From positions 868,001 through 932,000 of the forward strand of contig NZ_SDPV01000002.1 in assembly GCF_004135625.1 (NCBI RefSeq): 64,000 bases of DNA, in the 5' to 3' direction. The notes below the pieces were generated by a model. It did no database searches. It was given only the letters and a program-made list of their open reading frames with translations, and was not told the origin of the DNA. This DNA is from Pelagerythrobacter rhizovicinus (GTDB lineage: Bacteria > Pseudomonadota > Alphaproteobacteria > Sphingomonadales > Sphingomonadaceae). Each line of letters starts with the position of its first letter. Position 1 is the stretch's first letter. Shown here one piece after another: positions 1-64,000 of this stretch. A program made the position numbers and the translations under genes.

Positions 1-756
1 GAGAAGGAACCGCGCGAGCGCATGTTTGCGATCCTGTTCCTGATCGCGCTCCAGCCGCTGTTCTGGGGTCTGTTCGAGCAGGCGGGCGGTTCTCTCAACC
101 TGTTCACGGACCGCTACATCGATCTCGGCGGCGTCCCGGCGCCCATTTTCCAATCGATCAACCCGATCTACATCATCCTCCTGGCCCCGATCTTCGCATG
201 GCTGTGGACCTTCCTCGGCAGGCGGGGGCTCGAGCCTTCGACGCCGGCCAAGTTCGGTCTCGGCCTCGTGCAGCTCGGGTTCGGCTTCCTCGTCCTTGTG
301 TGGGGCGCAGCGAGCGTCGGGCCGGAAGCGCTGGTGCCTGTCATCTTCCTGTTCGGCATCTACTTCTTCCACACCACCGGCGAGCTGTGCCTCTCGCCCG
401 TCGGCCTCTCCGCGATGAATCGGCTGGCTCCGCGCCATCTCGCGAGCCTGATCATGGGCGCATGGTTCTTCGCCACCGCAGGCGGCAACTACGTCGCCGG
501 CATGATCGGCGCCGCGACTGGCGGTGAGAGCGGTGAGATGACCCGCGCCGCGACGATGGACATCTATTGGAAGATCGGCCTTGTCGCGATCGGTGTCGGG
601 ATCGTCGTCATCGTCGTCTCCGGCCTGATCAAGCGGCTGATGCACCTCGACACTTTGCGCGACGACAATGTCGGCGATGATCTCGAGGGCCAGGCGGAAG
701 CCGGGATCGAGGCGCAGGAAGCCGGCATTCACCCGACGACCCGTCCGAGGGGCTGA
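1..756 (+). CDS. POT-family peptide:H+ symporter, C-terminal part
   Basis: The reading frame is open from the first base, so the gene begins outside the window and only the last 251 residues are visible. Several hydrophobic helices are present, and the stretch reading GELCLSPVGLSAMNRLAP (about residues 127-144 of the visible part) is the hallmark of the proton-dependent oligopeptide transporter (PTR2/POT) family, inner-membrane importers of di- and tripeptides. The tail after the last helix is hydrophilic and acidic. A strong hairpin terminator follows 16 bases after the stop. Next downstream are two secreted amidohydrolase-fold proteins, so a peptide-use context is possible, but that link is inference. 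Confidence 0.85.
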   Translation, partial: EKEPRERMFAILFLIALQPLFWGLFEQAGGSLNLFTDRYIDLGGVPAPIFQSINPIYIILLAPIFAWLWTFLGRRGLEPSTPAKFGLGLVQLGFGFLVLVWGAASVGPEALVPVIFLFGIYFFHTTGELCLSPVGLSAMNRLAPRHLASLIMGAWFFATAGGNYVAGMIGAATGGESGEMTRAATMDIYWKIGLVAIGVGIVVIVVSGLIKRLMHLDTLRDDNVGDDLEGQAEAGIEAQEAGIHPTTRPRG

Positions 757-771
757 GCTTTCGAAAAAACC

Positions 772-800
772 GGGGCGCGGAGCGATCCGCGCCCCTTATT
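772..800 (+). terminator. Rho-independent terminator after the POT transporter
   Basis: A perfect 10-bp GC-rich stem (GGGGCGCGGA paired with TCCGCGCCCC) closes a GCGA tetraloop and is followed by TTATT. It lies directly after the transporter stop codon and ends 24 bases before the start of the next gene, so it separates two transcription units on the same strand. Confidence 0.75.
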
Positions 801-823
801 CATCCAGTTCTGGGGGCATCCGA

Positions 824-2206
824 ATGAGAGCAGCCATCCGCGTTCTTCTCGCAGCAACCGCCACGGCCGCGCTGGCCGCGTGCGCGACCGCCGAAGGATC
901 GGGCGATTCCGCGAGGTCGGCGAGCGCCTACGATTATCCCGACACGCCCTATCCCTCGACCTATCAGCCCTATCCGGGCGTGCCGACCGCGCTGGTGGGC
1001 GCCACGGTCTATGACGGGGCCGGCGGGCGGATCGACAACGGGACGGTGCTGTTCGCCGACGGCAAGCTCGTCGGCGTGGGCGGCGCGGATCTCGCGATCC
1101 CGACGGGCTACACGCGGATCGACGGCACCGGCAAGTTCGTCACCCCCGGCGTGATCGACATCCACAGCCACCTGGGCGACTATCCGACCCCGTCGGTCGA
1201 TGCCCACTCGGACGGCAACGAGGCGACCGATCCGACCACCCCCGAGGTCTGGGCCGAGCATTCGGTCTGGCCGCAGGACCCGGGCTTCACCCGCGCGCTC
1301 ACCAACGGCGGCGTCACCGCGCTGCAGATCCTGCCCGGCTCGGCCAACCTGATGGGCGGCCGCTCGGTCACGCTCAAGAACGTGCCGAGCCGCACCGTCC
1401 AGGGGATGAAGTTTCCCGGCGCGCCCTACGGGCTGAAAATGGCCTGCGGCGAGAACCCCAAGCGCGTCTATGGCGGCAAGGGTCGTACGCCCTCGACCCG
1501 CATGGGCAACTTCGCGGTCAACCGCCAGACCTGGATCGACGCGCGTGAATATGCGGCCGGCGATCGCGACGACCGCGACCTCGCCAAGGAAACGCTCGCC
1601 GGCGTGCTCGACGGCGAGATCCTGGTCCACAATCACTGCTATCGCGCCGACGAAATGGCGCTGGTCATGGATATGGGCAAGGAGATGGGCTACCGCGTCA
1701 CCGCGTTCCATCACGCGGTCGAAGCCTACAAGATCGGCGACCTGCTGCGCGAGAACGACGTGTGCAGCGCGATCTGGTCCGACTGGTACGGCTTCAAGAT
1801 GGAAGCCTACGACGGCATCCCGGAAAACGCGGCGCTGCTCTACCAGGCGGGCGCCTGCGTGGTGATCCACTCCGACAGCGAGAACGGCATCCAGCGCCTC
1901 AACCAGGACGCGGCCAAGGCCCAGGCCGCCGGTGCGCGTATGGGGATTGAGGTCCCCGACGCCGACGTCGTCGGCTGGTTCACGCTCAACGCGGCCAAGG
2001 CGATGGGGATCGACGATGTGACCGGCAGTCTCGCGGCCGGCAAGATGGCCGACGTGGTGCTGTGGAACGGCGATCCGCTGTCGGTCTATTCGCGGCCCGA
2101 GAAAGTCTGGATCGACGGTGCATTGATGTTCGACGCGAACGACCCGCAACGCCGCCCCGTAAGCGACTTCGAACTCGGCCAGCCCGGTGAAGGAGACGTG
2201 AAATGA
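824..2206 (+). CDS. Amidohydrolase-superfamily lipoprotein
   Basis: This 460-residue protein has a lipoprotein signal with lipobox LAAC (Cys20) and an amidohydrolase fold typical of imidazolonepropionase/dipeptidase-like enzymes. The metal-binding HSH motif of strand 1 is at residues 114-116, followed by later metal or catalytic candidates in FHHAVEAY and IHSDSEN. The start at 824 is chosen because it gives an intact signal peptide; an in-frame upstream start at 668 would lie inside the previous gene. The stop overlaps the next start in an ATGA arrangement, so translation is coupled. Likely an envelope-anchored hydrolase of cyclic amide or peptide-like substrates; the exact substrate is unknown. 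Confidence 0.8.
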   Translation: MRAAIRVLLAATATAALAACATAEGSGDSARSASAYDYPDTPYPSTYQPYPGVPTALVGATVYDGAGGRIDNGTVLFADGKLVGVGGADLAIPTGYTRIDGTGKFVTPGVIDIHSHLGDYPTPSVDAHSDGNEATDPTTPEVWAEHSVWPQDPGFTRALTNGGVTALQILPGSANLMGGRSVTLKNVPSRTVQGMKFPGAPYGLKMACGENPKRVYGGKGRTPSTRMGNFAVNRQTWIDAREYAAGDRDDRDLAKETLAGVLDGEILVHNHCYRADEMALVMDMGKEMGYRVTAFHHAVEAYKIGDLLRENDVCSAIWSDWYGFKMEAYDGIPENAALLYQAGACVVIHSDSENGIQRLNQDAAKAQAAGARMGIEVPDADVVGWFTLNAAKAMGIDDVTGSLAAGKMADVVLWNGDPLSVYSRPEKVWIDGALMFDANDPQRRPVSDFELGQPGEGDVK

Positions 2207-3576
2207 TCAGGCGCACGCTTCTCGCCGCCACCACCGCTCTGGCTCTCGCAGCACCCGCGGCAGCGCAGGACTTCGCCATCACCAACGCCACAGTCGCGAC
2301 CGGCGACGGCAGCGCGCCGATCGAGAATGCCACCGTCGTCGTGCAGGGTGGCAAGGTCGTCGCCGCGGGTGTGAACGTGCAGGTTCCAGCGGGCGTGCCG
2401 GTTTCGGACGGGAGCGGGACCTGGGTCACCCCCGGCATCTTCGCGACGGTGACCGATCTCGGCCTGTGGGACGTCGGCGCGGTCGGCGAAAGCAACGACA
2501 CCACGGCACGGAACTCTCCGTTCAGCGCGGCGCTCGACACCGCGCCGGCGGTCAATCCGCGGTCGCAGCACGTGCTGATCAGCCGCGCGGCCGGGATCAC
2601 CCGCGCCGCCGTCACGCCTTCGGCGGCAAGCTCGATCTTTGCCGGACAGGGATCGATGATCGACCTCGGTGACGATCCGCAGGCGGTCCGCCGGCCGCGA
2701 GCGTTCCAGTTCGTCGAACTCGGCGAAGCGGGCGGGCGCCTCGCCGGCGGCAGCCGCACAGCGGCACACACGCTGCTCCGCAACGCGCTGCGCGAAGCCT
2801 CCCGCTTCGGCGAGGACTCCGGCCTCGCCGGCGGCCCGAGCCGCCCGGCGGAAGTGACCACTGGCGACGACATCCCGATCGATCCGCGCCTCGTCGAAAG
2901 CGATGCAGAGCGCGCGACCGACGTGCTGCTGACGCGCTTCGACGCCGCCGCGCTGGTGCCGGTGGTGACAGGCCACCAACCGCTCTACGTCCATGTCGAG
3001 CGCGCCGCCGACATCCGCTCGGTACTCGGCCTGCGGCGCGAATTCCCGCAGCTCGACCTCGTCATCGTCGGCGCGAGCGAGGGCTGGATGGTGGCGGACG
3101 AGATCGCGGCGGCGGGCGTTCCGGTGATCGCCAATGCGCTGACCGACCTGCCCGCGCGGTTCGAGCAGCTTGCCTCCACCCAGAGCAACATCGGCCGCAT
3201 GCAGGACGCCGGGGTGAAAGTTGCGATCAATGCCGCCGCGATGGAGCAGCCGCGCTATCTGCCGCACTTCGCGGGCAATCTCGTGGCACTCGCCTCCGTT
3301 CCCCGGGCCGCCGGACTGAGCTGGGGCGAGGCGCTGGCGAGCATCACTTCGATTCCTGCCGAGATCAGCGGCTTCGGCGGCCAGCTGGGCGTGCTGAAGC
3401 CCGGCGCGGCCGGCGACGTGGTCGTGTGGGACGGCGACCCGCTCGAAGTCTCTTCGGCTCCGGTGCGCGTTTACGTCGACGGCGTCGAACAGCCGCTCGA
3501 GAACCACCAGACCGGCCTGCGCGACCGTTACCGCGATCTCGACGAAAGCGAGCTGCCGAAGGCCTATGACTGGTAA
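2203..3576 (+). CDS. Secreted amidohydrolase-like protein lacking the HxH metal motif
   Basis: This 457-residue protein has a clear Sec signal peptide (cleavage after AAAQ, about residue 22). The N-terminal beta-sandwich and the C-terminal segment (PGAAGDVVVWDGDPLEV) match the amidohydrolase superfamily. At the place where active relatives carry DxHxH, residues 76-87 read TPGIFATVTDLG with no histidine, and the usual late metal-binding Asp is also not evident. It therefore looks like a non-catalytic or altered paralogue of the upstream gene, with which it overlaps by 4 bases. It may act as a partner subunit in the periplasm; that role is inference. Confidence 0.75.
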   Translation: MIRRTLLAATTALALAAPAAAQDFAITNATVATGDGSAPIENATVVVQGGKVVAAGVNVQVPAGVPVSDGSGTWVTPGIFATVTDLGLWDVGAVGESNDTTARNSPFSAALDTAPAVNPRSQHVLISRAAGITRAAVTPSAASSIFAGQGSMIDLGDDPQAVRRPRAFQFVELGEAGGRLAGGSRTAAHTLLRNALREASRFGEDSGLAGGPSRPAEVTTGDDIPIDPRLVESDAERATDVLLTRFDAAALVPVVTGHQPLYVHVERAADIRSVLGLRREFPQLDLVIVGASEGWMVADEIAAAGVPVIANALTDLPARFEQLASTQSNIGRMQDAGVKVAINAAAMEQPRYLPHFAGNLVALASVPRAAGLSWGEALASITSIPAEISGFGGQLGVLKPGAAGDVVVWDGDPLEVSSAPVRVYVDGVEQPLENHQTGLRDRYRDLDESELPKAYDW

Positions 3577-4105
3577 GGTCCCGCCGCGCCCGACGGGCGC
3601 CTCCGCCACGCTGGGCGCGCTCGGTGCGGCGGTGCTGGCCATCGCGACCTGTGCGCTCGTGCCTGCCCTAGCGCAGGACGCTGCGCCCGACCGGTCGCAG
3701 GATCCCGCCTGGCACAACGAGCAGCAGGCCGCGCTCGCCCGCCTCAAGGCGGAGGACGGGTGGGGCACCCTGCCCGGGGGCCTGCGCATCCGGCGCATAA
3801 GTGGCGACGGTACGGGTCCGCATCCGACGGTCGAGGACACGGTGACCGTGCACTATGCCGGCACCCTGATCGACGGGACGACCTTCGACAGCTCGTGGGA
3901 CCGCGGCGAGCCGGCGACGTTCCCGCTCGGCAAGCTGATCCCGGCGTGGAAGCTGGCGATCCCGCAGATGGGCGTGGGCGACACGATCGGGATCGCCGCA
4001 CCGGCCGATCTCGCCTACGGTCCCAAGGGCAAGGGCCCGATCCCCGGCAATGCGACGCTGCTGTTCAGGATCGAGCTGCTCGCGATCGGCGGTAAAACCG
4101 GCTGA
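3566..4105 (+). CDS. FKBP-type peptidyl-prolyl cis-trans isomerase
   Basis: The 179-residue product has an N-terminal hydrophobic segment (about residues 16-36, ending PALAQ) that looks like a signal peptide, placing it in the periplasm. The remaining part is a single FKBP domain, with VTVHYAGTLIDGTTFDSS at about residues 92-109, the region LIPAW near 130 corresponding to the usual VIPGW, and a terminal beta strand LLFRIELL. It catalyses prolyl isomerisation during folding of exported proteins. The start overlaps the end of the preceding gene by 11 bases, making it the third gene of a coupled operon. Confidence 0.88.
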   Translation: MTGKVPPRPTGASATLGALGAAVLAIATCALVPALAQDAAPDRSQDPAWHNEQQAALARLKAEDGWGTLPGGLRIRRISGDGTGPHPTVEDTVTVHYAGTLIDGTTFDSSWDRGEPATFPLGKLIPAWKLAIPQMGVGDTIGIAAPADLAYGPKGKGPIPGNATLLFRIELLAIGGKTG

Positions 4106-4158
4106 TTGCGGCATAGGTTTTAATTTGCTACTGAAATGGCGTTTCGGGGAGAAATGTC

Positions 4159-4836
4159 GTGAATGAAGCCCTTCTGTCGCTGAGCGCCGCCGCGATCGCT
4201 TTCGTCGGCACGCATTTTGCGCTGTCCCATCCCCTGCGCGCGCCGCTCGTGCGAGCAGTGGGCGCCGGGCCCTTCCTTGTGATCTATTCACTGGTGGCCC
4301 TGGCGACTTTCGTCTGGATGGTCCTGGCCTTCCGCGCCGCGCCGCCCGCCGATCTCGGCGGATCGGGGCAGATCGGCTGGATCGTCGCCACCGTACTCAC
4401 GCTCCCCGCGCTCGTGCTGTTCCTCGGCTCGCTGCGGAAGAACCCGGCGCTGCCGGACCCGCGGGCGGAAGCGATGACGAGCCGGGCTGCCGGCGGCGTC
4501 TTCGCCGTCACGCGCCATCCGATGATGTGGGGCTTCGCGCTCTGGGCCATTTCGCACATCGCGCTGTGGTGGAGCGTTCGCACGCTGATCGTCGCGGGCT
4601 CCGTGCTGTTCCTCGCCCTCGTCGGCGCGCACATGCAGGACCGCAAGAAACGCGCCCTGATGGGCGAGGCCTGGACCGCATGGGAAGCCCGGACGACCTA
4701 CTGGCCCCGCTGGACCGCCCTCCCGCGCGCCGGATGGCGCCTGTGGCTCGTCGCGCTGGTGCTATGGCTGGTGATCACCTGGTCGCACATCCACGCGGCC
4801 GGCATCCCCGCCGGCGTGTGGCTGTGGATCGGCTAG
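4159..4836 (+). CDS. NnrU-family integral membrane protein
   Basis: This 225-residue protein has about six membrane helices and the NnrU-domain features: ALSHPLR near residue 22, and a VTRHPMMWGFALWAISH segment near residues 117-133, which also resembles isoprenylcysteine methyltransferases. NnrU was named from a denitrification cluster, but most members, as here, lie elsewhere and have no proven function. A GTG start at 4159 preceded by GGGGAGAA is used; the ATG 5 bases earlier runs into a stop at once. The 3' end overlaps the convergent hydrolase gene by 4 bases. Confidence 0.8.
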   Translation: MNEALLSLSAAAIAFVGTHFALSHPLRAPLVRAVGAGPFLVIYSLVALATFVWMVLAFRAAPPADLGGSGQIGWIVATVLTLPALVLFLGSLRKNPALPDPRAEAMTSRAAGGVFAVTRHPMMWGFALWAISHIALWWSVRTLIVAGSVLFLALVGAHMQDRKKRALMGEAWTAWEARTTYWPRWTALPRAGWRLWLVALVLWLVITWSHIHAAGIPAGVWLWIG

Positions 4837-5645
4837 ATAGGTTCGGGACACGCGGCCAGAAAGCGGAGCATTCGTGCCTGGGCCACGTCGTGCCAGGCGA
4901 GATCATGACCGTAACCGGCAAGGATGGCGAGTTCGACCGACGGCTCCGCCTCGGCCAGCGCGAGCGCATGGGAGGCGGGAATGAGCGAGTCCGCGTCGCC
5001 GTGCAGCACCAGTATCGGCGCATTCACCGCGGCGATCTTATCGACGTTCTCGAAGCGGTCGTGAAGCAGGATATCCGTCGGCAGCCAGCGAAATCTCTCG
5101 CCCACCAGCCGGGACAGGCTCGCGAACGGGGATATCAGCACCAGCGCGCGCGGGCGGATCTCCGTGGCGATCTGGGTCGCCACGCCCGAACCGATCGAGT
5201 TGCCGACCAGGACGACGTCGGCCGGCTCCACCCCGCGCCGCTCGAGGAATGCAATCGCAGCACGGCCGTCGGCGTAGAGTCCGTGCTCGCTAGGTCGCCC
5301 GGGATTGCCGCGGTAGCCGCGATATTCGGCGGCGAGAACGCCGTAGCCCTCCAGCACCATGCGGTCGGTCGCGGCGACGCTCGACGGCCACGCGGCGCCG
5401 TTGCCGTGGAAGTAGACGACGGTCGGATAGCCGGCGCGGGCGGGCCTGTACCCGGCGTGAAGCGTCAGGCCATCGGCAGTATCATAGGCGACCCGCTCGA
5501 AGCTCGCGGGCGCGGCGCCGGGGTCGCGCGGCGCTGGGTAGATAAAGCTGCGCTGGGCGAGGAACAGCGCGGCCGCGAGAAGGACATAGAGACCGGCAAG
5601 GAGCGCCAGGACGGTCAGCACGCGCTGCCCGAGCCTCCTTGCCAC
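4833..5645 (-). CDS. Membrane-anchored alpha/beta hydrolase
   Basis: The 270-residue protein begins with one hydrophobic helix (about residues 9-30), suggesting an inner-membrane anchor. The alpha/beta-hydrolase core shows the oxyanion motif HGNG (80-83), the nucleophile elbow GNSIG with Ser150, an acidic residue in HGDAD (Asp217 or Asp219) and catalytic His247 in GYGHD. It resembles the ABHD13/BEM46-like serine hydrolases, whose substrates are mostly unknown. Translation starts at GTG, 12 bases downstream of the dxs stop, so it is probably the last gene of that operon. Confidence 0.82.
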   Translation of the reverse strand: MARRLGQRVLTVLALLAGLYVLLAAALFLAQRSFIYPAPRDPGAAPASFERVAYDTADGLTLHAGYRPARAGYPTVVYFHGNGAAWPSSVAATDRMVLEGYGVLAAEYRGYRGNPGRPSEHGLYADGRAAIAFLERRGVEPADVVLVGNSIGSGVATQIATEIRPRALVLISPFASLSRLVGERFRWLPTDILLHDRFENVDKIAAVNAPILVLHGDADSLIPASHALALAEAEPSVELAILAGYGHDLAWHDVAQARMLRFLAACPEPI

Positions 5646-5657
5646 GGCCCCGCCCGC

Positions 5658-7580
5658 TCAGGCGCGGGCCTCCGCCACGCCGGCGCTGTTGTGGCGTAGC
5701 GCCTTGAGCACCGTCTCGACGATGTGCGTCGCGTTGAGCCGGGCTTCGTCGTACTGCTTCGCCGGGTCGTCGTGGTCCTGGAACATGTCGGGCAGGCGCA
5801 TGGTGCGGATCTTGAGCCCCGCGTCGGTCAGGCCCTCGTCGCTGGCGAAGGTCAGGACGTGGGCACCGAGGCCGCCGATCGCGGCTTCCTCGATCGTCAC
5901 GACCACTTCGTGCGTGCGCATGAGCTTCTCGATCAGCGCGGTGTCGAGCGGTTTGGCGAAGCGCATGTCGGCGACGGTGGTGGACAGGCCCTTGGCCTCG
6001 AGCTGGTCGGCGGCCTTGAGCGCCTCGTGCAGGCGCGTGCCGAGGCTGAGCAGCGCGATCTTGCTGCCCTCGCGCACCACCCGGCCCTTGCCGATCTCGA
6101 GTTTCTCGGGCTTTTCGGGCAGCGGCACGCCGACGCCCGCGCCGCGTGGATAGCGGAAAGCGATCGGCCCCTCGTCATACTCGGCGGCGGTGTAGGTCAT
6201 GTGGACCAGCTCCGCCTCGTCCGCCGCGGCCATGACGACGAAGTTGGGCAGGCTCGCGAGATAGGTCACGTCGAACGAGCCGGCGTGCGTGGCCCCGTCC
6301 GCGCCAACCAGGCCGGCCCGGTCGATCGCGAAGCGCACGGGCAGGTTCTGGATCGCAACGTCGTGCACGACCTGGTCGTAGGCGCGCTGGAGGAAAGTCG
6401 AATAGATCGCCGCGAAGGGCCGCATGCCCTGCGCGGCAAGCCCGGCGGCGAAGGTGACGCCATGCTGCTCGGCAATGCCGACGTCGAACGCGCGTTCGGG
6501 GTGGGCCCGGGCGAACCGGTCGACCCCGGTGCCGCTCGGCATCGCGGCGGTGATGGCGCAGATGCGCAGATCGCTCTCTGCCAGCTTCGCCAGCGTGTCG
6601 CCGAACACGTTCTGATAGTTCGGCGGGCCGCCGCTCGACTTCTTCTGCTCGCCGGTGATGACGTCGAACTTGGCAACGCCGTGGTACTTGTCGGCGCTGT
6701 TCTCGGCCGGGGCGTAGCCCTTGCCCTTCTTGGTAACGACATGAACCAGGATCGGCCCCTGCTCGCTGTCGCGCACGTTCTCCAGCACCGGGATCAGATG
6801 ATCGAGGTCGTGCCCGTCGATCGGACCAACGTAGTAGAAGCCGAGCTCCTCGAACAGCGTGCCGCCGGTGACCATGCCGCGCGTGTATTCCTCGGCCTTC
6901 TCCAGCCCTGAATGGACCCTGCGGCTGAGCTTCCTGGAAATGCGCGAGGCGAGGCTGCGCAGGCCGAGGTACTCGCTGGAGGAGACCATGCGCGCGAGAT
7001 AGGCGGAGAGCCCGCCCACCGGCGGCGCGATCGACATGTCGTTGTCGTTGAGGATCACGATCAGCCGGTTTCCGGCCTGCTCGGCATTGTTCATCGCCTC
7101 GTAGGCCATGCCGGCGCTCATCGCCCCGTCGCCGATCACCGCGATCGCCTTGCCCGGGCGGTCGTTGAGCTTGTTGGCCACGGCAAAGCCGAGACCGGCC
7201 GAGATCGAGGTCGAGGAGTGCGCGGCGCCGAACGGGTCGTATTCGCTCTCGCTGCGCTTGGTGAAGCCCGAGAGGCCGCCGCCCTGGCGCAGGGTGCGGA
7301 TGCGGTCGCGCCGGCCGGTCAGGATCTTGTGCGGATAGGCCTGATGGCCGACGTCCCAGATCAGCTTGTCCTCGGGCGTGTTGAAGACGTAGTGGATCGC
7401 GACGGTCAGCTCGACCACGCCGAGCCCGGAGCCGAGGTGCCCGCCGGTGCTGCCCACCGCGTCGATCATTTCCGTCCGCAGCTCGTCGGAAAGCTGGCGG
7501 AGACGGCTCTTGTCGATCCGGCGGAGATCCTGCGGCGTGGCGACCGTGTCGAGCAGAGGCGTGTCGGGGCGTTGACTCAT
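5658..7580 (-). CDS. dxs: 1-deoxy-D-xylulose-5-phosphate synthase
   Basis: The 640-residue length is normal for DXS, the thiamine-diphosphate enzyme that condenses pyruvate and glyceraldehyde 3-phosphate in the first step of the MEP isoprenoid pathway; its product also feeds thiamine and pyridoxal synthesis. Diagnostic parts are the N-terminal [12 protein letters not shown], the ThDP-binding [17 protein letters not shown] to LNDND segment, and [15 protein letters not shown] in the pyrimidine-binding domain. The start is the ATG at 7580. The protein is complete, and the gene lies between the Fur-family gene and the alpha/beta hydrolase on the same strand. In this lineage it supplies precursors for carotenoids, quinones and hopanoids. 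Confidence 0.97.
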
Positions 7581-7635
7581 GGCAAAGCTTTACACGGGCG
7601 AAGCGTGACTGTCGATGAACGCGTTGCCGCGCACG

Positions 7636-8106
7636 TCAGCCGGCGCAAGTCTCGCACAGCCCGCGCACCTCGATGATCGGACGGCGCGTCCGGAAGCGGC
7701 TGGCCTTCGCCACGCCGCGAACCCCGCCGGAGACGGCGTCGTCGTCCACGTGGGTCGCTTCCCCGCATTCGTCACAAACGAGGAAGATGCAGTCGTGCTC
7801 GCACCCGGGATGGGTGTTGGCGAGATAGGCGTTGGCGCTTTCGACCCGCATGGCGAGATTGTTCGCCACGAACAGATCGAGAATGCGGTAGACGCTGTTG
7901 GGCGCCACCCGCTTGCCGCGCGCGGCCGAGAGATTGTCGGCTATGTCGTAGGCGGAGGCGGGGCGTTCGTGACGCGCGAGTTCCTCGAACACCGACTCGC
8001 GCATTCCGGTCCACTGCTCGCCTGCCGCGACGAGTGCGTCGCGTGCGGCGGTGATGAGATCGCTTCCACTGTGTTCGTGGTGTGAATGTTCGTGCTGGGT
8101 CGCCAT
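7636..8106 (-). CDS. Fur-family metalloregulator, Zur-like
   Basis: The 156-residue product has a winged-helix Fur domain: ESVFEELARHERPASAYDI and RVAPNSVYRILDLF form the DNA-reading part, and HDCIFLVCDECGEATH with the terminal CETCAG supplies two CxxC pairs for structural zinc. The N-terminus is histidine rich (HEHSHHEH). The absence of the extra regulatory features of classical Fur and the cysteine arrangement favour Zur, the zinc-uptake repressor, but Fur or Mur cannot be excluded from sequence alone. The start at 8106 is chosen because the longer frame would run into msrA. No zinc transporter gene is adjacent. Confidence 0.82.
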   Translation of the reverse strand: MATQHEHSHHEHSGSDLITAARDALVAAGEQWTGMRESVFEELARHERPASAYDIADNLSAARGKRVAPNSVYRILDLFVANNLAMRVESANAYLANTHPGCEHDCIFLVCDECGEATHVDDDAVSGGVRGVAKASRFRTRRPIIEVRGLCETCAG

Positions 8107-8143
8107 GCATGCGGATATAGCGATTGCGTCGCCCGCGCGCCAC

Positions 8144-8821
8144 TCAATCGCGTGCGGAGGCGGCGCGGTAGAGGCGAGGGTAGAGCCGCGCGAGAGCGGC
8201 GATCCGGGGGCGATCCCACCGCAAGACGTATCCGTGGCCCGGATTGCGGGCCGCAAAGTCCTGATGGTGATCCTCGGCGGGATAGAACGCCCGGTAGGGT
8301 TCGATCGCGGCCACAATCGGCGCATCCCACAGGCGCGAGGCTTCCATCTGGTCGAGATAGGCCGCAGCCACCGCACGCTGCTCTGCATCGAGGGGAACGA
8401 GCGCGGTGCGGTACTGCGCACCCTCGTCCGGACCCTGGCGGTTGCGCAGCGTCGGGTCGGCTACGACGGAGAAGAAGATGCGGACCAGTTCGTCGTAGCG
8501 AACCTGCGCGGGATCGTAGGTCACCGCCACGGCTTCGGCGTGGTCGGTCAGGCCGGTAGTGACGAGATCGTAGCGCGCCTGCCGCTCGGTGCCGCCATGA
8601 TAGCCGGAGACCGCGCCGGTCACGCCTTTGACATGGCTGAAGACGCCTTCCACGCCCCAGAAGCAACCACCCGCGAAGATCGCGGTTTTCAGACCGGAGG
8701 TTTCGCGCGCCACGCGCTCGGGCGTCGGGGCGTGGACCATGCTTTGCGCCAGATCGGCCGGTTGCTGACAGGCACTCAGGGCCAGCAGAGCGGCACCGAG
8801 GGGCGCAAAAGCGGGCTTCAC
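8144..8821 (-). CDS. msrA: Peptide-methionine (S)-S-oxide reductase, lipoprotein form
   Basis: The 225-residue protein has a short lipoprotein signal with lipobox LSAC (Cys18), then an MsrA domain starting with AIFAGGCFWGVEG, in which Cys53 is the catalytic cysteine. YHGGTERQARYDLV, HAEAV and AEDHHQDF are further family motifs. It repairs S-oxidised methionine, here probably on envelope proteins because of the lipid anchor. No cysteine occurs near the C-terminus, so the usual resolving cysteine appears to be missing. The start is a GTG that overlaps the stop of the small upstream gene (GTGA), implying coupled translation. Confidence 0.9.
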   Translation of the reverse strand: MKPAFAPLGAALLALSACQQPADLAQSMVHAPTPERVARETSGLKTAIFAGGCFWGVEGVFSHVKGVTGAVSGYHGGTERQARYDLVTTGLTDHAEAVAVTYDPAQVRYDELVRIFFSVVADPTLRNRQGPDEGAQYRTALVPLDAEQRAVAAAYLDQMEASRLWDAPIVAAIEPYRAFYPAEDHHQDFAARNPGHGYVLRWDRPRIAALARLYPRLYRAASARD

Positions 8822-8955
8822 TTCAAGACGGCGGCCTCGGCCTGCGGCAGGACGGCGCCGACGATGTCGGGAGATGCCTGCAGGGCGACGATCACGGCGC
8901 CCGCGGCGAAGCCGATGGCAAAATTGCGGAAGAGATCGGTCTTGAACAGGTTCAT
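8818..8955 (-). CDS. Small 45-residue membrane protein upstream of msrA
   Basis: This frame encodes 45 residues starting MNLFKTDLFRNFAIGF, with one hydrophobic, Ala/Val-rich helix at about residues 12-26 and a short tail ending AAVLK. It is a real gene candidate because its stop overlaps the GTG start of msrA by 4 bases and because the sequence has the composition of a small inner-membrane protein rather than a shadow frame. Function is unknown. Confidence 0.55.
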   Translation of the reverse strand: MNLFKTDLFRNFAIGFAAGAVIVALQASPDIVGAVLPQAEAAVLK

Positions 8956-9091
8956 CGGCTTCGTCTTTTTCAGCGATACATCTTGCCGCGCGGTCTAGCA
9001 GGCCGCGCTTGCCGTTGACTGAACATGGTGTTCGGGATCGGTTTACGAAAGGGGTGGGCGCGAGGCCCCGCGCCAACTTTGCGTTTACGCC

Positions 9092-10689
<1,598 letters not shown>

Positions 10690-10693
<4 letters not shown>

Positions 10694-12567
10694 CCCATCT
10701 TCTTGAGCAGCCAGGAGAAACTTCCCCCGCTGCGCGATGTCATCCCTTGAATGACCAGTTGTTCGATCGGATGGGGCTTGCCCAGTCCATCGACCCACAG
10801 GCTTTCCTCGATCGCCAGTTCGCCCGCCCCGTCGCCCTGCGGCAGGCGGAACTGCCAGTAGCTGCCGTCGGGCAGCGCGAGGCCGGCGCCCTTGCCGTCT
10901 TCCGACAAGCGTGCCTCGATCCCGGGGCCGAGGTGGAAGCGAATCGCGAAGGCGATCTTGCCGCGCTTGCCAGTCTTGCCTGCGGGCAGCAACACGTCCT
11001 CGCCGCGCAGCTCATGGCCGTTGTCGCGCAGGATCAGTATGCGGCGGTGCGTCAGGCCGTAGCGCGCGGCGTAACCGTCGTGGCTGGCCTCGATCCGGGT
11101 CGCGCTGCCGCCGTTGAGGTCGAGCATGCGGCGGTCGACCTCGACTTCGTTGACCCCGCTGCCGAGCTTGCCGCCGAGCAGCACCGCGGTCGAGTTCGCC
11201 TCGTCGAGCACGAGCGTCGAATGGGCCGCGGTCGCGCGCAAGCCCTGCTCGATCCGCGAGGGCACCTGCCCGCCGGCGAATGCCGCCCCGCCGCAATTGA
11301 CGACCAGCCGCTGGCCGTCGACCGAGAATTCGAACGCCAGCGTCGAGGCGCAGCCGGACCGGGCGTGACGCGGCAGCGCCGGAGGCGCGGTGTCGAAGAT
11401 CAGGACCGACTTGTGCGCCGCGACGCGCTGGTAGCCCCACTGGCGCGGTTCCTTGAGCGGCCGCGTGCGCACGCGGCTCGCTTCGACGAGAGCGGAAATG
11501 CGATCTGCGCCGACCGCGCCCGCGCCCTGCCAGTTGCCGAGGCCGCCGTCACCGTGCAGCAGCGAAAGCAGCGGCGGCACGAGCAATTGCAGCATCGTCT
11601 CGAGCACCTGCGGCGGATTGCGCTTCACCGCCTCGTAGCAGGCGCGCAGGTCCACCAGCGCAGCGATCGCGTCCATCTGCGCCAGCGGGCTGCGCGAGAG
11701 GACCCCGCCGTCCTCCGCCACCAGCTCGCCGAGCGCGCGCGCGAGCCCCGCTTCGGCGTAAAGCCGGCGGGGCTTGCCGTCGGGCAGGAGCAGCCCGGCG
11801 GCGGTGAGCGCCGTCCAGCCCGCCACCGCGCCGGGCCCGTCCTCCGCCTTCCCCACCTTGCGGTCGAGCCAGCGTGCGGTCTCCGCAATGGCAGCGAGTG
11901 TTTGCCCGCGCAGCTGCGTTCCCTCGCCCGAGAGGATCAGCGGCGCGAAGACGAGCCAGTTGCGCAGGCGATTGCCGACGTGCTCGATCTGCCACGCCGC
12001 TCCCTTCCCGGGGGTGGGGTTCGCTTCGAGCCAGGCGCGCAGCAGGCGCTCGGCGGTGGCGACGCACTGTTCGCGGGCGGCGCTGGCGGCGAGATCGCGA
12101 AGCCAGCCGAAGCCGTGCACGGTCCGCTCGAACGGCGGGGTGAGCCGCGCCACCGAGTCGAACTCCATCTGCGCGATCGGCGCCTTGACCCCGTAGATCA
12201 GGAAATGCCCAGCACGCAGCGCGACACCGGCCGCGCGGTCGCCGACGTAGGGGCTCTCGACCGTGCCGAGCAGCCGCGGCTTGGCCGGCTTGGCGAACGG
12301 CGCGGTGAGCGTCGATCCCGAGACGCCCAAGCTGTAGGCGAGGCGGATCAGCCGCTCGCCGGCACCGAGCCGGGGCGGCGCGAGATCGGAAAGGGCAAGC
12401 GAACGGCCGGGTTCGAGCACTTCGCGCTTGTCTCTTTCGTGGCGAGTCTTCTCGCGCCGGACCAGATCGTCGCCCCTGTCCGCATGCAGCGGCAGCGCAG
12501 GCTCCACCCAGTCGCGGTCGTCGGCGTCGCGGGCGCCTCTATCGGCGAGCGGCGCCACGCGGTCCAT
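10690..12567 (-). CDS. Heparinase II/III-family protein
   Basis: This 625-residue protein has the two-part layout of the heparinase II/III family. An N-terminal alpha/alpha helical region contains [23 protein letters not shown] and WLDRKVG, and a C-terminal beta-sandwich (from about residue 390) contains [16 protein letters not shown] and [14 protein letters not shown]. Family members are polysaccharide lyases acting on uronic-acid polymers, but no signal peptide is visible here, so an export route or the substrate cannot be stated. It sits between rpe and purH with a 1-base overlap (TGATG) upstream and a 4-base overlap (ATGA) downstream, a striking coupling to two housekeeping genes. Confidence 0.85.
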
Positions 12568-13229
12568 CAGCCTTCCCCCCTCAGGGCGGCAATATTGGCG
12601 GCGTAACGCTCGGGCCCGCCCTTGAACGTAGCGGAGCCGGCGACGAGCACATCGGCCCCGGCGGCAACGCAGAGCCGCGCGGTTTCCTCATTGACGCCGC
12701 CGTCGACCTCGAGCCGGATGTCGCGCCCGCTGGCCTCGATCATGCGGCGGATCGCCTCGGCCTTGCGCAACTGGCTGTCGATGAAGCTCTGTCCGCCGAA
12801 GCCGGGATTGACGCTCATCACCAGCACCAGATCGGCGAGGTCGAGCAGGTACTCGAGCGCCTCGGGCGGGGTGCCGGGATTGAGCACGACGCCCGCCTTC
12901 TTGCCCAGGGCGCGGATCGCCTGCAGCGTGCGGTGTACGTGCGGGCCGGCTTCGGGATGAACGGTGATGATGTCCGCCCCGGCCTCGGCGAACGCCTCCA
13001 GATAGGCGTCGACCGGGCTGATCATCAGATGGACGTCGAACGGCTTGTCGGTATGCGGGCGCAGCGCCTTCACCACCGCCGGGCCGATGGTGATATTGGG
13101 CACGTAATGCCCGTCCATTACGTCGATATGGATCCAGTCGGCACCCGCCGCGTCGATCGCGCGCACTTCCTCGCCCAGACGCGCGAAGTCGGCTGACAGG
13201 ATCGAGGGAGAAATGAGCGGCGCGGCCAT
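12567..13229 (-). CDS. rpe: Ribulose-phosphate 3-epimerase
   Basis: The 220-residue TIM-barrel protein shows all family signatures: [14 protein letters not shown] at the start, [17 protein letters not shown] with metal-binding His and Asp, [27 protein letters not shown] and the phosphate-binding VDGGVN and AGSATFK. It interconverts ribulose 5-phosphate and xylulose 5-phosphate in the pentose phosphate pathway. The start at 13229 gives the usual N-terminus; a longer frame upstream is not conserved in character. It is the first gene of the rpe - heparinase-like - purH unit. Confidence 0.96.
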
Positions 13230-13484
13230 GGATCGATCGCAATGCAAACGGCGGGAACCTCCGCCTAGATCGCCCGGGGAATCGCGACAAGCAATGACCG
13301 GCGGCTTTTCCACACTGTGTGCACAAGGCGAGTCGTCCGGGCGATGAACGGTTGTCCAGCGGCGAATTCAGCGCCAATTAAGGCCTACGGCCGCAAACAC
13401 GGCGCGAAACAGGGGCTCATCGCCGTGCCCCGGCGGCGCACCGCGCCGCGTTCAACCCACAGGAACGATGGACCGCACCAGACG
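13230..13484. other. 255-base intergenic region with DnaA-like boxes
   Basis: This divergent spacer between rpe and the DUF2141 gene holds the promoters of both. Positions 13306-13314 match the DnaA-box consensus TTWTNCACA exactly (TTTTCCACA), and 13318-13326 carries an inverted near-match (TTGTGCACA on the other strand). Between them CACACTGTGTG forms a small palindrome. No AT-rich unwinding region and no typical origin neighbours are seen, so an origin is not claimed. Confidence 0.4.
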
Positions 13485-13982
13485 ATGACTCTCAGGAAAA
13501 TCCTAGGACTCGCCGCCGGCGCGACGCTGGCGGCGAGCACGCTCGCGGCCGGACCGGCCCTGGCCTATCAGCAGAAGATCTCGAACGACCTCGACCGGTG
13601 CAGCACCGGCAACGGCCCTGCCGTCAAGGTGACGGTGACCGGCGTCAAGTCATCCAGCGGTACGATGCGCGTGCAGAGCTACCGCGGCACCAGCGCCGAA
13701 TGGCTCAAGGAGGGCAAGTGGCTGAATCGTGTGGAAGCCCCGGCGCGCCGCGGTTCGATGACCTTCTGCCTGCCCGTGCCCGCCGCGGGCACCTACGCCG
13801 TCGCAGTACGTCACGACGTCAATGGCAACGGCAAGACGGACCTGCGCGAGGATGGCGGGGGAATGTCGAACAACCCGAGCATCAACATCTTCAATCTCGG
13901 CAAGCCGAGCTATACGAAGACGGCGTTCTCCGTCGGCGACAGCGTGAAGTCCATCACGATCAACATGAAGTACTGGGGCTGA
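13485..13982 (+). CDS. Secreted DUF2141 protein
   Basis: The 165-residue product starts with a Sec signal peptide (cleavage after ALA, about residue 27). The mature part fits the DUF2141 family: an Ig-like beta fold with VKVTVTGVKSSSGTMRVQSY, a central AVAVRHDVNGNGKTD segment that looks like a calcium-binding loop, and a conserved MSNNPS to FSVGDS end. Function is unknown; it is likely periplasmic. The ATG at 13485 is used because the nearby upstream ATG at 13468 runs straight into a stop. The gene converges on the next one with a 23-base overlap of coding ends. Confidence 0.78.
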   Translation: MTLRKILGLAAGATLAASTLAAGPALAYQQKISNDLDRCSTGNGPAVKVTVTGVKSSSGTMRVQSYRGTSAEWLKEGKWLNRVEAPARRGSMTFCLPVPAAGTYAVAVRHDVNGNGKTDLREDGGGMSNNPSINIFNLGKPSYTKTAFSVGDSVKSITINMKYWG

Positions 13983-14598
13983 CGCCGCCCGGTGCGTCGA
14001 GCAGCGCCCGCCATTCGGGCGAGTTGTCGCCGCCCCGCGTGGCGCCGTCGATCCGCGACAGGAACTCCTCTGCCGGCGGGCCGGCATGAACCTGGCCCTG
14101 ATCGGCGAAGAGGATACGCCGCACGAGACGGCATTCGGCACCGGTGATGCGGGGCGCGCCGCGTCGTCCGCCGACCCGCGTCGGTCCCGTGCCGGTCAGC
14201 ACCGCCGTCTCGATCGCCGCCAGCGCATAGCACCGCAGAGTCTCGGGCACCCGCTCGGTGCGTTCGATGATGCGCACGAGCAGCTCGAGCTCGGCCATTG
14301 TCGCCAGCCCGCCGAGAGCGTCGAGCGCGCCGGTTAGCCAGCGCGCCGCTTCCTCGCTGCAGCGGTCGTGCGGGTCGCTGCTGTCGAGCAGGTGGGCGCT
14401 CAGCGTCTCGACGAAGAAGTCGGTCCATTCGCCGCTGGGGCGCGACAAGGTGCGATTGAGCGCAAGGATCTCCCGGGCTTCGTTGCGGCCGATCCGCCCT
14501 GCGTCCCATTCGAGCTGGCGCAGCGCGAGCAAGTGCGGAGCGGAGATTTCGCCATCCGCCGCGGTGGCGCGGGCGATATCGGCGAACTGGATGGTCAT
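13960..14598 (-). CDS. Hypothetical helical protein
   Basis: The 212-residue protein has no signal peptide and no membrane segment. The first 50 residues (ATAADGEISAPHLLALRQLEW) resemble the start of TerB-like tellurite-resistance domains, where an acidic ADG loop precedes helices, but the match is weak and the rest is unfamiliar. The remainder is helix rich with many Glu, Arg and Ala. The C-terminal codons overlap the convergent DUF2141 gene by 23 bases. It is not obviously part of an operon: the next gene upstream begins 83 bases away. Confidence 0.55.
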   Translation of the reverse strand: MTIQFADIARATAADGEISAPHLLALRQLEWDAGRIGRNEAREILALNRTLSRPSGEWTDFFVETLSAHLLDSSDPHDRCSEEAARWLTGALDALGGLATMAELELLVRIIERTERVPETLRCYALAAIETAVLTGTGPTRVGGRRGAPRITGAECRLVRRILFADQGQVHAGPPAEEFLSRIDGATRGGDNSPEWRALLDAPGGVSPSTSC

Positions 14599-14681
14599 GG
14601 CCTCGCCCTCCTGCCGGTTCAGGGGGCGAGTTTCCGGCTCGGTTGGTTAAAAGCGGGTTACGATCGGACTCGGCCTGCCGC

Positions 14682-15122
14682 TCATCTGCGCCGAAGCGCC
14701 GCAACGCAGGCCGCGCGGTCGACGTCGAGGCTGTCGGAAGAGCGGCGCGCGTCGACATAGGTCGCTGTCGGCTCGGCATTGGGACGCAGCGGGTAGAGAT
14801 AGACGTCGAGCACGCAGGCCTCGCCGGTAAACTGCAGCTTGCGCGCATCGCCTTCCCTCACGTCGAGCCGGGCGGCGCCGAAGGTCCGCTCGAGACTCTC
14901 CGCATTCGCGCCGATGATCCCTTCCAGTCCGGGCGCGTTCATCACGCGCGGAGCGCGGAAGGCGCCGGCCTGCGGCGGGGGAGCCGGACGCGTTGCCGGG
15001 GGTTCGGAAGGACTGCCGGCTGGTGGCGCCGCCGGGCCGGGCACCGAGGAGGGCTGCGGAACGGCGGCCGCGCATGCGCCGAGCAGCGGCAGCAGCGCGA
15101 GAGCGAGTAGTCTATGCTGCAA
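14682..15122 (-). CDS. Small proline-rich lipoprotein
   Basis: The 146-residue product carries a lipoprotein signal with lipobox LGAC (Cys17), then a Pro/Ala-rich linker (about residues 20-55) and a compact C-terminal domain. That domain includes LEGIIGANAESLERTFGAARLD and CVLDVYLYPL, with two cysteines (about 103 and 138) that could form a disulfide. The pattern looks like a small SmpA/OmlA-like outer-membrane lipoprotein, but I do not assign it to that family. It overlaps the preceding EI24-type gene by 11 bases and is probably co-transcribed with it. Confidence 0.65.
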   Translation of the reverse strand: MQHRLLALALLPLLGACAAAVPQPSSVPGPAAPPAGSPSEPPATRPAPPPQAGAFRAPRVMNAPGLEGIIGANAESLERTFGAARLDVREGDARKLQFTGEACVLDVYLYPLRPNAEPTATYVDARRSSDSLDVDRAACVAALRRR

Positions 15123-15804
15123 CGTGACTTTCCTTGCTGCGATGGACGAGATGGACGGCTGCGGCGGCGCCGATCACCGGCGCAAGCAGGTTGACGAAGG
15201 GGACGGCGAGCAGGCCGGCGACCACCCCGCCTAGCAGGAACCGCTCGGGCGCGCGGATCGGCGCTTCGGCCCCCCGCGTGGGGCGATGCCGCGCCCAGGC
15301 GAGATCCTGCAGTTCGCGGCCGAGCAGCCATGCGTTGACCGCCCAGAACAGTACGGCCGGCCCGATCGCAGTGAACAGCAGCGGGATCGCAAGCACCAGC
15401 GCCACGAAGTTGGCGAGAACGGCGCGCAGCGTCGCTCGCGCGCTCATTCCCAACTCCTCGCGCCAGCCCGGATCGCGCGCGCTCGCACGCGCCTGCGGAT
15501 AATGCCTCAGCTCCACCGCGCGGACGACCTCGTCGGCGAAGAACTGCAGCACCGCCAGCGCAACGATGCGGAACAGCAGCCATCCGCCGACCAGCATCAG
15601 AACCAGCCCCACCAGCGCGCCGATCTCACCGCTGCCCGCGACATCCCACCGGGCGAGCAGCGCCTCGATCCCCGCCGCCGCGCCGATACCCAGCGCGAGG
15701 AAGATCGCCAGCGTCGCGGCAATCGACTTCGCCAGCACACGCAGGATTGCAGGGTCGGTCAGCTGACCGGCCGCGCGGCCCAGAGCAGAGGGAAGCGAAA
15801 GCAT
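15112..15804 (-). CDS. EI24/CysZ-like integral membrane protein
   Basis: The 230-residue protein has about four strong membrane helices in the spacing of the EI24 domain (formerly DUF540): TLAIFLALGIGAAAG, IGALVGLVLMLVGGWLLF, FVALVLAIPLLFTAIG and FLLGGVVAGLLAVP. The conserved loop FADEVVRAVE lies between them, and PFVNLLAPVIG near the C-terminus is typical. Relatives include the sulfate transporter CysZ, but no sulfur-assimilation genes are nearby, so sulfate transport is not assigned. The start at 15804 precedes a normal N-terminus; the downstream lipoprotein gene overlaps its end. Confidence 0.75.
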   Translation of the reverse strand: MLSLPSALGRAAGQLTDPAILRVLAKSIAATLAIFLALGIGAAAGIEALLARWDVAGSGEIGALVGLVLMLVGGWLLFRIVALAVLQFFADEVVRAVELRHYPQARASARDPGWREELGMSARATLRAVLANFVALVLAIPLLFTAIGPAVLFWAVNAWLLGRELQDLAWARHRPTRGAEAPIRAPERFLLGGVVAGLLAVPFVNLLAPVIGAAAAVHLVHRSKESHVAA

Positions 15805-15911
15805 CGGGGCGGGGAATGGGCCGGCCCGGCCGGCCAAGTCAATCGCAAAGCCTTGGCGCGAGAACCCGCAGCGGCTAGGCGCGGCACTTTCCCGGACAAT
15901 CAGGATTCGCC

Positions 15912-16922
15912 GTGACTCAACAGACGCCCGAACCGCGCTACGACGTAATCGCCATCGGCAACGCCATCGTCGACGTGATGGCCCCGTGCAGCGAGGAGCT
16001 GATCGAGGAACTCGGTCTGAACAAGGGCGGGATGACCCTGGTCGACACCGCCCGCGCGCAGGAGCTCTACGATGCGATGGGTCCGGCACGGGAGATCTCG
16101 GGCGGATCGGCGGCCAACACGCTAGCAGGCCTGTCGGCGCTGGGCGCGCAGTGCGCTTTCATCGGTCAGGTCGCCGACGACCAGCTCGGCGAGGTCTTTG
16201 CGCACGATATCCGCGCCGTCGGCATCGATTTCGACACGCCGCCGCGCCGGGGCGACCCGCCCACGGCCCGCTGCCTGATCTTCGTCACGCCCGATGCGCA
16301 ACGCACGATGAACACTTTCCTTGGGGCGAGCCAGTACCTGCCCCCGGCCAGGCTCGATGCCGAAGCCGTCGCCGCGGCGAAGATCCTCTACCTCGAAGGC
16401 TACCTGTGGGACCCGGAGGAGCCGCGCGCGGCCATGCGCCGCGCGATCGAGGCGGCCCGCGCCGCTGGCCGGAAGGTCGCCTTCACCCTATCCGAAGTCT
16501 TCGTGATCGAGCGCCACGGCGACGATTTCCGCGCGCTGATCGACGACGGGCTGATCGATATCCTGTTCGCCAACCACCTCGAACTTGCCGCGCTGACCGG
16601 CGAGAACGACCTCGAGGCCGGCCTCGCTGCGCTCAGGGACAAAGTGCCGACGCTGATCGTGACCTGCAGCGCGGACGGCGCGATCGCGCTCTCGGGCGGC
16701 GAGCGGGCGCGCGTCGACGCCGAGCCGATCGAGCGGGTGGTCGACACGACCGGCGCAGGGGATCTCTTCGCGGCGGGCTTCCTCTACGGCCACGTGAACG
16801 GCGAACCGCTCGCGACCTGCCTGCGCCGGGGCGCGATCGCCGCCGCCGAAGTGATCAGCCACTACGGCGCGCGGCCGGAGGCCGATCTGCAGAAGCTGAT
16901 GGACGAGCGGCTGACCGCCTGA
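15912..16922 (+). CDS. PfkB-family sugar/nucleoside kinase (adenosine kinase-like)
   Basis: The 336-residue protein has both PfkB signatures: an N-terminal GNAIVDV with SGGSAANTLAGLSALG, and the C-terminal anion-hole motif DTTGAGDLFAAGFLYG, in which the second Asp is the catalytic base. Alphaproteobacterial proteins of this subgroup are usually annotated as adenosine kinases, which would return adenosine to AMP, but ribokinase- or fructokinase-like activity cannot be excluded. Translation starts at GTG 15912. The 3' end is followed by a GC hairpin shared with the convergent two-component genes. Confidence 0.88.
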   Translation: MTQQTPEPRYDVIAIGNAIVDVMAPCSEELIEELGLNKGGMTLVDTARAQELYDAMGPAREISGGSAANTLAGLSALGAQCAFIGQVADDQLGEVFAHDIRAVGIDFDTPPRRGDPPTARCLIFVTPDAQRTMNTFLGASQYLPPARLDAEAVAAAKILYLEGYLWDPEEPRAAMRRAIEAARAAGRKVAFTLSEVFVIERHGDDFRALIDDGLIDILFANHLELAALTGENDLEAGLAALRDKVPTLIVTCSADGAIALSGGERARVDAEPIERVVDTTGAGDLFAAGFLYGHVNGEPLATCLRRGAIAAAEVISHYGARPEADLQKLMDERLTA

Positions 16923-16969
16923 CCGGCGCGCTTCGGGGGACCGAGCGCCCCCCTCCGAATTGAACCGGG

Positions 16970-16984
16970 CGCCCCTTGGGGGCG
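16970..16984. terminator. Possible bidirectional terminator hairpin
   Basis: CGCCCC and GGGGCG pair around a 3-base loop between two convergent genes. There is no T tract on either side, so it may only be a 3'-end stabilising hairpin. Confidence 0.35.
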
Positions 16985-16986
16985 GA

Positions 16987-17784
16987 TCAGTGCACGAAGC
17001 GCGCAACCACGTCGCGGTAGCTGCGGCTGACTTTCACTTCGGCGCCGCTGTCGAGCACGAGGAAGCATTCGCCGTTGGTATGCGGCCGCACCTGGCGGAC
17101 CTGATCGAGATTGACGATGGTCGAGCGGTGCACGCGCTGGAACTTGCGCGGGTCGAGCCGGCGCTCGAGATCCTTCATCGTCTCGCGCAGGATCAGCGAA
17201 TTGTCGCCGGTGTAGATGCACATGTAGTCGCCCGCGGCCTCGATATGCTCGATCGAGCCGACCTCCACGCGGAAGATCTGACCGCGATCCTTGACGTTGA
17301 TCAGCTTCTCGAAACGATCGCTGGATTCGCTTTCGGTGTCCGCGAACTCCTCGGCCGCATCGGGCGCGACTTCGTTCAGCACGTTGAGAAGCTTCTCGGC
17401 CTCCTCTGCGGAGCGTTTCTCCGCCAGGCGCTGGCGCACGCGCTCGATCGTGTCGGCGAGCTTGTCGGGATCGACGGGCTTCATCAGGTAATTGACGGCA
17501 TTCGCCTCGAACGCGCGGATCGCATGTTCCTGGAACGCGGTGACGAAGACGAACAGCGGCGGCTCGATCTCCATCACCCCTTTGACCACCGAGAACCCGT
17601 CGAACCCCGGCATCTGGATGTCGAGGAACACGAGATCCGGCTTCTCGGTCTTGATCTTGCGGATCGCCTCGCGCCCGTTGGCGCAAGTCTCGATCACTTC
17701 GACGTCCTCGAAAGGCTCCAGACGGACCTGGAGGCCTTGTATGGCAAGCTTCTCGTCGTCGACGATGATTGTGCGGATGGTCAT
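16987..17784 (-). CDS. LytTR-family response regulator
   Basis: The 265-residue protein has an N-terminal receiver domain with acidic pocket VDDE, phosphoacceptor Asp55 in LVFLDIQMPG and Lys102 in NYLMKPVD. After a linker of about 45 residues rich in Glu and Ser there is a C-terminal LytTR DNA-binding domain (VKDRGQIFRVEVGSIEHIEA, RRLDPRKFQRVHRSTIVNL). It is a transcription factor phosphorylated by its partner kinase. Its start overlaps the kinase stop by 4 bases, so the pair forms one unit. Related regulators control cell-wall, exopolysaccharide or virulence genes; targets here are unknown. Confidence 0.92.
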   Translation of the reverse strand: MTIRTIIVDDEKLAIQGLQVRLEPFEDVEVIETCANGREAIRKIKTEKPDLVFLDIQMPGFDGFSVVKGVMEIEPPLFVFVTAFQEHAIRAFEANAVNYLMKPVDPDKLADTIERVRQRLAEKRSAEEAEKLLNVLNEVAPDAAEEFADTESESSDRFEKLINVKDRGQIFRVEVGSIEHIEAAGDYMCIYTGDNSLILRETMKDLERRLDPRKFQRVHRSTIVNLDQVRQVRPHTNGECFLVLDSGAEVKVSRSYRDVVARFVH

Positions 17785-18992
17785 GCTCTGGTTCCGATTG
17801 GCCGCTTCGCGATCGCAGCGGCAGGAGGGGGAGAAGGAGAATTTTCCGAAATACGCGACAGGGCGACGGCGGGTTCCTCCGCCTCCGCGAATTCGTGCGG
17901 GATCTCGATGATTACGGTGAAGCCCCCTTCGGGCGGAGTGCGGATTTCGAACAGGTGGTCGTCGCCATAGGCCTGCGCAAGACGGTTCCTGATATTGGCG
18001 AGGCCGACCCCGGTCGAAACCGCCTGACCCTCGCCTGTTATTGCGCTCGGCAGGCTGGAGCGCACGGGCGCTTGTTGCAAGCCCGGCCCGGTATCGGAAA
18101 CGGTGACGCGCAGACGGTTTCCGACGAGTCGAGCCGCGACGCTGATTCGCGCGCCTTCCTCCTGCGGGGACACGGCATACTTGATCGCGTTCTCGACCAG
18201 CGGCTGGAGCAGCATCGAAGGCAGACGGGCGTGCGCCGCCGCGGGTTCGATGCTGAACTCGGTCCGCAGCCGCTCCTCGAAACGCATGCGCTCGATGCCC
18301 AGGTAGAGCTTGAGCGTCTCGACCTCCTGCGCCAGCGTCACCTTGCCGCCCGGCTGGCTGATCAGCGTGTGCCGCAAGAAAGACGACAACCGCGTGAGCA
18401 TCGCATTCGCCGGCTCGGTCTGTTTGAGCAGCACCAGCGTGCTGATCGAATTGAGCGTGTTGAACAGGAAGTGCGGGTTGAGCTGGTAACGCAGCATGGC
18501 GAGCTGGGCGCTCGTCGCCTGCGTTTCCAGCCGTTCCAGCCGATCGGCCTGCTCCTCTACCTGAAGGAAGTAGTTGATCGCGTAGTAAAGCGCCGACCAC
18601 GTGCCGAGCAGCGTGAAGGGCAGCATCGAGAAGCCGATCACGATGGTCGCGAAGCTGGATTCGCTTTGCGGCCGGTAGAGCATGAACACCCAGCCGTCGA
18701 TCGCGGCATAGATGGACACCGCTATCGCGAGAACGACCGCGGTGACGCCCCAGGTCACCAGCGGTCGGCGGTTGATCAGCCTGCGATAGACGACCGAGAG
18801 GACGAGGCTGATCGAAAAGCCGGTCACGATCTCGATCGCCAGCGGAACCAGGAAATCGAGCGACTGGCCGTTCGCGACCCCTGTCACCGCGCGCAGCAGC
18901 ATCGCCCCGCCCCAGCCGGCGAACTGCAGGTTCCAGAAGGCGCGGTTCTTGTTGGCGAAGAACGGCGTAGGTTGTGAAGGCAGCACGGCCAT
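17781..18992 (-). CDS. LytS/AlgZ-type sensor histidine kinase
   Basis: The 403-residue protein has about four N-terminal membrane helices (roughly residues 22-140), a short coiled coil (EEQADRLERLETQ), and a His_kinase domain with the phosphoacceptor His174 in RYQLNPHFLFNTLNS. The ATPase part includes LQPLVENAIKYA (N box), VSDTGPGL (G1) and GVGLANIRNRL. No recognisable extracytoplasmic sensor domain is present, so signal sensing is probably within the membrane. It autophosphorylates and passes the phosphate to the LytTR regulator encoded immediately downstream. Confidence 0.92.
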   Translation of the reverse strand: MAVLPSQPTPFFANKNRAFWNLQFAGWGGAMLLRAVTGVANGQSLDFLVPLAIEIVTGFSISLVLSVVYRRLINRRPLVTWGVTAVVLAIAVSIYAAIDGWVFMLYRPQSESSFATIVIGFSMLPFTLLGTWSALYYAINYFLQVEEQADRLERLETQATSAQLAMLRYQLNPHFLFNTLNSISTLVLLKQTEPANAMLTRLSSFLRHTLISQPGGKVTLAQEVETLKLYLGIERMRFEERLRTEFSIEPAAAHARLPSMLLQPLVENAIKYAVSPQEEGARISVAARLVGNRLRVTVSDTGPGLQQAPVRSSLPSAITGEGQAVSTGVGLANIRNRLAQAYGDDHLFEIRTPPEGGFTVIIEIPHEFAEAEEPAVALSRISENSPSPPPAAAIAKRPIGTRA

Positions 18993-19085
18993 GTGACGGC
19001 TTTAGCCGATTTCGGCAGCGTTCGTCAGATTGTTTTGGCGCGCGGTCTGCGGCACGCTAGTGTGGTTCCACAAGGGAGAGCAGCG

Positions 19086-19706
19086 ATGAAAGCAACCGAT
19101 CACAACCTTCGCGATGCTCCGGAACGCGCAAGGTTCCGCGAGATGAAGAAGGGGACGGCCGAAGACTGGGCCATCATCGGCGGCGAGTACCGCCAGTTCG
19201 CCCGGGGGCTGCCCGACCGTGTGCTCGACCACCTGAGACTGCTCGACGGCGACTTCGGCGGCTTTCCGGTCTGTCGGCTGGAGCACTCGCTGCAGACCGC
19301 CACGCGCGCTCACCGCGACGGCCGCGACGAGCAGTACGTCGTCATGGCGCTGCTGCACGACATCGGCGATACGCTGGGCAGCTACAACCATCCCGAAGTC
19401 GCCGCCTCGATCATCAAGCCCTTCGTGCGCGAGGAACTGCGCTGGATATGCGAGCACCACGGGCACTTTCAGGGCTATTACTACTTCCACTACCTCGGCA
19501 TGGACAAGGACGCGCGCGAGGCGTTCCGCGGGCACGAGCACTTCGATGCCTGCGCGGAATTCTGCGAGAAGTACGACCAGGCCGCGTTCGACCCCGACTA
19601 CGAAAGCGAGCCACTGGCGTTCTTCGAGCCCATGGTGCGCCGGGTGATGGCGCGGCCGCTGGCGAGCCTCTACAAGCTCGAGGAGCAGGCCGAAGCGGCG
19701 GAATAG
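19086..19706 (+). CDS. HD-domain metal-dependent protein, possible PhnZ/MIOX-like oxygenase
   Basis: The 206-residue soluble protein carries an HD fold: His67 in CRLEHSLQTATRA, His91-Asp92 in ALLHDIGD, His102, and a second cluster HHGHF (124-128), with late acidic candidates near 154-164. The family is usually annotated as phosphohydrolase, but the 24-residue spacing of His67 to the HD pair and the tandem later histidines resemble the mixed-valent diiron oxygenases PhnZ and inositol oxygenase. No phosphonate genes lie nearby, so the substrate is open. The start at 19086 has the ribosome-binding sequence AGGGAGAG upstream. It stands alone between two minus-strand operons. Confidence 0.72.
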   Translation: MKATDHNLRDAPERARFREMKKGTAEDWAIIGGEYRQFARGLPDRVLDHLRLLDGDFGGFPVCRLEHSLQTATRAHRDGRDEQYVVMALLHDIGDTLGSYNHPEVAASIIKPFVREELRWICEHHGHFQGYYYFHYLGMDKDAREAFRGHEHFDACAEFCEKYDQAAFDPDYESEPLAFFEPMVRRVMARPLASLYKLEEQAEAAE

Positions 19707-19727
19707 CGCGCTACTGGCCGGGCGAAC

Positions 19728-20684
19728 CTACTCCTCGGCGATCTCGCGCCGGAAATGACGCGCCCAGTCGGCGCTGCCGTTCGGATTGCGCACTTCCTGC
19801 ACGCGCGCGATCTCCATCTCGATCATCTCGGCGCGCTCGTCCCATCCTTCGTGCGTGCGCTTGCGAAACAGGCCGCCGCCGTGGCGTGGCCCCCAGCGGC
19901 GCATGAAGCGCAACGCAGCGCCGGGATCGTAGCCGGCGTTGGCTAGCAGCCACGGCATCATGCGGTCGGCCTCGCGCTCGGTAACGCGCACGTTCCGCCA
20001 CCTGCGCCCGTGCACATCGAGCCAGGCGCGGTGCCGCAGGAGATTGTGCGCGAACTCGTGTGCGATGGCCGCGGCGAATTCGTCTTCAGGATAGGAGAGG
20101 CCGACGAACTTGCGCCCGATCACGACCCGGGTGCCCTCCGCCGCCGCGCCGTCGCCACCGATGATTTCGAAGCGGCTCGGGCAGGCGGGCACTCCCTCGA
20201 GCGTGACATCGCCCCGGCCGAGGAGCGTAACGAGCACCCTGCCGTCGGCTGCGAGCGAAGATTCGATCGCATCGTGCAGGCGGGCGAGGCGGCGCCAGTC
20301 CTCCTCATCGGCCGCAGGAAGAGCGGCGACGGCCATGCCGTCGATCGCCGCGATCTCGTCGTTGGGGCGCAGGCCCGCCGCCTCTGCGGGCGAGCCGGGC
20401 GCGACCGCCTGAACGGCGATCGGGCCGGCGATCCCGGCCGCCTTGCGCATTTCTTCCGGTTCTGCGTAGCCGGCCATGTCCTGCAACAGCAGGCCTACCG
20501 CGGGCCGCGCGTCGCTGCAGTAGGCCGCATTCCCGGCGGCGAGCCGCCATCCGATCGCGAGTAGCCGCGCGTCGCTTTGCTGGAGCGCGGCAAGCGCCGC
20601 TGCGGCCGCCTCCTCGCGAGATTCGGCCAGCGCCGGCTGCGCCAGCGCCAGGAGCAGCGCGAGCGCCGGTGCGGCGCGGATCAC
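19728..20684 (-). CDS. Periplasmic PDZ-HExxH metalloprotease
   Basis: The 318-residue product has a signal peptide (cleavage near residue 20), a PDZ-like domain at about 85-160 (VQAVAPGSPAEAAGLRPNDEI) and a zinc-protease motif HEFAH at residues 209-213 with further acidic residues in VTEREADRMM, which would supply the third ligand as in M48-type proteases. The start is a GTG overlapping the stop of the DsbA-like gene (GTGA). The upstream genes encode a thiol oxidoreductase and an M48-TPR protease, so it probably works in envelope protein turnover or surface-protein maturation. Confidence 0.8.
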   Translation of the reverse strand: MIRAAPALALLLALAQPALAESREEAAAAALAALQQSDARLLAIGWRLAAGNAAYCSDARPAVGLLLQDMAGYAEPEEMRKAAGIAGPIAVQAVAPGSPAEAAGLRPNDEIAAIDGMAVAALPAADEEDWRRLARLHDAIESSLAADGRVLVTLLGRGDVTLEGVPACPSRFEIIGGDGAAAEGTRVVIGRKFVGLSYPEDEFAAAIAHEFAHNLLRHRAWLDVHGRRWRNVRVTEREADRMMPWLLANAGYDPGAALRFMRRWGPRHGGGLFRKRTHEGWDERAEMIEMEIARVQEVRNPNGSADWARHFRREIAEE

Positions 20685-21379
20685 GGGCCGCGCGCTGCGG
20701 CGACCGCGTCCTGCAGCGCATCGTAGCCGATCGCCCCCTGGAGCACACGGCCTCCGACCACCCAGCTCGGCGTGCCCGAGAAACCGAGCTTGTCGGCAAG
20801 CTCCATGTTCTTCGCCAGTTCGCGCGAGGCCTCGTCCGACGCAGCAAAGCGCCGCGCCTCGGCCATATCCAGCGCCGCCGCCTGCGCGGCCTTCTCGATG
20901 CTCGCGGCACTGGGCGGGCCGAGCGCGAACATCGCATCGTGGAACGCCTCGAACTTGCCCTGGCGAGCGGCCGCAAGCGCCATGCGCGCGGCCTCCTCGC
21001 TGCCCTGGAAGATCGGCCATTCGCGAATAACGACCCGAAGGTCCGGGTTTTCCTCGACCAGACGCGCGACTTCGGGCTGGCTCAGCTTGCAGTAGGTGCA
21101 GCCGTAGTCGGTGAATTCGACCAGTGTCACTGCGCCTTCGGGATTGCCGAGCACCGCGCCGGGGAACGGCACTTCGACCTCGTCTGCAACCTGCTCCAGC
21201 CGTTCCTCCGCCTGCTTCGCCTGATAGCGGTCTGCCATTTCGGGAAGCAGTTCGGGGTTGTCGAGCAGATAGGCGCGGGTGTGCTTGTCGCCGAGCCCGC
21301 TCAGCGACCATACCGCGGCCCCGGCAAAGCCGAACGCGAGCGCGAGAAGCGCGACGACAAGATAATGGCGCATCGTCAT
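20681..21379 (-). CDS. DsbA-like thiol-disulfide oxidoreductase
   Basis: The 232-residue protein has an N-terminal membrane anchor or uncleaved signal (about residues 5-25), an N-terminal helical segment typical of the Com1/ScsC group, then a DsbA/thioredoxin fold with the active site CTYC (94-97) in VEFTDYGCTYC and the cis-proline region GFSGTPSWVVGG near the end. It likely oxidises or isomerises disulfides in periplasmic proteins. An alternative in-frame start lies two codons downstream at 21373. The gene sits 13 bases after the M48-TPR protease and overlaps the PDZ protease gene by 4 bases. Confidence 0.88.
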   Translation of the reverse strand: MTMRHYLVVALLALAFGFAGAAVWSLSGLGDKHTRAYLLDNPELLPEMADRYQAKQAEERLEQVADEVEVPFPGAVLGNPEGAVTLVEFTDYGCTYCKLSQPEVARLVEENPDLRVVIREWPIFQGSEEAARMALAAARQGKFEAFHDAMFALGPPSAASIEKAAQAAALDMAEARRFAASDEASRELAKNMELADKLGFSGTPSWVVGGRVLQGAIGYDALQDAVAAARGP

Positions 21380-21392
21380 GGGGCTGCGAGCG

Positions 21393-22748
21393 CTACCGGC
21401 GCTCCCGCTCGCGTTCAAGCGCGGCGCGGGCCTGGAGCGCAATGTCCTGCGCGCGGATCCAGTCGGGCGAGCCATCGGGAAGGCCCGCCTCCGCCGCCTG
21501 CGCGCTGCGGATGGCCTGCGCGTACTGCCGGTTCATCACCTGCTGTTCGGCACTTGCCAGCCGCGCGCGCGGCATGTCGCCTTTCGCGGCGTAGACAACA
21601 CCGAGCTGGTACCAGGCGAAGGGATTGAGGCGGTCGCGGCCGACCGCCGCGCGCAGCACGCGCTCGGCCTCGTCGAAATGCGTCCGATCCTCGGTCGCGA
21701 TCAGCGCATGGCCGAACATCGAGGCGATCAGCGGCTGGTTGCGCGTAAGGTCTGTCGCACGCCGCAGCGGCTCGATTGCTTCCTCAGGCCTGCCCGATTC
21801 GAGCAGCACCTGGCCCTTGAGTTCGAGAAAATAGGGGTCGTCCGGCGCGATCTCCAGCAAGGCGTCGGTCTCCGCCAGCGCCTTGTCCATCTGGGCGTCC
21901 TTGTGCCAGGCGTAGGCACGAGCGTAGCGCGCGGGAACGCCCGACATCGTCTCGGGATAGGTCTGCAGCGTGCGCTCAGGCGGCTTCTGGTATCCGAACA
22001 GCTTGGCCTTCACCCGTTCGAAACGCCGCTGCAGTCCGGCATCGTCCGGCGCGTCCCAGGCAGGATCTCTGGTGTAGACCTCGCGCAAGCGCGCAATGCG
22101 TTCGCCGGAGAGAGGGTGCGTGCGGCTGAAGGCGGCTTCGTCGTCCTGGCTGTAGCCGTAGCGGAACTCCTGGTTCTGCAGTTTGCCGAAGAAGGCAAGC
22201 GATCCGCGGCCGGAAATGCCGGCCTTGGAGAGATACTCGGCACCGGCGGCGTCGGCGGAGGATTCCTGCACGCGGCTGAAGGCGAGATACTTGCCCAGCG
22301 CCGCGCGCTGACCCGCCATGATCATGCCCATCGCCGCGTCGCCCGCACCTGCCAGTGCCGCGCCCACGCCGAGCAGCAGCGAGAGGATCGAGATATTGGT
22401 CGCCGCCCCCGCCCCTTCCGAATGGCGGATGATGTGTCCGCCGGTGATATGGCCGAGCTCGTGGGCGATCACCCCCTGGACTTCGTTGGCGGTCTCGGCG
22501 GCATCGATCAGGCCGGTGTGGATGTAAACCGCCTGTCCGCCGGCCACGAAGGCATTGATCGACGGATCGTTGATCAGCACGATCTCGACATTGCCCGGCT
22601 GGAGGCCGGCTGCCTCGACCAGCGGTGCGGCCATGTCGTCGAGCAGGGCCTCGGTCTCCGCATCGCGCAGGATCGATTGCGCCGCCGCCGGCTGCGCGAT
22701 CAGCGAAACGACCGCAATCAGCGCGAGGAATCGGGCGAGGAACTGCAT
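21393..22748 (-). CDS. M48-family metalloprotease with TPR repeats (BepA-like)
   Basis: The 451-residue protein has a signal peptide (cleavage after AAAQ, about residue 24), an M48 peptidase domain with HELGH at 96-100 and later ESSADAAGAEYL supplying the third zinc ligand, and a C-terminal TPR region from about residue 300 (LAETDALLEIAPDDPYFLELKGQ). This is the layout of BepA/YfgC, a periplasmic protease and chaperone that checks outer-membrane protein assembly by the BAM machine. It leads an operon with a DsbA-like oxidoreductase and a second metalloprotease. The start at 22748 gives the correct signal peptide. Confidence 0.9.
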   Translation of the reverse strand: MQFLARFLALIAVVSLIAQPAAAQSILRDAETEALLDDMAAPLVEAAGLQPGNVEIVLINDPSINAFVAGGQAVYIHTGLIDAAETANEVQGVIAHELGHITGGHIIRHSEGAGAATNISILSLLLGVGAALAGAGDAAMGMIMAGQRAALGKYLAFSRVQESSADAAGAEYLSKAGISGRGSLAFFGKLQNQEFRYGYSQDDEAAFSRTHPLSGERIARLREVYTRDPAWDAPDDAGLQRRFERVKAKLFGYQKPPERTLQTYPETMSGVPARYARAYAWHKDAQMDKALAETDALLEIAPDDPYFLELKGQVLLESGRPEEAIEPLRRATDLTRNQPLIASMFGHALIATEDRTHFDEAERVLRAAVGRDRLNPFAWYQLGVVYAAKGDMPRARLASAEQQVMNRQYAQAIRSAQAAEAGLPDGSPDWIRAQDIALQARAALERERERR

Positions 22749-22814
22749 CGCGCCCTTGCTAGCGGTTTGAGGGCTGAACCGCCAATGAAGATAGCTGGTC
22801 GGCACCGGCTGCCC

Positions 22815-23915
22815 TCACGGCGCCTCGTGCGCCTGCTCGACCGTCTCGACGATACGCGCCGCATCGCCCCGCGGCCTGAGCCCCGCCGCACGCAGGAACT
22901 CCTGCCCGACCTGATAGCTCTCGCCCAGCCACAGCGGGACGCCGGCGGCTTCGATCGCTGCCTTGCCCGCGAGCTCGTCGGGCGAGAGCGGCTCGCCGGT
23001 CGCGGTCCGGATGAACACCGCGGCGACCCGGCCGAGGTTCCTGCGCACCACGTCGGCGTAGGCGGGCAGGTCGCCTTGCGTATCGTCGCCGATCAGCGCG
23101 AAGCGCATGTCGGGGTACATCGCCATGACGGTGTCGATGGCGGCACGCTTGTGCTCCCCGTGACTCGCGGGGCCGAGCGTCGCCCGGTCCAGGCCCCAGT
23201 CGCGCAGCAGCAGCGGCCCGAGCGGGAGCTTGCGGCCGCGCAGGAAGGCGACGAGATACGAAAACAGGTTCCATGGGCTGGACGAGACGTAGAAGAACGG
23301 CCGGTGCGTGGCGGGGATCGCATCGCCTGCGCCGCCCCGCCCCGGCAGCACCGCGCCGCCGCCGAGTGCGCCGTAGAATGCGTCCACCCCGGGCACGGCA
23401 ATACGCTCGTCGGGCAGCTCGGCCAACACCCGGCGCCAGTTGCGCATCATCTGGCGAAAACCGCCGGTGATGCCGGTTTCGACGATCGTATCGTCTATGT
23501 CCGAGATTACCGCGAGCCGCGTGGCGCTGCCGGGCACGAGCACATGCCCTTCGACGCATTGCGGGCCATCCCGGTTCAGCCAGTGCAGACAGACGATTTC
23601 CCATGCCGGGTGATGCGGCAGCGTCCAGCCACTTTCGAGCGCGACCTCGAAGCGGACGAAACCTTCGCGGTCGGTCGTGGCAAATTGCTCCGTCCGGCGT
23701 CCTTCGGGCGACTTGAGCTCGAGCCGCACGTCGAGGCCGGCGGCTTCGCGTGACGCGAACTGCGCGAGCATCGTGCGCATGGCCTGGAGCCGCCCGCCGT
23801 TCTCGAAGCCGGGCTTGCCGGATCGCAGCGCACGGGCCGCGATTACCAGGCGCTCGCGGCTGCGATAACCGAAGTATGGTTGCAGGCGAACGGGATGACC
23901 GGCGAAGAAATCCAT
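22815..23915 (-). CDS. App1-like phosphatidate phosphatase (DUF2183)
   Basis: The 366-residue protein has a C-terminal HAD-like catalytic domain with the signature SDIDDT (138-143; Asp139 nucleophile and Asp141), a conserved YVSSSPWNLF segment and GDDTQGD near residue 275. The N-terminal 130 residues form the beta domain seen in yeast App1, a magnesium-dependent phosphatidate phosphatase that makes diacylglycerol. Bacterial members are probably lipid phosphatases too, but this has not been widely shown. No signal peptide is seen, so it is cytosolic or membrane associated. It stands alone between the protease operon and the PAS gene. Confidence 0.85.
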   Translation of the reverse strand: MDFFAGHPVRLQPYFGYRSRERLVIAARALRSGKPGFENGGRLQAMRTMLAQFASREAAGLDVRLELKSPEGRRTEQFATTDREGFVRFEVALESGWTLPHHPAWEIVCLHWLNRDGPQCVEGHVLVPGSATRLAVISDIDDTIVETGITGGFRQMMRNWRRVLAELPDERIAVPGVDAFYGALGGGAVLPGRGGAGDAIPATHRPFFYVSSSPWNLFSYLVAFLRGRKLPLGPLLLRDWGLDRATLGPASHGEHKRAAIDTVMAMYPDMRFALIGDDTQGDLPAYADVVRRNLGRVAAVFIRTATGEPLSPDELAGKAAIEAAGVPLWLGESYQVGQEFLRAAGLRPRGDAARIVETVEQAHEAP

Positions 23916-23967
23916 GGCCTGCGAGTAAGTAGCGCTCGCGGCCGGGCGAAGATAGCCTGCGCGGCTC

Positions 23968-25464
23968 TCAGGCGACGAGCTTGCGTCCGACGCGCTCGAT
24001 CAGCGCCGGGTCGTCGGAGACTTCGCCAATCACCGCCACGTCGCCGTCCACGCGGCGGATCACGACGAGGCCAAATTCGGCGCCCTGCGCTGAAATCGCC
24101 TCGAACCCGCGCGGCTCGATGGCGCGCAGCTTTCCGGCGAGCTGTGCGCGGGGCGCATTCGCCCTGGCTGCCTTGCCGCTCTCTTCGCGGCGCAGCTTGC
24201 GCTCGGCCTTGACGACGCCCTTGAGACCACCTTCGGCATCCGCAAGGAAATCGGCGAGCGTTCCACGCGCAAGACCCAAGCGGCGGGCGTGGCCGAGAAC
24301 CGCGGCATATTCGGTGAGGCGCGTCTTGTCGTAATCGGCGCCGAAGACCAGCTTGACCACCGGCGTCATGGGCGCGCGTTCCTGCACCTTCAGTCCGTTT
24401 TGCGCGACGAGTTCCGCGAATTCGCCAGGCGCAGCCTCCGCCGCGAGGCCGAAGTCGTAGGCCCTGCCGACTGCGGCGTAGAGCGCGGCCCGGCTGCGGT
24501 CTTCGCAGTTCAGCGCCGCGCGGGCGCACTCGCGCGCCGCCGCAAGGCTGGCGAGCAGGTCCTGTTCGCCGAAATCGTGGTCGGCAGGGGAAAGGATCGG
24601 CTCGTCGGGTTCGCGCGCAAGAGCGTAGGGCTTCTTGGGGGTCTGATGGCGCGCGATCATCGCGGCCATGCGCCAGGAGCCCTGCGGTTCCCCCGTATCC
24701 TCTTGCTCGGCGTCGCCGTCGATGTCGCCGAACGCCGGCGCGGGATAGTCGGCAGCGGCCATTGCGGAAGCATCCGATGCATCCAGCGTAGCGATGTCGT
24801 CGACCGGGCGGTCCGCCCAGTCGGTGACGGGGTCCGGATGGCGCGGCCCGGCGTCGGTTGGTTCATCCGGATCGAGCGCCTGGTCGATTTCCAGCATGAG
24901 CTCGTCGGTGGTATGCTGGTCGGCGATCTCCTTCCAGTTGATCACGCCGTAGATGAAGTCGATCGTATCGTCGTCGCTCGAGAACGGCAGGAGGATGCCG
25001 CGATAGAGGATCGTCGCTCCGCGCTGGTTCACGAATTCGGCCTCGAAGCCGATCGGCGCCTGGTTGGCGAGGATCTGCATGTAATGGTCGGTGATCCGGC
25101 TCAGCAGCGAGCGGGCAGGCACATCGGCGAGCGATTCTATCTCGCCATCGGCTCCGCACTCCACCCCGAGTTCGGCGCCGAGATATTGCACGGCAGGGTT
25201 CTCGATCCCCGCTGTGAAGTCCAGCAGAACGCTGTGAGGGCCGAAGTCGGGCAGGCCGGCGGGATCGAGATCCTCGATCGATGGGAAGTTGCGGTCGGCG
25301 AGAAGGCTCGCCCAATGATTGTAGGCGCGCACCTGCATGCGCCGCTCGTCGCTGCCGATTGCGGTGGGCGGCGGTTCGTGCGCACCTTCATCCTCGGCAG
25401 GATCGAAGCCGCGATCATCGTCGCCGTACTCCGGCGAATCGAAAGTGCCGCGCAGTGTGTCCAT
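23968..25464 (-). CDS. PAS-domain protein of unknown output
   Basis: The 498-residue cytosolic protein has an N-terminal PAS domain of the PAS_5 type (about residues 50-180) with YNHWASLLADRNFPSIEDLDP, FGPHSVLLDFTAG and FEAEFVNQRGATILYRGILLPF. A long acidic, Pro/Asp-rich linker follows (about 185-300). The last 190 residues are helix rich and contain AALNCEDRSRAALYAAVGRAYDFG, with no recognised kinase, cyclase or DNA-binding motif. Longer starts upstream enter the neighbouring gene, so 25464 is used. It may be a signalling adaptor whose partner is encoded elsewhere. Confidence 0.7.
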   Translation of the reverse strand: MDTLRGTFDSPEYGDDDRGFDPAEDEGAHEPPPTAIGSDERRMQVRAYNHWASLLADRNFPSIEDLDPAGLPDFGPHSVLLDFTAGIENPAVQYLGAELGVECGADGEIESLADVPARSLLSRITDHYMQILANQAPIGFEAEFVNQRGATILYRGILLPFSSDDDTIDFIYGVINWKEIADQHTTDELMLEIDQALDPDEPTDAGPRHPDPVTDWADRPVDDIATLDASDASAMAAADYPAPAFGDIDGDAEQEDTGEPQGSWRMAAMIARHQTPKKPYALAREPDEPILSPADHDFGEQDLLASLAAARECARAALNCEDRSRAALYAAVGRAYDFGLAAEAAPGEFAELVAQNGLKVQERAPMTPVVKLVFGADYDKTRLTEYAAVLGHARRLGLARGTLADFLADAEGGLKGVVKAERKLRREESGKAARANAPRAQLAGKLRAIEPRGFEAISAQGAEFGLVVIRRVDGDVAVIGEVSDDPALIERVGRKLVA

Positions 25465-25529
25465 CGCCTTTGTCGAAGCCCCCGATGCGTGTTGGGGCCC
25501 CTTTCTGGCGCGACGTGGTAAACTTACCG

Positions 25530-26336
25530 TTAAGTCGCGCCGGGGTTGGCGGGGTCCGCGTGCGCCAGCGTCTCCGAGATCCCCTGGTCGGTCCCGCACA
25601 GGCGATCCCAGACACGGAAATAGAGGCCGTAGTTGCACGTATATTGCTCGTGGTGACGCTGATGATGACTGGCGGTGATCAGCCATTTGCCCAGGCGCGA
25701 GCGGAGGAGGGCGCGAGGAAGGATCTCCCACCCGACGTGATTGATCACTCCCATCACGGTCATGACCGCCAGCACCAGAGCGAGCACGGCGACGTGGACC
25801 GGGATCACAAACACGAGCGCGGGGATCACCACCGCCCCCGTCACGGCCTCGATTGGATGAAAGCTCATCGCGGCCCAGGCGGTCGGCGGGCGGCTCGCGT
25901 GATGGACGGCGTGGGCCATGCGGAACGGCCGCGGGCGGTGCATCCACCGATGCGTCCAGTAGAACCAGGTATCGTGCGCGAGGAGATAGAGGATCAGCGA
26001 CAGCGGAAGATACCACAGCGGGTACGCCGCCCAGTCGGTATAGATCAGGGTCCAGCCGCGTTCCTGCCAGGCCCAGGCGACCACGCCGGCGGGAATGCCG
26101 TAGATCGCGGCGGAAAGTAGCGACCAGCCGATCTCACGCCGGATCTGCCGTCCGGAGCGGGCGTAAAGGCCGGGGTGCACACATGTTGTCGCGAAAGCGA
26201 ACAAGCCGCTTGCTGCGAGATAACGCAGAGCCACGATCGCGGTCATCGCCAGCGCGGAGAGGATGATGGCAAGGGTCATCGCAGCCACATTATGCCGCAA
26301 CGCGATACGGCGCGACAGTGCCTGACCGCTCGTCAT
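25530..26336 (-). CDS. Fatty acid hydroxylase / sterol desaturase family protein
   Basis: The 268-residue protein has about five membrane helices and the three histidine clusters of the family: HDTWFYWTHRWMH (121-133), HAVHH (142-146) and HHQRHH (224-229). These hold a diiron centre that hydroxylates or desaturates lipids or carotenoids. In Sphingomonadales related proteins include beta-carotene ring hydroxylases and sphingolipid-type hydroxylases; the exact substrate cannot be read from the sequence. The ATG at 26336 is favoured because AGGA lies 7 bases upstream; another Met is at residue 20. It is divergent from the ParD-like gene, 62 bases away. Confidence 0.85.
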   Translation of the reverse strand: MTSGQALSRRIALRHNVAAMTLAIILSALAMTAIVALRYLAASGLFAFATTCVHPGLYARSGRQIRREIGWSLLSAAIYGIPAGVVAWAWQERGWTLIYTDWAAYPLWYLPLSLILYLLAHDTWFYWTHRWMHRPRPFRMAHAVHHASRPPTAWAAMSFHPIEAVTGAVVIPALVFVIPVHVAVLALVLAVMTVMGVINHVGWEILPRALLRSRLGKWLITASHHQRHHEQYTCNYGLYFRVWDRLCGTDQGISETLAHADPANPGAT

Positions 26337-26362
26337 GCATTGATCCTAATTCATGTAATCGA

Positions 26363-26389
26363 TATATGGTCCATATACGGATCATATGG
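26363..26389. promoter_or_regulatory. Two interlocked palindromes upstream of the ParD-like/map pair
   Basis: Positions 26363-26377 are a perfect 7-1-7 palindrome (TATATGG-T-CCATATA). Its right half also pairs with ATATGG at 26384-26389 (CCATAT-7-ATATGG), giving three half-sites in 27 bases. The last half-site overlaps the GGAG ribosome-binding sequence of the ParD-like gene. This AT-rich patch stands out in high-GC DNA and fits an operator bound by a ribbon-helix-helix repressor such as the ParD-like protein; binding is inferred. Confidence 0.65.
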
Positions 26390-26398
26390 AGACGCCGC

Positions 26399-26623
26399 AT
26401 GGGTATCGTCAGCATCGACGACGAACTGCACGAACAGGTGCGCCGGGCGAGCAAGGTATCGTTCCGCTCGATCAACGCGCAGGCTGCCTACTGGATCAAG
26501 ATCGGCCTGCTGTGCGAGACCAATCCGGCGCTCAGCTTTGTGGAAATCATCGAGCGCGAACGCAGCTCCGCGGGCGTCTCGGCGCCGTCTTTGACCGAGA
26601 CGCGGCATGACGAAGCGGCCTGA
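26399..26623 (+). CDS. ParD-like antitoxin-family protein
   Basis: The 74-residue protein fits the ParD_like family: it begins MGIVSIDDELHEQVRRASK, a predicted ribbon-helix-helix segment, followed by SINAQAAYWIKIGLLCETNPALSF, the conserved family core. Such small proteins normally dimerise and bind palindromic operators. The start at 26399 has GGAG 8 bases upstream. Its 3' end overlaps the methionine aminopeptidase gene by 17 bases, and there is no ParE-like toxin gene, so this is a ParD-like/Map pair rather than a classical toxin-antitoxin locus. Confidence 0.82.
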   Translation: MGIVSIDDELHEQVRRASKVSFRSINAQAAYWIKIGLLCETNPALSFVEIIERERSSAGVSAPSLTETRHDEAA

Positions 26624-27395
26624 GGAACTGGCGCTGCTGGCGGAATCCGGCCGGCTCCTCGCATCGGTGTTCGAGATGCTGGACCGGGTACCGCTCGCGG
26701 GCTTGTCGACTCTCCAGATCGACCAGATGGTCGAGCGTTTCATCGTCGGCGATCTTGATGCGCGGCCCGCCAGCAAGGGCCAGTACGGGTACGGCTTCGT
26801 GCTGAACTCCTCCGTGAACGAGGTGGTCTGCCACGGCGTTCCGTCGGCCGAGGAGGTGCTGCGGGAGGGGGACATCGTCAATCTCGACATCACGCTCGAG
26901 AAGAACGGCTATATCGCCGACTCGAGCAAGACTTATCTCGTCGGCGAGGTCGAGCCTGCCGCGAAGAGGCTGGTCAGGACCGCCTACGACGCCATGTGGA
27001 TGGGCATTCGGGCGGTCCGCCCGGGGGCGCGGCTCGGCGACGTCGGCTGGGCGATCGAGCGGCATGCCAAGCGGTGCGGCTATTCGGTCGTGCGCGAATA
27101 TTGTGGCCACGGCATCGGCCGCGAGATGCACGAGGAGCCGCAAGTGCTCCACTTCGGAAAGCCCGGAACCGGGCTGGTCCTGCGCGAGGGCATGGTCTTC
27201 ACGATCGAGCCGATGCTCAATCGGGGTCGGCGGGCGGTGAGGACCGAGGCCGACGGCTGGACCGTCGTGACCAGAGACGGATCGCTGTCCGCTCAGTTCG
27301 AACACACGGTCGCAGTCACCGCATCGGGTGTCTCGGTCCTGACCCTGCGGCCCGAAGAGCGCGGTATGGTCGAGAGGACGAAGCTGGTCGCCTGA
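26607..27395 (+). CDS. map: Type I methionine aminopeptidase
   Basis: The 262-residue protein matches MetAP type I, which removes initiator methionine from nascent proteins. All five metal ligands are visible: Asp94 (VNLDIT), Asp105 (YIADSSK), His168 (CGHGIG), Glu201 (FTIEPM) and Glu232 (AQFEHT); His76 in VCHGVPS is also kept. Thus the enzyme should be active. It overlaps the ParD-like gene by 17 bases. Genomes often hold a second housekeeping map elsewhere; whether this is the extra copy cannot be known from the window. Confidence 0.95.
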   Translation: MTKRPEELALLAESGRLLASVFEMLDRVPLAGLSTLQIDQMVERFIVGDLDARPASKGQYGYGFVLNSSVNEVVCHGVPSAEEVLREGDIVNLDITLEKNGYIADSSKTYLVGEVEPAAKRLVRTAYDAMWMGIRAVRPGARLGDVGWAIERHAKRCGYSVVREYCGHGIGREMHEEPQVLHFGKPGTGLVLREGMVFTIEPMLNRGRRAVRTEADGWTVVTRDGSLSAQFEHTVAVTASGVSVLTLRPEERGMVERTKLVA

Positions 27396-27406
27396 CGCGC
27401 GCGGGC

Positions 27407-27934
27407 TCAGGCCGCCTCGCGCGCAATGTATTCCGGATAGAAGCTCGGCGCCCGGTCCGACCAGCCCGGTGCCGTCGCGGCCGCCTCGCTCAGCGACTGG
27501 AGAAGGATCTTGCGCCAACCGGGAGTGATCTGGGGCAGGGCGCTGGCGGCACAGAAAGCGCTCGGCAGCCACGGCCGCGCGTCGGCGCCCAGGAGCCGTT
27601 CGTAGAGAAAGCGGAACGCAGAGAAACTCTCTATCCGCTCCTGCGCCAGGTCGAAGGCGGTGACGCGGACCAGCTTCCCGATGAAGCTTTCGATACTGTC
27701 GAGGCCGGTCGCCGCGGGTATCATTGCGCGCAAGGCCTTGATGTCCTGATAGACGACGTACTGGCTGCGGATCGCCGCGTTCTCGCCAGCATCGCGGGCC
27801 CAGAGCTTGAACGCGTCGCCGCGCCCGAGGCCGATGTCGAGGCTGCGGCGGATGTAGCGCTGCTCGGCAGCCGTGAAGCTCGCGAACTCGCGCATCTCGG
27901 CAATCGTCAGCGATGCGGTTCCAGTCTTGGCCAT
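27407..27934 (-). CDS. Hypothetical soluble protein
   Basis: The 175-residue protein has no signal peptide or membrane helix. It is largely helical, with motifs such as FTAAEQRYIRRSLDIGLGRG, VVYQDIKALRAMIPAATGLD and ARPWLPSAFCAASALPQITPGW. I do not recognise the family. A GGGGAG ribosome-binding sequence is 9 bases upstream of the ATG at 27934. It converges with map (11 bases between stops) and is followed upstream by thiSG on the same strand, 66 bases away. Confidence 0.6.
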   Translation of the reverse strand: MAKTGTASLTIAEMREFASFTAAEQRYIRRSLDIGLGRGDAFKLWARDAGENAAIRSQYVVYQDIKALRAMIPAATGLDSIESFIGKLVRVTAFDLAQERIESFSAFRFLYERLLGADARPWLPSAFCAASALPQITPGWRKILLQSLSEAAATAPGWSDRAPSFYPEYIAREAA

Positions 27935-28000
27935 AGCAGCGGCTCCCCTGTCGCGGGGACTATTCGCCGAACTGGGTTAATTCCCGGTAACCACGCGGCG

Positions 28001-28993
28001 CTAGATCAGTCCCGCGAGCGGGCTGCTCGGATCGGCGTACTTGCGTGTCGCCATGCGGCCCGCGAGATAGGCGTCGCGTCCCGCTTCGACCGCGGATTTC
28101 ATCGCGCGGGCCATGCGAATCGGGTCCTTCGCTTCGGCAATGGCAGTGTTCATCAATACGCCGTCGCAGCCGAGCTCCATCGCGACCGCAGCGTCGCTCG
28201 CGGTGCCGACCCCCGCGTCGACCAGCACCGGCACGTTCGCACCCTCCACGATCAGGCGGATCGTCACGCGGTTCTGAATGCCGAGGCCCGAGCCGATCGG
28301 TGCGCCGAGCGGCATGACCGCGACCGCGCCCGCATCCTCGAGCTGCTTGGCCGCGATCGGGTCGTCGACGCAGTAGACCATCGGCAGGAACCCTTCGCTC
28401 GCGAGCGTCTCGGTCGCGCGTAGAGTTTCCCGCATGTCGGGATAGAGCGTACGCGCCTCGCCCAGCACTTCCAGCTTGACCAGATCCCAGCCGCCCGCCT
28501 CGCGCGCCAGGCGCAGGGTGCGGATCGCTTCCTCTGCGGTGAAACAGCCCGCGGTGTTGGGCAGATAGGTGACTTTCTTCGGGTCGATAAAGTCGGTCAG
28601 CATCGGCGCCTTGGGGTCGCTGACGTTCACCCGGCGCACCGCGACCGTGACGATCTCCGCGCCAGAAGCTTCCAGTGCGGCCGCGTTCTGCGCGAAGTCC
28701 TTGTACTTGCCGGTGCCGACGATCAGCCGCGAGCGGAACGTGCGCCCGGCAACCGTCCAGGTGTCGTCGCTGCCCGCCGCATGGTCGCCGCCGCCGACGA
28801 AGTGCACGATCTCGAGCACGTCGCCATCGGCCAGCGCCGCCTGCGCGAGCGTCGAGCGCGGGACGATCTCGCCGTTTCGTTCGACCGCCACTTTCTCCGG
28901 CACGAGTTCGAGCTCGCGCACCAGCGCAGCGATGGTCGGGGCGGAGGTGCGGCGCGTCTCGCCGTTGACGGTCAGGCTGAGGGGGGCTGTCAT
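28001..28993 (-). CDS. thiG: ThiS-ThiG fusion (sulfur carrier plus thiazole synthase)
   Basis: The 330-residue protein joins two thiamine-pathway parts. Residues 1-69 are a ThiS ubiquitin-like sulfur carrier ([20 protein letters not shown] to [11 protein letters not shown]), and about 78-330 are ThiG, with Lys173 in [10 protein letters not shown] as the Schiff-base lysine and the barrel motif [20 protein letters not shown]. ThiG makes the thiazole phosphate from deoxyxylulose 5-phosphate (the DXS product), dehydroglycine or glycine imine, and sulfur carried by ThiS. In a free ThiS the Gly-Gly would be the C-terminus; here it is internal at 67-69. The start at 28993 fits both domains. Confidence 0.9.
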
Positions 28994-29010
28994 GCCCCGC
29001 CAGATAGCGC

Positions 29011-29382
29011 TCAATGCGCGTGGCGCAAGTTGAGGAAGTGGCCGATCGAAACGAGCGAGACACCGATCACCGTCAGCACGACCTCGCCCGCGCCGTGCGG
29101 CATAGCCAGCGCACCGCCCATGAAAGTAAGGCCGGTCATCGCCGTCACGAACGGCGCGGCACGGCGGTGCGTCAGCGCGCCCCAGCCGATCGCCACCGCC
29201 GCGATCACCAGCGCGACCGCAAGCCCGATGCGGTGAATCGCCGGCGCGAGGAGAAACTCGCCGCCGATGCCCAGCGCCGACACGATGACGATCGAAGCCA
29301 GGCAATGCAGCACGCATAGCCCGGAAAGAACGACGCCGGCGCGGTCGAGCCGCGTGCGAATCGGAGAAAGCAGGTTACTCAT
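29011..29382 (-). CDS. MerC-domain membrane protein
   Basis: The 123-residue product has four membrane helices and the MerC-type motif [10 protein letters not shown] with two cysteines in the first helix, followed by further hydrophobic segments. MerC proteins transport mercuric ions, but this subgroup is widespread without mer operons and may move other metals. No merA, merR or merP is adjacent. It lies 17 bases upstream of thiSG on the same strand, so the two may be co-transcribed. A near-palindrome TGACACTGTATCA at 29401-29413 sits in the divergent promoter region shared with ctaA. Confidence 0.75.
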
Positions 29383-29486
29383 TGGCGAGGCCCATTTATG
29401 TGACACTGTATCATTGCGCAAGCGCCAATTCGCTGAACGGGTAAAGTTCTTGCGATTCGCAGAGCGGCGACGCATCAGGCGGGCCC

Positions 29487-30548
29487 ATGGTCTTCACCAC
29501 GCACTTCGGCGGGAGCACAGCCGTGCTGACGCCCGCTACCGCCCGCCCCGCCGCCCTTGCCCGCTGGCTCTGGATCGTCGCCTGGCTGGTTGTCGCGATG
29601 GTCGTGGTCGGCGGTATCACCCGCCTCACCGAATCGGGCCTGTCGATCACGGAATGGAAACCGGTCACGGGAGCGATCCCTCCCCTCAGCGAAGCGCAGT
29701 GGCGGGCGGAGTTCGAAGCATATCAGCAGATCGGCGAGTACCGGCAGATCACCGGCCCCGCCGGAATGACGCTCGCGGATTACAAGTTCATCTATTTCTG
29801 GGAATGGGCGCATCGCCTGCTCGGCCGCCTGATCGGACTTGCCTTCGCCCTGCCGCTCGCCTGGTACTGGGTTCGCGGCGCGATCCCCAAAGGCTACAAG
29901 CCCCGCCTGCTCGCGCTGCTCGCGCTGGGAGGTCTGCAAGGGGCGTTCGGCTGGTTCATGGTTCGCTCGGGTCTGTCGGGCGAGGTGACCGACGTCAGCC
30001 ATTTCTGGCTGTCGATACATCTGCTCACCGCGCTGTTCACTCTCGGCGGCCTGGTGTGGACGGCGCTCGACCTCGACCGCCTGGCGAAGATCCCTGGCGC
30101 ACGTCCGGCGCGACTCGGCGGGTTTGCGCTGGTCGCCGCGCTCGTCCTGTTCGTCCAGCTCCTGCTCGGCGCCTGGGTCGCCGGCCTCAATGCGGGGCTG
30201 GCGTCCGATACCTGGCCGCTGATGCAGGGGCGCTTCGTGCCCGAGTTCGACGCTTCGCGCGGCCTGTTCTGGGCCGTGACGCACGATCCGTTCCTGATCC
30301 ACTTTCTCCACCGCTGGTGGGCCTGGGCCGCGGTAGCGGCGCTGATCGTTCTCGCGCGCAGAGTCCGCCCGCTCGAGCGGCGTGCGTCGATCGCTATCCA
30401 TGCGGCCTTCGGCACGCAGATAATTCTCGGCATCGCAACCGTCTGGACGGGCGTGTCGCTATGGGTCGCGACCGCGCATCAGTTCGTCGGCGCACTGCTG
30501 GTGATGGCGACCGCATGGGGCGCCCATATCCTGGGGCGGCGGCCGTGA
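29487..30548 (+). CDS. ctaA: Heme A synthase (COX15/CtaA family)
   Basis: The 353-residue protein has eight membrane helices in two similar halves. The conserved motifs GGITRLTESGLSITEWKPVTG, FIYFWEWAHRLLGRLIG (heme-ligand histidine), HFWLSIHLLTALF and FLHRWWAW are all present. It oxidises heme O to heme A for the aa3-type cytochrome c oxidase in the inner membrane. The stop overlaps the cutA start (GTGA). CutA, an uncharacterised gene and then rplM-rpsI follow on the same strand; the ctaA-rplM neighbourhood is common in related alphaproteobacteria. Confidence 0.93.
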   Translation: MVFTTHFGGSTAVLTPATARPAALARWLWIVAWLVVAMVVVGGITRLTESGLSITEWKPVTGAIPPLSEAQWRAEFEAYQQIGEYRQITGPAGMTLADYKFIYFWEWAHRLLGRLIGLAFALPLAWYWVRGAIPKGYKPRLLALLALGGLQGAFGWFMVRSGLSGEVTDVSHFWLSIHLLTALFTLGGLVWTALDLDRLAKIPGARPARLGGFALVAALVLFVQLLLGAWVAGLNAGLASDTWPLMQGRFVPEFDASRGLFWAVTHDPFLIHFLHRWWAWAAVAALIVLARRVRPLERRASIAIHAAFGTQIILGIATVWTGVSLWVATAHQFVGALLVMATAWGAHILGRRP

Positions 30549-30865
30549 GCGCACTCGTCTGGTGCCCTTGCCCGGACCAGGAAACCGCCACGTCGCTCGC
30601 TCGCACGCTCGTCGAAGAGAAGCTCGCCGCCTGTGGCAATGTGATCGGCCCTATCCATTCGGTCTTCTGCTGGCGCGGCGAAATCAGCGAAGCCGGCGAG
30701 GTCGGACTTCTGCTGAAGACCGACGCCGCCCTGCTGCAGCAGGCGGTCGCGCGGCTCGAGGATGTGCATCCATACGATGAACCCGCCGTGCTCGGCTGGC
30801 AGTGCGACGCCGCGGGCGAGGCAACGGCGGCCTGGCTCGGCGCCCTAGCCGGGATGCGCGGGTGA
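30545..30865 (+). CDS. cutA: CutA1-like divalent-cation tolerance protein
   Basis: The 106-residue product has the CutA1 signatures: TLVEEKLAACGNVIGPIHS, a W-R-G turn (FCWRGEI) and EVGLLLKTD, then HPYDEPAVLGW. CutA1 forms trimers and is linked to copper and other divalent-metal tolerance, though its mechanism is unsettled. The start codon is GTG and overlaps the ctaA stop by 4 bases, so it would escape an ATG-only search. The stop in turn overlaps the likely GTG start of the next gene. Confidence 0.9.
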   Translation: MSALVWCPCPDQETATSLARTLVEEKLAACGNVIGPIHSVFCWRGEISEAGEVGLLLKTDAALLQQAVARLEDVHPYDEPAVLGWQCDAAGEATAAWLGALAGMRG

Positions 30866-31590
30866 CCGCGATGCTCCGCCGGCGGCGGGCGCTTGCGGTT
30901 CTGGGAATCGCCATCGGTTCCGCTTTCGCCGGAACACCGGCCTGCGTCCGGACTGCCGCAGCCACCGGGTTCCGAGCACCGGACGAGCCCATGCGGCTCA
31001 CGCGGGTGCTCGAGCGTGAACTCGGCGACGGCGCCAGGATCACGGTCACGCGCACCTGGCAGGTGCGGTTCGTTGCCCGCAAGTCGGGATATCTGGTCGA
31101 GGGCGAACAGGTGGCGGTTGAGGTCGACGCGCCGCCGCGTCTCGCCCCACTGGCGGACGTCGAACGGAAGAACCGGCAGGCCGGGCCTTTTCCCCTTGTG
31201 CTGGATAACGCCGGGCTGATCGTGAGTGATGGCGCCACAGGCGTGGCGCCGATCCCGGGCTTGGAAGAGGCGGCACGAGAGTATCTGCAAGGGGCCCCCG
31301 CGGAACGGCGCGCGGAGGCGATGCAGTACGTCCTCGCCATTCAGCAGGCGGGCGCCGCGATGGCAAGCCGCTGGCCGGAGGACCTGTTCTATCCGGTCGC
31401 CACACCCCGCACCGAGGAGCGTGCGCTGCCGCTGCCAGACGGCGGCACCGGCACGATCAGCGTCAGCTTTGGAGGCGCGCTCTCTGCCGACGGAGACCGT
31501 CTCGACATGGCGCAGCGGCGGATCGTGACGATCGCCGGCGGCAGTACACGGGTTTCGCGGGAAATCTGGCGGCTCGAACCTCTCCAGTAG
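30862..31590 (+). CDS. Hypothetical secreted protein
   Basis: The product (242 residues from GTG 30862, or 239 from ATG 30871) has a basic N-terminus and a hydrophobic stretch ending GTPACVRTAAA that may be a signal peptide. The mature part contains ITVTRTWQVRFVARKSGYLVEGEQVAVEVDAPP and a late beta-rich segment with TISVSFGGALSADGDR. I do not recognise a family. The GTG at 30862 overlaps the cutA stop (GTGA), which favours it as start and implies coupled translation. It is probably periplasmic and is followed by the rplM promoter region. Confidence 0.65.
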   Translation: MTAMLRRRRALAVLGIAIGSAFAGTPACVRTAAATGFRAPDEPMRLTRVLERELGDGARITVTRTWQVRFVARKSGYLVEGEQVAVEVDAPPRLAPLADVERKNRQAGPFPLVLDNAGLIVSDGATGVAPIPGLEEAAREYLQGAPAERRAEAMQYVLAIQQAGAAMASRWPEDLFYPVATPRTEERALPLPDGGTGTISVSFGGALSADGDRLDMAQRRIVTIAGGSTRVSREIWRLEPLQ

Positions 31591-31632
31591 GCCGCGGTAT
31601 TATTTTACCTCCATCGGAGCCCCCGGATTTGC

Positions 31633-31662
31633 TTGACTTTCGGGCGGTCCGACGACAAATGC
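31633..31662 (+). promoter_or_regulatory. Candidate promoter of rplM-rpsI
   Basis: TTGACT at 31633-31638 matches the -35 consensus in five of six bases. A 17-base spacer leads to the weaker CAAATG near 31656. The position, 60-90 bases before rplM, fits a ribosomal-protein promoter; assignment of the -10 is uncertain. Confidence 0.4.
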
Positions 31663-31678
31663 GCCGCTCCCGCGCCCG

Positions 31679-31703
31679 CTCTCATGTGGATTCGCGGTGA
31701 GAG
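31679..31703 (+). promoter_or_regulatory. Leader hairpin before rplM
   Basis: CTCTCA and TGAGAG pair perfectly around a 13-base loop in the rplM leader, ending 22 bases before the ATG. The L13-S9 operon is autoregulated by L13 in other bacteria, so this could be a binding site, but no direct similarity to a known L13 leader is claimed. Confidence 0.35.
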
Positions 31704-31725
31704 ACATTTCGAAGGAATTGAAGCC

Positions 31726-32205
31726 ATGAAGGCGCTCCACAAGAGCACCCGGTCGATCAAGCCGGCCGAGGTCGAGAAGAAATGGCACCTGATCGATGCC
31801 GAGGGCCTGGTCGTCGGCCGCCTCGCCGCGATCGTCGCCAATATCCTGCGCGGCAAGCACAAGCCGAGCTATACTCCGCATGTCGACTGCGGCGATCACG
31901 TGATCGTGATCAACGCCGACAAGGTGCGGTTCACCGGTAACAAGCTGGGCGACAAGAAGTACTACAAGCACACCGGCTATGCCGGCGGGATCAAGGAAAC
32001 GACCCCGGCCAAGGTGCTCGAAGGCCGCTTCCCCGAGCGTGTGCTCGAAAAGGCTGTCGAGCGCATGATTCCGCGCGGCCCCCTTGGCCGTCAGCAGATG
32101 AAGGCGCTGCACCTCTATGCCGGCACCGAGCACCCGCACGACGGGCAGCAGCCCGAAGTGCTCGACGTCGCCTCCATGAACCGCAAGAACAAGGTTACCG
32201 CCTGA
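31726..32205 (+). CDS. rplM: 50S ribosomal protein L13
   Basis: The 159-residue protein starts [20 protein letters not shown] and contains the L13 signatures [37 protein letters not shown] and [14 protein letters not shown]. It is an early-assembly component of the large ribosomal subunit. The start is chosen with GAAGGAA upstream. The stop overlaps the rpsI start by one base (TGATG), so L13 and S9 are translationally coupled as in most bacteria. Confidence 0.98.
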
Positions 32206-32720
32206 TGGCTGACGAGAAGAACACCGTGTCCGACCTGTCGGACCTGAAGAACATCGCCGGCGACGCCCCTGAAAGCGATGCGGCGACTGTCGCCGAAAGC
32301 ACCGCGCCGCTGCGCGAGCAGGAGCTCGATCAGCAAGGCCGCGCCTACGCCACCGGCCGCCGCAAGGACGCCGTGGCCCGCGTGTGGATCAAGCCGGGCA
32401 AGGGCACGATCACCATCAACGGCCGCGACCAGGAAACCTACTTCGCACGGCCGACGCTGCGCCTGATCATCAACCAGCCCTTCGCGATCACCGATCGCGC
32501 GGACCAGTTCGACGTCGTCGCGACGGTCAAGGGCGGCGGACTTTCGGGCCAGGCGGGCGCCGTGAAGCACGGCATCTCACAGGCGCTCGCAAAGTATGAG
32601 CCGGCGCTGCGCTCCACGGTCAAGGCCGCCGGCTTCCTCACCCGCGACAGCCGCGTGGTCGAGCGCAAGAAGTACGGCCGCGCCAAGGCTCGCCGCAGCT
32701 TCCAGTTCTCGAAGCGCTAA
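32205..32720 (+). CDS. rpsI: 30S ribosomal protein S9
   Basis: The 171-residue product has an N-terminal acidic extension of about 45 residues, seen in some alphaproteobacteria, followed by the S9 core: [42 protein letters not shown] and the C-terminal [24 protein letters not shown] region, whose tail contacts tRNA in the P site. It is followed by a strong terminator that closes the operon. Confidence 0.98.
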
Positions 32721-32745
32721 CGCCTTCCTGAACGCAGACAAACGG

Positions 32746-32776
32746 AAGGGCGGTCCCGCGAGGGGCCGCCCTTTTT
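32746..32776 (+). terminator. Rho-independent terminator of rplM-rpsI
   Basis: A 12-bp stem (AAGGGCGGTCCC with GGGGCCGCCCTT, one G-T pair) closes a GCGA loop and is followed by TTT. It ends about 75 bases before the antiporter gene and marks the end of the ribosomal-protein operon. Confidence 0.88.
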
Positions 32777-32851
32777 GTATCCGATCGGCACCTTTGGATT
32801 GACCGGCCTTCGCTCCTGCAAGAGTGTCGGAAGGCAAGCCGAGGAGACTGC

Positions 32852-34516
32852 ATGCCGCATCACGCGCCGCTCATGGGCACGATCGTCGCAGGTTTCGTCG
32901 TCGCGTTCCTGATGGGGGCGCTGGCGCACAAGCTGCGCGTCTCTCCGGTGGCGGGGTATCTCCTCGCAGGTGTGATCGTCGGCCCCTTCACACCCGGCTT
33001 TGTCGCCGACATCGCGCTGGCCAACGAGCTGGCGGAGCTCGGCGTAATGCTGCTGATGTTCGGGGTCGGGCTGCACTTCTCGCTCCGCGACCTGCTCTCC
33101 GTGAAGAACATCGCCGTGCCCGGCGCGGTGATTCAGATCGCAGTGGCGACCGCACTCGGGCTTGGGCTCGCGCTCTACCTCGGCTGGTCGGTCGCGGCGG
33201 GGCTGGTCTTCGGCCTCGCGCTGTCGGTTGCGAGCACCGTCGTGCTGCTGCGCGCACTCCAGGCCCGGAACCTGGTCGAGACCGATCGCGGACGGATCGC
33301 GGTCGGCTGGCTGATCGTCGAGGACCTGGCGATGATCCTCGCGCTGGTCCTGCTCCCCGCCATGGCCGGCATGTTCGAAGGGGAGCCGGGCGAAGGCGCA
33401 AGCGGCAGCGGCCTGCTGACTGCCCTTGCACTTACCGTGCTCAAGGTTGGCGGCTTCCTCGCCTTCATGCTGATCGTGGCCCGGCGGGTCATCCCGGCGG
33501 CGCTGCATTGGACCGCGCACACCGGATCGCGCGAACTCTTCCGCCTGGCCGTGCTGTCGATCGCGCTGGGCGTCGCGCTGGGCGCGGCCTATGTGTTCGA
33601 CGTCTCCTTCGCACTCGGCGCCTTCTTCGCCGGCATGATCCTGGGCGAGACGCAGTTGAGCCGTCGCGCCGCGGAAGAGACTCTGCCCCTGCGCGACGCA
33701 TTCGCGGTACTGTTCTTCGTCTCGGTCGGCATGCTGTTCGACCCCTCGGTGATGGTGGAGCAGCCCGGGCCGGTTGTCGCCACGGTCGCTATCATCGTGA
33801 TCGGAAAATCACTCGCTGCCTATGGCATCGTGCGGGCGTTCGGGCACGACAACAACATTGCGTTGACCGTTGCAGGAAGCCTCGCCCAGATCGGCGAGTT
33901 CTCATTCATCCTGGCGGGCTTGGGAATGCAGCTCGGCATCCTGCCGCCGGAAGGCCGCGACCTGATTCTCGCCGGCGCGATCTTCTCGATTCTCTTCAAT
34001 CCGCTGATCTTCACACTTGTCGCGGGGCGTCTCGGCGAGGTGAAGCGGCGCGAAGAGGCGGACGCGCGGGAGCGCGAGGACGCCCGCCAGCGCGAACGGC
34101 GCGAGCACGTGATCCTCGTCGGGCACGGCCGCGTCGGGAGACTGATTGCGGAAGGCGCCGCGCACCGCGGCCGGGCGCTGGTCGTCATCGAAGAGCAGGT
34201 AGACTTCGCGCGTGCGGCGGAGGCGGCCGGGCGAGAGGTCGTGATCGGCAACGCGACCAATCCGCACGTCCTCGACGAGGCGGGCATCCAGCAGGCGTCC
34301 AAGCTGATCATCGCGATTCCCGAGGGCTTCGAGGGCGGAGCGATCGCCGCGCACGCGCGGCGTCTGAATCCCGGGGTCGTCATCTTCGCGCGCGCCCATT
34401 CGGACGAGGAGGTCGACTATCTCCAACGGCTCGGCGTCGACCACGTGATCATGGGTGAGCGTGAGATCGCACGCGCCATTCTCGGCCTCGCCGCAACCAG
34501 CCGCCCGGCCGCCTGA
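32852..34516 (+). CDS. Cation:proton antiporter, YbaL/KefB-like
   Basis: The 554-residue protein has an N-terminal Na+/H+ exchanger (CPA2) domain of about 12 helices, including GVGLHFSLRDLL, SVASTVVLLRAL and ASTV-type cores, and a C-terminal RCK_N domain from about residue 415, with the nucleotide-binding GHGRVGR at 424-430 and VIGNATNPHVLDEAGI. It resembles YbaL and RosB: potassium or sodium exchange with regulation by NAD(H). The RCK_C domain is absent. A highly charged Arg/Glu linker joins the two parts. It stands alone after the rplM-rpsI terminator. Confidence 0.9.
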   Translation: MPHHAPLMGTIVAGFVVAFLMGALAHKLRVSPVAGYLLAGVIVGPFTPGFVADIALANELAELGVMLLMFGVGLHFSLRDLLSVKNIAVPGAVIQIAVATALGLGLALYLGWSVAAGLVFGLALSVASTVVLLRALQARNLVETDRGRIAVGWLIVEDLAMILALVLLPAMAGMFEGEPGEGASGSGLLTALALTVLKVGGFLAFMLIVARRVIPAALHWTAHTGSRELFRLAVLSIALGVALGAAYVFDVSFALGAFFAGMILGETQLSRRAAEETLPLRDAFAVLFFVSVGMLFDPSVMVEQPGPVVATVAIIVIGKSLAAYGIVRAFGHDNNIALTVAGSLAQIGEFSFILAGLGMQLGILPPEGRDLILAGAIFSILFNPLIFTLVAGRLGEVKRREEADAREREDARQRERREHVILVGHGRVGRLIAEGAAHRGRALVVIEEQVDFARAAEAAGREVVIGNATNPHVLDEAGIQQASKLIIAIPEGFEGGAIAAHARRLNPGVVIFARAHSDEEVDYLQRLGVDHVIMGEREIARAILGLAATSRPAA

Positions 34517-34553
34517 CTCGAATCGGCCCCGGATTGTTCCGGCAATCATCGTT

Positions 34554-34571
34554 CCGTCATACGACTGCCAC
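34554..34571 (+). promoter_or_regulatory. Pho-box-like direct repeat upstream of the receptor/phytase operon
   Basis: CCGTCAT-ACGA-CTGCCAC is a 7-4-7 direct repeat that matches the PhoB box (CTGTCAT, 4 bases, CTGTCAT) at 11 of 14 informative positions. It lies 60 bases before the receptor start, on the coding strand, and the downstream genes encode phosphate-scavenging functions. Regulation by phosphate starvation is a good hypothesis, not proven. Confidence 0.5.
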
Positions 34572-34630
34572 GCGCGTGTAACGCGCGCACCCTAGCGGCC
34601 CCTCCAACACGGTTCAGGAGGGCAAGAGAA

Positions 34631-37423
34631 ATGTTCAGCCGCAAGTGCTATCTGCTTTCATCCGCCAGCATGGTACTGGCGGCCGCGATGGCAAGTCCGG
34701 CCTCGGCCGGCGACCTCGTCGGCGGCGTCTACGACGCGAGCGAGACGATCGCCCTGCAGGCCGCGCAAGTGCGGCTTATCGAACTGGATAGAGTCGCGAC
34801 GACCGAGCGAGACGGCAGCTTTGCCTTTCCCGACGTGCCGGCCGGTGAATACACCCTCGAAGTCAACTATGTCGGCGCGCCGAGCGTCCGCCAGACCGTG
34901 AGCGTTCCGGCAGACGGCTACGTCCGCACCGACGTGCTGATCGGCGGCGACGACGCGCGCGAGATCCTGGTCGTCGGCCAGAGCGCCAATCTCGCGAGCG
35001 CCCTGTCGCGCAAGCGCGGGAACGACGGCGTGAGCGACGTGCTGACGCGCGACGCGATCGGCCAGTTCCCCGACCAGAACGTCGCCGAGTCGCTGCGTCG
35101 CCTGCCTGGCGTCAACGTGCTCAACGACCAGGGCGAGGGCCGCTTTGTCTCGATTCGGGGACTCGATCCGGAGCTCAACGCAACCTCGCTCAACGGCGTG
35201 CGCCTGCCGGCCCCGGAATCGGACGTCCGCTCGGTCGCGCTCGACGTCATATCGAGCGACATCATCGAATCGATCGAGATCAAGAAGTCGCTGACACCCG
35301 ACATGGATGCGGACACGATCGGCGCCTCGATCGAAATCGAGACGACCAGCGCCTTCGACCGCAAGAAGGACCTGCTCACTGCCAAGATCGAGGGTAGCTA
35401 CAACGACTACGCCGACCACGTCTCGCCCAAGGGCAGCATCGATTTCGCCGCCAAGCTGAGCGACAACTTCGGCGTGTCCGGCGGCGCATCGTACTACAAG
35501 CGCAAGTTCGAGACCGACAACATCGAGGCCGACGGCTGGGACGACGACGACGGGCTGATCTACGCCGAGGAAGTCAACTACCGCGACTACGACGTGGAGC
35601 GGGAGCGGATCAGCGCCAATCTCAACTTCGACCTGCGGCTGAGCGACACGACCGAGCTCTACCTGCGCGGCCTCTACAGCCAGTTCGACGACCAGGAATA
35701 TCGCCGTGAGGTCTCGCTGAAGTTCGGCGAAGCGCCGAGCTCGGGCAGCGGAACGAGCGTCGAGTTCGACGACGCCGACGGCGAGATCGAGGTGCAGCGC
35801 TCGATCAAGGACCGTTTCGAGACGCAGCGCATCCGCTCGATCGTCCTCGGCGGCGAGACCGACACCGGTGACTGGAAGGCCAGCTATTCGGCGAGCTGGG
35901 CCAAGTCGACCGAGAACGAGGACGGCTCGGTCGATCCGGCCAATTTCGAGGCAGGCTTCGAGGAAAGCGGTCTGGCTGTCGGCGTCGACTATTCCGATCC
36001 GCGCAAGCCGCTCTATTCGGTCAGCGGGTCGAACGCCGCGGCCTTCTTCGATCCCCTCGAATATGAGCTCGACGACATCACCGTTACCGCTCTTTCCAAC
36101 TCGCAGGACGAAGAGTTCGCCGCCAAGTTCGACCTTGGCCGCGAGTTCGTCACCGACGGCGGCACGTTCACCGTGCAGGGCGGCGCCAAGGCGCGCTGGC
36201 GCGACAAGAGCTACAACCTAGAGGCGCGCTATTTCGAGAATGACGATCTGACGCTGGCTGACGTTCTCGGCGAGCAGACCTACCGCCTCACCGACATCTC
36301 GCCGGTCCCGAACTATCACGGCGCGCGTGACCTCCTGTTCGGCAATCCCGGCGATTTCACACTGGTCCCGCTCGACAGTGATTTCGATAGTGCAGTGGAG
36401 GACTATTCGGTCACTGAAGACATTCTTGCCGGCTACCTGCTCGGCCGCTGGGACAGCGCCACGCTGCGGGTGATCGGCGGCGTCCGCTACGAGCGGACCA
36501 AGAACGACATCACCGGCAACGAAGTCCTGCTGGTGGAAGACGAGGCCGTAACCGTCTCCCCGGTCACGTACGAGCGTGACTACGAGCACTGGCTGCCCAG
36601 CCTCACCATCCGTTACGAGCCGGTGCCCGACCTGGTGCTGCGCGCCGCCGGCTATCGCAGCTTGATGCGGCCCAAGCTGTCCAAGCTCGCCCCGCGCTTC
36701 GTCGTGGAGGAGAACGACGACGGTGAGCGCGAGGGCGAGTTCGGCAATCCCGACCTGCTGCCCTACGAGGCGTGGAACCTCGATGCTTCGGCCGAATGGT
36801 ACTTCTCCGGCAACGGGGCAATCACCGCGGCGGTGTTCTACAAGGACATCAAGAACTTCATCGTCGACACCGTGCGCGAGGACGATGTCTATCAGGGGAT
36901 CGAGTTCGACGAGGCGACGATTCCGATCAACGGCGAGAGCGCGGAAGTCTTCGGCGTCGAGCTTTCGGTCGCGCAGAAGTTCGACATGCTGCCGGCGCCG
37001 CTCGACGGGCTGCTGATGCAGGCGAACTATACCTATACCGACGCGACCGGGCTCGTCCCGAACGACGGCGATCCCATGGACCTGCGCGAGATCACGCTGC
37101 CAGCGACCTCGAAACACACGGCCAATGTCGCCCTGGGATACGAAAAGGGCCCCATCAGCTTGCGTCTCGCAGGCACCTATCGCGACTCCTATCTCGACGA
37201 GCTGGGCGACGACGCCCAGGAAGATCGCCTGGTCGACGACCACTTCCAGCTCGATCTCAGCGCTAAGTACCGCGTCAGCGACAACGTTCAGCTCTTCTAT
37301 GAATGGGTGAACATCAACAACGCCAAGTACTTCGCCTACAACACCTATGGCGGGCGCAGGAATCTCTACCAGTACGAAGAATACAGCTGGACCATGAAAT
37401 TCGGGGCGAGGGTGAACTTTTGA
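34631..37423 (+). CDS. TonB-dependent receptor with carboxypeptidase-regulatory N-terminal domain
   Basis: The 930-residue protein has a signal peptide (cleavage after ASA, about residue 26), a CarboxypepD_reg-like domain (about 27-105, GDLVGGVYDASETIALQAAQ), a TonB-box-like EILVVG (111-116), a plug domain (GQFPDQNVAESLRRLPGVNV, SIRGLDPELNATSLNGVRLP) and a 22-strand-type barrel ending in F. This receptor type imports organic substrates across the outer membrane by TonB-ExbBD energy. The stop overlaps the phytase start by one base, so it likely takes up phytate or its lower inositol phosphates. Ribosome binding is by GGAGGGCAAG upstream. Confidence 0.9.
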   Translation: MFSRKCYLLSSASMVLAAAMASPASAGDLVGGVYDASETIALQAAQVRLIELDRVATTERDGSFAFPDVPAGEYTLEVNYVGAPSVRQTVSVPADGYVRTDVLIGGDDAREILVVGQSANLASALSRKRGNDGVSDVLTRDAIGQFPDQNVAESLRRLPGVNVLNDQGEGRFVSIRGLDPELNATSLNGVRLPAPESDVRSVALDVISSDIIESIEIKKSLTPDMDADTIGASIEIETTSAFDRKKDLLTAKIEGSYNDYADHVSPKGSIDFAAKLSDNFGVSGGASYYKRKFETDNIEADGWDDDDGLIYAEEVNYRDYDVERERISANLNFDLRLSDTTELYLRGLYSQFDDQEYRREVSLKFGEAPSSGSGTSVEFDDADGEIEVQRSIKDRFETQRIRSIVLGGETDTGDWKASYSASWAKSTENEDGSVDPANFEAGFEESGLAVGVDYSDPRKPLYSVSGSNAAAFFDPLEYELDDITVTALSNSQDEEFAAKFDLGREFVTDGGTFTVQGGAKARWRDKSYNLEARYFENDDLTLADVLGEQTYRLTDISPVPNYHGARDLLFGNPGDFTLVPLDSDFDSAVEDYSVTEDILAGYLLGRWDSATLRVIGGVRYERTKNDITGNEVLLVEDEAVTVSPVTYERDYEHWLPSLTIRYEPVPDLVLRAAGYRSLMRPKLSKLAPRFVVEENDDGEREGEFGNPDLLPYEAWNLDASAEWYFSGNGAITAAVFYKDIKNFIVDTVREDDVYQGIEFDEATIPINGESAEVFGVELSVAQKFDMLPAPLDGLLMQANYTYTDATGLVPNDGDPMDLREITLPATSKHTANVALGYEKGPISLRLAGTYRDSYLDELGDDAQEDRLVDDHFQLDLSAKYRVSDNVQLFYEWVNINNAKYFAYNTYGGRRNLYQYEEYSWTMKFGARVNF

Positions 37424-38469
37424 TGAAAAACCTTTCCAAGCTTCTTCCGCTCGCTGCAGTTCTTGCCATTGTAAGCGGTTGTGCGACCACGCCGATCATG
37501 GGCGATCCCGCGGTCGAGGTCACTGCGTCCGCCGAGACCCACCCGGTCGGCACTGCGAATGCGGATGCCGCGGACGATCCCGCGATATGGCGCAATGCCG
37601 AAGACCCGGCGGCGAGCCTGATCGTCGCGACCGACAAGAAAGCCGGGCTCTACGTCTATGGACTGGATGGTCTGGCCCACCACTTTCTCCCCGGTGGCCG
37701 GCTCAACAACGTCGATATCTTCGAGCTTGCCGACGGCACCGTGCTCGTGGGTGCCAGCGAGCGAACCGATCCCGCCAATGCCAAGGTGGCGCTGTTCACC
37801 CTCGACACAAGGCGCGGCGAGCTGCGCCATGTGACCACGATCGATGTCGGACCCGGAGAAGGCTACGGCTTCTGCATGGGGCCGGGGCGCGATGGTGCCG
37901 ACGTCATGCTCTATTCGCCGGTCAAGGAGGGCTCGCTCCACGGCCAGGCGCTGCGCTGGAACGGCGGCAACGCCACGGTCGAGACCGTGTTCCGGCACGA
38001 GTTGGCTTCGCAGCCGGAGGGCTGTGTGGTCGATCCGCGCGACGGCACGCTCTACGTCGGCGAGGAGATGGCGGGCATCTGGCGCTTCCGCATGGACGGG
38101 ACGCCCGAGGAGCGGGCGGGCGAACTGGTCGCGCGGGTCGACAACGCCATGCTGGTCGCCGATGTCGAAGGCTTGGCCATCGTGCCCGAGGGCGACCGCG
38201 GCGGGCTTCTGGTCGCGTCGAGCCAAGGCGACAATGCCTACGCCGTGTTCCGGCTGCCCGGAATGGAGCCGGTCGGCCGCTTCCGGATCGCGGCCGGCCG
38301 TGTCGGCAGCGCCGAGGAGACCGATGGCATCGATCTCAAGCTCGGCGACTTCGGCCCCGAGTTCCCGGCAGGCCTGTTCATCGCGCAGGACGGCATGAAC
38401 GAGCCGGAGGCTCAGAACTTCAAGCTCGTGCGGTGGGATAGCGTGCTCGAGGCGCTCGGCGAGCGCTAG
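37423..38469 (+). CDS. Beta-propeller phytase, lipoprotein
   Basis: The 348-residue product has a lipobox VSGC (Cys20) and the 3-phytase/beta-propeller (BPP) motifs: ADAADDPAIWRNAEDPAASLIVATDKKAGLYVY is interrupted by none of the usual gaps; the calcium- and phosphate-binding residues in DDPAIW, GRLNNVDI and DVEGLAIVPE are kept. BPPs are calcium-dependent and release phosphate from phytate. The lipid anchor suggests an envelope-bound enzyme working next to the TonB receptor encoded just upstream (1-base overlap). The pairing is known from other Gram-negative bacteria. Confidence 0.9.
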   Translation: MKNLSKLLPLAAVLAIVSGCATTPIMGDPAVEVTASAETHPVGTANADAADDPAIWRNAEDPAASLIVATDKKAGLYVYGLDGLAHHFLPGGRLNNVDIFELADGTVLVGASERTDPANAKVALFTLDTRRGELRHVTTIDVGPGEGYGFCMGPGRDGADVMLYSPVKEGSLHGQALRWNGGNATVETVFRHELASQPEGCVVDPRDGTLYVGEEMAGIWRFRMDGTPEERAGELVARVDNAMLVADVEGLAIVPEGDRGGLLVASSQGDNAYAVFRLPGMEPVGRFRIAAGRVGSAEETDGIDLKLGDFGPEFPAGLFIAQDGMNEPEAQNFKLVRWDSVLEALGER

Positions 38470-38482
38470 TCGCGCGCCGGCC

Positions 38483-39343
38483 TCAGTGCACCGGTGGGTC
38501 GGTGCGCGGGATCTGCCGTACGGGCGCGACCGGCTCGCCCGGCTGGCGCGGGGGCCGTGCATCCTCAGGCACGTCGTCGATCTGCATGTCGCGCGTCCGC
38601 ACGTCTTCGAGGTTGCGGACGCGCACGTGCAGGGCGGTGCCGTTCCACGTCAACTCATTGAAGCTGGGCGGCGTCGAACGCGTGCGCTTCGACAATGTCC
38701 CGGCGCCGATCATGCGAACGGGCCCGTTCGGCGTTTCCTCGACGATGTCGAACGCGTCGTGGACGTGCCCACTCAGTACGGCCAGCACCGGCCGCCGAGC
38801 GAGTTCCGCGAGCGCCTTGCTCCCGCCCCTCGTCAGCGCCGTGCCCGCAGTTCCGACCTCGCGTAGCGGATGGTGGCAAGCGACCAGCGCCTGCACACCT
38901 TCGGGCAGGCCATCGAGCGCAGCCAGACACCTTCTCAATGCACGGCGGCTGACCCAGCCTTTCGACCAGTTCAAGCGCGGCTGCGCGCGTACCGCCGTCT
39001 TGAGCGGCACGATCGCGAGACCCGGCAGATCGATTTCCCGCTCGACCCGGTCTGCGATGCCGCGGATGCGGCGGTACGGCTGGAAGAACCGTTCGACGAG
39101 ATTGAAATACGGCAGGTCGTGATTGCCGACCTCGACCGTTACCGGCACGTCGAGCGACTTGATCCAGTGGCATGCGGCGTCGAACTCGCGCGTCCGGGCG
39201 CGCATCGTCAGGTCGCCCGTGATCGCGACCGCATCGGGTCGGCGTTCGACGATCTCCTGCTTCACCCAATCGAGGGCGCGGTTGTCCTCGAGCCCGAAGT
39301 GAATGTCGCTCACATGAAAGAGGAGCGTTTTCTCAGCAGCCAT
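38483..39343 (-). CDS. Calcineurin-like metallophosphoesterase
   Basis: The 286-residue cytosolic protein shows all dimetal motifs: SDIHFG (Asp13, His15), TGDLT (Gly43-Asp44), GNHD (73-76), HHPL in the middle and GHVHD near residue 200. A proline-rich tail follows. Family members hydrolyse phosphodiesters such as UDP-diacylglucosamine or cyclic nucleotides. Its start overlaps the end of the diacylglycerol-kinase-like gene by 11 bases, so the pair may act on lipid phosphates, but that is inference. Confidence 0.88.
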   Translation of the reverse strand: MAAEKTLLFHVSDIHFGLEDNRALDWVKQEIVERRPDAVAITGDLTMRARTREFDAACHWIKSLDVPVTVEVGNHDLPYFNLVERFFQPYRRIRGIADRVEREIDLPGLAIVPLKTAVRAQPRLNWSKGWVSRRALRRCLAALDGLPEGVQALVACHHPLREVGTAGTALTRGGSKALAELARRPVLAVLSGHVHDAFDIVEETPNGPVRMIGAGTLSKRTRSTPPSFNELTWNGTALHVRVRNLEDVRTRDMQIDDVPEDARPPRQPGEPVAPVRQIPRTDPPVH

Positions 39344-40187
39344 TCTGCGTCGCTAGCAGATCGACCTCGCACGCGGCCACGGCGAATTCCTCGCGCGGCC
39401 GCCCCTGCGCGTGTTCGCCATCGATCAGCAGGCCGATCGGCCGGCCGTCGAGATCGGCAACCGCGACGCGATCGACGAGCCCGAGCCGATCGTGCGGCCC
39501 CTCGCGGAACTGGCGGCGCAGAAGCGCCCAACCCTGCTGGAGGAATTCACCCGCGTTCTCGGCATGATAGGCATCGAGCTGCAGGCCCCAAGCGCCGGGG
39601 GTGACTTCGATCAGCGGATAGCCGTCTTCGCGGCCCAGGCGCGGTTCGGCGCAGCGCAGCATCGAGCCGCCGGTGGTTTCCGCGAGAGCTTCCCCCGCGC
39701 TTTCTGCCATCTCCGCGATGTCGACGTCGCGCAGCGCCTCGCGCACGGCATACCAGGACGTGCCGGGACCGGCGAGCAGTCCGGCCAGGGCATCGCCGTA
39801 GTCCGTGCGCGCGATCGGCGGCCGCACGCGCCGCGCGGCCCCGGCGCCGGCTCGCGCGACAATCTCCTCCGCAGGGGCGTCGCCGTGCAGCCGCCGGGCG
39901 AGGAGGTTCATCGTTCCGCCCGGCAGGACCAGAATGGCACCGCCCCAGCCGTAGAGACCGGTCACCGCGGCATTCACCGTTCCGTCGCCTGCGTAGACCG
40001 CCAGGGTATCGATCCCCGCGGCATCGAGCGCGGCTGCATCCGGCAGCGATTCGTCAGGGAATGCGATGCGCCGCTCGAGCGTGAAACCATTGTCGCCGCA
40101 GCACGTCTCCAGCGCCTCGATAGCGGCGGGACTGTTGCTGCCGCTTGCCCGATTGGCGATCAGCCAGAGGGAGCGCATTCGCATCAT
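39333..40187 (-). CDS. Diacylglycerol-kinase-family lipid kinase
   Basis: The 284-residue protein has the DAGK catalytic domain: LWLIANRASGSN near the start, AVYAGDGTVNAAV (the GGDGT-type motif with Ala in the first place) and VLPGGTMNLLARRL. These bind ATP and transfer phosphate to lipids such as diacylglycerol. The first Met could be at 40187, 40184 or 40178. It overlaps the metallophosphoesterase gene and follows a small membrane-protein gene on the same strand. A role in phospholipid turnover is likely, the exact lipid unknown. Confidence 0.86.
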   Translation of the reverse strand: MMRMRSLWLIANRASGSNSPAAIEALETCCGDNGFTLERRIAFPDESLPDAAALDAAGIDTLAVYAGDGTVNAAVTGLYGWGGAILVLPGGTMNLLARRLHGDAPAEEIVARAGAGAARRVRPPIARTDYGDALAGLLAGPGTSWYAVREALRDVDIAEMAESAGEALAETTGGSMLRCAEPRLGREDGYPLIEVTPGAWGLQLDAYHAENAGEFLQQGWALLRRQFREGPHDRLGLVDRVAVADLDGRPIGLLIDGEHAQGRPREEFAVAACEVDLLATQNGC

Positions 40188-40225
40188 GGCGGAATAGCGC
40201 CGGAAGTCGCCCAGCGTTCCAGCGC

Positions 40226-40492
40226 CTAGACCCGGCCGCTCAGTATCAGCCAGGCGGAAGCGATATTGAGTCCGGTGTAGAGCAGATAGGCCCAGGCCAG
40301 CGAAGGCCAGCCGTTGGCGACCAGCAGCATGGCCGCGAGCAGCACGAGGAACTCGGTCACCAGCGTGATCCGTCCGCCCAGCATATGCACGAACCAGGGC
40401 ATCCGGCCCAGCAGCGGATGGCCGCTCTCGAGCACCGCCTTGTGCATCGCGAAGTTTCCAACCCCCAGAATGAAGATGAAGATCACGGCCAT
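40226..40492 (-). CDS. Small hypothetical membrane protein
   Basis: The 88-residue product has three hydrophobic helices (AVIFIFILGVGNF, LVTEFLVLLAAMLLVA, AYLLYTGLNIASAWLIL). ATG 40492 is the likely start; a GTG five codons earlier is possible. It lies 38 bases before the lipid kinase gene on the same strand. No family is recognised. Confidence 0.6.
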   Translation of the reverse strand: MAVIFIFILGVGNFAMHKAVLESGHPLLGRMPWFVHMLGGRITLVTEFLVLLAAMLLVANGWPSLAWAYLLYTGLNIASAWLILSGRV

Positions 40493-40644
40493 CGCCGCAC
40501 CATGCACCAGCGCCCGTCGCTTGCCAAACGCGGTTCGTCGGGCGGTTCGGTGTATCGGTCGGGCGGGCGCATCGCCGGTCGACGGGTGGCGGCACGCAGT
40601 CGATGGACGCGCGCGAACGGCGCCAAGCAGGCGTATCTGTCGAT

Positions 40645-40684
40645 CTTGCGAGCGGGCCTTCTCCCCCAACAGGCCCCTCGCAAG
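40645..40684 (+). promoter_or_regulatory. Stable 5'-leader hairpin before the UrcA gene
   Basis: CTTGCGAG-C-GGGCC pairs with GGCCC-CTCGCAAG around a 13-base loop: 13 base pairs with one bulged C. The stem ends two bases before the GGAGG ribosome-binding sequence at 40687-40691. It could control translation or mRNA stability, or act as an attenuator, although no T tract follows. Confidence 0.5.
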
Positions 40685-40700
40685 ATGGAGGACACGAACC

Positions 40701-40994
40701 ATGAAGCGCCACCTTGTCGCCCTGACCGCCGCCGCCGTTCTCGGCGCCGCCGCCACCCCGGCTTTCGCGGAAAGCCTGTCCATCCCCTACCAGGACCTGA
40801 ATCTCGCCACCGCGGAGGGGCAGAAGACGCTCGACCTCCGCATCGAGAAGGCCGTCCGCGATTTCTGCGCGATGAACCCCAGGACCGGCTCACGCATCAT
40901 CTCCGGCGAATCTCGGCAGTGCTACGCCGAAATGAAAAAGCAGGTTCAGACCCAATTCGCTGCCATCGTCGACAGGCAGCGGCTAGGCGGCTGA
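40701..40994 (+). CDS. UrcA-family secreted protein
   Basis: The 97-residue product has a signal peptide (cleavage after AFA, about residue 22). The mature part fits the UrcA family, named in Sphingomonadales and Caulobacterales: LSIPYQDLNLATAEGQKTLDLRI, then two cysteines (CAMN and QCYAEM) likely bridged, and ending AAIVDRQ. Function is unknown. A perfect GGAGG lies upstream of ATG 40701, preceded by a stable leader hairpin. A strong terminator follows the stop. Confidence 0.85.
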   Translation: MKRHLVALTAAAVLGAAATPAFAESLSIPYQDLNLATAEGQKTLDLRIEKAVRDFCAMNPRTGSRIISGESRQCYAEMKKQVQTQFAAIVDRQRLGG

Positions 40995-41014
40995 AACACT
41001 CCACAGCCGCTGCT

Positions 41015-41060
41015 TCGGCCCGGACCGGTCCAGTCCCCCGGTCCGGGCCGACTTCGTTTT
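41015..41060. terminator. Strong bidirectional terminator
   Basis: A perfect 14-bp stem (41015-41028 with 41038-41051) closes a 9-base loop; CTTCGTTTT follows on the plus strand. It separates the UrcA gene from the convergent LytTR regulator gene. Confidence 0.8.
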
Positions 41061-41067
41061 CCAGTAT

Positions 41068-41808
41068 CTATCGGCCCGCCATTGCCTTGACCTTGGGCAA
41101 GTAGGTCCGCCCGATCCGCAGCGCCTCGCCGTCTTCCAGTTCGGCCGACCATACGCCGAGGCCGTCGTGGCGCAGGCCGCGAATGCGATCCTTGCGCAGA
41201 ATCGTGGAGCGGTGAATGCGGATGAACTCGGCCGGATCGAGCCGCTCCTCCAGGCCTGCAATGGTCTGCAGCAGCAGATAGCTGCGATCGCCGAGGTGGA
41301 GCCGCACGTAGTCGCGCTCCGCGTCGATCCGGTGAACCTGGTCGACGTCGACCCGCAGCAGTTCGGAACGGTGTGGCACCCAAAGTTCCTTCAGCCAGCG
41401 GCTCTCCGCACGCGACGGGCGCGCACCGCGCGAGACGGCGCGTTCGATGGCGCGCGCCAGCCGATCGCGCGCAACAGGCTTGAGAACGTAGTCGACAGCG
41501 TCGAGATCGAATGCCTCGACCGCGAAGTGATCGTGGGCGGTGACGAAGATCACCGCAGGGCGCCGCTCGCGCCCTGCGAGCTTGCGCGCGACGGCCAGAC
41601 CGTCGACCTCCGGCATCGTCATGTCGAGCAGCACGAGATCGGGTGTCAGCGCATCGATCAGGCGCAGCGCGGCCGCCCCGTCGCTGGCCGTACCGACCAC
41701 GGCAAGTTGCGGCAGCTTGGCGCAGATCACCTGCATGCGTTCGACTGCAAGCGGCTCATCGTCGACGATCAAGGTGCGCAGCGGGTTTGTCTCGGATTCG
41801 TCAGCCAT
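41068..41808 (-). CDS. LytTR-family response regulator (second system)
   Basis: The 246-residue protein has a receiver domain with VDDEPL, phosphoacceptor Asp62 in LVLLDMTMPEVDG and Lys110 in DYVLKPV, followed directly by a LytTR domain (WVPHRSELLRVDVDQVHRID, RLDPAEFIRIHRSTIL). Compared with the regulator at 16987-17784 it lacks the long acidic linker. Its start overlaps the stop of the partner kinase by 8 bases. It is a DNA-binding regulator; targets are not evident from the neighbours. Confidence 0.92.
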   Translation of the reverse strand: MADESETNPLRTLIVDDEPLAVERMQVICAKLPQLAVVGTASDGAAALRLIDALTPDLVLLDMTMPEVDGLAVARKLAGRERRPAVIFVTAHDHFAVEAFDLDAVDYVLKPVARDRLARAIERAVSRGARPSRAESRWLKELWVPHRSELLRVDVDQVHRIDAERDYVRLHLGDRSYLLLQTIAGLEERLDPAEFIRIHRSTILRKDRIRGLRHDGLGVWSAELEDGEALRIGRTYLPKVKAMAGR

Positions 41809-43042
41809 GGTTCACCAGCGGAATGCGGATTTCGGTGAGATAGCCGCCGTCGACCGGACCGGAGGTCACGGCAGCTTCGTTGCCGAAGCGCGCCTGCAGT
41901 CGGTCGCGGACGTTCGCGAGACCGATGCCGAAGCCCGAATCGCAGGCGTGCGATGCGCCGGGCCCGTTGTCCTCGACCGTGATCGCGAGCCTTCCGTAAT
42001 CCTCGCGGGCAGCGACACGGATCGTCACCGGGACCTTGTGCGGCGCGACGGCGTATTTGACGGAGTTCTCCACCAGCGGTTGCAGGATCATGCCCGGTAC
42101 GCGCGCTTCGGCGAGATCTTGGGGAAGGTCGAACACCGCTTCGAGCCGGTCGGGAAAGCGAACCGACTCGATCGCCAGATACTGGCGCTGCAGCTCGAAC
42201 TCGTCGGCAAGCGCGACATCGCCGGTCGGATCGTCGGCAAGGCTGTGGCGATAGAAGCTGGAGATCGACTGGATCATCGTCTCCGCCCGCTCGGTCTTGC
42301 CGGTCATCACGAGCGCAGAAAGCGAGTTCAGGGTGTTGAACAGGAAGTGCGGATTGACCTGGTAGCGCAGGGAGCGGAGCTCGGCCGCCTTCGCCGCGCT
42401 GCGAAATCGCTCCTCGCGCCGCTCGGCCGCCCGCGCCTGGGCACCTGCCAGCATCGCGAAATAGAGCGAGGCCCAGGCGAGCAACAGGAAATAGCGACCC
42501 AGCGCGATGTCGACGACCTGCAACCACTGATCGAGCCGCGTCGGGGCGGGTGCGATCATCACGCTCGTCGGCGCACCGGGGGTAACCTGATCGCTACTGA
42601 CGCCGAGGCCGGTGAGGTCGCGAAAACGCTCGGGCGGGATGTCGACCAGCAGGTTGCCCGCCTCGTCGCGGCGTATGTTGATCCCGCGCTCCTCGCCGAA
42701 GCTCCTTTCGACCTGCCTTTGGATGTCGGCGAAGATCCATTGATTGGTCTGCGCGATTGGCACCGAGATCGGAATCGCCACGAGCACCGCTGCCAGGATC
42801 TTCACCCACAGCGCGCGATCGTCGAACAGGCGCAGAATGGCCCACAACAGCACCGTCATTCCGATGCCGACGAGAGTCACCACCCCGCGACGCCAGAGCA
42901 TTTCCTCTTGCGGTTCGAGCCCCACGATCCCGGCCCGCACGGTGGTGAGCAGGAAATAGCACAACCACAGCCCAACCATCGAGGCGAGGACGGTGACGAC
43001 CGGCACGCGGGTGCGGGCTTCGGAAAATATCTGACGAGCCAT
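41801..43042 (-). CDS. LytS/AlgZ-type sensor histidine kinase (second system)
   Basis: The 413-residue protein has about four membrane helices, with an extracytoplasmic loop of roughly 75 residues (about 100-175, between helices three and four) that could be a sensor region. The His_kinase domain has His232 in RYQVNPHFLFNTLNS, and the ATPase motifs LQPLVENSVKYA, VEDNGPGA and GIGLANVRDRL follow. Residues up to 43213 could extend the frame, but 43042 begins a normal N-terminus just before the first helix. Partner of the LytTR regulator encoded downstream. Confidence 0.92.
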   Translation of the reverse strand: MARQIFSEARTRVPVVTVLASMVGLWLCYFLLTTVRAGIVGLEPQEEMLWRRGVVTLVGIGMTVLLWAILRLFDDRALWVKILAAVLVAIPISVPIAQTNQWIFADIQRQVERSFGEERGINIRRDEAGNLLVDIPPERFRDLTGLGVSSDQVTPGAPTSVMIAPAPTRLDQWLQVVDIALGRYFLLLAWASLYFAMLAGAQARAAERREERFRSAAKAAELRSLRYQVNPHFLFNTLNSLSALVMTGKTERAETMIQSISSFYRHSLADDPTGDVALADEFELQRQYLAIESVRFPDRLEAVFDLPQDLAEARVPGMILQPLVENSVKYAVAPHKVPVTIRVAAREDYGRLAITVEDNGPGASHACDSGFGIGLANVRDRLQARFGNEAAVTSGPVDGGYLTEIRIPLVNHG

Positions 43043-43127
43043 GATCCAGACTTTTCGCTCTAGCTGCGACCGGTGCCGTCTAACCAGCGCGGTCGTCGGA
43101 ACGCCTCGACGCTTCGTCGAACAGCGT

Positions 43128-44669
43128 TCACGCGCTTTCGAGCAGCCCTTCGCGTGCGATCCGCTCCTTCCACTGCGCGGGCGCAAGTGTATGGACATTG
43201 TTGCCCTGCGCATCGACCGCGACTGTCACCGGCATGTCCTCGACCGTGAATTCGTAGATCGCTTCCATGCCGAGATCCTCGAACGCGACGACCTTGGCGT
43301 CCTTGATCGCGCGCGCGACGAGATAGGCCGCGCCGCCGGTCGCCATCAGGTAGGCGACCTTGAAGCGGCTGATCACCTGAACCGCGTCGTGCCCGCGCTC
43401 GGCCTTGCCGATCATCGCGAGCAGGCCGAGGTCGAGCATCATCTCGGTGAACTTGTCCATCCGCGTCGCGGTGGTCGGGCCGGCGGGGCCGACGACCTCG
43501 CCCAGGACCGGATCGACCGGGCCGACATAGTAGATCGCGCGGCCGCGGAAATCGACCGGCAGCTCCTCGCCCTTCGCCAGCATGTCCTGGATGCGCTTGT
43601 GCGCGGCATCGCGGCCGGTGAGCATCTTCCCGGAAAGCAGCAGCCGGCCGCCATGCTGCCAGCTCTCCACCTCTTCCTTGGTGAGGGTGTCGAGATTCAC
43701 GCGCCGGGCGGAGGCATCGGGCTTCCAATGCACATCGGGCCATTCGTCGAGCTTCGGCGGCTCGAGATAGGTCGGCCCGGAGCCGTCGAGCACGAAATGC
43801 GCGTGGCGCGTGGCGGCGCAGTTCGGGATCATCGCCACCGGCTTCCCGGCCGCGTGGCACGGGGCGTCGTAGATCTTCACGTCGAGCACGGTCGATAGCC
43901 CGCCGAGCCCCTGCGCACCGACACCCTGCGCGTTGACCGCGTCGTAGATCTCGATCCGCAGCCGCTCGATGTCGGTCTGAGGCCCGCGCGCCTTGAGCTG
44001 CGCCATGTCGATCGGCTCCATCAGGCTCTGCTTGGCGAGCTTGACGCAGTGTTCGGCCGTGCCGCCGATGCCGATCCCGAGCATTCCCGGGGGGCACCAG
44101 CCGGCGCCCATCGAGGGGATCTGCTCGAGCACCCACGCGACAATATTGTCGCTCGGGTTCATCATCTTGAACTTCGACTTGTTCTCGCTGCCGCCACCCT
44201 TGGCCGCGACGTCGATCTCGACCTTGTCGCCCGGCACCATCTCGACCGAGAGAACGCAGGGCGTGTTGTCGCGGGTGTTGCGGCGGGTGAAGGCCGGATC
44301 GGCAAGGATCGAGGCGCGCAGTTTGTTGTCCGGGTGGGTGTAGGCCCGCCGAACGCCCTCGTCGACGACCTCCTGCAGGCTCCTGGCCGAATCGAGGCGG
44401 CAGTCCTGCCCCCATTTGACGAAGACGTTGACGATTCCCGTGTCCTGGCAGATCGGCCGGTGCCCTTCGGCGCACATGCGGCTGTTGGTCAGGATCTGCG
44501 CGATCGCGTCTTTCGCGGCCGGGCCTTGCTCTGCCTCGTAGGCTGCGCCGAGCGCGCGGATATAGTCCATCGGATGGTAGTAGGAGATGTACTGGAGCGC
44601 GTCCGCCACGCTCTCGATCAGGTCCCCCTCGCGGATCGTTACGAGGGGCCGCCCATCAAAGTCGCTCAT
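43128..44669 (-). CDS. Class I fumarate hydratase (4Fe-4S)
   Basis: The 513-residue single-chain enzyme matches iron-sulfur fumarase (FumA/FumB type). The N-terminal half has SRMCAEGHRPICQDTGIVNVFVKWG and PNCAATRHAHFVLDG, with Cys residues for the 4Fe-4S cluster; the C-terminal half has GKMLTGRDAAHKRIQ and VVGPAGPTTATRMDKF. It interconverts fumarate and malate in the TCA cycle and is oxygen sensitive. The start at 44669 is used because the longer frame is unlike the family. It is divergent from the methyltransferase-tolC operon. Confidence 0.95.
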   Translation of the reverse strand: MSDFDGRPLVTIREGDLIESVADALQYISYYHPMDYIRALGAAYEAEQGPAAKDAIAQILTNSRMCAEGHRPICQDTGIVNVFVKWGQDCRLDSARSLQEVVDEGVRRAYTHPDNKLRASILADPAFTRRNTRDNTPCVLSVEMVPGDKVEIDVAAKGGGSENKSKFKMMNPSDNIVAWVLEQIPSMGAGWCPPGMLGIGIGGTAEHCVKLAKQSLMEPIDMAQLKARGPQTDIERLRIEIYDAVNAQGVGAQGLGGLSTVLDVKIYDAPCHAAGKPVAMIPNCAATRHAHFVLDGSGPTYLEPPKLDEWPDVHWKPDASARRVNLDTLTKEEVESWQHGGRLLLSGKMLTGRDAAHKRIQDMLAKGEELPVDFRGRAIYYVGPVDPVLGEVVGPAGPTTATRMDKFTEMMLDLGLLAMIGKAERGHDAVQVISRFKVAYLMATGGAAYLVARAIKDAKVVAFEDLGMEAIYEFTVEDMPVTVAVDAQGNNVHTLAPAQWKERIAREGLLESA

Positions 44670-44775
44670 CGAAGCCAGGTTCCTTCCTATCGATTGGCGA
44701 ATCCCATAGGCGCGGGCGGTGCCTAGCGTCAAAGCGCTTGGCCGGGCGGGGCGATACGCCTAAAGCCATGCCCGA

Positions 44776-44805
44776 TTGACCAACTGTATTAAGCGTGTAA
44801 TACAG
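44776..44805 (+). promoter_or_regulatory. Promoter with overlapping palindromic operator for the PIMT-tolC operon
   Basis: TTGACC (44776-44781) and TAATAC (44798-44803), 16 bases apart, form a good sigma-70-type promoter. A perfect 8-6-8 palindrome CTGTATTA-N6-TAATACAG (44784-44805) covers the spacer and the -10. Such placement fits repression by a TetR-like dimer. No regulator gene is adjacent, so the repressor would be encoded elsewhere. Confidence 0.65.
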
Positions 44806-44820
44806 CGCGCCGAGGCCCAC

Positions 44821-45438
44821 ATGACACTTGCCGAAACCCGCACCGCCCAGACCAGCGCCGTTGAGGCCGACTTCGCTGCCGCCAGGCGCGCGATGATCGA
44901 CAGCCAGCTCCGGACAAGCGGCGTCAACACCGCCTTCGTGCTCGAGCGGATGAGCGCCGTGGCGCGCGAGGCGCACGTTCCGGAAGGCGCGCGCGGGGTC
45001 GCCTACATGGATCGCGGGATCGCCTTCGACGGTGGTGGGCACATTGCCGCACCGCTGTTCTACGGGATGGCCTTGCAGGAAGCGCGCCCCGGACCGAGCG
45101 ACGAGGTTCTCGTGGTCGATGGCGGCAGCGGATATCTGCCTGCGCTGCTGGAGCCGCTCGTGAAGTCGGTCAAGGTGATCACGCCCGAGCAAGCGCTGGG
45201 TTCGCTGCGCGGAACATTCTCGCTGATCCTGATCGACGGCGCGGTCGAGCAGTTCCCCGATACGCTGGGCCGCCGCCTCGCCGAGGACGGGCGCGTCGTG
45301 ACCGGTCTCGTCTCCAGCGGTGTGACGCGACTCGCGATCGGCCGGCCGGCCGGCGGCGCGATCGGCTGGCTCCGCCTGGCGGAGATCGGCATCCCGCGCA
45401 TGAGGCAGTTCGACGCCCCGAAACGGTGGAGCTTCTGA
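44821..45438 (+). CDS. Protein-L-isoaspartate O-methyltransferase-family protein, shortened
   Basis: The 205-residue protein resembles the PIMT family (AARRAMIDSQLRTSGVN, RMSAVAREAHVPEGARGVAYMD at the start), but the SAM-binding motif I is altered to VVDGGSGYLPALLEP and the C-terminal half is short, so methyltransferase activity may be weak or lost. The start at 44821 is preceded by GAGG; upstream TTG frames lie within the promoter. The stop is two bases before the ATG of the tolC-like gene. A PIMT-like gene followed by tolC and a DUF2497 gene is a common alphaproteobacterial order. Confidence 0.78.
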   Translation: MTLAETRTAQTSAVEADFAAARRAMIDSQLRTSGVNTAFVLERMSAVAREAHVPEGARGVAYMDRGIAFDGGGHIAAPLFYGMALQEARPGPSDEVLVVDGGSGYLPALLEPLVKSVKVITPEQALGSLRGTFSLILIDGAVEQFPDTLGRRLAEDGRVVTGLVSSGVTRLAIGRPAGGAIGWLRLAEIGIPRMRQFDAPKRWSF

Positions 45439-45440
45439 CA

Positions 45441-46934
45441 ATGGGGGGGAGGGGGGCGAAGCTGGCCCTGCTGGCCGGGGCGACGCTCGTCGCTGCGCCA
45501 GCCAGCGCCGACACGCTGCGCGAGGCGCTGGTCGAGGCCTATCGCGGCAATCCGACCTTGCAGGCGGCGCGCGCGCAGCAGCGCGCGACCGACGAGAACG
45601 TCCCGATCGAAAAGTCCGCCGGACGCCCCGACATCGGCGCGACCGGACGGTACACCGAATTCCTCAAGCAGAGTTCGGCCGACTTCACCGCGCCCGAGCG
45701 TGCGGTGAATCTCGGCGTCGAACTCGGCGTACCGATCTATTCGGGCGGCGCCGTAAAGAACGCGGTGCGCGCGGCCGAGGAGCGGGTTCAGGCCGGCCAG
45801 GCCGAGCTGCGCGGCACCGAATCGGCCGTGTTCAGCCAGGTCGTCGCCGCTTACATGGACGTGATCCGCAACGAGGCGATCGTCGGGCTGGCGGCCAATC
45901 AGGTCGACGTGCTGTCGACCAACCTGCAGGCGACCAGCGACCGGTTCGAGATCGGCGATCTGACGCGCACCGACGTGGCGCAATCCGAAGCGCGTCTTGC
46001 GGTTGCGCAAAGCGACCTGCGGGCGGCACAGGCGAACCTGATCGCCGCACGTGAGGATTATATCGCGCTCGTCGGTCAGGCGCCAACCGATCTGCAGCCG
46101 CCCCCGCCGTTACCGGGGCTCCCGAGCACCGCCGACGAAGCCGTGGCGGTGGCGCTGGAGAACAATCCCGACCTCATCGCGGCGCGGGAGCGTGCCGAAG
46201 CTGCCGGGTACGATATCGAAGTCGCCGGGGCGGGCCGTCTGCCGCGCGTTTCGCTGTTTACCGGCTACACTTACGACAACTATCTCGGCACGGTGGGCGG
46301 TGCGGTCGTGGACGATCCGACGCTTCCGAGCGAGGACGTGTCGCAGTCGTCCTCGGGCGCGCAGGCGGGGGTCTCGATCTCGATCCCGATCTTTCAGGGC
46401 GGGCGCCCCGCGGCGCTGCAGCGGCAGGCGCAGGCACGCGCCTCGGCCGCGCTGGAGGACATCATCGCCGCCGAGCGCGACGTAATCGCGCAAGTCCGCG
46501 CCGCCTACTCGAGCTGGCAGGCCTCGCTGGCGATCATCGAGAGCTCGCAGGCCGCCGTCTCGGCCGCCGAACTGAGCCTCGAAGGCGTGCGGGCGGAAAA
46601 TTCGATCGGCAATCGCACCATCCTCGACGTGCTCAATGCCGAGCAGGAACTGTTGAACGCCCAGGTTGACCTCGTGACCGCGCGGCGCAACGCCTATGTC
46701 GCAGGGTTCAGCCTGCTCGCCGCCATGGGTCGCGCCGAAGCGCGCGATCTCGGGCTCGACGGCGACGGCCTGCTCTACGACCCGCAGCTCAATTACGAGC
46801 GCGTCGAAGGCAAGTGGTTCGACTGGGATCGCGATCCCGATCCGGTGCCGCAATCGACGAGGACCGTTGACATCCCCGCACAGGATGCGGAGATTCCCGG
46901 CAGTGAATCGCAATCTGGCTCGGTAACCGACTGA
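45441..46934 (+). CDS. tolC: TolC-family outer-membrane channel protein
   Basis: The 497-residue protein has a signal peptide (cleavage after ASA, about residue 28) and two copies of the outer-membrane efflux domain (LREALVEAYRGNPTLQAARAQ and VAVALENNPDLIAARERAE), with long coiled-coil regions such as AISAAELSLEGVRAE-like VSAAELSLEGVRAENSIG and TILDVLNAEQELLNAQVDL. It forms a trimeric tunnel for type I secretion or RND efflux. The ATG at 45441 follows GGAG 11 bases upstream; a GTG at 45426 inside the previous gene is less likely. The region past residue 440 is extra and hydrophilic. Confidence 0.92.
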   Translation: MGGRGAKLALLAGATLVAAPASADTLREALVEAYRGNPTLQAARAQQRATDENVPIEKSAGRPDIGATGRYTEFLKQSSADFTAPERAVNLGVELGVPIYSGGAVKNAVRAAEERVQAGQAELRGTESAVFSQVVAAYMDVIRNEAIVGLAANQVDVLSTNLQATSDRFEIGDLTRTDVAQSEARLAVAQSDLRAAQANLIAAREDYIALVGQAPTDLQPPPPLPGLPSTADEAVAVALENNPDLIAARERAEAAGYDIEVAGAGRLPRVSLFTGYTYDNYLGTVGGAVVDDPTLPSEDVSQSSSGAQAGVSISIPIFQGGRPAALQRQAQARASAALEDIIAAERDVIAQVRAAYSSWQASLAIIESSQAAVSAAELSLEGVRAENSIGNRTILDVLNAEQELLNAQVDLVTARRNAYVAGFSLLAAMGRAEARDLGLDGDGLLYDPQLNYERVEGKWFDWDRDPDPVPQSTRTVDIPAQDAEIPGSESQSGSVTD

Positions 46935-46963
46935 GCCGGCGGAGCCGCGGGGGACCCGACATC

Positions 46964-47431
46964 ATGCGCCAACAGGGCGAAGCGTCCGTCGAGGAGATCC
47001 TCGAATCGATCAAGAAGGTGATCGCGCGCGACAATCGCGCGATCGCGACCGAGACGCGCTGTCGGCGCGAGGAAGAGGGCGTCGCGGACTGGACGCCCGC
47101 GGCCGACCGGGAGACAGACGAGGTCCTGGACCTCGGCACGGCCGATTTCGTCGAGCAGGCGCAAGGCGAGGAGGGCGACGATAGCGAGGATACGCCGCTG
47201 ACGACCGACGCGGTGCGCGATTCGCTGCGCGAGAATCTCGCCGCACTCGCCATGCTGGCCGAACCCGGCGCCCCGCCGCAGATCGTTCGTTCGGGTGAGA
47301 CCTCGCTCGAAGGGCTGGCGCGCGACATGCTGCGCCCGATGCTGGCCGAATGGCTCGACCGGAACCTGCCCGGAATGGTCGAAAGGCTGGTGAAGGCGGA
47401 AATCGCCCGGATTGCCGGTAAGCGCGGTTGA
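46964..47431 (+). CDS. DUF2497 / PopZ-like polar organizing protein
   Basis: The 155-residue protein has the two conserved ends of the PopZ family: an N-terminal helix SVEEILESIKKVIARDN and a C-terminal helical part LEGLARDMLRPMLAEWLDRN then LPGMVERLVKAEIARIA. The middle is acidic and disordered (about residues 45-85). In Caulobacter, PopZ forms a polar matrix that holds the chromosome origin and cell-cycle factors. It follows tolC by 29 bases, the order seen in many alphaproteobacteria, where valS often comes next; here an S9 peptidase follows instead. Confidence 0.82.
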   Translation: MRQQGEASVEEILESIKKVIARDNRAIATETRCRREEEGVADWTPAADRETDEVLDLGTADFVEQAQGEEGDDSEDTPLTTDAVRDSLRENLAALAMLAEPGAPPQIVRSGETSLEGLARDMLRPMLAEWLDRNLPGMVERLVKAEIARIAGKRG

Positions 47432-47498
47432 CGCGCGGCCAGCCGCCAGTCGGCCAAACCGCTTTCCCCTCGTCGCGCGAGCCGCTAGTCCGTGGCGC

Positions 47499-49601
47499 AT
47501 GATCAGAACAACGGGTTTCGCAGCCTCGCTCGCCGCGCTGGCCTTTGCCGCGCCTTCCATTGCCCAGGACGTCGCCCCGATGACGGCGCAGGACCTCGTG
47601 ACCATGCCGCGCCTCGGCGCGCCGGTCGCATCGTTGGACGGACGCCTGGCCGTCTATACGGTCACGAAGACCGACCCGAAGAACTACGCCCGCACTTCGG
47701 TGCTCTACCTGCGGGATCTCGCAGATCGGGAAGCCGGTGCGGTGGAACTCGATCTCGGAGGCAGCGCAAGCAGTCCTGCGTTCGGCGCTGACGATTGGCT
47801 CTATTTCCTGTCCGATCGCGGGGCCGACGGCACCGATCAGGTCTGGCGCATTGCCGTCGGCCCCGGCGGAGCGAGCGGCGATCCGATGCAGGTGACCAGC
47901 GTCGTTGCCGACGTCGCGGGATTCGAACTCTCGCCCGACGGCCGCAAGATCGCGCTGTTCGGCGACATCGCGCGCGATTGCCCGACCTTCGGCTGCGAAC
48001 GCGATGGGATGGCGCACCGGCCCGGTCCGGGTGACGGCCTTCTCTACAGTTCGGAAGACGGCTTCGTCCGCCACTGGGACACCTGGGAAACGCCGGGCAC
48101 GTTCGGCCGCGTGTTCGCCTTCGACCTCGTAGGTGGGAAGGCATCCGGCATGGGGATTCCGCTCGACGGCCCGGTTGGAGAGGGCACACTGGTGGGCGAT
48201 ACCCCGACCAAACCGTTCGGCGGCGGGGAGGAGATCGCCTGGGCGCCCGACGGCTCGGGCTTGTTCTTCGCCGCGCGGCGATCGGATGCGGACGAACCGA
48301 CATCGACCAACGTCGACATCTGGTGGAACGACCTGACGGGCGGTACGCCGGTAAACCTCACCGATGCCAACGAGGCGACCGACACGCTGCCGGCGCCTTC
48401 GCCCGACGGCAAGTGGCTCGCCTATGCCGCGATGGCGCGACCGGGCTACGAAGCCGACCGGCTGGTGATCCACTTGCGCGATCTTGCGACCGGGGAAACC
48501 CGTGCGCTGACCGAAAGCTTCGACCGCTCGTTCGGCTCACTCGCCTGGACGCCCGACTCGCGCTGGATCGTCGCCACCGCACAGGACGTGCTCGATACGC
48601 CCGCCTTCCGCATCGATCCGGCGACCGGCGAGGTCCAGGAACTCGATCTCATGGCCGGCAACGAGGCGCATATCGGCAATGTCGTGCCGCTCGCCGGAGA
48701 GCGGTTGCTGTTCACCCGCGATTCGATCGGGGCGCCGCCTGAGCTGTTCGTATCGCACGACTGGCAGCAGGCGATGCCGCTGACGGAGGTCGCCGGTCGC
48801 CATCTCGGCCGGCTGGCCCCGATCGTCACTCGCCGCTTCAGCTTCGAAGGCGCAGGCGGGGATACGGTGTGGGGCCAGATCACCAAGCTCGACGGACACG
48901 ACGGCCCCATGCCCGCGATCCTCTACGTTCATGGCGGGCCGCAGGGCTCGTTCAACGACGCGTGGTCCACGCGCTGGAACCCGCGCGTGGTCGCCAGTCA
49001 GGGCTATGCCGTGATCTCGGTCGACTTCCACGGGTCGACGGGGTACGGTCAGGCCTTCACCGACAGCATCAACAGGGACTGGGGCGGCAAGCCGCTCGAG
49101 GACCTGCAGAAGGGCTTCGCCGCTGCGCTCGCACTCGATTCGCAGATCGACGGCACGCGTGCCTGCGCAATGGGCGCCAGCTACGGCGGCTACATGATGA
49201 ACTGGATCGCGGGGCGCTGGCCCGATCGGTTCGACTGCCTCGTGCAGCACGACGGCCTGTTCGACATGCGCAGTTTCTACTACGCGACCGAGGAACTGTG
49301 GTTTCCGCGCTGGGACTTCGGCGGCTCCTACGCCGAGAACCCCGAGCTCTACGAGAAGTGGAACCCGGTCCACCACGTCGGCAACTGGAAGACGCCGATG
49401 CTGGTGGTGACCGGGCAGAAGGACTTCCGCGTCCCCTATACCCAGGCGCTGGGCGCCTTCACCGCCTTGCAGGAGCAGGACGTGCCGGCGCAGCTGCTCG
49501 TCTTCCCGGAGGAGAATCACTGGGTGCTGGGCGCGAAGAATTCGCTGCAGTGGCACGAGACGGTCTTCGCCTGGCTCGACCGCTGGCTCGGGAAGGAATG
49601 A
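47499..49601 (+). CDS. S9-family prolyl oligopeptidase-like serine peptidase
   Basis: The 700-residue protein has a signal peptide (cleavage after IAQ, about residue 24), a seven-bladed propeller (about 30-430) and an alpha/beta hydrolase domain. The triad is Ser561 in MGASYGGYMM, Asp642 in GQKDFRVPY and His674 in EENHWV. This is the dipeptidyl peptidase/acylaminoacyl-peptidase type acting on peptides in the periplasm. The substrate preference is unknown. The start at 47499 gives the signal peptide. It overlaps the ferredoxin-like gene by 4 bases (ATGA). Confidence 0.92.
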   Translation: MIRTTGFAASLAALAFAAPSIAQDVAPMTAQDLVTMPRLGAPVASLDGRLAVYTVTKTDPKNYARTSVLYLRDLADREAGAVELDLGGSASSPAFGADDWLYFLSDRGADGTDQVWRIAVGPGGASGDPMQVTSVVADVAGFELSPDGRKIALFGDIARDCPTFGCERDGMAHRPGPGDGLLYSSEDGFVRHWDTWETPGTFGRVFAFDLVGGKASGMGIPLDGPVGEGTLVGDTPTKPFGGGEEIAWAPDGSGLFFAARRSDADEPTSTNVDIWWNDLTGGTPVNLTDANEATDTLPAPSPDGKWLAYAAMARPGYEADRLVIHLRDLATGETRALTESFDRSFGSLAWTPDSRWIVATAQDVLDTPAFRIDPATGEVQELDLMAGNEAHIGNVVPLAGERLLFTRDSIGAPPELFVSHDWQQAMPLTEVAGRHLGRLAPIVTRRFSFEGAGGDTVWGQITKLDGHDGPMPAILYVHGGPQGSFNDAWSTRWNPRVVASQGYAVISVDFHGSTGYGQAFTDSINRDWGGKPLEDLQKGFAAALALDSQIDGTRACAMGASYGGYMMNWIAGRWPDRFDCLVQHDGLFDMRSFYYATEELWFPRWDFGGSYAENPELYEKWNPVHHVGNWKTPMLVVTGQKDFRVPYTQALGAFTALQEQDVPAQLLVFPEENHWVLGAKNSLQWHETVFAWLDRWLGKE

Positions 49602-49990
49602 GCGGGGCGAAGGATCTCGCCAAGGCGCGGGCGGCGCTGGCCACAATCGGCGGCGAGACGATCGAGCGCCACATTTTCCTCTGCGCACTGTCGGAAAAGC
49701 AGAAATGCTGCCGGCGCGAAGAGGGCGAGCGGGCCTGGAAGTATCTCAAGAAGCGGCTGAAGGAGCTCGGCCTCGCCGGGCCGAAGCGCGCCGACGGCTC
49801 GGGCGGCGTGCAGCGCACCAAGGCCGACTGCCTGCAGATCTGCGAAGCGGGGCCCATCGCGCTCGTCTGGCCCGACCGGGTCTGGTATCACTCGTGCAGC
49901 GAGCCGGTGCTCGAGCGGATCATCCAGCAGCACCTGATCGGCGGCGAGCCGGTCGAGGAGTTCCGTCTCCACGCCGCTCGGGATTCCTGA
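49598..49990 (+). CDS. Thioredoxin-like [2Fe-2S] ferredoxin
   Basis: The 130-residue protein has the cysteine pattern of thioredoxin-like ferredoxins: Cys29 in FLCALSEKQKCC (with Cys37/38) and Cys78 and Cys82 in DCLQICEAGPI, which hold a 2Fe-2S cluster; Cys100 is extra. VWPDRVWY and the end LIGGEPVEEF are also typical. It is a small cytosolic electron carrier. It overlaps the stop of the secreted S9 peptidase gene, which does not by itself imply a shared function. Confidence 0.88.
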   Translation: MSGAKDLAKARAALATIGGETIERHIFLCALSEKQKCCRREEGERAWKYLKKRLKELGLAGPKRADGSGGVQRTKADCLQICEAGPIALVWPDRVWYHSCSEPVLERIIQQHLIGGEPVEEFRLHAARDS

Positions 49991-49997
49991 CGCGGTT

Positions 49998-50501
49998 CTA
50001 TCCAGGCATGCCCCAGGGCGCGCAATCCGGATCGAGACCGACGAGATGGCGCCTGAGCGCAGCGCGGGCAAGGCGTTCCACTTCGACCTTGCGCCGGGCG
50101 GCGGCGAGCGGCTGCGAAGGCGCCGGGCGCACAATCTCCGCGTCGTAGCCGTCAGCCACGATCACGCCGCAGCAGTCGGGCCGGTAGTCGGCCCCGTCGA
50201 GCGGTGCGCGGTCGAGTCCCACAGGCAGGCCCCAGTAGAAGCGGTCGCAGAAATCGAGATAGTCGGGCCATTTGCCGTCGCCGAGCAGATCGGCCCGGCT
50301 GATCTTGATCTCGACGATCACCACCCGCCCTTTCGCATCGATACCCATCAGGTCCGCCCTGCGGCTGTTGCGCAAAGGCACTTCGGGCAAGCACCAGATA
50401 TCGTTGCGCGCAAAAAGGCGGCAGATTCCGCGCGCCACGTCGGCGGCGGTTGCGCCCGGGAGCGTAGATGTGGGTGCCAGAGAGCCTTCCATTCGAGTCA
50501 T
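49998..50501 (-). CDS. mmcB: MmcB-family DNA repair protein
   Basis: The product (167 residues from ATG 50501, or 164 from ATG 50492) matches MmcB, a restriction-nuclease-like protein (formerly DUF) needed for mitomycin resistance in Caulobacter. Motifs are RNDIWCLPEVPLRNSRRADLMGID and VVIVEIKISRADLLGDGKWPDYLDFCDRF, where the Asp and E-x-K residues resemble a PD-(D/E)xK nuclease core. A perfect LexA box lies 13 bases upstream, in keeping with SOS control. There is no clear ribosome-binding site before either start, so the transcript may be nearly leaderless. Confidence 0.88.
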   Translation of the reverse strand: MTRMEGSLAPTSTLPGATAADVARGICRLFARNDIWCLPEVPLRNSRRADLMGIDAKGRVVIVEIKISRADLLGDGKWPDYLDFCDRFYWGLPVGLDRAPLDGADYRPDCCGVIVADGYDAEIVRPAPSQPLAAARRKVEVERLARAALRRHLVGLDPDCAPWGMPG

Positions 50502-50513
50502 TTCAATGGTCTG

Positions 50514-50528
50514 GAACAAACAGCGAAC
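50514..50528 (-). promoter_or_regulatory. LexA (SOS) box of mmcB
   Basis: On the minus strand GTTC-N7-GTTC (GTTCGCTGTTTGTTC) matches the alphaproteobacterial LexA consensus exactly. It lies 13 bases before the mmcB start and would repress the gene until DNA damage. Confidence 0.8.
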
Positions 50529-50661
50529 CTGGTCAACCCGTTTGCGGCGAAAGCGGTGGAGCTCCCACAGCATCGTCGCCGGTGCCATGCCGGGTGTTCA
50601 CATGCCGGCAAATTCGTCTGGCAAGCCGTCCCGCGCTTTGCTAAGCGCGACGCTCGTTTCG

Positions 50662-50738
50662 GCACCCATAGCTCAGCTGGATAGAGCGCTGCCCTCCGAA
50701 GGCAGAGGTCAGAGGTTCGAATCCTCTTGGGTGCGCCA
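50662..50738 (+). tRNA. tRNA-Arg (anticodon CCG)
   Basis: The 77-base gene folds into a full cloverleaf: acceptor GCACCCA with TGGGTGC, D arm AGCTCAGCTGGATAGAGC, anticodon stem around loop CTCCGAA (anticodon CCG, reading CGG Arg codons), T arm with GGTTCGAATCC and an encoded 3' GCCA. CGG is a frequent codon in this high-GC DNA. No integrase or repeated 3' end is seen nearby. Confidence 0.95.
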
Positions 50739-50773
50739 AAATTCCGGCAGACCGAGGGCAAGAAGATCGCCGC

Positions 50774-51256
50774 TTACGGCGCGTCCCGCGTTTCGCCGGG
50801 CCCGAAGATGGATCCGCGGGCGGCGAGCAGCTCCTTCGCGGTGCCAGCAGTCACCAGCCCCCAGACCACGTGCACCCCGAGCATCAGAGCATTTCGCCGC
50901 CAGGGATGCGAAGTGGCGGGACGCAGGATCCCGGCGGCCGGGATCCATCCGAGATAGCTGGCCGCCCATACGGCCGGCCCGAGAACGCTTGCGCGCGTGC
51001 GGCTGACGCCACTCGTGCCGGCGAGCAGCGCACCCGCGACCGCGCCGAACCCGAAATGAGCGGCGATCGTACGGTCCGCGGTCGACTTCGACGACGGGCC
51101 AGGAAGGACTTGTTCGGTTATCTCCCGCGGAGGCAGCGGATATCGCTCGCCGGCAGGCAGCAGGCGGTCGAGCCGGCGCATGGCTGCCGTCATCGCCGCC
51201 GTTCCGACGATGCCGCCGATGGCCCCCACGAGCAGCAGGCTCCGCAGCGATGCCAT
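50774..51256 (-). CDS. Hypothetical membrane protein (DUF1440-like layout)
   Basis: The 160-residue protein has about four hydrophobic segments and small-residue-rich helices ([63 protein letters not shown]). The layout is reminiscent of DUF1440/YagU-type proteins, but I do not assign it firmly. Its ATG overlaps the stop of the DUF2269 gene by one base (TGATG), so it is the third gene of a coupled membrane-protein operon. Confidence 0.65.
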
Positions 51257-51732
51257 CACCACACCTGCGGACGCGCGATCATCAGCCAGAAGATGGCGAG
51301 CACCGCGGCAAACGCCGGAAAGCCGAATGCGAACCAGGTGCGAAACAGCTTGTGGTAGGCCGGCGGCAGAGGCTCGTCCCGCGCCGCAGCGGCCTGCGCC
51401 AGATCACGCATCCGCATCTGCATCCACACGACCGGCAGCCAGAAGAGCCCGGTGACCACGTAGAGGATCAGCGAGAGCACGATCCAGCTTTCGGTAAGAG
51501 GATAGCCGACTTCGCGCGCCAGCAGCCAGCCCGTCACCGGCTGTGCCACGACGGCGGTTGCCGTGAACAGGAAGTCGGCGATCACCACGATGCGCGCGAC
51601 GCCGGCGATCGTCCGGACATCGCCGGTGCGGTGCGCCAGCAGCATGAAGAAGGCGATGCCGGCACCGGTGCCGAGCAGGACGGTGGCGCCGATCACATGA
51701 ACGAACTTGAGCGCGAAATAGGCGGTTATCAT
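51256..51732 (-). CDS. DUF2269-family integral membrane protein
   Basis: The 158-residue protein has four helices and the DUF2269 pattern: YFALKFVHVIGATVLLGTGAGIAFFML, then VVIADFLFTATAVVAQPVTGWLL and ESWIVLSLILYVVTGLFWLPVVWMQ. Function is unknown. It overlaps the SDR-DoxX gene by 4 bases at its 5' end and the following small membrane gene by one base at its 3' end, suggesting the three act together in the membrane. Confidence 0.8.
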   Translation of the reverse strand: MITAYFALKFVHVIGATVLLGTGAGIAFFMLLAHRTGDVRTIAGVARIVVIADFLFTATAVVAQPVTGWLLAREVGYPLTESWIVLSLILYVVTGLFWLPVVWMQMRMRDLAQAAAARDEPLPPAYHKLFRTWFAFGFPAFAAVLAIFWLMIARPQVW

Positions 51733-53042
51733 CGTTCATCCAGTATCGCGAAGAGGATCAGGTTAAGCGCAAGGATCGGCCAGACCTTCATCATCGGGCC
51801 CAGCGGCTCCTCCCACAGACGCGGCAGTATCGCGGTGCCGGCGAGGACGTAGAAGATCGTGATGGCGAGGGCGGCAAACAGCGCGAGGCGTGCCGTGCGG
51901 CGCCAGAGAAGCGCCAGACCGATCGCTATATCGGCCAGTCCGCCCGCGATCACGCTGGGGCCGCTCAGCGCGCCCGCTCCGCCTTCCCGCATCAGCGCTA
52001 GGCCGATGTCGTAGCCGGGGCCGAGCGAGACCACGCCGGTCAAAATCCAGAAGAACGCGAAGACAGCGATCGCCAGCGGCTTCAGGAAGTAGAGCCGGGA
52101 GAACCATCTTTCCTGCACCGACGCCGGCTCACGAGCGAGCGCATCTTCCAGCCTCGCCGGCTCGACACCGGTCAGGGCAGTCCATTCCTGGGAGCTGGCT
52201 GCCGCACCGCGCCGAATCTCCACTTCCGCCGTGGTCCGTACGGGAGGGCGCCACCCGAAAGCACCCGCCATGTCGCCAAGGCGATATGCCGCCGCCATGA
52301 GCAGCGGCATCGGTCGGATCACCCGCGCCGGAGGCCAGCCGAGCCATCGGCGATAATGCGCCACGACCTGCTCGAACTCGAGCGCCTCCGGCCCGGCGAG
52401 ATCGATCGTCACGCGCGAAGGCGTATCGGCGCGCACCAGCCGGCGGACCGTCTCTGCGACGTCCTCGAGCTGGACGATCGAAATTCGCCCCGCACCTTGC
52501 ACGCGCGGCAGGACGGGCAAGCTCGCCAGGCCGCGAAAGAGCGCGCTCCCTCCGTACGCTGCACGCCCGACGACTACGGAAGGGCGAAGGATCACCCAAT
52601 CCACTTCGGTCGACTCGAGATGGTGCTCGAGCGCCTCCTTGCTCCGCGAGAAAGGGGTCACGCCGCCTTCCCCTACACCCAAGGCGGAGAAATGGATCAC
52701 GCGCCCAGTGCCCGCTTGGGCGCAGGCGTCGAACAAGGCGGCGGGACCGCGGAAGTTCGCGGCCGATGTCGAATCGCGCGGGCTGTCCTGGAGTACGCCG
52801 GCGCAGTTGACCACCGCCGTCACGCCGGCAAGGTGCGGGAGCCAGTCGGCCGGCTGAAGAGCGTCCCGCAGATCGACCATGATATGTTCGTCGGCGGGCA
52901 CGCGCCGCCGCCCTTCTTCCGACCGGACAACGGCGCGCACGCGGTGCCCGTCGGCGCGCAACCGTGCGGCAACGGCCGACCCGATCAGCCCCGAGGCACC
53001 GACGATGAGGATACAGCCCGGCTGAGAATCGCTCGACTCCAT
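51729..53042 (-). CDS. NAD(P)-binding SDR fused to a DoxX-like membrane domain
   Basis: The 437-residue protein has an N-terminal atypical SDR domain (Rossmann motif GASGLIG at 15-21, NCAGVLQDS, then HFSALGVG and VDWVILRPSVVVGR) of the complex I NDUFA9-like type, and a C-terminal DoxX-like part from about residue 305 with four helices (LKPLAIAVFAFFWILTG, IAGGLADIAIGLALLW, RLALFAALAITIFYVLAG). The two-domain fusion suggests a membrane-linked redox or quinone-related enzyme, but no activity is assigned. ATG 53042 is chosen; a start at 53093 would add 17 residues. Confidence 0.82.
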   Translation of the reverse strand: MESSDSQPGCILIVGASGLIGSAVAARLRADGHRVRAVVRSEEGRRRVPADEHIMVDLRDALQPADWLPHLAGVTAVVNCAGVLQDSPRDSTSAANFRGPAALFDACAQAGTGRVIHFSALGVGEGGVTPFSRSKEALEHHLESTEVDWVILRPSVVVGRAAYGGSALFRGLASLPVLPRVQGAGRISIVQLEDVAETVRRLVRADTPSRVTIDLAGPEALEFEQVVAHYRRWLGWPPARVIRPMPLLMAAAYRLGDMAGAFGWRPPVRTTAEVEIRRGAAASSQEWTALTGVEPARLEDALAREPASVQERWFSRLYFLKPLAIAVFAFFWILTGVVSLGPGYDIGLALMREGGAGALSGPSVIAGGLADIAIGLALLWRRTARLALFAALAITIFYVLAGTAILPRLWEEPLGPMMKVWPILALNLILFAILDER

Positions 53043-53119
53043 CCCGCTAGCAACGCACGTTTTCCCGAATGGTTCAAACGCGCCTCGTGTCATCGAAGCA
53101 CCGCGTCATCGTGCTCGCG

Positions 53120-53144
53120 GGAACCGGCACACGAGGCTTCGGTT
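53120..53144 (+). promoter_or_regulatory. Possible EcfG-type general stress promoter
   Basis: GGAAC at 53120-53124 is followed after 16 bases by GGTT (consensus GGAAC-N16/17-CGTT), with TTCGTT just behind. It precedes a DUF892 gene, a kind of gene often under EcfG control in alphaproteobacteria. One mismatch in the -10 keeps this tentative. Confidence 0.35.
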
Positions 53145-53174
53145 CGTTTTGCAAGGACAACGCGAAGAGGACCG

Positions 53175-53687
53175 ATGCACATGGCGACGACCGAAGAACG
53201 ACTGACCGAATGGCTCCGCGACGCCCATGCCACCGAGGAGCAGGCGAAAACCATGCTGGAGGGAACTTCCGGCAGAATCGAAAACTACCCGGCGTTCAGC
53301 GAACGTCTGACGCAACAGGCGGGGATTGCAGCGCGTCATGCTGATGTACTGCAGGAATGCCTCGAGAAGCGCGGCGAGAGTCCGTCGGCGATCAAGGAGA
53401 TGACCGGCAAGATCTCCGCCATCGGGCAGACCTTGAGCGGGTACGTCGTCGGCGATGAAGTGATTAAGGCAGCGCTCGCCACGATCACATTCGCGCAGAT
53501 GCAGGCAGCATCCTACCGTATCCTGGTCGCCACCGCCCAGGCCGCTGGCGATCCGGAGACCGCCTCGCTTTGCGAAGGCCTTCTGCAGGACGAAACATCC
53601 TTCGCAAACTGGCTGGACGAGCATCTGCCGCATCTCACCAGCGAGTACCTCTCGAGAGAAGAGGCGGGACAGACGGCCAAGCACTAA
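53175..53687 (+). CDS. DUF892 (YciF/ferritin-like) stress protein
   Basis: The 170-residue protein (or 168 from the second ATG at 53181) is a four-helix-bundle, ferritin-like DUF892 protein: ERLTEWLRDAHATEEQAKTML, QQAGIAARHADVLQECLEKRG, and EVIKAALATITFAQMQAASY with LQDETSFANWLDEHL. E-x-x-x and H residues at metal-binding positions are kept in part. Members are induced by salt, heat or starvation. It is alone in its transcription unit, with a possible EcfG promoter upstream and a hairpin after the stop. Confidence 0.86.
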   Translation: MHMATTEERLTEWLRDAHATEEQAKTMLEGTSGRIENYPAFSERLTQQAGIAARHADVLQECLEKRGESPSAIKEMTGKISAIGQTLSGYVVGDEVIKAALATITFAQMQAASYRILVATAQAAGDPETASLCEGLLQDETSFANWLDEHLPHLTSEYLSREEAGQTAKH

Positions 53688-53695
53688 GACGCAGG

Positions 53696-53726
53696 GGCTC
53701 CCAGCCGGATGATCCGGCGCGGAGCC
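53696..53726. terminator. Hairpin between DUF892 and CNNM genes
   Basis: GGCTCC and GCCGGAT pair with ATCCGGC and GGAGCC in a nested 13-bp stem with a small internal loop. There is no T tract, but the position between two convergent genes fits a terminator or 3'-end stabiliser. Confidence 0.4.
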
Positions 53727-53810
53727 TCCGCGGGGCTGAGGGCACTCAGCAGGCGGGCAACTTCATCCGTCTGGCAGCGGATACTGATCCGAGCGAGCGG
53801 CTGCCGGCCG

Positions 53811-54851
53811 TTAGCGGCGGACGCCGGAAGCCCGCCGCCGGGACAGTTCGCGGGCATATTCCTGAAGGTCGGGCACTTCGTCGAGTTCGTCGACGATCTC
53901 GAATCCGAAGATGGTTTCGAGGACATCCTCGAGCGTGACGAGGCCGAGGAACGTTCCATACTCGTCCACCACGGCCATCACGTGGTGGTGTTCTGCGATC
54001 ATCCTGTGGAACAGCTTGTCCACCGGCAGCGCATCTAGGACGCTCGGAAGCGGGCGGACCAGTTGCTCAAGGTCAACCTCACTGCGTTCATTCCAGGCTT
54101 GTCCGAGCAGCTCGTGCCTGATGATGAAGCCTCGGATATTGTCGGGCTGACCGTCGAACACGGGTATGCGCGTGTAAGGAACGTCCTTGATCTGCTGCGC
54201 GAATTCGCGCGGCGTGACCTGCAGTGGGAGGGAGAACACCACCGTGCGCGGCGTCATGACATCCATGGTCTTCACCGCATGAAGCTGCAGCATGTTCTTC
54301 ATGAACCGGACTTCACTGTCGTCGATCTGGCCCGAAGTCTGGCCCAGACTGGCCAGCGCCAGCAGTTCCTCGCGATGGCGCGGCAGATCGGCCGGCTTGC
54401 CCAAGGTAATCAGCCGGGTAACTTGCCGGGAGGCCCAGACCAGTGGCATGAGGGCGGCAATCAGGATCGGCAGCAACCAGGCGGTGAATGGGGCAAGAGA
54501 GCTGGCATAGCGGGCCCCGATGGTCTTCGGGATGATCTCCGTCACCACCAGGACGGCAACGGTCAGGATCGCTGCAAAGACGGCCTCGCTGCCCGCGCCG
54601 TATATCTTCGCGTACTGGGCACCGGCACCCGCGGCACCCATCGTATGCGCGACCGTGTTGAGCGTCAGGATAGCGGCGAGGGGGCGCTCGACATCATCTT
54701 TCAACTTCCTGAGCTTCCTCGCCCAGGGGGCGCCGCGCTCTTCGGCGGACCGGATACCCGAAGGCGTGATGGTGAGAAGCGACGCCTCCAGCAGGGAACA
54801 CAGAAACGACACGACAAGCGCCAGCGTCACGTAGAAGATGAGCAAGGTCAT
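53811..54851 (-). CDS. CNNM/DUF21 and CBS-domain membrane protein
   Basis: The 346-residue protein has an N-terminal DUF21 transmembrane domain (LALVVSFLCSLLEASLLTIT, AAILTVAVLVVTEIIPKTIG) and a tandem CBS pair (VKTMDVMTPRTVVFSLP and HHVMAVVDEYGTFLGLVTLEDVLETI). The CorC_HlyC C-terminal domain of many relatives is missing. CNNM/CorB proteins are linked to magnesium or cobalt transport. ATG 54851 is used; an in-frame ATG at 54881 is possible. It is divergent from the AI-2E-family gene, 75 bases away. Confidence 0.86.
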   Translation of the reverse strand: MTLLIFYVTLALVVSFLCSLLEASLLTITPSGIRSAEERGAPWARKLRKLKDDVERPLAAILTLNTVAHTMGAAGAGAQYAKIYGAGSEAVFAAILTVAVLVVTEIIPKTIGARYASSLAPFTAWLLPILIAALMPLVWASRQVTRLITLGKPADLPRHREELLALASLGQTSGQIDDSEVRFMKNMLQLHAVKTMDVMTPRTVVFSLPLQVTPREFAQQIKDVPYTRIPVFDGQPDNIRGFIIRHELLGQAWNERSEVDLEQLVRPLPSVLDALPVDKLFHRMIAEHHHVMAVVDEYGTFLGLVTLEDVLETIFGFEIVDELDEVPDLQEYARELSRRRASGVRR

Positions 54852-54926
54852 CGATTCGGGGTAGCGTATGCTCTCCCGCATGGGAAAGGGGTACCATGGA
54901 TATAACCGCAACTCGGGAGCGGCAGC

Positions 54927-55988
54927 ATGACGGAACCGACAGGGCCGGTCTCGGTACGCAAGATCGACATCGGGCAGATAGCAGGCGCCGCCATCGCCAT
55001 CATCGCGATAGCGGGCGCGGCCTGGCTCCTCGTCGAGTTGAGCGGGTTTCTCCTGCTCGTGTTTGCGGCGCTCGTCCTGGCCGCGATCTTCGACGCGCTG
55101 ACCCGCCGCGTGAGCCGGATCACGCGCATGAAGCGAGGACCTTCGCTCGCCCTTTCCGTGATCGCGATACTGGCGGTGTTCGCGGGCGTCTTCGCGTTGT
55201 TCGGGACGCAGCTCGCAAGCGAGTTCGACACGATCAGCGAAAGCATCCCGCCGGCCGTCGACCAGATCCGCGCGTTCGTCGACCGAATCGGCCTGGGCCA
55301 GCCGGCGCGCGAGCTGCTCGATCAAGGCACCAGCGATCTTTCCCGGCTTGCCCGCCGGGCTGGCGGATACGTGGTAACGGCTGGCAACGGTCTTGCGAAT
55401 TTTATCCTGGTCTTCGTCGGCGCGATCTTCATCGCGAGCGACCCGGCCGTCTACCGCCGAGGCCTGCTGTTGCTGATGCCGCAGCGCGCGGAAGATACCG
55501 CGGCCGCCGCGCTGGACGACGCCTCGCGCGGGCTCCGAGGCTGGATGGTTGGCCAGGCGGTCTCGTCGCTGGTCGTCGCCGCGCTCACCTGGGCCGGGCT
55601 CGCCCTGCTCGGCGTGCCGGCCGCCGGCGGACTCGGGCTGATCGCGGGATTGCTCGACGTGATCCCGATGATCGGCCCGATTATCGCAGCGGTGCCGGCG
55701 GTATTGCTGGCTTTCACCGTATCGCCGATGACGGCGCTCTGGACGATCGGCCTGTTCCTGCTGGTGCAGCAGCTGCAGGGTAACTTCCTCCAGCCCATGA
55801 TCCAGAAGCAGGCTGTCAATGTACCGCCGGCCGTCCTGCTATTCGCCGTCGTGGCTGCAGGCCTCCTGTTCGGCTTTCTCGGCGTCCTGCTCGCAGCGCC
55901 GCTGACCGTGGTCGCGTATGTCGTGATCCAGCGCGTCTACGTTCGCGCGCTGCTCGGCAAGGAGATCAAAATCGCCGGCCGCGACTAA
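54927..55988 (+). CDS. AI-2E-family transporter (TqsA/PerM-like)
   Basis: The 353-residue protein has about seven to eight helices and family motifs ILALFLRA-like regions here read GLANFILVFVGAIFIASDP, GWMVGQAVSSLVVAALTWAGLALLG and LLDVIPMIGPIIAAVPAVLLA, with the end FGFLGVLLAAPLTVVAYV. Some members export the autoinducer AI-2 and others are Na+/H+ antiporters, so the substrate is not certain. Ribosome binding is by GGGAG upstream of ATG 54927. The 3' end overlaps the convergent ROK kinase gene by 23 bases. Confidence 0.88.
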   Translation: MTEPTGPVSVRKIDIGQIAGAAIAIIAIAGAAWLLVELSGFLLLVFAALVLAAIFDALTRRVSRITRMKRGPSLALSVIAILAVFAGVFALFGTQLASEFDTISESIPPAVDQIRAFVDRIGLGQPARELLDQGTSDLSRLARRAGGYVVTAGNGLANFILVFVGAIFIASDPAVYRRGLLLLMPQRAEDTAAAALDDASRGLRGWMVGQAVSSLVVAALTWAGLALLGVPAAGGLGLIAGLLDVIPMIGPIIAAVPAVLLAFTVSPMTALWTIGLFLLVQQLQGNFLQPMIQKQAVNVPPAVLLFAVVAAGLLFGFLGVLLAAPLTVVAYVVIQRVYVRALLGKEIKIAGRD

Positions 55989-56931
55989 AGTCAGCCTCCA
56001 CCCGCTCGTCACCCGCGCGCGCCAGTTCGGCGGCAAGAGCGATCGAGCCGAGCGGTCCCGCCAGATCGCCCAGCAGCGGCGGGACGATGAAGTCGCCCGC
56101 ATCGGCAAGATCGATATAGCCATTCAGGCTTTCGGCGAGCCGGGCCTCGATGCGGCCGAGCAGGTGCGCCTGACCCGAAACGACTCCTCCACCGATCGCG
56201 ATGCGATGAGGCCCGGTCGTGCAGACGAGGTCGTGGCACATCACCGCCAGTGCATCGACGATAGGTATCCACACCGGATCGTCGGGCGCGATGTCGCGCA
56301 CCTTTCGTTCACCCAGACGCGCGGCAAGCGCGGTTCCCGAGGCCAGGCCCTCGACACAGTCGTCGTGGAAACGGCACACGCTGCGGTGGGTGTCGCCCGG
56401 AGTGCGGGGCACCCGCAGATGCCCGATCTCGCTGTGGCCGATGCCGCGCGTCGGACGACCGTGGACGATCAGCCCGACGCCGATGCCGGTCCCCACGGTG
56501 ACATAGGCAAAGTCATCGAGCCCCTGCGCACAGCCCCAGCGGATTTCGGCGAGGGCAGCGCCGTTGACGTCGGTGTCGAAGGCGGCCGGCACGTCGAACG
56601 GTGCCGACAAGCGGTGCAGCACGTCGGTGCCGGACCAGCCGGGCTTGTTGGTTCTCAGGATCTGTCCGTACCGCTCCGAAGCTGGCCTCAGCTCGATCGG
56701 CCCGAAGGACGCGATTCCGAGAGCGCGAAACCCGCCGGCGAGCCGCCACTTGTGGAGGATGCCCGCGATCGCCGGCAAGGTCTCGTCCGGGTGCGTCGTG
56801 GGGATCGTCCGCTGATCGAGCACGGCGCCGGGGCCGTGCGCCAGGGTGGCAATGCATTTCGTGCCCCCAAGCTCGACGCCCGCGAACGGTAACTGTCGTA
56901 TCTGCCCGTCGTCCCTCGCGCTCATTCGCAT
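55966..56931 (-). CDS. ROK-family sugar kinase (fructokinase/mannokinase-like)
   Basis: The 321-residue protein has the ROK layout: N-terminal phosphate loop FAGVELGGTKCIATLA, catalytic FDTDVNGAALAEIRWG, the VTVGTGIGVGLIV motif and a zinc site GHLRVPRTPGDTHRSVCRFHDDC with His and three Cys. These are the features of bacterial fructokinases that also act on mannose. It is the last gene of the glycan locus, so phosphorylation of mannose released by the GH92/GH125 enzymes is likely. Start 56931 or, two codons later, 56925. Confidence 0.88.
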   Translation of the reverse strand: MRMSARDDGQIRQLPFAGVELGGTKCIATLAHGPGAVLDQRTIPTTHPDETLPAIAGILHKWRLAGGFRALGIASFGPIELRPASERYGQILRTNKPGWSGTDVLHRLSAPFDVPAAFDTDVNGAALAEIRWGCAQGLDDFAYVTVGTGIGVGLIVHGRPTRGIGHSEIGHLRVPRTPGDTHRSVCRFHDDCVEGLASGTALAARLGERKVRDIAPDDPVWIPIVDALAVMCHDLVCTTGPHRIAIGGGVVSGQAHLLGRIEARLAESLNGYIDLADAGDFIVPPLLGDLAGPLGSIALAAELARAGDERVEADFSRGRRF

Positions 56932-57031
56932 GCCCCCGGAGCGTCGAAGTGCATCAGTTTCTCCTTGTCAATCGATCTGGTGCGCGAATGCGCCGAACGA
57001 AGCCGCGCCTCGCATGCGAATGCGGCGCCAA

Positions 57032-59365
57032 TCATGAGGGATTTCCAGCCGCTCGCCCGAAGGACGGCGGACGATCCGCCAGGGCCGTACCGAAGCGCGA
57101 CGGCTGCGCGCCCATCTCGAACACCAGCTCACCGCCCTTGGCGAGTTCGGCATGGTCGATCCAGTTGCGCGTCCAGGGCTTGCCGTTCCAGCGGACCGAC
57201 TGGACGTAGGGCGCGCTGGGTCCATTGCCCGGAGCGCGCACGCGCAGGACCTTTCCGCCGCCAAGGTCCATCTCCGCCTCGTCGAACAATGGCGAACCGA
57301 AGACGTAGACGGCGCTCACCGGGTCGACCGGATAGAAGCCGAGCGCGGACATGATGAACCAGGCGCTCATCTGGCCGCAGTCGTCGTTGCCGATCACGCC
57401 GTCGGGGTCGGCCTTGTACATCTCGGTCAGCAGGCGGCGGACCATCGCCTGTGTCTTATGCGGCGCGCCGGCATAGGCGTAGAGATAGGCGACGTGGTGG
57501 TTCGGCTCATTGCCGTGGGCATACTGCCCCACCAGTCCGGAGATGTCGGGCGGCGCATTGTCGGGCAGGGTCGAGGGCGCGTTGAACAGGTCGTCGAGCT
57601 TCTTCTCGAACGCCGCGTCGCCGCCGAACAGTTCGATCTGGCCGTAGATGTCGTGCTGGTTGAGGAACGTCGCCTGCCAGCCGTTCGCCTCGGTATAGTC
57701 GCGCCACCACGGCTCGGGCATGTGGCCGATCTGGACCGGATCGTAGGGCGCCCACCATGTCCCGTCGGAGAACTTGGGCCGCGCGAAGCCGATCGAGGCG
57801 TCGAGCACGTTGCGATAGTTGAGGCTGCGCTTGCGCAGCGTCTCGGCATCCTCGTGCGCGCCGGCCGCTTCGGCCAGGATTGCCATCGCCCAGTCGTCGT
57901 AGGCATATTCCTGCGTGCGGCTGACCGATTCCCACACCTTGTCGGCGGGGATGTAACCGAGGTCGTAGTAGTGACCACGGCCGAGCGAGCTGTCCCTGTC
58001 CTTGAACTCGCGGTCGAACGCGCGCTTGCAGATGTTGGGCCAGGCGGCGGCATAATCCGCCTCGATCCCTTTCACTTTCGCTTCCGCGAGAGTCACCACC
58101 GAGTGCCAGCCGATCATCGTGCCAGTCTCGACGCCCTGGAGCGGCCAGACGGGCGGGCCGTAGGGGCTCTCCTGGGTCTGGCGGATCAGGTCGCGGGTGA
58201 AAACCGCCGCGCGCTCGGGCTGCACAAGCGTCAGCAGCGGGTGCAGCGTGCGATAGGTGTCCCACAGCGAGTACGTGCTGAAAGCCGCCTCGCCTTCCGG
58301 CGCCTGATGCTCCTCCCCGTCGAGGCCGATGTAGCGGCCGTCGCGGTCTGTGAAGAGCGTCGGGGCGAGGAAGGCATGGTAGAGCGCGCTCGCCAGAATG
58401 GTGCGCTGCTCTTCGGTGCCGCCTTTCACGCGCACGCAATTGAGCTCGCGTGCCCAGGCGGCGCGCGCGGCCTTGCATGCGCCGTCGAAGTCCCAGCCGG
58501 GCGCCTCGGCCGCCAGCGCCTCTTTCGCGCCCTCGACCGAAACACCGGAGAGGCCGGTCTTGATCAGGATCGGATCGCCGCCGGCATCGTCGAAGAACAG
58601 CACGACCTTGAGGGTTCTGCCCTGCACGCCGGTCGAGCCTTCCATCGCCGGCTTGTCGCCGTCGTCGAAGAACTGGACCCGGTCGGGCTTGCGCGACAGC
58701 TCCATCGCGAAATGGATGTGGCGCCCCTTGGCCCAGCGATTGACCTGGCGGTGGCCGGTCAGCATCCCGTCGGGCTGGAGCAGGAGCGAGGCCTGCTCGA
58801 TCAACGCGCCGGTGTCCCAATCGTCCAGGATCATGTGCGCGAAGTCGATCAGGATATGGCCCGGCCCGCCGGGGAAGCGGTAGCGGTGCAGGCCGCAGCG
58901 CTCGGTGACCGTCAGCTCCGCCTGAACGCCCGATTCAAGGCGTACGCGGTAGTAGCCGGGCTCGGCGAACTCGTCGGTGAAGCGCTGGCGATAGCCGGTG
59001 TCGGGGCTGCCCAGCTTGCCGGGGGTCAGCTCCAGCTTGCCGCGCGTGGGCACCACCAGCACGTCGAGCATGTCGCCGATGCCGGTGCCCGAGAGGTGCG
59101 TGTGGGAGAAACCCATGATCGAGCCGTCGGTGTCGTGATAGCCCGAGCAGGCGTCCCACCGCGCATTGTCGGTATCGGGGCTGAGCTGCGCCATGCCGAA
59201 TGGCAGCGAGGCGCCGGGGAAGGTATGGCCATGCCCGCCCGTACCGACGAACACGTTCGCCTTGCCCGCGCTTGGCGCCTGTGCCCAGGCGGTGCGCGGC
59301 GCGAGGCCCGCCAGAGCGGTGAAACCGGTTCCGGCGAACAGTTGACGGCGACTGGTACGCAGCAT
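57032..59365 (-). CDS. GH92 alpha-mannosidase (first copy)
   Basis: The 777-residue protein has a Tat-like signal (TSRRQLF near residues 4-10, then a hydrophobic core ending AWAQ), the N-terminal beta-sandwich (FVGTGGHGHTFPGASLPFGM) and the catalytic (alpha/alpha)6 domain: the acid Glu in YTEANGWQ, HGNEPNHH and the base region GNDDCGQMSAW, then ALGFYPV. GH92 enzymes are calcium-dependent inverting exo-alpha-mannosidases that trim N-glycans or mannan. It follows the GH125 gene by 13 bases in an operon. Confidence 0.93.
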   Translation of the reverse strand: MLRTSRRQLFAGTGFTALAGLAPRTAWAQAPSAGKANVFVGTGGHGHTFPGASLPFGMAQLSPDTDNARWDACSGYHDTDGSIMGFSHTHLSGTGIGDMLDVLVVPTRGKLELTPGKLGSPDTGYRQRFTDEFAEPGYYRVRLESGVQAELTVTERCGLHRYRFPGGPGHILIDFAHMILDDWDTGALIEQASLLLQPDGMLTGHRQVNRWAKGRHIHFAMELSRKPDRVQFFDDGDKPAMEGSTGVQGRTLKVVLFFDDAGGDPILIKTGLSGVSVEGAKEALAAEAPGWDFDGACKAARAAWARELNCVRVKGGTEEQRTILASALYHAFLAPTLFTDRDGRYIGLDGEEHQAPEGEAAFSTYSLWDTYRTLHPLLTLVQPERAAVFTRDLIRQTQESPYGPPVWPLQGVETGTMIGWHSVVTLAEAKVKGIEADYAAAWPNICKRAFDREFKDRDSSLGRGHYYDLGYIPADKVWESVSRTQEYAYDDWAMAILAEAAGAHEDAETLRKRSLNYRNVLDASIGFARPKFSDGTWWAPYDPVQIGHMPEPWWRDYTEANGWQATFLNQHDIYGQIELFGGDAAFEKKLDDLFNAPSTLPDNAPPDISGLVGQYAHGNEPNHHVAYLYAYAGAPHKTQAMVRRLLTEMYKADPDGVIGNDDCGQMSAWFIMSALGFYPVDPVSAVYVFGSPLFDEAEMDLGGGKVLRVRAPGNGPSAPYVQSVRWNGKPWTRNWIDHAELAKGGELVFEMGAQPSRFGTALADRPPSFGRAAGNPS

Positions 59366-59378
59366 GGGTCCCTCTCCG

Positions 59379-60812
59379 TCAGATACGGCCGGCGATCAGC
59401 GCGGGCTTGCGGCGTTCCAGATCCAAGATCAGGTCGCCGAACAGGCCGTTCGCCCAGGCGAACCAGCTGCGCGTGAAGTTGGCCGGATCGTCCTTGTGGA
59501 AGGACTCGTGCATGAACCCGGTGCCGCCATGCGTGGTCTTCAGCCACTTGAGGCACTGGCGGATTTCCGCGTCGTCGTCGCTCAGCAGGCCGCGGGTGAT
59601 GATCGACATCGGCCAGACCATGTCCATGCCGATGTGCGGGCCGCCGATCCCCTCGGCCGCCGTCCCCTTGAAGAAATAGGGATTGCGCTCGGACCACGCG
59701 AGGTCGGCGGTGCGGCGATAGAGCGGATCGTTGCGTTCGGCCGAGCCAAGCAGCGGCAGCGCCGACAGGCTGGGGACGTTGGCGTCGTCCATGAAGATGG
59801 CATTGCCGTAGCCGTCGACCTCGTAGGCCCAGACTTCGCCGCCCTTGCCGTCGGACATCTTGCCGTGCGCGTGGAGCGCGGCCTCGACCTCGCTCGCGAG
59901 CGCTTCGCAATCGCGGGCGAAGGCGGAATCATTGCGCGTGTCGCGCAGCACGGAGGCAAGCATCCGAAGTGCCGAGACGGCGAACAGGTTCGACGGAATC
60001 AGGAACGGGAAGCGGCAGGCATCGTCCGACGGGCGGAAGCCCGAATGGATCAGCCCGACCTTGCGAGTCGGTGCGCCGTAGCCGCCGAACATCAGCGTCT
60101 CAGTCGGCGACTTGTCGACGCGCTGGAAGTGATAGGGACCGGGCCCGTCCTTGCGCTGCTGGACGCGCAGCGTATCGACCGCGGTGCGCATCGCTTGCGC
60201 CCAGACGTCGTCGAACGGCGCCTTGTCGCGCGTGTTCGTCCAGTAGCCGTGCGCGAGGCGCATCGGATAGCAGAGCGAGTCGATCTCCCACTTCCGCTCG
60301 GCCACTCCCGGCTTCATGTCGGTCAGATCGTTGATCGCCGGCAGGTTCGACTTCGCGTTCGGGTCGTGGGTATAGGCGTTGGCATACGGATCAATCAGGA
60401 TGCAGCGCGCCTGACGCTGGATCGCGCCGTGGAACAGCCGGCGAAGCTCGGGGGCCTCGCCGGTCAGGTGGACATAGGTCTGGAGCTGCGCCGAGCTGTC
60501 GCGCAGCCACATCGCGTTGATGTCGCCGGTGATGACGAAGGTATCGGGTTTGCCGCCCACCTCGCCGGTGAACACCGTGGTATCGAGGGTGTTGGGGTAG
60601 CAATTCTCGAACAGCCAGGCGAGTTCGGGGTCGCCGATCTTCGCCTTCACCCGCGCAATCTCGGCCTCGACCGCCTTGCTGGTGAAGCGGCGTTGGGATT
60701 TCGGAGGGCGCTGCGACACGCCCTGTTGGGCAGCCATTGCGGCCCCGGGCAGCGTCGCCGCCACGGCAAGGGCACCTGCACTCGACAGCATCTCGCGGCG
60801 GCTGAGGTTCAT
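59379..60812 (-). CDS. GH125 exo-alpha-1,6-mannosidase
   Basis: The 477-residue protein has a Tat-type signal (SRREML near residue 4, then a hydrophobic stretch to AMA) and the GH125 (DUF1237) motifs: FVITGDINAMWLRDSSAQLQ, VGLIHSGFRPSDDAC, and SLSALPLLG with MDMVWPMSIITRGL. GH125 removes alpha-1,6-linked mannose by inversion and is almost always found with GH92 enzymes that remove alpha-1,2/1,3 branches. Its stop is 13 bases before the GH92 start and its own start lies 35 bases after the other GH92 gene. Confidence 0.93.
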   Translation of the reverse strand: MNLSRREMLSSAGALAVAATLPGAAMAAQQGVSQRPPKSQRRFTSKAVEAEIARVKAKIGDPELAWLFENCYPNTLDTTVFTGEVGGKPDTFVITGDINAMWLRDSSAQLQTYVHLTGEAPELRRLFHGAIQRQARCILIDPYANAYTHDPNAKSNLPAINDLTDMKPGVAERKWEIDSLCYPMRLAHGYWTNTRDKAPFDDVWAQAMRTAVDTLRVQQRKDGPGPYHFQRVDKSPTETLMFGGYGAPTRKVGLIHSGFRPSDDACRFPFLIPSNLFAVSALRMLASVLRDTRNDSAFARDCEALASEVEAALHAHGKMSDGKGGEVWAYEVDGYGNAIFMDDANVPSLSALPLLGSAERNDPLYRRTADLAWSERNPYFFKGTAAEGIGGPHIGMDMVWPMSIITRGLLSDDDAEIRQCLKWLKTTHGGTGFMHESFHKDDPANFTRSWFAWANGLFGDLILDLERRKPALIAGRI

Positions 60813-60847
60813 CACGGTCTCTCCCACTGAGTTTCGGTACGCCGCGG

Positions 60848-63226
60848 TCACTGACCGGCGGGCGCGCTCATCGAGAAGGGCGCGGCGTCCTTGCCGGCAC
60901 CCCATTGCTTGTTGGGTTCGGGTCCCATCACGAAAGTGAGCGTGCCGCCCTGCTGCAGCGCCTCGCGGTCGAGCCAGGTCACCTCGTGCGGCTGGCCGTT
61001 GAACGTCACCGACTGGATATAGACGTTCTCGTCGCTGTTGTTCTCCGCAATGATCGTCAGCGCCTTGCCATTGGGCATGGTCAGATCGACCCGGTCGAAC
61101 AGCGGACTGCCGATCGCGTACTCGCCGACCGCCGGCGTCACCGGATAGAAGCCGAGCGCGGAGAAGACGTACCAGGCCGAAGTCTGGCCGTTGTCCTCGT
61201 CGCCCGGGTAGCCGATCGGCCCATGCGAGTAGAGCTTCTCGAGCACGTTGCGCACATGGTACTGCCCCTTCCACGGCGCGCCGGCCCAGTTGTAGAGGTA
61301 GATCATGTGCTGGATCGGCTGGTTGCCGTGGGCATACTGGCCCATGTCGACGATCTGCATCTCGCGGATCTCGTGGATCGTCTGGCCGTAGTAGCTGTCG
61401 TCGAAGATCGGCGGGGTGGTGAAGATCGAATCGAGCCGCTCGACGAATTTCTGGTCCCCGCCCATCAGGTCGATCAGACCCTGAACGTCCTGCATCACCG
61501 ACCAGCTATAGTGCAGCGCATTGCCTTCGGTGAACGCGTCGCCCCACTTGTACGGGTTGAATGGCGTGGCCCAGCTTCCGTCCTGATTGCGGCCGCGCAT
61601 CCAGCCGCTCTCGGCGTCATAGAGATTGCGGTAGTTCTGTGCCTGCTTGGCGTACTTCCGGGCATCCTCGGTCTTGCCCAGTGCCGCGGCGAGCCGCGAC
61701 AGCGCGAAGTCGGCCGTCGCATATTCGAGCGTGCGCGCGGCATTCTCGTTGATGCCGACGTCGTAAGGCACGTAGCCGAGGCGGTTGTAGTACTCGACTC
61801 CTTCGCGCCCGACTGCGTTGATCACCCGTCCCCGGTCGTCGCGCGGACGGCCTTCGGACGTGGTCGCGTTCTTGACCATCGCCTCGTAGAGCTTCTCGAC
61901 ATCGAATCCTCGCACACCGTTGAGGTAGGTGTCGGCGATGATGATCGCCGAGTTCGAGCCGATCATCACGTTGCGGTGACCGGGGCTCGCCCATTCCGGG
62001 AGCCAGCCCGATTCCTCGTAAGTGTTGACCAGCCCCTGCATCACCTTGCTGTCGAAGTCGGGATACATCAGCGCGAAGAACGGGAAGACCGCGCGCCAGG
62101 TGTCCCAGAAGCCGTTGTCGGTGTAGAGATAGCCGTCCTCGACCTTGCCGTTGTAGGGGCTGTAGTGGACGGTCTCTCCGTCCGCCGTGATCTCGTGCAG
62201 CGGCCGCGGGAACAGCAGCATGCGGTAGAGGGCCGAGTAGAACGTCTTGCGGTTGTCGAGATCGGAATCGGTCACGCGGATGCGGGACAGTTCCTTCTCC
62301 CACTCGGCCCGCGCTGCGGCTTCGGTCTGTTCGAAGCTCTTGCCGCCGACCTCGCGCTCGAGGTTGAGCAGTGCCTGCTCGGGGCTGATGAAGGACGAGG
62401 CGACCTTGACGCCGACCTGGTCGCCCTTCTCGGTCTTGAAGCTGACGACCGCGCCGACATGCCCGCCTTCGCTCTTGAGCTCGTCGTGCAGCTGGAAGTT
62501 CTCGTCCCAGGTCCGGGTGACGGTGAAATCCCGGTCGAACTCGAGCACGAAGTAGTTGTGGAAGTTGTCCGGCACCCCGCCGCTGTTGTTGCGGACATAG
62601 CCGGTGATGCGGCGACGCTTCGGGTCGATCGTCACCATCGAGCCTTCGTTGTAGGCATCGAGGACGATGTGCGCGTCGTCACTCTCGGGGAAGGTGAAGC
62701 GGAACTGCGCCGCACGGCTGGTCGGCACGACCTCCGCCGTCACGTCGTGGTCCGCGAGGTAGACCTGGTATTTGTAGGGCTTGCTCACCTCGGCCATGTG
62801 GCTGAACCACGAGGCGCGCTCTTCCTGCTTGATGCGAACCGGGCCGGTGACCGCCATCAGCTCGAACGCGGCATAGTCGTTCATCCAGGGGCTGGGCTGG
62901 TGGGTCTGCTTGATGCCGCTGATCTTGTGCGCGTCGTAGGTATAGCCCCAGCCGCTGCCCATCTCGCCGGTGACCGGGGTCCAGAAGTTCATGCCCCACG
63001 GCACCGCGACGGCGGGATAGGTGTTGCCGTATGACAGCGCGAATTCGCTGTCGGTCCCCATCAGCGGATTGACGAGATCGACCAGCGCCTCGCCTTCGCC
63101 CGCATTCCGCTGCGCGCTCTGGGCCGCCGCAGGCAGCGGCAGCGAGAGGCTCACCGCAAGCAGCATCGTGGTCGCGCCGCGCAGGGTGCGGCTCAGGCTG
63201 TTTCTCAAGGTTTCCCTCCCCATCAT
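60848..63226 (-). CDS. GH92 alpha-mannosidase (second copy)
   Basis: The 792-residue protein starts with a Sec signal (ATTMLLAVSLSLPLPAAAQ). The GH92 parts are VNPLMGTDSEFALSYGNTYPA at the N-terminus, FTEGNALHYSW with the acid Glu, HGNQPIQH where the first copy has HGNEPNHH, and the base region GDEDNGQTSAWYVFSALGFY. The change Glu to Gln in that loop and the different neighbours suggest another linkage preference. ATG 63226 or 63223 is the start, 2 bases after the GH43 gene stop, so the genes are co-transcribed. Confidence 0.92.
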   Translation of the reverse strand: MMGRETLRNSLSRTLRGATTMLLAVSLSLPLPAAAQSAQRNAGEGEALVDLVNPLMGTDSEFALSYGNTYPAVAVPWGMNFWTPVTGEMGSGWGYTYDAHKISGIKQTHQPSPWMNDYAAFELMAVTGPVRIKQEERASWFSHMAEVSKPYKYQVYLADHDVTAEVVPTSRAAQFRFTFPESDDAHIVLDAYNEGSMVTIDPKRRRITGYVRNNSGGVPDNFHNYFVLEFDRDFTVTRTWDENFQLHDELKSEGGHVGAVVSFKTEKGDQVGVKVASSFISPEQALLNLEREVGGKSFEQTEAAARAEWEKELSRIRVTDSDLDNRKTFYSALYRMLLFPRPLHEITADGETVHYSPYNGKVEDGYLYTDNGFWDTWRAVFPFFALMYPDFDSKVMQGLVNTYEESGWLPEWASPGHRNVMIGSNSAIIIADTYLNGVRGFDVEKLYEAMVKNATTSEGRPRDDRGRVINAVGREGVEYYNRLGYVPYDVGINENAARTLEYATADFALSRLAAALGKTEDARKYAKQAQNYRNLYDAESGWMRGRNQDGSWATPFNPYKWGDAFTEGNALHYSWSVMQDVQGLIDLMGGDQKFVERLDSIFTTPPIFDDSYYGQTIHEIREMQIVDMGQYAHGNQPIQHMIYLYNWAGAPWKGQYHVRNVLEKLYSHGPIGYPGDEDNGQTSAWYVFSALGFYPVTPAVGEYAIGSPLFDRVDLTMPNGKALTIIAENNSDENVYIQSVTFNGQPHEVTWLDREALQQGGTLTFVMGPEPNKQWGAGKDAAPFSMSAPAGQ

Positions 63227-63228
63227 CG

Positions 63229-64000
63229 TTAGTTCGAGCCCGCCGCCGCCAGCGGCCGCGGATCGACGCCTTCGTTGGTCATCACGACCGGACGGATCGT
63301 TCCGTCTTCGTTGAAATACATGCGGTCGATCGCGATCTGCCGGTGCTCGCCCCGATCGGTATCCAGCGGGCGGCGGTGATAGGCGATATACCACTCATCG
63401 GTCCCGGGCACATTGACCATCGAATGATGGCCCGCGCCGCGCGCAATGCTGAAATCCTGCTCGAGAATGACGCCCTTGGGCTCGAACGGCCCCGTCGGGC
63501 TCGGCCCCATCGCATAGGCGACGCGGTAGTCCGGGCCGGTCCAGCCGCCTTCGGACCACATCAGGTAGTAGATGCCGTTCCGCTCGACCATGAACGATCC
63601 CTCGACATAGCCGGGCGGCGTGATCTCCTTGAACATCGTGCCGTCCTCGAACGGCACGATCGAGGTCAGATCGTCGCCCAGGCGCACGACGTTGCAGTGC
63701 TTCCAGCCGCCGTAATAGAGATAGTGCTGGCCGTCCTTGTCGCGGAACACGAACTGGTCGATCGGCTGTGCGCCGTTGTGGAACTTGCCGATGAGCGGCT
63801 TGCCGATCGCATCCTTGAACGGCCCCGCGGGGCTGTCGCTGACCGCGACGCCGATCCCGCCGAGCTGATCGTCCGACTGGATGTCGTTGGCGCCGAAGAA
63901 GAGATAGTACTTGCCGTCCTTCTCGATCGCCGACGGCGCCCAGACGGCGTAGGCCGCCCACTCGACGTTCTCGACGTCGAGGACATGACTGTGCTTGGTC
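63229..64000 (-). CDS. GH43-family glycosidase, C-terminal part
   Basis: The frame is open at the window edge; the visible 256 residues are the C-terminal part of a five-bladed beta-propeller of the GH43 family. WAPSAIEKDGKYYLFFGAND, QPIDQFVFRDKDG and EGSFMVERNGIYYLMWSEG include the likely pKa-modulating Asp and the catalytic acid Glu. GH43 enzymes release arabinose, xylose or galactose residues. The N-terminus, signal peptide and subfamily cannot be judged. It is the first visible gene of the mannosidase operon. Confidence 0.85.
   Translation of the reverse strand, partial: TKHSHVLDVENVEWAAYAVWAPSAIEKDGKYYLFFGANDIQSDDQLGGIGVAVSDSPAGPFKDAIGKPLIGKFHNGAQPIDQFVFRDKDGQHYLYYGGWKHCNVVRLGDDLTSIVPFEDGTMFKEITPPGYVEGSFMVERNGIYYLMWSEGGWTGPDYRVAYAMGPSPTGPFEPKGVILEQDFSIARGAGHHSMVNVPGTDEWYIAYHRRPLDTDRGEHRQIAIDRMYFNEDGTIRPVVMTNEGVDPRPLAAAGSN

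Follow-up and report, generated by a model that had tools for sequence, protein, structure and literature searches.

Two adjoining genes in Pelagerythrobacter rhizovicinus, encoding a TonB-dependent receptor and a beta-propeller phytase, most probably form a PhoB-activated operon for scavenging phosphate from phytate, a reading to which we assign a probability of roughly 0.87. Both lie on the forward strand of a 64,000-nucleotide stretch of contig NZ_SDPV01000002.1, here called the window, to which all coordinates and strands refer. At low phosphate, PhoB would bind a tandem set of half-sites and bring RNA polymerase to a weak -10 element at 34593, and receptor and phytase would then be produced together, coupled through their TGATG junction. 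The phytase, lipid-anchored in the outer membrane, would remove phosphate from phytate, and the receptor would carry phytate or its lower phosphates across this membrane.

The first gene (34631..37423) encodes a receptor of 930 residues with a CarboxypepD_reg-like N-terminal domain, a plug and a barrel (PF13620, PF07715, PF00593). PF00593 and PF07715 score above their cut-offs, and TIGR01782 is matched with 606 bits against a cut-off of 310. TIGR01782 is a broad family. An STN domain is absent from the receptor at an E-value of 0.001, the CarboxypepD_reg-like domain standing in the N-terminal place, and a FecA-type signalling receptor was rejected for 34631-37423 on this ground.

The second gene (37423..38469) encodes a protein of 348 residues, of which residues 26-347 match PF02333 (E 5e-62, 210.5 bits against a cut-off of 21). 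It is also found by comparison with the Bacillus phytases 3amr (E 3e-51) and 1poo (E 2e-50). In an alignment read by hand, 14 of the 15 positions that we take to be calcium and phosphate ligands in the Bacillus phytase are identical, and the presumed ligand D308 aligns with a glycine. The initial annotation had described a lipid-anchored beta-propeller phytase, which agrees with the family match and with the predicted lipobox AIVSGC, whose Cys20 is encoded at 37480-37482. A lipobox pattern is present in 39 of the 42 phytases having the same TGATG junction. The alanine following the lipobox cysteine suggests that the enzyme is placed in the outer membrane.

Receptor stop and phytase start meet in this TGATG (37421..37425), and the one-base overlap noted initially is borne out by the open reading frame coordinates, the two genes having base 37423 in common. 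Ortholog comparison finds the overlap retained in 42 of 49 loci, and in 48 of 54 loci of an overlapping set. Such a junction suggests, at the level of sequence, that translation of receptor and phytase may be coupled. A purple acid phosphatase gene sits between the two in all three loci examined for such a gene.

Upstream of the receptor lies a Pho box array (34543..34582) consisting of four half-sites in 11-base steps, which were aligned in four relatives within the genus: CAATCAT at 34543, which is weak, CCGTCAT at 34554, CTGCCAC at 34565 and GTGTAAC at 34576. The 7-4-7 repeat CCGTCAT-acga-CTGCCAC forms the middle pair (34554-34571), with the ATG 59 bases downstream. The earlier reading had two half-sites, and the array has four in an 11-base register. 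When the window was scored on both strands with a matrix trained on pstS upstream regions only (26 of 30 used), the site at 34554 reached 16.4 bits and ranked first of 127,966 positions, a rank that it keeps after removal of the window's own genus from the matrix; the pair at 34565 ranked third with 13.3 bits. An earlier, partly wrong pstS matrix gave only 3.8 bits to CAATCAT paired with the next half-site, and when the 114-base intergenic stretch was shuffled 5000 times, one shuffle attained the score of the site under that same matrix.

Could a repeat of this kind have arisen by chance? A Hamming scan of the genome allowing up to three mismatches returns 88 sites against 30 in a reversed control, so single matches are not rare. 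However, the same scan finds two overlapping matches at this locus (34543 and 34554), the matrix places ranks 1 and 3 of the window here, and place and phase of the box are conserved in orthologs; chance, already contradicted by the matrix and by the fresh loci described below, is a highly improbable explanation. The PhoB-like box put forward initially is thus above chance, and the matrix scan, which had been suggested as its test, finds the site above background both within the window and for some of the orthologs.

Among the receptor orthologs, a box scoring at least 12 occurs in 28 of 48 upstream regions, compared with 6 of 1195 control tiles taken from these loci; at a score of at least 14 the counts are 20 of 48 and 1 of 1195. 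Twenty of the 48 regions fall below 12 and ten below 8. A fresh set of 39 leaders, each sharing less than 90% identity with the earlier ones and drawn from 80 loci that overlap the earlier 89, includes 14 with a box of at least 12 and 25 below. These many low-scoring regions indicate either that Pho control is not universal or that the matrix is too strict. In these comparisons ortholog start codons were picked by rule and not individually checked, and a fragment (G070) as well as the masked leader of L171 were left out. Other phytase loci carry a box of at least 12 close to the start of either the phytase or the receptor in 20 of 41 cases, and this start region contains the best site of the locus in 27 of the 41. 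Among the other receptors of the same genome, 4 of 42 have a box of at least 12. The genome also contains a PhoB ortholog above the curated cut-off, and strong boxes were found before pstS and pstC with the earlier, partly wrong matrix, the one before pstS again with the final matrix.

The spacing of the promoter follows the same pattern. A -10-like element, TAGCGG (34593..34598), lies at an offset of 28 from the half-site at 34565, and TA at this offset was counted by eye in 15 of 26 pstS promoters. Taken modulo 11, the offset recurs in 27 of the 32 ortholog promoters whose box scores at least 10; in the fresh set, 15 of 21 promoters show it. The box takes the place of a -35, and no sigma-70 -35/-10 pair was found, although shuffles likewise yield none. 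The spacing of Pho box and -10 predicts a transcription start around 34605, about 12 bases past the T of the -10.

Related gene pairs are known from other bacteria. In Flavobacterium johnsoniae, the phytase and TonB-dependent transporter Fjoh_1367/Fjoh_1368 are both up at low phosphate, and a table of the same paper predicts both to be in the outer membrane (PMC8115612). As in the window, a PF02333 phytase adjoins a receptor; in contrast, this pair belongs to the Bacteroidetes, and the available part of the paper describes no box, TGATG junction or inverted repeat (PMC8115612). Caulobacter crescentus, like our organism an alphaproteobacterium, has a PhoB regulon that includes a phytase and several TonB-dependent receptors, although the accessible text does not state that they form one operon (PMC11208175). 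These two precedents make low-phosphate induction and the import of phytate products likely for the window pair. Within the same order, Sphingomonadales, Citromicrobium bathyomarinum JL354 has the same gene pair, a receptor gene adjoining a phytase gene, with phytic acid as the proposed substrate; the promoter is not described in the excerpt at hand (PMC3400609). Pairing and phosphate control are therefore known elsewhere, and it is the regulatory site that may be new. The sections available from PMC9414882 and PMC4265352 hold nothing on the promoter described here or on read-through hairpins.

It is the gene pairing that points to phytate products as the substrate of the receptor. The receptor might instead import a metal, such as phytate-chelated iron, with the phytase serving metal release and not phosphate supply. 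Phytate does bind metals and many TonB-dependent receptors carry them, but in box and spacing the promoter agrees with those of pstS, and we consider metal import decidedly unlikely. For phosphate scavenging under PhoB, the Pho box makes a known gene pairing a testable regulon assignment for many phytase-carrying bacteria. Within the family, the phytase is present in 88 of 199 genomes, including 7 of 7 of the genus.

The promoter contains a further feature, an inverted repeat that was missed by the first reading. Its first arm, CCCTCC (34600..34605), lies between the -10 and the predicted start, which falls at the end of this arm; the second arm, GGAGGG (34617..34622), is the Shine-Dalgarno of the receptor, 9-14 bases before the ATG. 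Comparison of orthologs shows a conserved pairing between the bases following the -10 and the Shine-Dalgarno: arm sequences differ between genera, the pairing is retained (arm-swap test, 0/2000), and it holds again in 36 further leaders. The distance between the arms ranges from 3 to 14 bases in the 24 of 48 leaders in which they were measured (stem score of at least 14 and a C/T-TA element). The pairing profile peaks at T+6 to T+12, and pairing probability drops at the predicted start; this profile and one later arm-swap test left out 28 of 87 leaders without a C/T-TA element, the latter test also nine near-duplicates. Arm-swap free energies were -3.21 kcal/mol for orthologs, -0.04 for other receptors of the genome and -0.13 for control genes. 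Free energy was chosen as the measure because a first sample of 80 control leaders also had a stem score above all permutations, while its free energy did not (139/2000); in a second control sample the stem score was not above permutations (1794/2000). RNAalifold found no structure in a MAFFT alignment of the 48 leaders, in which the arms are apparently out of register, and arm-swap tests were used for this reason. A composite DNA pattern has matches in three of the seven genomes of the genus.

One way to explain an inverted repeat would be that a dimeric regulator uses it as a DNA operator at the start site, all the more as the repeat spans the predicted start, a frequent position for repressors. 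Yet arms that vary in sequence by genus and in distance from 3 to 14 bases are unlike the operator of one protein, which makes a DNA operator unlikely.

What else might the pairing serve? We tentatively propose a promoter-embedded translation lock, whose chances we place somewhat short of even. The bases between -10 and start would retain their complementarity to the Shine-Dalgarno of the operon itself, and a transcript arriving from an upstream gene would have both arms, fold, hide the ribosome site and remain untranslated, while a PhoB-started transcript would begin past the first arm and be readable. Promoter choice would thereby decide translation and keep the receptor off when phosphate is plentiful. 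The own transcripts of IS10 and IS50 start within a repeat and escape it. What the window operon shares with these elements, by the arm-swap tests, is a repeat arm that pairs with the ribosome site. In IS200, one stem-loop halts incoming transcripts and a second covers the ribosome site, as described in the available part of PMC3196728. Whereas these hairpins protect transposase genes, the window repeat sits in an activator-controlled nutrient operon; the proposed lock would be an insertion-sequence trick in a chromosomal setting, kept in many genera of the family. If true, it would mean that a chromosomal operon can sort transcripts by start position, would explain the silencing of costly outer-membrane receptors, and would provide a simple signature to seek in other operons.

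Folding predictions back the lock only partly. They cover 72 of 87 leaders, the 15 without a TA element being left out. Long forms, which include the first arm, have a closed Shine-Dalgarno (unpaired 0.12 on average; below 0.3 in 64 of 72). Short forms, begun at T+12, a start position predicted from spacing, reach 0.34 against 0.42 in control genes (p 0.011) and exceed 0.5 in 14 of 72. An open short form (above 0.5) is combined with a closed long form (below 0.3) in 11 of 72 leaders and in 15 of 208 controls. For the window leader, the short form has a value of 0.22, and folding of this leader alone is no better than that of its shuffles (z 0.06).

These values also bear on a hairpin in the mRNA that the operon itself produces, with transcription starting at or before 34599, which could act as a constant limit on translation, be opened by a small RNA or protein regulator, or protect the 5' end. 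Retained pairing around a loop of variable length is RNA-hairpin-like, the first arm closes the Shine-Dalgarno, and leaders begun at T+12 are not clearly open. On the other hand, the spacing of box and -10 sets the start where the first arm ends, pairing probability drops there, and Rfam gives no match for the leader; we regard such a hairpin as possible, if doubtful. The translation lock, for its part, predicts stronger leaders behind co-directional genes. Leaders in this position have a value of -11.7 (46 leaders) against -9.5 for the others (30), with -11.5 for 11 leaders to which no gene was assigned, which at p 0.067, and with gene orientation set by a rough open reading frame rule, is a trend only.

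The TonB-dependent receptor (34631-37423, 930 residues, above the Pfam and NCBIfam cut-offs) and the beta-propeller phytase (37423-38469, 348 residues, above the Pfam cut-off) lie on the forward strand and share a TGATG junction, which bears out the one-base overlap of the initial annotation. The predicted lipid anchor holds as well, given an N-terminal signal peptide and the lipobox AIVSGC. By sequence, the closest solved structures to the phytase are Bacillus 3-phytases; its sole NCBIfam match, under that family's cut-off, is a myxosortase-dependent phytase-like family. No other protein of the genome matches PF02333, and the closest phytases among named relatives (83-88% identity) belong to Altererythrobacter and Pelagerythrobacter, Erythrobacteraceae. 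As annotated, such pairing is already known: the gene pair has been described in Citromicrobium (PMC3400609), a Flavobacterium pair of this kind is induced at low phosphate (PMC8115612), and in Caulobacter a phytase and receptors are under PhoB control (PMC11208175). A convergent calcineurin-like phosphoesterase (PF00149; 38486-39343, minus strand) adjoins the phytase with no sign of operon membership. Upstream of the receptor, a forward-strand gene for a YbaL-like cation/proton antiporter ends at 34516, and no terminator-like site was found between the two; in the genus members L096 (6630) and L097 (6579) such a gene lies 3' of the phytase, in the window 5' of the receptor.

The 7-4-7 repeat at 34554, earlier likened to a PhoB box, ranks first of 127,966 window positions (16.4 bits) in a matrix built from pstS upstream regions of 30 relatives (sites from 26), phytase loci excluded. 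An overlapping site at 34565 ranks third (13.3 bits), and neither rank changes when the genus is omitted from the matrix. In a whole-genome scan with a simple consensus, 34543 and 34554 are overlapping matches. Because the sites at 34543, 34554 and 34565 overlap in register, the predicted Pho array is one of four half-sites in 11-base steps, the first of them weak. The second-best window match (44784-44801, 15.0 bits), inside the near palindrome CTGTATTA..TAATACAG shortly 5' of an ORF at 44821, is possibly a different operator.

The genome encodes one PhoB above the curated cut-off. Strong Pho sites precede pstS and pstC in an earlier, partly wrong matrix; in its pstS-trained replacement the pstS site reaches 23.0 bits. 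A weaker Pho-like site directly 5' of phoB (locus L185, C1:1215219; 14.2 bits, earlier matrix) suggests autoregulation.

With offsets measured from the box's first base, and multiples of 11 allowed either way, 27 of 32 ortholog promoters whose box reaches at least 10 bits have a TA at offset 28; the ten other phases combined hold 21. The same phase is occupied in 15 of 21 fresh leaders (stretches before the receptor start codon), and a visual count finds a TA at offset 28 in 15 of 26 pstS promoters. E. coli phoA has the same spacing. Since a TA sits at this offset, TAGCGG (34593-34598) is the predicted -10 element, with a putative transcription start near 34605.

Both the pair and its box recur beyond the genus. 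The phytase is found in 88 of the 199 genomes of the family and in 7/7 of the genus. Excluding the own genome and a fragment (G070) from these positives and adding three genus members gives 89 loci, 48 of which carry an orthologous receptor (>800 bits) 5' of the phytase on the same strand. With the window, the one-base junction is kept in 42/49, the exceptions being a gap of 0.7 to 2 kb (five) or a different short junction (two). In an overlapping set of 80 named loci, the receptor ortholog is present in 54 and the junction kept in 48 of those. In 3/3 loci examined (L150:3557-4951, L164:3588-4991 and L180:3965-5425, the last not among the 49) receptor and phytase are separated by a gene for a purple acid phosphatase, a predicted three-gene form of the operon.

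Boxes of at least 12 bits occur in 28/48 ortholog upstream regions versus 6/1195 control tiles, and of at least 14 bits in 20/48 versus 1/1195; 20/48 remain below 12. Among 39 fresh leaders, a set without control tiles, 14 reach 12 bits and 21 reach 10. Of the remaining 41 loci, where the nearby receptor is a different one, only partially matched or absent, 20 have a box of at least 12 bits, and in 27 the top-scoring site of the locus is the one at the start of the phytase or receptor. Among loci where the phytase is paired with a distantly related receptor encoded on the other strand (23-39% identity), several have boxes between both genes (examples of the arrangement are L105-L107, L111, L112, L117, L120, L121, L123, L156, L160, L162, L163 and L167). 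At L101-L104 (genomes G081, G067, G083 and G186) the phytase gene is a single frame of 683-709 residues that contains two PF02333 stretches.

Alignment of the genus revealed an inverted repeat, CCCTCC (34600-34605) and GGAGGG (34617-34622), whose second arm is the Shine-Dalgarno sequence of the receptor. Between genera the arm sequences differ and the pairing is retained (for example L127, L136 and L178). The stem score is below 14 in 18/48 orthologs, as in most controls, so the repeat is not universal. When the upstream part of one leader was fused to the Shine-Dalgarno part of another, cognate parts paired better than in all 2000 permutations (43 leaders). The free-energy gap of -3.21 kcal/mol in orthologs was reached by 0/2000 control subsets; it was -0.04 kcal/mol for 42 other receptors of the own genome, -0.13 for 204 control leaders and -3.06 in 36 further leaders (0/2000). 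The same test on pstS leaders gave no such cognate pairing (465/2000). Some distantly related phytase receptors also carry the repeat, judged by eye (L109, L131, L141, L173).

Swapping only the seven bases T+6 to T+12, counted from the T of the -10 element, raised the unpaired fraction of the Shine-Dalgarno from 0.123 to 0.231 (0/5000 permutations, 50 leaders); neighbouring stretches gave weaker opening (0.143, 109/5000; 0.144, 11/5000). Pairing climbs at T+5 (0.40), is maximal at T+10/T+11 (0.76) and drops beyond T+12 (0.39 at T+13; 59 leaders). By the arm swaps and this profile, the first arm occupies the stretch from the -10 to the predicted start.

If transcription starts where the spacing predicts, the operon's own mRNA would lack the first arm, and transcripts arriving from upstream would carry it, fold and close the Shine-Dalgarno. 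In folding calculations on 72 leaders the Shine-Dalgarno is unpaired at 0.12 with the first arm and 0.34 without; 208 controls give 0.38 (long form) and 0.42 (short form). A full switch from closed (<0.3) to open (>0.5) is limited to 11/72 leaders (controls 15/208), and the modelled short form is only partly open. The repeat is linked to a co-directional upstream gene as a trend only (p 0.067). These last two results, and a start placed by spacing prediction, weigh against this mechanism; were the true start further upstream than predicted, the repeat would be a plain leader hairpin. The mechanism would follow the logic of the IS10 and IS50 transposase genes, whose own transcripts escape a ribosome-site hairpin that closes incoming ones. 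It also resembles that of IS200 (PMC3196728). Neither promoter nor repeat was found described elsewhere among the matches listed for phytase/TonB/PhoB, the Pho regulon in Sphingomonadales and hidden ribosome sites, in titles and abstract openings of mostly open-access literature.

Elsewhere in the genome there are 42 TonB-dependent receptors, four of them preceded by a Pho-like box of at least 12 bits but not by a strong Shine-Dalgarno stem: L221 (C2:402149), L213 (C1:1441441), L195 (C2:621761) and L236 (C2:500796), C1 and C2 being its contigs. Judged by these sites, they are possible further phosphate-controlled importers.
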